This document shows positions 1 to 12,953 of a stretch of 12,953 nucleotides of DNA, piece after piece. The notes under the pieces are model-generated. The model made no database searches. It was not told the origin of the DNA and saw nothing but the letters and a program-made list of their open reading frames with translations. The position numbers were made by a program, and so were the translations under genes. Every line of letters begins with the position of its first letter. The first letter of the stretch is position 1. This stretch comes from Deltaproteobacteria bacterium RIFOXYA12_FULL_61_11. Its GTDB lineage: Bacteria; Bdellovibrionota_F; JAHFAK01; YA12-FULL-61-11. The stretch is from contig MGSU01000334.1 of NCBI GenBank assembly GCA_001799195.1, forward strand, positions 12,021 through 24,973, read 5' to 3'.

Positions 1-1181
<1,181 letters not shown>

Positions 1182-1185
<4 letters not shown>

Positions 1186-1850
1186 CCACCTTGAACCTCA
1201 TCTTCCTCGGCCCTCCGGGGAGCGGAAAAGGAACGCAGAGCAAGTTCATCACCGAAACCTATGGAATTCCGCAAATCTCGACCGGGGATCTCCTCAGAGC
1301 CGCGGCCAAGGCCGACACCCCCCTCGGCCGGGAGATCAAGACCATCATGCAACAGGGTAAACTCATACCCGATCAGATCATCAACCGCATGCTCGAAGAA
1401 ACCTTGCGCGAGAAAGGTGGCAAGGGTTTCCTGCTCGACGGCTATCCCCGCAACTACGAGCAGGCGGTCAGCTTGGACGGGCTGCTCGAAACTCTCGGCA
1501 AACAAATCAACGTAGTACTCAACCTGGCAGTCTCCGAGAGCTTGCTCCTGGAACGCTTGACCATGCGCCGGGTTTGCAGTTCCTGTGCTGCAACCTATCA
1601 CCTCAAGTATCAACAACCGAAAAAGCCGGGTACCTGTGATAGCTGCCAAAGCTCGCTCTACCAGCGGGACGACGATAAAGAAGACACCATTCGCAAGCGT
1701 TTCGAGATCTTCAATCAGGCCAACGAGAAGATCGTCGGTTTCTATCGAAGCAAGAAGGTTACCCTCGTCGACATCAGCGGGGATGGTCCGATTGAGAACG
1801 TCACCGCGGCCATCAAGAAAGCTCTGGACCAGCGGCTAGGACGAGCATGA
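1182..1850 (+). CDS. adk: Adenylate kinase, zinc-type LID
   Basis: Cytosolic adenylate kinase (ATP + AMP to 2 ADP), 222 residues, the usual long-form length. The P-loop GPPGSGKGT is at residues 10-18, the AMP-binding STGDLLR at about 33-39, and the DGYPRN segment (normally DGFPRT) at about 86-91. The LID domain, from about 127 to 165, carries four cysteines as C132-x2-C135 and C152-x2-C155. This is the structural zinc site of many bacterial Adks, replaced by other residues in E. coli. The Phe-to-Tyr and Thr-to-Asn changes in the DGFPRT motif are unusual but lie in an otherwise intact protein. The start ATG sits inside the secY stop (ATGA) with AGGAGA at 1171-1176 as ribosome-binding site. The stop overlaps the map start the same way. 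This is the standard secY-adk-map order. Confidence 0.98.
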
Positions 1851-2593
1851 TCTACCTGAAGACTCCAGAAGAGATCGAGAAGTTGCGCACGGCCAATCGT
1901 TTGGTCGCCGAGCTGCTCGATCGCTTGGCCGAGCACATCCGGCCCGGGGTCACCACGCGAGCACTCGATTGTCTGGCCGAAGAGTTTGCCCGGCAGCACA
2001 AGGTCACCCCAACCTTCAAGGGTTACAAGGGTTACCCCGCTTGTTTGTGTACCTCCGTCAACGAAGAGATCGTGCATGGTATCCCCTCGGATCGCGAGTT
2101 GCGCGAAGGCGATATCGTCAGCGTGGACTTCGGATTGACCTGTGACGGTTATGTCGGCGACAGCGCCAGGACCTTTGCCGTCGGCAGAGTGTCCCAAACC
2201 GCCAGTAAACTGATTGAGGTAACGAGAGAAGCCCTCGGACTTGCCATTGAGAAAGCCCGGAGCGGGGGTTACCTCTCCGATATCGGGCACGAGGTGCAGC
2301 GGCATGCGGAGAGTAACGGCTTCAGCGTGGTCCGCGACTTTGTGGGTCATGGAGTCGGGCGACGCATGCACGAAGAACCCCAGATACCCAATTACGGGCG
2401 TCCGGGGCGCGGAGTGAGATTGCGCGAGGGTATGGTCCTGGCCATCGAACCCATGATCAACGAGGGCACCTTCGAGGTCGATGTACTCGAAGATGGCTGG
2501 ACCGCGGTGACCCGCGATCGGAAACTCTCAGCGCATTTCGAACATTCCATTGTGATCCTCTCGGACAGGACGGTAGTTCTCAGTCAAGCGTGA
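1847..2593 (+). CDS. map: Type I methionine aminopeptidase
   Basis: Removes the initiator methionine from nascent proteins in the cytosol using a dinuclear metal centre. It has 248 residues, typical of the single-domain type Ia enzyme with no N-terminal zinc-finger extension. All expected active-site residues are visible: H77 (VHGIP), D94 (SVDFG) and D105 (GDSARTF) as metal ligands, H168 (GHGVGRRMHE) as metal ligand with H175 nearby, E201 (AIEPM) and E232 (AHFEHSIV). They are offset by two to three residues from the E. coli enzyme. The ATG overlaps the adk stop (ATGA); the upstream TAGGA at 1837-1841 is a modest ribosome-binding site. It is followed after 16 bases by rpmJ, without the infA gene often found here. 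Confidence 0.98.
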   Translation: MIYLKTPEEIEKLRTANRLVAELLDRLAEHIRPGVTTRALDCLAEEFARQHKVTPTFKGYKGYPACLCTSVNEEIVHGIPSDRELREGDIVSVDFGLTCDGYVGDSARTFAVGRVSQTASKLIEVTREALGLAIEKARSGGYLSDIGHEVQRHAESNGFSVVRDFVGHGVGRRMHEEPQIPNYGRPGRGVRLREGMVLAIEPMINEGTFEVDVLEDGWTAVTRDRKLSAHFEHSIVILSDRTVVLSQA

Positions 2594-2609
2594 GGCAACG
2601 AGGTAGGGT

Positions 2610-2723
2610 ATGAAAGTCAGGGCATCGGTGAAACGGATTTGTAACAAGTGCAAGATCATTCGTAGGCAGGGACGCGTCATGGTCATCTGCGAGAACGTCA
2701 AACACAAGCAGGCGCAAGGTTAA
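2610..2723 (+). CDS. rpmJ: 50S ribosomal protein bL36, zinc-binding form
   Basis: A 37-residue protein beginning [14 protein letters not shown] and ending in KHKQAQG. bL36 is the smallest protein of the large ribosomal subunit. The four zinc ligands of the C+ paralog are present: C11, C14, C27 and H32. The ATG at 2610 follows a purine-rich stretch (GAGGTAGGG, 2600-2608). The TAA stop at 2721 overlaps the Shine-Dalgarno sequence of rpsM, so the two are probably translated as a coupled pair. The position between map and rpsM is the usual one. It is too short for routine ORF thresholds but unambiguous by sequence and synteny. Confidence 0.96.
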
Positions 2724-2728
2724 GGAGG
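2722..2728 (+). promoter_or_regulatory. Strong Shine-Dalgarno of rpsM overlapping the rpmJ stop
   Basis: AAGGAGG begins on the last two bases of the rpmJ TAA and ends nine bases before the rpsM ATG at 2738. The overlap leaves no room for an alpha-operon leader such as the S4-binding pseudoknot known ahead of E. coli rpsM. If S4 autoregulation exists here, it must use a different site. Confidence 0.85.
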
Positions 2729-2737
2729 TTTGGGCAT

Positions 2738-3109
2738 ATGGCCAGGATCGCGGGTGTCGACCTTCCCAAGAGGAAGCGCATGGAAATCGCCTTGACGTAT
2801 ATCTACGGCATAGGGCGTTCCACGTCGCGAAAGATCCTCGAGGAGGCGAGCATCAATTTCGACCTCAAGAGTGACGACCTGAACGACGATCAGGTCATCA
2901 TCCTACGACGGATCATCGACGACAAGTACAAGGTGGAAGGCTACCTTCGCAAGGAGGTGACCACCAATATCAAGCGGTTGATGGATCTTGGAACCTATCG
3001 CGGCTTACGGCACAGGAAGGGGCTCCCGGCCCATGGACAACGCACCAAGACCAATGCCAGGACGCGGAAAGGACCAAGGAAGATCCTCATCGGCAAGAAG
3101 ACGAAGTGA
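2738..3109 (+). CDS. rpsM: 30S ribosomal protein uS13
   Basis: uS13 sits in the head of the small ribosomal subunit and contacts the large subunit and the P-site tRNA. It has 123 residues, a normal length. The start [10 protein letters not shown], the [15 protein letters not shown] helical segment, [19 protein letters not shown] and the basic C-terminal tail (TRKGPRK...GKKTK) are all family hallmarks. It is first of the alpha cluster rpsM-rpsK-rpsD-rpoA-rplQ. The ATG is preceded by a near-perfect Shine-Dalgarno. Confidence 0.98.
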
Positions 3110-3163
3110 GGTTGGGCGACCCGAGCCCCCCAGATCCGACCGGGGCTGACGGGCAGTTCACGC

Positions 3164-3168
3164 AGGAG
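3164..3168 (+). promoter_or_regulatory. Shine-Dalgarno deciding the rpsK start
   Basis: AGGAG lies five bases before ATG 3174 but only two bases before the in-frame GTG at 3171. The spacing favours the ATG. The remaining 3110-3163 spacer is GC-rich and I see no hairpin-plus-T-tract terminator in it. Confidence 0.7.
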
Positions 3169-3173
3169 TTGTG

Positions 3174-3569
3174 ATGACCAAGGCAGCCAAGAAGATCTCG
3201 CGGAAGAAGAAAGAGAAGAAGAATGTTCAGAGCGGCATCGCTCACATCCAGGCCACGTTCAACAACACGATCGTGACCATCACGGATGTCAGCGGGAATT
3301 GCATTGCCTGGGCGAGCGCTGGTAGTTCGGGATTCAAGGGTTCCCGCAAGAGTACCCACTACGCTGCGCAGATTGCCGCCGAGAATGCGGCCAAGAAGGC
3401 TCGTGATCACGGGATGAAGAACATCTCCGTCTACGTGAAAGGACCGGGCGCAGGACGCGAATCCGCTATCCGCGCGATCCATGCCTCGGGTTTCAAGGTC
3501 ACCTTGATAAAAGACGTGACCCCGATCCCGCACAATGGGTGCCGCCCGCCGAAGAAGAGGCGCATCTGA
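3174..3569 (+). CDS. rpsK: 30S ribosomal protein uS11
   Basis: uS11 forms part of the platform of the small subunit near the mRNA exit and the E-site. It has 131 residues (E. coli 129). Family motifs visible are [54 protein letters not shown] and the very conserved end [17 protein letters not shown]. The N-terminus is lysine-rich ([14 protein letters not shown]), as usual for rRNA contact. ATG 3174 is chosen over GTG 3171 on Shine-Dalgarno spacing. It lies between rpsM and rpsD. Confidence 0.98.
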
Positions 3570-3588
3570 CCGATCATAGGAGGCTATT

Positions 3589-4218
3589 GTGGCCAGGTAT
3601 CTCAGTGGCGTTTGCAGGTTCTGCCGTCGAGAGAGGGTGAAGCTCTTCCTCAAAGGGGAACGTTGCTATTCAGAGAAATGCGTAATGGAGCGACGGGCCT
3701 ATCCTCCCGGACAACACGGCCAGCGCAGGAGCAAGCTCTCCGACTATGCCGTGCAGCTCCGTGAGAAACAGAAGGCTCGCCGGATCTACGGCGTGTTGGA
3801 AAAACAGTTCCGGCACATCGTCAGGGATGCCGAACAGGCAAAGGGCACCACTGGTGACAACCTCATCAAGCTCTTGGAATGCAGGCTGGACAACCTCGTC
3901 TACAAGATGGGCTTCGCCTCCTCTCGAACCCAAGCCCGCCATCTGGTGAGGCACCGGCACTTCCTGGTGAACGGACGGATCGTTAGCATTCCCTCCTATT
4001 CGGTTCGCTTGAACGAAATGATCGAACCCAAGGAACGGAGCAAGAAGGTCGAGGTCATCAAGAACGCGCTCGACAGCATCGAAAAACGTGGATTACCCTC
4101 CTGGATCGAACTCGACAAGAGCAAGATGCAGGGACGGTTGGTGGGGTACCCCAACAGGGATGAACTCCCCAACCTGCCGGTGAACGAACGATCGATCGTC
4201 GAGTTGTATTCCAAGTAA
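3589..4218 (+). CDS. rpsD: 30S ribosomal protein uS4, zinc-binding form
   Basis: uS4 is a primary 16S rRNA-binding assembly protein; in E. coli it also represses the alpha operon. It has 209 residues. The start [15 protein letters not shown] contains C9 and C12, and C26 and C31 follow, giving the four-cysteine zinc site of the C+ form that many proteobacteria have lost. The S4 RNA-binding domain is visible in the middle ([30 protein letters not shown]). The end ([17 protein letters not shown]) is typical. It starts with GTG at 3589 behind AGGAGG (3578-3583), spacing five bases. Confidence 0.98.
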
Positions 4219-4240
4219 AGAGTATCGAAGGGGCAAGGCG

Positions 4241-5275
4241 ATGGTGGAGCCATATCACAAGACATGGACTGACTTGATCACACCGAAGGGTATCGTGGTC
4301 GATCGGACAACTCATTCGAATACCTATGGGAAATTCGAGATAAAACCCCTTGAGAAGGGCTTCGGGATCACTCTCGGGAATGCCCTGCGGCGGGTGCTGC
4401 TCGGTTCTCTCTACGGCACCTCGGTCTATGCCGTCAAGATCGACGGCGTGTTGCATGAATTCGGTACGGTCAAGGGTGTAGTCGAAGACGTCTCGGACAT
4501 CATCCTCAATCTCAAAGAGGTAAAATTCAGACTCCCCGAAGGGGAATCCGCGGTCGCCCACCTCAGGATTAAAGGCGGTAAGATCGCGACCGCTTCGGAC
4601 ATCACCTCCGATGTACCGCTCGAGGTCATGGAACCGAACCACCCCATCTGTACCTGTACCGAGGACGCCAAACTCGACATGACCCTCTACATCAAGATGG
4701 GGCGTGGCTACGTTCCGGCGGATCAGAATAAAGATGCGAGTATGGGCATCGAGGTGATTCCCATCGACTCCATTTTCTCACCTATCGTCAAGGTGAATTT
4801 CTCGGTGAGCGATGTCCGGGTCGGTCAACGTACCGACTACGATAAGCTCGTCATCGAAGTTGGCACCGATGGCAGTCTGCCTCCAGAGGACGCCATTGGC
4901 TATGCAGCCAAGATCCTCAAAGAACAGGTCTCGGTCTTCATCAACTTCAACGACACCATCGAGATAGAAGAAGAGAGAGCAGAAACCCCCGAAGTGTATC
5001 GGGACGAAGTCCACGATGCTCTCAACCGTAAGGTCGATACACTCGAACTCTCGGTGCGTTCGGCCAACTGCCTGCAGAACGCCAATATCACCTATATTGG
5101 CGAACTCGTGCAAAAATCAGAGGCCGAGATGCTCAAGACCAAAAACTTCGGTCGCAAATCTTTGAACGAAATCAAAGAATTGCTGGCAGAGATGGGTCTC
5201 AGCCTGGGTATGAAAGCCGAGTGGACCCCTCCCGAAGGGGGGGAAGTCGAAGAAGAGAGCGAGGAATTGTTGTGA
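4241..5275 (+). CDS. rpoA: DNA-directed RNA polymerase subunit alpha
   Basis: The alpha dimer nucleates RNA polymerase assembly; its C-terminal domain contacts UP-element DNA and activators. It has 344 residues, slightly longer than E. coli (329). The N-terminal domain contains [19 protein letters not shown] (about 37-54) and [16 protein letters not shown]. The C-terminal domain (about 267-325) has [19 protein letters not shown], where R273 and N276 match E. coli R265 and N268, followed by LLKT-like [18 protein letters not shown]. An acidic tail (EEESEELL) follows. ATG 4241 is preceded by AAGGGG at 4228-4233. It lies between rpsD and rplQ as in most bacteria. Confidence 0.98.
5227..5243 (+). 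other. GC-only hairpin in the 3' end of rpoA
   Basis: The run of mostly C at 5227-5233 can pair with seven G at 5237-5243 around a GAA loop (one U-G wobble). This gives a compact, very stable RNA hairpin of the C(GNA)G type about 30 bases before the rpoA stop. No T-tract follows, so it is not an intrinsic terminator. It encodes part of the PPEGG tail and may simply reflect codon use. Confidence 0.4.
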
Positions 5276-5316
5276 GCGACCGCGCCGCGGCCGCCCTCTA
5301 CCCATCGAGGTGAGTT

Positions 5317-5847
5317 ATGCGTCACAGGAATATTAACCAACGCTTCGGCAGGGACACCTCCCACCGCAAAGCCTTGTTCTCCAACATGGCAATGGCTCTG
5401 CTGCGCCACGAGAAGATCGAGACGACCGTGCCCAAGGCCAAAGAATTGCGCCGCAAGATCGATCGCCTCATCACCCTCGGAAAGCAGGACACCCTGCATG
5501 CTCGCCGCTTGGTCTATCGCATCATCAAGGACCGCGATCTGATCAAGAAGCTCTTCAGCGACTTGGCCGTACGTTTCAAGGACCGTCCGGGTGGTTATAC
5601 AAGAATAGTGCGGACCGGCATCCGCGCCGGTGACGCCGCTCCCCTCGGCATCATCGAATTGGTCGGTCCCCTGACCGAGCGCAAACAGCGCAAGCACCGG
5701 GAAGAAGTCGCCGACAAACCTACCGACGTGGTGAGCAAGGAACAGGCCTTCCAGGCGCAACCTGCCGAAACCGTACCTACCGAGACCGTACCTGCCGAGA
5801 CCTCCGAACAACCGGCCGGTGAGAAGACCGAAACCCCCGCCGGTTGA
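5317..5847 (+). CDS. rplQ: 50S ribosomal protein bL17 with extended C-terminal tail
   Basis: bL17 is a large-subunit protein near the exit tunnel. The core is conventional: [51 protein letters not shown], then [25 protein letters not shown], ending near residue 115. The total is 176 residues against 127 in E. coli. The extra 60 or so residues are charged, then rich in Pro, Glu, Thr and Ala, with a threefold PAETV-like repeat encoded by 15-base units. Such a tail is likely disordered; its role is unknown. GAGGTGA at 5307-5313 precedes ATG 5317. It is the last gene of the ribosomal block. Confidence 0.97.
5761..5805 (+). repeat. Three tandem 15-base repeats inside the rplQ tail
   Basis: Three adjacent units (5761-5775, 5776-5790, 5791-5805) follow the pattern CCTRCCGARACCKYM and encode [10 protein letters not shown] and PAETS. 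The units differ at only a few bases, which suggests in-frame expansion of the disordered bL17 tail. Confidence 0.8.
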
Positions 5848-5918
5848 TCCAGACCTTCCCCTCCACCCTGTCTTGGACGCGATGACATTCATATCTGTAG
5901 ACGGTGACCCATGTCTCT

Positions 5919-5926
5919 GGGAGGTG
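5919..5926 (+). promoter_or_regulatory. Shine-Dalgarno deciding the lipoprotein start
   Basis: GGGAGGTG lies five bases before ATG 5932 and downstream of the alternative in-frame ATG at 5911. It therefore selects 5932, which also places a short charged N-region and hydrophobic stretch directly before the lipobox. Confidence 0.75.
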
Positions 5927-5931
5927 CCCCG

Positions 5932-6390
5932 ATGATCGCGCGAGCTACGCTCTGCCTCTTGGTCATCCTGGCGACCGGCTGTCTCGAAGCCCAGGATAAC
6001 TCCGATGCGACGGGTCAAGATGAGACCCCGACCTTGCCGCGTTCGTTCAAGGGCTACGAACTCTACTCCTGGCAGGACAAGGCCGGCTCTTGGCACTACG
6101 CGCTCCTCAGCGGCACCAACCGCATCAAGACCGCCGAGGAAGTCGTTACCGCTGCGGAAAATACTGCCAACGATGGCTTGATCGTCCAACGCGCAGTAGG
6201 GACGGACGACCTCCTAGCCCTACTACGGCGTATGCCCGAGAACGATTTCCTCACCTGGCTCACCGAACCTGATCCGACACCGGCGACCAACGACGCTACG
6301 GTCGTCTTCGCCTTACCCGGAACCGAGGTCCTCGATCAGGTGCGTACGGTCTGCACCGAGCACAAGCTGGAATGCAACCTCCCTGAGTGA
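5932..6390 (+). CDS. Putative lipoprotein of unknown function
   Basis: A 152-residue protein with a short type II signal peptide: M-I-A-R, a hydrophobic core to residue 14, and a lipobox-like A-T-G-C with C17 as the predicted lipidated residue. The +2 residue is leucine, so by the general Lol rule outer-membrane placement is expected. A polar linker of about 20 residues follows. The folded part (about 38-152) starts with [19 protein letters not shown] and [12 protein letters not shown], and has two further cysteines (C141, C148) that could pair. I have the impression of a recurring GYELYSW...GTNR.K motif in uncharacterised bacterial proteins, but I cannot verify a family. It lies 84 bases after rplQ and 131 bases before proline dehydrogenase; no clear promoter or terminator is visible on either side. 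No function is proposed. Confidence 0.85.
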
Positions 6391-6505
6391 AGTTGCGCAC
6401 CTCCTAAACCCCATTCAAAAAAGCCTGTTGGTGTCGAGATGCGCGAATCATCTTGCACTCCGTCCCGGGTTGCAGTAGCACTCGCCTCGCCACGAACTAC
6501 ACCGT

Positions 6506-6512
6506 GAGGGAG
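6506..6512 (+). promoter_or_regulatory. Shine-Dalgarno deciding the proline dehydrogenase start
   Basis: GAGGGAG stands nine bases before GTG 6522. The longer frame from TTG 6453 or GTG 6504 would read through this site and add residues without family resemblance, so GTG 6522 is preferred. The rest of 6391-6505 shows no convincing hairpin terminator or promoter. Confidence 0.6.
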
Positions 6513-6521
6513 AAACAACCT

Positions 6522-7382
6522 GTGAGCGCAAACAAGGTGTTGACCAGAATGGCTCGGCGCTTCGTCGCCGGAGAAACTGCCGAGGAGGCCTTGAAGGTCG
6601 TCGCCTCGCTCAACGAACGAGGCGTGTTGGCAAGCCTGGACCTACTCGGGGAGAACGTTTCCTCGGCCGACGATGCCAAACGCTGTGCCGCGGAATACTG
6701 CTCGCTGATCGCGGCCATTGCCTCGGCTGGTCTGCAGGCCAACGTCTCCCTCAAGTTGACCATGCTCGGCCTCGACAGCTCCGAGGAACTCTGCCGGGAC
6801 AACTTGACCGCGATCTTGGACATCGCGCGGAGCAAGGGTAACATGTTCGTACGCATCGACATGGAGGGGTCCGCATATACCCAAAAGACTCTGGACGTCT
6901 TCCTGGCCTTGCGCCGGGAGTATGACAACCTCGGTATCGTACTCCAAGCCATGCTCAAACGCACCCAGGAGGACCTGCGCCGCATCCTCGACGCAGGTGG
7001 CCGCGTACGCCTCTGCAAGGGGGCCTACAAAGAACCCCCTGCTCTCGCCTTCCAGAAGATGTATGAGATCCAGGCCAATTTCCTCGAGTGCGTGAACTTG
7101 CTCTTCGAACGCTGCGAGCTCCCGGCCATCGCAACCCACGACCAACGTCTCATCGACGAAACCCTGAAACTCGCAGCGCGGCGCGATCGAGCCAAGGACA
7201 GCTTCGAATTCCAGATGCTCTACGGCCTGCGTCGCGATACCTGGTACTCGCTCTCCGCCGAGGGGTACCGTTTCCGGGTCTACGTCCCCTTCGGCACCCA
7301 CTGGTTGCCCTATTTCACCAGACGCCTCCGTGAACGCAAAGAAAACGTACTCTTCGTCCTGAGCAATCTCTTCTCGCGCTGA
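6522..7382 (+). CDS. Proline dehydrogenase, monofunctional FAD enzyme
   Basis: Oxidises L-proline to delta-1-pyrroline-5-carboxylate with FAD and feeds electrons to the respiratory chain, the first step of proline catabolism. From GTG 6522 it has 286 residues, in line with the short monofunctional class seen in Bacillus, Deinococcus and actinobacteria rather than the bifunctional PutA. Family features in order are ARRFVAGET and LDLLGENV near the start, VSLKLTMLGL (K78), VRIDMEGSAYT (D113), LQAMLKRTQEDL, VRLCKGAYKEP (R163, K166), IATHDQRLID, FEFQMLYGLR and YVPFGTHWLPYFTRRLRERKEN. The last contains the R-R-x-x-E proline-binding signature (R267, R268, E271). The partner P5C dehydrogenase is not adjacent within this window. 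The identification rests on these motifs and is strong; the exact start is less certain. Confidence 0.93.
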   Translation: MSANKVLTRMARRFVAGETAEEALKVVASLNERGVLASLDLLGENVSSADDAKRCAAEYCSLIAAIASAGLQANVSLKLTMLGLDSSEELCRDNLTAILDIARSKGNMFVRIDMEGSAYTQKTLDVFLALRREYDNLGIVLQAMLKRTQEDLRRILDAGGRVRLCKGAYKEPPALAFQKMYEIQANFLECVNLLFERCELPAIATHDQRLIDETLKLAARRDRAKDSFEFQMLYGLRRDTWYSLSAEGYRFRVYVPFGTHWLPYFTRRLRERKENVLFVLSNLFSR

Positions 7383-7423
7383 GCCTCCTCGCTGTTGCCC
7401 ACCTTTCGAATATCCAGACCGCG

Positions 7424-7461
7424 GAACGATGGCCGGAGGAATATTCCTCATCCTATCGTTC
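7424..7461. repeat. 38-base imperfect palindrome between proline dehydrogenase and the giant regulator
   Basis: The outer arms GAACGAT (7424-7430) and ATCGTTC (7455-7461) are exact inverse complements. The inner arms GAGGAAT (7436-7442) and ATTCCTC (7443-7449) form a perfect 14-base palindrome at the centre, and the two 5-base spacers are equal in length. The symmetry suggests a dimeric (two-turn) protein-binding site or a long RNA stem. A short T-rich stretch (TCTTTT) begins eight bases later, so a weak terminator for the preceding gene is possible but not canonical. Confidence 0.6.
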
Positions 7462-7478
7462 TACCGCTCTTTTGTAAC

Positions 7479-7507
7479 TTGCGCCTGCGTTCAGGTTTTT
7501 ATACAGT
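7479..7507 (+). promoter_or_regulatory. Weak sigma70-type promoter candidate for the giant regulator gene
   Basis: TTGCGC (7479-7484) and TACAGT (7502-7507) are separated by 17 bases and lie 33 bases before the ATG. The -35 matches three and the -10 four consensus positions. The AT-rich run just before the -10 adds some support. It lies immediately downstream of the palindrome. Confidence 0.3.
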
Positions 7508-7540
7508 ACCCGAGAACACGAACAAGAGAGACCTCGTCCC

Positions 7541-10500
7541 ATGACCGTCCAACCTCCTCCGACAAGCCCGCGCTACGATCATTTCCGGCTCCTCGGGCAC
7601 GGCGGCAATGCCGAGCTCTTCAAGGCCTGGGACCGGTACGAACGCCGGCTCGTGGTTTACAAACGCTACGCTCCGGAACACGGAGACCTCGGTATCAGGG
7701 AAGGTGAACTGCTGGCCCGCTACCGGCATCCCGGCATCGCGGCCTGGTTGGACCACGGCTGGGAGCCCGGTCTCGAACGCTCGTTCCTCGTCATGGAATA
7801 CCTCGACGGCGTTGATCTGGTCCAGGCCTGTGGGGATCGCAGCCTCGTGGAACGTCTCGAGCTGTTCCGCCAACTTTGCCAGATTCTCCAATTCCTCCAC
7901 TTCCATGGGCTCGTCCATCGCGACATCAAGAGCAGCAACATCCTCGTGGTCGGAGACAGTGTACGCCTCATCGATTTCGGAGCTGCCAACGAAGTGGGCT
8001 ACGACACCTGTTTTCAGGGGACCTTGCACTACACCGCTCCCGAGCTGTTCTTCAAACTCGGGGTCGATCGCAGCGCGGACCTCTACAGTCTCGGGGTATT
8101 GTTGTACCGGGTCTTCTGCGGAAGCTATCCCCGCCATGCTACGGACCTGCAGGGTTGGCGAAACCTGCACGAGAGCCGTCCCGACGTTCGCATCCACCCG
8201 GACATGCCCCTCTCCGACGACTTCAAGGAGATGCTCGGCGCCCTGCTGGGGTACTCCCCGGAAGATCGCGGCAGCATCGACGAACTCCTGCGACTCCTCG
8301 AGGTCGAGCTGTCCCTACACGAAGACGCCTGTCCACACCCCACGGCCGAGAACGATCCACTCGTGCTCGCCGACCTGCTCGAAGGTTGGGTCGACACCGC
8401 CCTCCAAGCGGCGCTGGCTTGGTTGCGCACCCGACTCGGCGAAACCCCGGAAGGCCTGTATCAACTCCATTTCACCAACGCCGACCCACACGCCGCTGAC
8501 CGCGGAGGTCAGCAACTCGCCCAAGTCTTGCGTCGCATGCTCCCCCTGGTGGTGCTACCTGCTTCCATTCCCCTGGACGAGCTGTACGGCGTGCTGAGGG
8601 ATCATCCTCCTTATTGTTTTCTGCTCGCGCCTCATTCCGGTACAACACATCTCTTCAAGGGGTTATATGCCCCGAATAATGCTCTTTCTCTCGAAGGCCG
8701 ACCCTTGATCCTCTGCACGCAAGGCGGCCCTCTCGCATCTTCGACAATCGCCCCTTCGCCGGACCGGGTCTACGAGGTCGTCCTGCCGCGGCTGGGCACC
8801 GAAACCTTTCCCGGCCTGATCGAACGTTTCTTCCAACCACCGGTGACTCACTATCTCCAGCATCGCCTACGGGAGCAGGTGGTCCATGACCACGCTCACT
8901 TTCAGAGCTTTCTCATGCAAGAGCTTCGGCAAGGGCACCTGTTCCTGACCTCGAGAGGTTGGAGGCTGGCTCCGGACATCATCGTGCGCGAGGATCCTGC
9001 AGAACCTACCGTGCTCGAACCTCCCAGATCCGATCGGCCTGCTCCCAAGAAAGCGACCCCAGCTACCGTGGCTCGGTTGCTGCGCGATACCGAGGCCCTC
9101 CATCACGTTTTGGAACGCCACTGGGAACTCGGGGAATACCCAAGCATCGAGCACCTCCTCGCCGCTCTCGAACCCCAGACAACCCACCCGCAACAACGCC
9201 TGCTGGCCGAGCTGTATCGCTCCCGGCTCGAGGCTCACGCTGGCAATATCGGCGGGGCCTTGCTCCGTCTGCGCGGACTGGAAGGCATCCTATCCCAGCA
9301 ACCACCACTCCCCCCTCTCCTGAACGCGGATCTCCGCTTACACGAAGCCACCCTCCTGACCAAGAGCGGCGAGTTCCTGCGATCGAACGAGGTATTGGAA
9401 CGCCTGGTCGCCGATACCGACCTCTCGAGAATCCCTCTGGTCCTGACTTCGACCTTGACCAAAATGGCCATCAACCGCAGTAAGCTCGGCGACTACCGAG
9501 GCGCTCTCGGTCTGTACCACGACCTCCTCGAGGCCAAGCGAGCCGGGAACGACGATACCGGTCTGGCCGCCTTGCAGCTCAATATCGGCGTCTGTCATCA
9601 TCTCATGCAGGACCACGACCAAGCTCTTGCCCATTACCGCAAGGCCGCACGCCAGGCCCTGGTCAACAACGACGGCAAGCGTTACACCCTAGCCGTGTTC
9701 AACGAGGCAGATCTCCTGCTCGATCGCAAGGATCACCCCCGGGCTCGAGAGGCCTTCCTCAAGGCCGCAAAACATGCCCGGAGAATTGACTACTCGGCCG
9801 TGCTGCAACGAGCCGAACTGAACCTGCTCTACCTCGACGCGATGCTCGGCGACCAGACCGGGAAAGCCCTGCAGACCCTGGGAGACCTGTCCGAAACCTA
9901 TGCGAAGGCGGACAATGCAGAGAACCAGATCCTGGCGAACGTCTTGATCGGCCGCCTCCATCTGGCCAAGGGCGACCACCCCAAGGCCAGAGAGCACCTC
10001 GAGAGCGCCCTGGAACTGGCCCTGCGGATCAAACACCAGCGCATGATCAAAGAGCTCGACCATCTGCTCTACGAACTCGGTCCCGCCTCTTCCTCCTGCT
10101 CCCAGACCGCCCCTACCTCTCCCCTGCATGAGGACGTGTATTCCCACCTGGAGCGCTTGTTGCGCCAAACCTCCAGCCCTGCCGAACTCTTCCGGCAGTC
10201 CGGCTCAGAGCTTCTCCGCTGGCTCGGGCAACGTCACGACCTCGTCGGCGCGGTACTCGTGCTCAAACTGGAGCAGGGAGGCTACGAGCTGCTCACCTTG
10301 GACGGCAAAGGTACTCCCGTGCGCGAGTTCAGCGAGAACCTCGTTCCGGAGGAGCTGCTCGAAACCCCATCCGGCACCGTGTTGGCGAGTACCTCCATTC
10401 CCTTTGCCCGCCTCTCGGTCAGTCCGCTCCCCGTCTCGAACCGCGGGCCTCGTTTCGCCCTCTGGCTCGACGAGAAAGGAACCTTCGGCCTGCTGGCCCC

Positions 10501-11728
10501 CATCCTCCCTGGCAGTACCGAACAATGGGCAGGTCTGGAGCGGTACCTCGAGCTGCTCAGGACCCTGCTGTCCCGCACCGCGCCCGTCCTACCACCCCCC
10601 GGGCAGGACAAGCTGCTCGGGACCGTCAGCCGGAGAGCAATCCTCCCGCAAGAACTGGCTCGCAGTGTGACCTTTTCCCTGGTCGATCGCATCCTCGAAC
10701 GTCAGCCCCTGCAACGGACCTCTCTCTCGCCCTTGGGGTACCTCATCGGCACCTCCAAGGCCCTTGCCGACCTCTACGACCAGGTGGAAGCCGTGGCCCG
10801 CACGCCGGTCTCGGTGCTTATCGAGGGGGAGAGCGGAGTCGGCAAAGAGGTCCTCGTCCGCACCTTGCACGAACTCGGGGAACATCCTGAACGTCCCCTG
10901 GTCGTCCAGAACTGCGGTGCTATCCCCCTCGAGTTGGCAGAGAGCGTTTTCTTCGGGCACGAGAAGGGTGCCTTCACCGGAGCCCATGAACGTCGGATCG
11001 GAGTCATCCAACAGAGTCAGGGCGGCACACTCTTCCTCGACGAGATCGGCGACCTCCCCTCGAGCATCCAAGTCGCGCTGCTCCGGGTGTTGCAGGAGCG
11101 CAAGATCCGGCCGGTCGGAGCCACCAGGGAGTTGGAGGTTTCCTTCCGTTTGGTCGCGGCCACGAACAAACCCCTGCACGAAGAGGTCGCTCAGGGCCGG
11201 TTCCGCGAGGACCTCTACTATCGCCTCGACGTGGTCCATCTCCACGTCCCGCCGTTGCGCGAGCGCAAGGAGGACCTCCCGCTCCTGATGGACTACTTCC
11301 TCGGCATAGAGAGCCAACAACTCGGCAAGCGGCGGTTGGAACTCGACCGCAGCGCCTACCAGGCGCTCCTGGCGCATGACTGGCCTGGCAATATACGCGA
11401 GCTGCGCAACGTGGTGATGCGTCTCCTGGTCTTCCACTCCGGCACTGTCGGCAAGAAGGAGGTCCTGACCTGTCTCACCCGCTCCCGCGTAGCCAAGCCA
11501 TTCACCGAGACCCACGAGCTCTCCTCTGCCACGCCGCCTTTCAGCGGTGAACTGCCCAAAATCCAGGACTATCTCGACCGCCACGAACGGGCGTTCCTGG
11601 TGCAGGCTTTGCGATACCACGACGGCAATGTCAAACAATGCGCCGAACAGATCGGGCTGGGCAGGGTCACGCTCTACAACAGGATCAAGGCGCTCGGCAT
11701 CACTCGGGAAGCATACTCGGGTACCTAG
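7541..11728 (+). CDS. Ser/Thr kinase - TPR - sigma54 enhancer-binding protein fusion
   Basis: A 1395-residue single-chain regulator. Residues 15-255: kinase with Gly-loop GHGGNA (19-24), K41, alpha-C E54, HRDIKSSN (126-133), DFG (145-147), APE (166-168), DLYSLG (180-185) and R243, so all catalytic residues are present. Residues about 280-485: similar in layout to a STAND/AAA-16 ATPase but without a P-loop. Residues about 510-845: some seven TPR-like helical repeats. Residues about 865-1015: a GAF-like alpha/beta region (tentative). Residues 1066-1295: sigma54 AAA+ with Walker A GESGVGKE (1096-1103), GAFTGA (1143-1148), Walker B LFLDE (1164-1168), AATN (1206-1209), FREDLYYRL (1221-1229) and WPGNIRELRN (1281-1290). 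Residues 1338-1388: Fis-type helix-turn-helix. It is thus predicted to bind upstream DNA and open sigma54 promoters under control of the kinase and sensor parts. There is no receiver domain. ATG 7541 is preceded by a weak AAGAGAG; the kinase Gly-loop right after it supports this start. Confidence 0.95.
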   Translation: MTVQPPPTSPRYDHFRLLGHGGNAELFKAWDRYERRLVVYKRYAPEHGDLGIREGELLARYRHPGIAAWLDHGWEPGLERSFLVMEYLDGVDLVQACGDRSLVERLELFRQLCQILQFLHFHGLVHRDIKSSNILVVGDSVRLIDFGAANEVGYDTCFQGTLHYTAPELFFKLGVDRSADLYSLGVLLYRVFCGSYPRHATDLQGWRNLHESRPDVRIHPDMPLSDDFKEMLGALLGYSPEDRGSIDELLRLLEVELSLHEDACPHPTAENDPLVLADLLEGWVDTALQAALAWLRTRLGETPEGLYQLHFTNADPHAADRGGQQLAQVLRRMLPLVVLPASIPLDELYGVLRDHPPYCFLLAPHSGTTHLFKGLYAPNNALSLEGRPLILCTQGGPLASSTIAPSPDRVYEVVLPRLGTETFPGLIERFFQPPVTHYLQHRLREQVVHDHAHFQSFLMQELRQGHLFLTSRGWRLAPDIIVREDPAEPTVLEPPRSDRPAPKKATPATVARLLRDTEALHHVLERHWELGEYPSIEHLLAALEPQTTHPQQRLLAELYRSRLEAHAGNIGGALLRLRGLEGILSQQPPLPPLLNADLRLHEATLLTKSGEFLRSNEVLERLVADTDLSRIPLVLTSTLTKMAINRSKLGDYRGALGLYHDLLEAKRAGNDDTGLAALQLNIGVCHHLMQDHDQALAHYRKAARQALVNNDGKRYTLAVFNEADLLLDRKDHPRAREAFLKAAKHARRIDYSAVLQRAELNLLYLDAMLGDQTGKALQTLGDLSETYAKADNAENQILANVLIGRLHLAKGDHPKAREHLESALELALRIKHQRMIKELDHLLYELGPASSSCSQTAPTSPLHEDVYSHLERLLRQTSSPAELFRQSGSELLRWLGQRHDLVGAVLVLKLEQGGYELLTLDGKGTPVREFSENLVPEELLETPSGTVLASTSIPFARLSVSPLPVSNRGPRFALWLDEKGTFGLLAPILPGSTEQWAGLERYLELLRTLLSRTAPVLPPPGQDKLLGTVSRRAILPQELARSVTFSLVDRILERQPLQRTSLSPLGYLIGTSKALADLYDQVEAVARTPVSVLIEGESGVGKEVLVRTLHELGEHPERPLVVQNCGAIPLELAESVFFGHEKGAFTGAHERRIGVIQQSQGGTLFLDEIGDLPSSIQVALLRVLQERKIRPVGATRELEVSFRLVAATNKPLHEEVAQGRFREDLYYRLDVVHLHVPPLRERKEDLPLLMDYFLGIESQQLGKRRLELDRSAYQALLAHDWPGNIRELRNVVMRLLVFHSGTVGKKEVLTCLTRSRVAKPFTETHELSSATPPFSGELPKIQDYLDRHERAFLVQALRYHDGNVKQCAEQIGLGRVTLYNRIKALGITREAYSGT

Positions 11729-11729
11729 C

Positions 11730-12953
11730 TCACCCACCGCACCGCAAGGCCAGGGCCACCCGCACAACCTCGGCGCACGAAGCGCACTCGAGAGTCCCGT
11801 GGGCCCGGTCGCAACACAGGCCACCGCGGACTTCACAAGCTGCAACATCATTGAGATTACAGTGATGTTCCTTCAGCCAGATGCCGCGCGAACAGGTCAT
11901 GCAGTCCTCGCTGTCGCGGGCATACTCACAACATCCTCCGGCTCTCAGCAGGCAGGCCGGCCGGTCTCCGTAGTGGCACTGGTGAAAACGGAACACCTCG
12001 GGAGGATCGCAGGGATGGTCGACGGGTAACTCCACCACTCGGGGTTCTGCCGGTGGCTGCAGAGGCGGATCCGGCGTGACCGGCTCCACCACGGGGGTCT
12101 CCGGTTCCACCGTTGGGTTGGTCGGCTGCTCGGGTTCGGCCGGAGCGCTGCTAGGCAGGGCCGGACCGGTCAAGGTCAGGGCTCGTTCCAACGCGGGGTC
12201 GGCCAAGGGAGAGAGCATGCACTCGGGTGAGCTTGCGGCGAGGTGGCGCCGATCGATAGGCTGCTCCGAACCGTTCTCGACCGCGATTGTACCGTAGAGC
12301 GGACCCTTGCAGACCATAGGTTCGGCGGAGAAGAGCAACCCACGCAACCTGACGCGGTAGGTTTCGAAGGTCGAGAGGTCGAGCGGAAGCTTTGCGGTCA
12401 GCGCTCCTGCGAGGGCTTTCTTGGCCAATACCACATTAGCGGTGAGTTGATGATACCGCTGCCCCTCGTGTACGAACCAACGGCCGCGTTGGTTGGAGGT
12501 GCTGAGCAGGAGGACCGCGCCTCCATTCCCGTCGGTATGCAGGAGGGCCCGTCGCGCCTGGAGTCGCTGAAGACCGCTACTTAGTTCCAAGGTGAGGGTT
12601 TCGGCCAAGGCCAAGCTGACGAAGTCATCGCCAAGACCTCGGCCCGTACTCTCCACGACCACGGACGTACTCGACCTCCGCACCCGGTGTTCAAGGGTGC
12701 CATCGACGCTCCTGCCGAGCAATCCCACGGCGCAAGCCTTCAAGACCTCTCTTTGCACCGTGAGGGGACCGTCACTCGGGACCGCCGGAATACCCTCGCT
12801 GGTCGTGATGGTCCGACATGAGGCCTGGACGAGATTGTGCGTGACCGAGGGATTAGTCTTGGAGAGCACCAGCGGGAGCAATTCATCGGCATCGATGGGC
12901 AAGAAGTCGTTGTCTTCGAGTGGCAGGGCATCGTTGTCCTCGAGGGGCCAGCC
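11730..12953 (-). CDS. Proline-linker, cysteine-rich protein of unknown function, 5' end missing
   Basis: The frame is open to the window edge; the first possible start inside, a TTG at 12902, has no support, so the gene probably begins outside. About 407 residues are visible. In order: an acidic repeat (PLEDNDAL, PLEDNDFL, PIDADELL), about 220 residues of unrecognised mixed sequence with a few cysteines, a proline/glutamate-rich linker (about 12015-12155), and a C-terminal domain with 14 cysteines in 91 residues made of two copies of C-x7-C-x6-CC-x8-C-x2-C. An even number of cysteines and the extended linker suggest a disulfide-bonded, exported protein, but no signal peptide is visible because the N-terminus is missing. 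It converges on the giant regulator with one base between stops. Long uninterrupted frame and patterned composition argue that it is real. The function is unknown. Confidence 0.8.
   Translation of the reverse strand, partial: GWPLEDNDALPLEDNDFLPIDADELLPLVLSKTNPSVTHNLVQASCRTITTSEGIPAVPSDGPLTVQREVLKACAVGLLGRSVDGTLEHRVRRSSTSVVVESTGRGLGDDFVSLALAETLTLELSSGLQRLQARRALLHTDGNGGAVLLLSTSNQRGRWFVHEGQRYHQLTANVVLAKKALAGALTAKLPLDLSTFETYRVRLRGLLFSAEPMVCKGPLYGTIAVENGSEQPIDRRHLAASSPECMLSPLADPALERALTLTGPALPSSAPAEPEQPTNPTVEPETPVVEPVTPDPPLQPPAEPRVVELPVDHPCDPPEVFRFHQCHYGDRPACLLRAGGCCEYARDSEDCMTCSRGIWLKEHHCNLNDVAACEVRGGLCCDRAHGTLECASCAEVVRVALALRCGG
11775..11978 (-). repeat. Tandem duplicated six-cysteine module (protein-level repeat)
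   Basis: Two 29-residue modules, at 11978-11892 and 11861-11775, have identical cysteine spacing C-x7-C-x6-C-C-x8-C-x2-C and repeat with a 39-residue period. Short matching pieces beside the cysteines (AGGCCEYAR against GGLCCDRAH) show common origin. Lone cysteines before (about 12010) and after (about 11740), at distances of 10 and 11 residues, continue the pattern. Confidence 0.9.
12876..12947 (-). repeat. Tandem 24-base acidic repeat at the window edge
   Basis: Three consecutive 8-residue units read PLEDNDAL, PLEDNDFL and PIDADELL on the minus strand. The first two differ at one residue and several bases; the third is diverged. More copies may lie outside the window. Confidence 0.65.

Follow-up and report, generated by a model that had tools for sequence, protein, structure and literature searches.

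In bacterial enhancer-binding proteins, control usually lies with receiver, PAS, GAF or FHA domains, and studies of Hanks kinases and sigma54 activators usually treat the two as separate systems that are linked in trans. A gene of Deltaproteobacteria bacterium RIFOXYA12_FULL_61_11 carries both on one chain, and the question is whether kinase, sensor and output work as one regulatory unit. The gene occupies positions 7541 to 11728 of the forward strand in a window of 12,953 nucleotides, which is the whole stretch of DNA that was analysed, and its product is referred to here as P0001. The domains of P0001 described below all lie on this strand, and their positions are given in the numbering of the window.

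Translation of the gene gives 1395 uninterrupted residues with the terminal stop as the sole stop, and GC content by codon position shows an even coding signature across the entire frame. A sequence-only reading had placed a Ser/Thr kinase at one end of this frame and a complete sigma54 activator at the other, with TPR-like repeats between them. Pfam detects all of these parts above curated cut-offs. The Hanks-type kinase domain (PF00069, residues 13-250, positions 7577 to 8290) scores 114.7 bits against a cut-off of 31.7 (E 6.5e-33) and has the catalytic motifs K41, HRDIKSSN at 126-133 (HRD 126-128), DFG at 145-147, and APE at 166-168; PknB is its best PDB match and nearest solved kinase. The TPR sensor region (residues about 500-850, positions 9038 to 10090) follows the STAND-like module described below; it contains TPR_12 at 637-704 and further repeats up to about residue 830, TPR_12, TPR_1, and TPR_2 all exceed their cut-offs, and the region is the same in the paralogues. 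The sigma54 AAA+ domain and its lid (residues 1068-1307, positions 10742 to 11461) consist of Sigma54_activat at 1068-1234 (E 2.7e-63) and AAA_lid_14 at 1240-1307. Walker A (GESGVGKE, 1096), GAFTGA (1143), and Walker B (GTLFLDEIGD, 1162) are present, as are FREDLYYR (1221) and PPLRERKED (1237); the arginine-finger and sensor II motifs are intact, and FleQ, ZraR, and NtrC are the nearest solved activators. A C-terminal Fis-type HTH (HTH_8, residues 1349-1384, positions 11585 to 11692) completes the chain (E 9e-10, 38.5 bits against a cut-off of 22). No cyclase or FHA domain was found in P0001, and Pfam detected no HisKA or HATPase output in it. The parts named by the sequence-only reading thus stand, but its list was incomplete, as a putative STAND-derived region and a probable GAF domain had been missed.

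The first of these regions follows the kinase, where residues 262-500 contain no Pfam domain. When a profile built from P0001 and two paralogues in the same genome was compared with the STAND modules of other kinase-STAND proteins, residues 385-482 matched with a score of 30.7, which rose to 39.1 when the target profile was widened. None of 100 column shuffles exceeded 17.6, none of 60 shuffles with the wider profile exceeded 20.4, and off-target controls stayed at background; the probability given by hhalign itself is low (13%). The best-supported stretch, 385-482, corresponds to the part from the sensor strand to the winged helix. The pattern GxxxxGK[ST] is absent from residues 262-500 and in P0001 is confined to the AAA+ domain. 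At the P-loop position, the aligned loops read HFTNADPHAADRGGQ in P0001, GLEGSDLHQRQRQ in the paralogue on contig C129, and LVGETALQREAL in that on contig C2, versus GESGIGKSRL in the relative P0005, and the loops of both paralogues also lack the P-loop Lys. We read residues 262 to about 482 (positions 8324 to 8986) as a putative decayed STAND-type module of the PknK/MalT kind that has lost its P-loop. The analogy with PknK-like regulators drawn in the sequence-only reading appears apt, since by profile comparison this middle region resembles the module that follows the kinase in PknK-like proteins.

Pfam gives no GAF match in P0001. Comparison of residues 862-1015 (positions 10124 to 10585) with GAF profiles beats all 100 shuffles with a low hhalign probability (22%), the predicted topology is GAF-like, and GAF domains take the first five places among the VIA-align matches, with modest Z scores (4.0-5.5). 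These results point to a probable degenerate GAF domain. AlphaFold models of both middle regions are of low confidence (mean pLDDT 54); Foldseek searches with these models returned no significant match, and VIA-align with the STAND-like region gave weak matches to ribosomal proteins alone. Paralogue alignments further reveal an S-[VI]-T-x-x-L motif (SVTFSLVDRILERQP) in the linker ahead of the AAA+ domain (positions 10646 to 10738), which is kept in all three paralogues although they are otherwise diverged. As a suggestion only, phosphosites or a coupling helix might be sought at this motif.

The genome (4.64 Mb) is assembled in 342 contigs with N runs, which is the kind of assembly in which two genes might be joined by error. 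The continuous frame and even coding signature of P0001 argue against such a join, as do the two diverged paralogues, which have the same domain order at 32-33% identity. The C129 paralogue aligns with residues 2-1082 in one frame (approximately 33% identity) before the end of its contig cuts it. The C2 paralogue is 46% identical to P0001 in the kinase and 60% in the AAA+ domain, and its kinase and TPR-GAF-AAA+-Fis parts are split solely by a frame-shifting run of 23 N bases. One assembly error cannot account for all three proteins; a chance or chimeric join is very unlikely and is excluded for practical purposes. The same genome encodes rpoN (PF04552 on contig C315, E 2.1e-64) and has approximately 30 Sigma54_activat matches.

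To survey the architecture, 192 diverse genomes were searched with a kinase query and 386 with a fused query (approximately 390 were sampled), and long frames were then fetched. Single-frame proteins with both a kinase and a sigma54 AAA+ domain were found at least 22 more times, in 19 genomes and 15 families, all of other phyla; two candidates per genome were scored with the fused query, so that this count is a lower bound. In the fused proteins that were scanned, Pfam confirmed Pkinase, TPR, GAF, Sigma54_activat, and HTH_8, with AAA_16 after the kinase in two. These proteins show that the linkage has been repeatedly made or kept. The rarity implied by the sequence-only reading did not hold up: the fusion with a sigma54 output is widespread rather than a one-off, and public genomes contain many sequences of this kind. 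When the 200 residues past the kinase were searched with a simple pattern, the STAND P-loop was found in 15 of the 22 other fusions and not in the remaining seven, so P0001 is not alone in lacking it. The one other genome of the same phylum that was searched contained ordinary activators and no fusion, and no relative was found on viral contigs.

Several related arrangements were also encountered. The best two-piece match of a plasmid search, on a Rhizobium jaguaris plasmid (L026, 3281-6549), was rejected as a fusion, as it consists of two adjacent genes: a GAF-sigma54 activator gene followed directly by a Ser/Thr kinase gene. A ClpB/ClpV-like AAA+ gene precedes this pair, which possibly belongs to a type VI secretion cluster. 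The fused protein L069 (genome G294) has GTATGV in place of GAFTGA in its AAA+ domain and may not act on sigma54; a simple pattern search found that several other fused proteins also lack GAFTGA. Two sigma54 activators of 1427-1455 residues (L119 and L120, genomes G333 and G469) possess a long N-terminal part with no recognisable kinase.

A tree of 74 AAA+ domains places P0001 and the C2 paralogue as sisters (100/98). This pair groups with a fused protein of another phylum (97/82, on a long branch) and not with activators of its own genome. Forcing all fused AAA+ domains into one clade was rejected (AU p 4.1e-6), as was forcing the pair together with own-genome activators, three divergent ones being omitted (p 3.8e-11). 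Since a single clade of fused sigma54 domains is rejected, the fusion probably arose several times, and the likely history is either several fusions or fusions plus later splits and transfers. The P0001 fusion is old enough for its paralogues to have drifted to their present identity.

The reading that we prefer, with a probability of roughly 55%, is that P0001 is a cytoplasmic single-chain, one-component integrator, in which the kinase and the TPR/GAF sensors gate the sigma54 AAA+ domain in cis. A Ser/Thr kinase on a STAND-derived scaffold, the TPR sensor, and the GAF domain would form its input, and the sigma54 ATPase with the Fis DNA-binding domain its output. At rest, the N-terminal half most likely restrains the AAA+ domain; autoinhibitory contacts are known to keep STAND proteins with TPR sensors in an inactive state (PMC6468293). 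The trigger would be a partner or ligand that binds the TPR/GAF part, combined with autophosphorylation of the kinase, either in cis or between neighbouring chains, after which the AAA+ domain would hexamerise at the enhancer and remodel RNA polymerase-sigma54. As the STAND part of P0001 is without a P-loop, it has probably lost ATP-driven switching, and oligomerisation would be left to the sigma54 AAA+ ring. We infer kinase activity, cis regulation, N-terminal repression, and loss of the STAND ATPase, and likewise the signal and the targets; operation of kinase, sensor, and output as one regulatory unit is also a deduction from the layout. A broader proposal is more tentative, and we consider it possible but doubtful: P0001 may represent a widespread, undescribed class of one-component regulators, assembled several times independently, with a eukaryotic-like kinase in direct control of the sigma54 AAA+ ring of the same chain and a STAND motor that decays once that ring takes over oligomerisation.

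The chain could instead do two jobs, the kinase acting on separate proteins and the TPR/GAF ligands controlling the sigma54 part independently, with a common sensor or location as the sole reason for their fusion. A precedent is PknK, whose substrates include separate regulators such as PrrA and MtrA (PMC9045387). Genes in which the two functions are apart fit as well: the genome of P0001 has a separate kinase-FGE gene near an FHA-sigma54 activator gene, and genome G329 has a kinase-STAND-TPR gene immediately ahead of a separate GAF-sigma54 gene. However, single-chain fusions recur in many families and one genome has three paralogues, which suggests that the linkage matters, and we regard two independent jobs as the less likely reading. 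Regulation in cis is preferred because the linkage survives duplication, the same-genome paralogues keeping kinase and activator together, and because it recurs. An inactive kinase serving as an allosteric module that binds ATP or a partner appears improbable. The kinase of P0001 is divergent, at 115 bits in Pfam, whereas three of four other fusions that were scanned reach 161-186, and the kinase match of its counterpart L110, one of the at least 22 further fusions, is weak and barely recognisable; yet Lys41, HRD, DFG, and APE are all present in P0001, and K, HRD, and APE are retained in both the C129 and C2 paralogues.

Upstream of P0001 lie genes for SecY, Adk, methionine aminopeptidase, S13, S4, RpoA, and L17, with a small predicted lipoprotein and then proline dehydrogenase between L17 and P0001. 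A further predicted lipoprotein lies downstream on the opposite strand. No sigma54 promoter above chance was found within the window or its contig, which points to there being no local target. Predicted lipoproteins occur near two of the three fusions, namely at 11733-12953 of the window (reverse strand, reaching 13169) and at 994-2289 of L011 (reverse strand). They have LPxDN-type repeats in common (PLEDNDFLPIDADELLPL and FLPIDNTNFLPIDNVNELPLEDD), and each adjoins an N run. The remainder of the two proteins is weakly similar, with nine of 500 shuffles being equally good, and no further copy was found in the same genome.

The chassis is known with other outputs. In Mycobacterium tuberculosis, PknK is classed among the STAND kinases that regulate transcription (PMC9045387, PMC4381067). 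Its N-terminal Hanks kinase precedes a STAND-type module, to which the putative STAND-derived region of P0001, without a P-loop, would correspond; as far as described, PknK has no sigma54 AAA+ or Fis output. The cyanobacterial HstK-type kinases (kinase-GAF-HisKA) share the kinase - ATPase module - GAF chassis predicted for P0001 and a signalling output fused on one chain (PMC2176072); unlike in P0001, this output is a histidine kinase, and annotated relatives are named 'trifunctional serine/threonine-protein kinase/ATP-binding protein/sensor histidine kinase'. In intact fused relatives, the STAND region is hit by the model of the TOMM system kinase/cyclase fusion, TIGR03903 (E 1e-91 to 5e-57, below its curated cut-off); that fusion differs from P0001 in having a nucleotide cyclase output. 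The chassis has also been described in kinase-TPR-GGDEF and kinase-MalT-like proteins (PMC1262709). The genome of P0001 itself encodes a cyclase-AAA_16-TPR protein of 1144 residues on a related chassis, with a cyclase replacing the kinase (L146, contig C241, 1835-5266, reverse strand). A 1050-residue protein of this genome (L145, contig C18, 210-3359) combines MshEN, HD, receiver-like, and TPR domains with a C-terminal kinase.

Enhancer-binding proteins of the NtrC, NorR, and FleQ types have the same AAA+ domain with GAFTGA and the same Fis HTH, but in P0001 the chain that bears them begins with a kinase-STAND-TPR-GAF module. FHA-sigma54 activators with separate Ser/Thr kinases also couple a Hanks kinase to a sigma54 output, but do so through two genes acting in trans. 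A natural contrast of this kind exists in the same genome, where a kinase-FGE-sulfatase protein (L141, contig C165, 493-2574) is followed approximately 1 kb downstream on the forward strand by an FHA-sigma54 activator (3648-5387). The chassis is thus known with histidine-kinase and cyclase outputs, and its sigma54 version is apparently unstudied: as the sequence-only reading had supposed, no description was found in the open-licence papers searched, which does not prove that none exists. The recurrent single-chain form may offer a direct route to how Ser/Thr phosphorylation controls the sigma54 AAA+ machine, making a hunt for partners unnecessary, and indicates that the kinase-STAND-TPR-GAF chassis accepts a transcription output besides its histidine-kinase and cyclase outputs.
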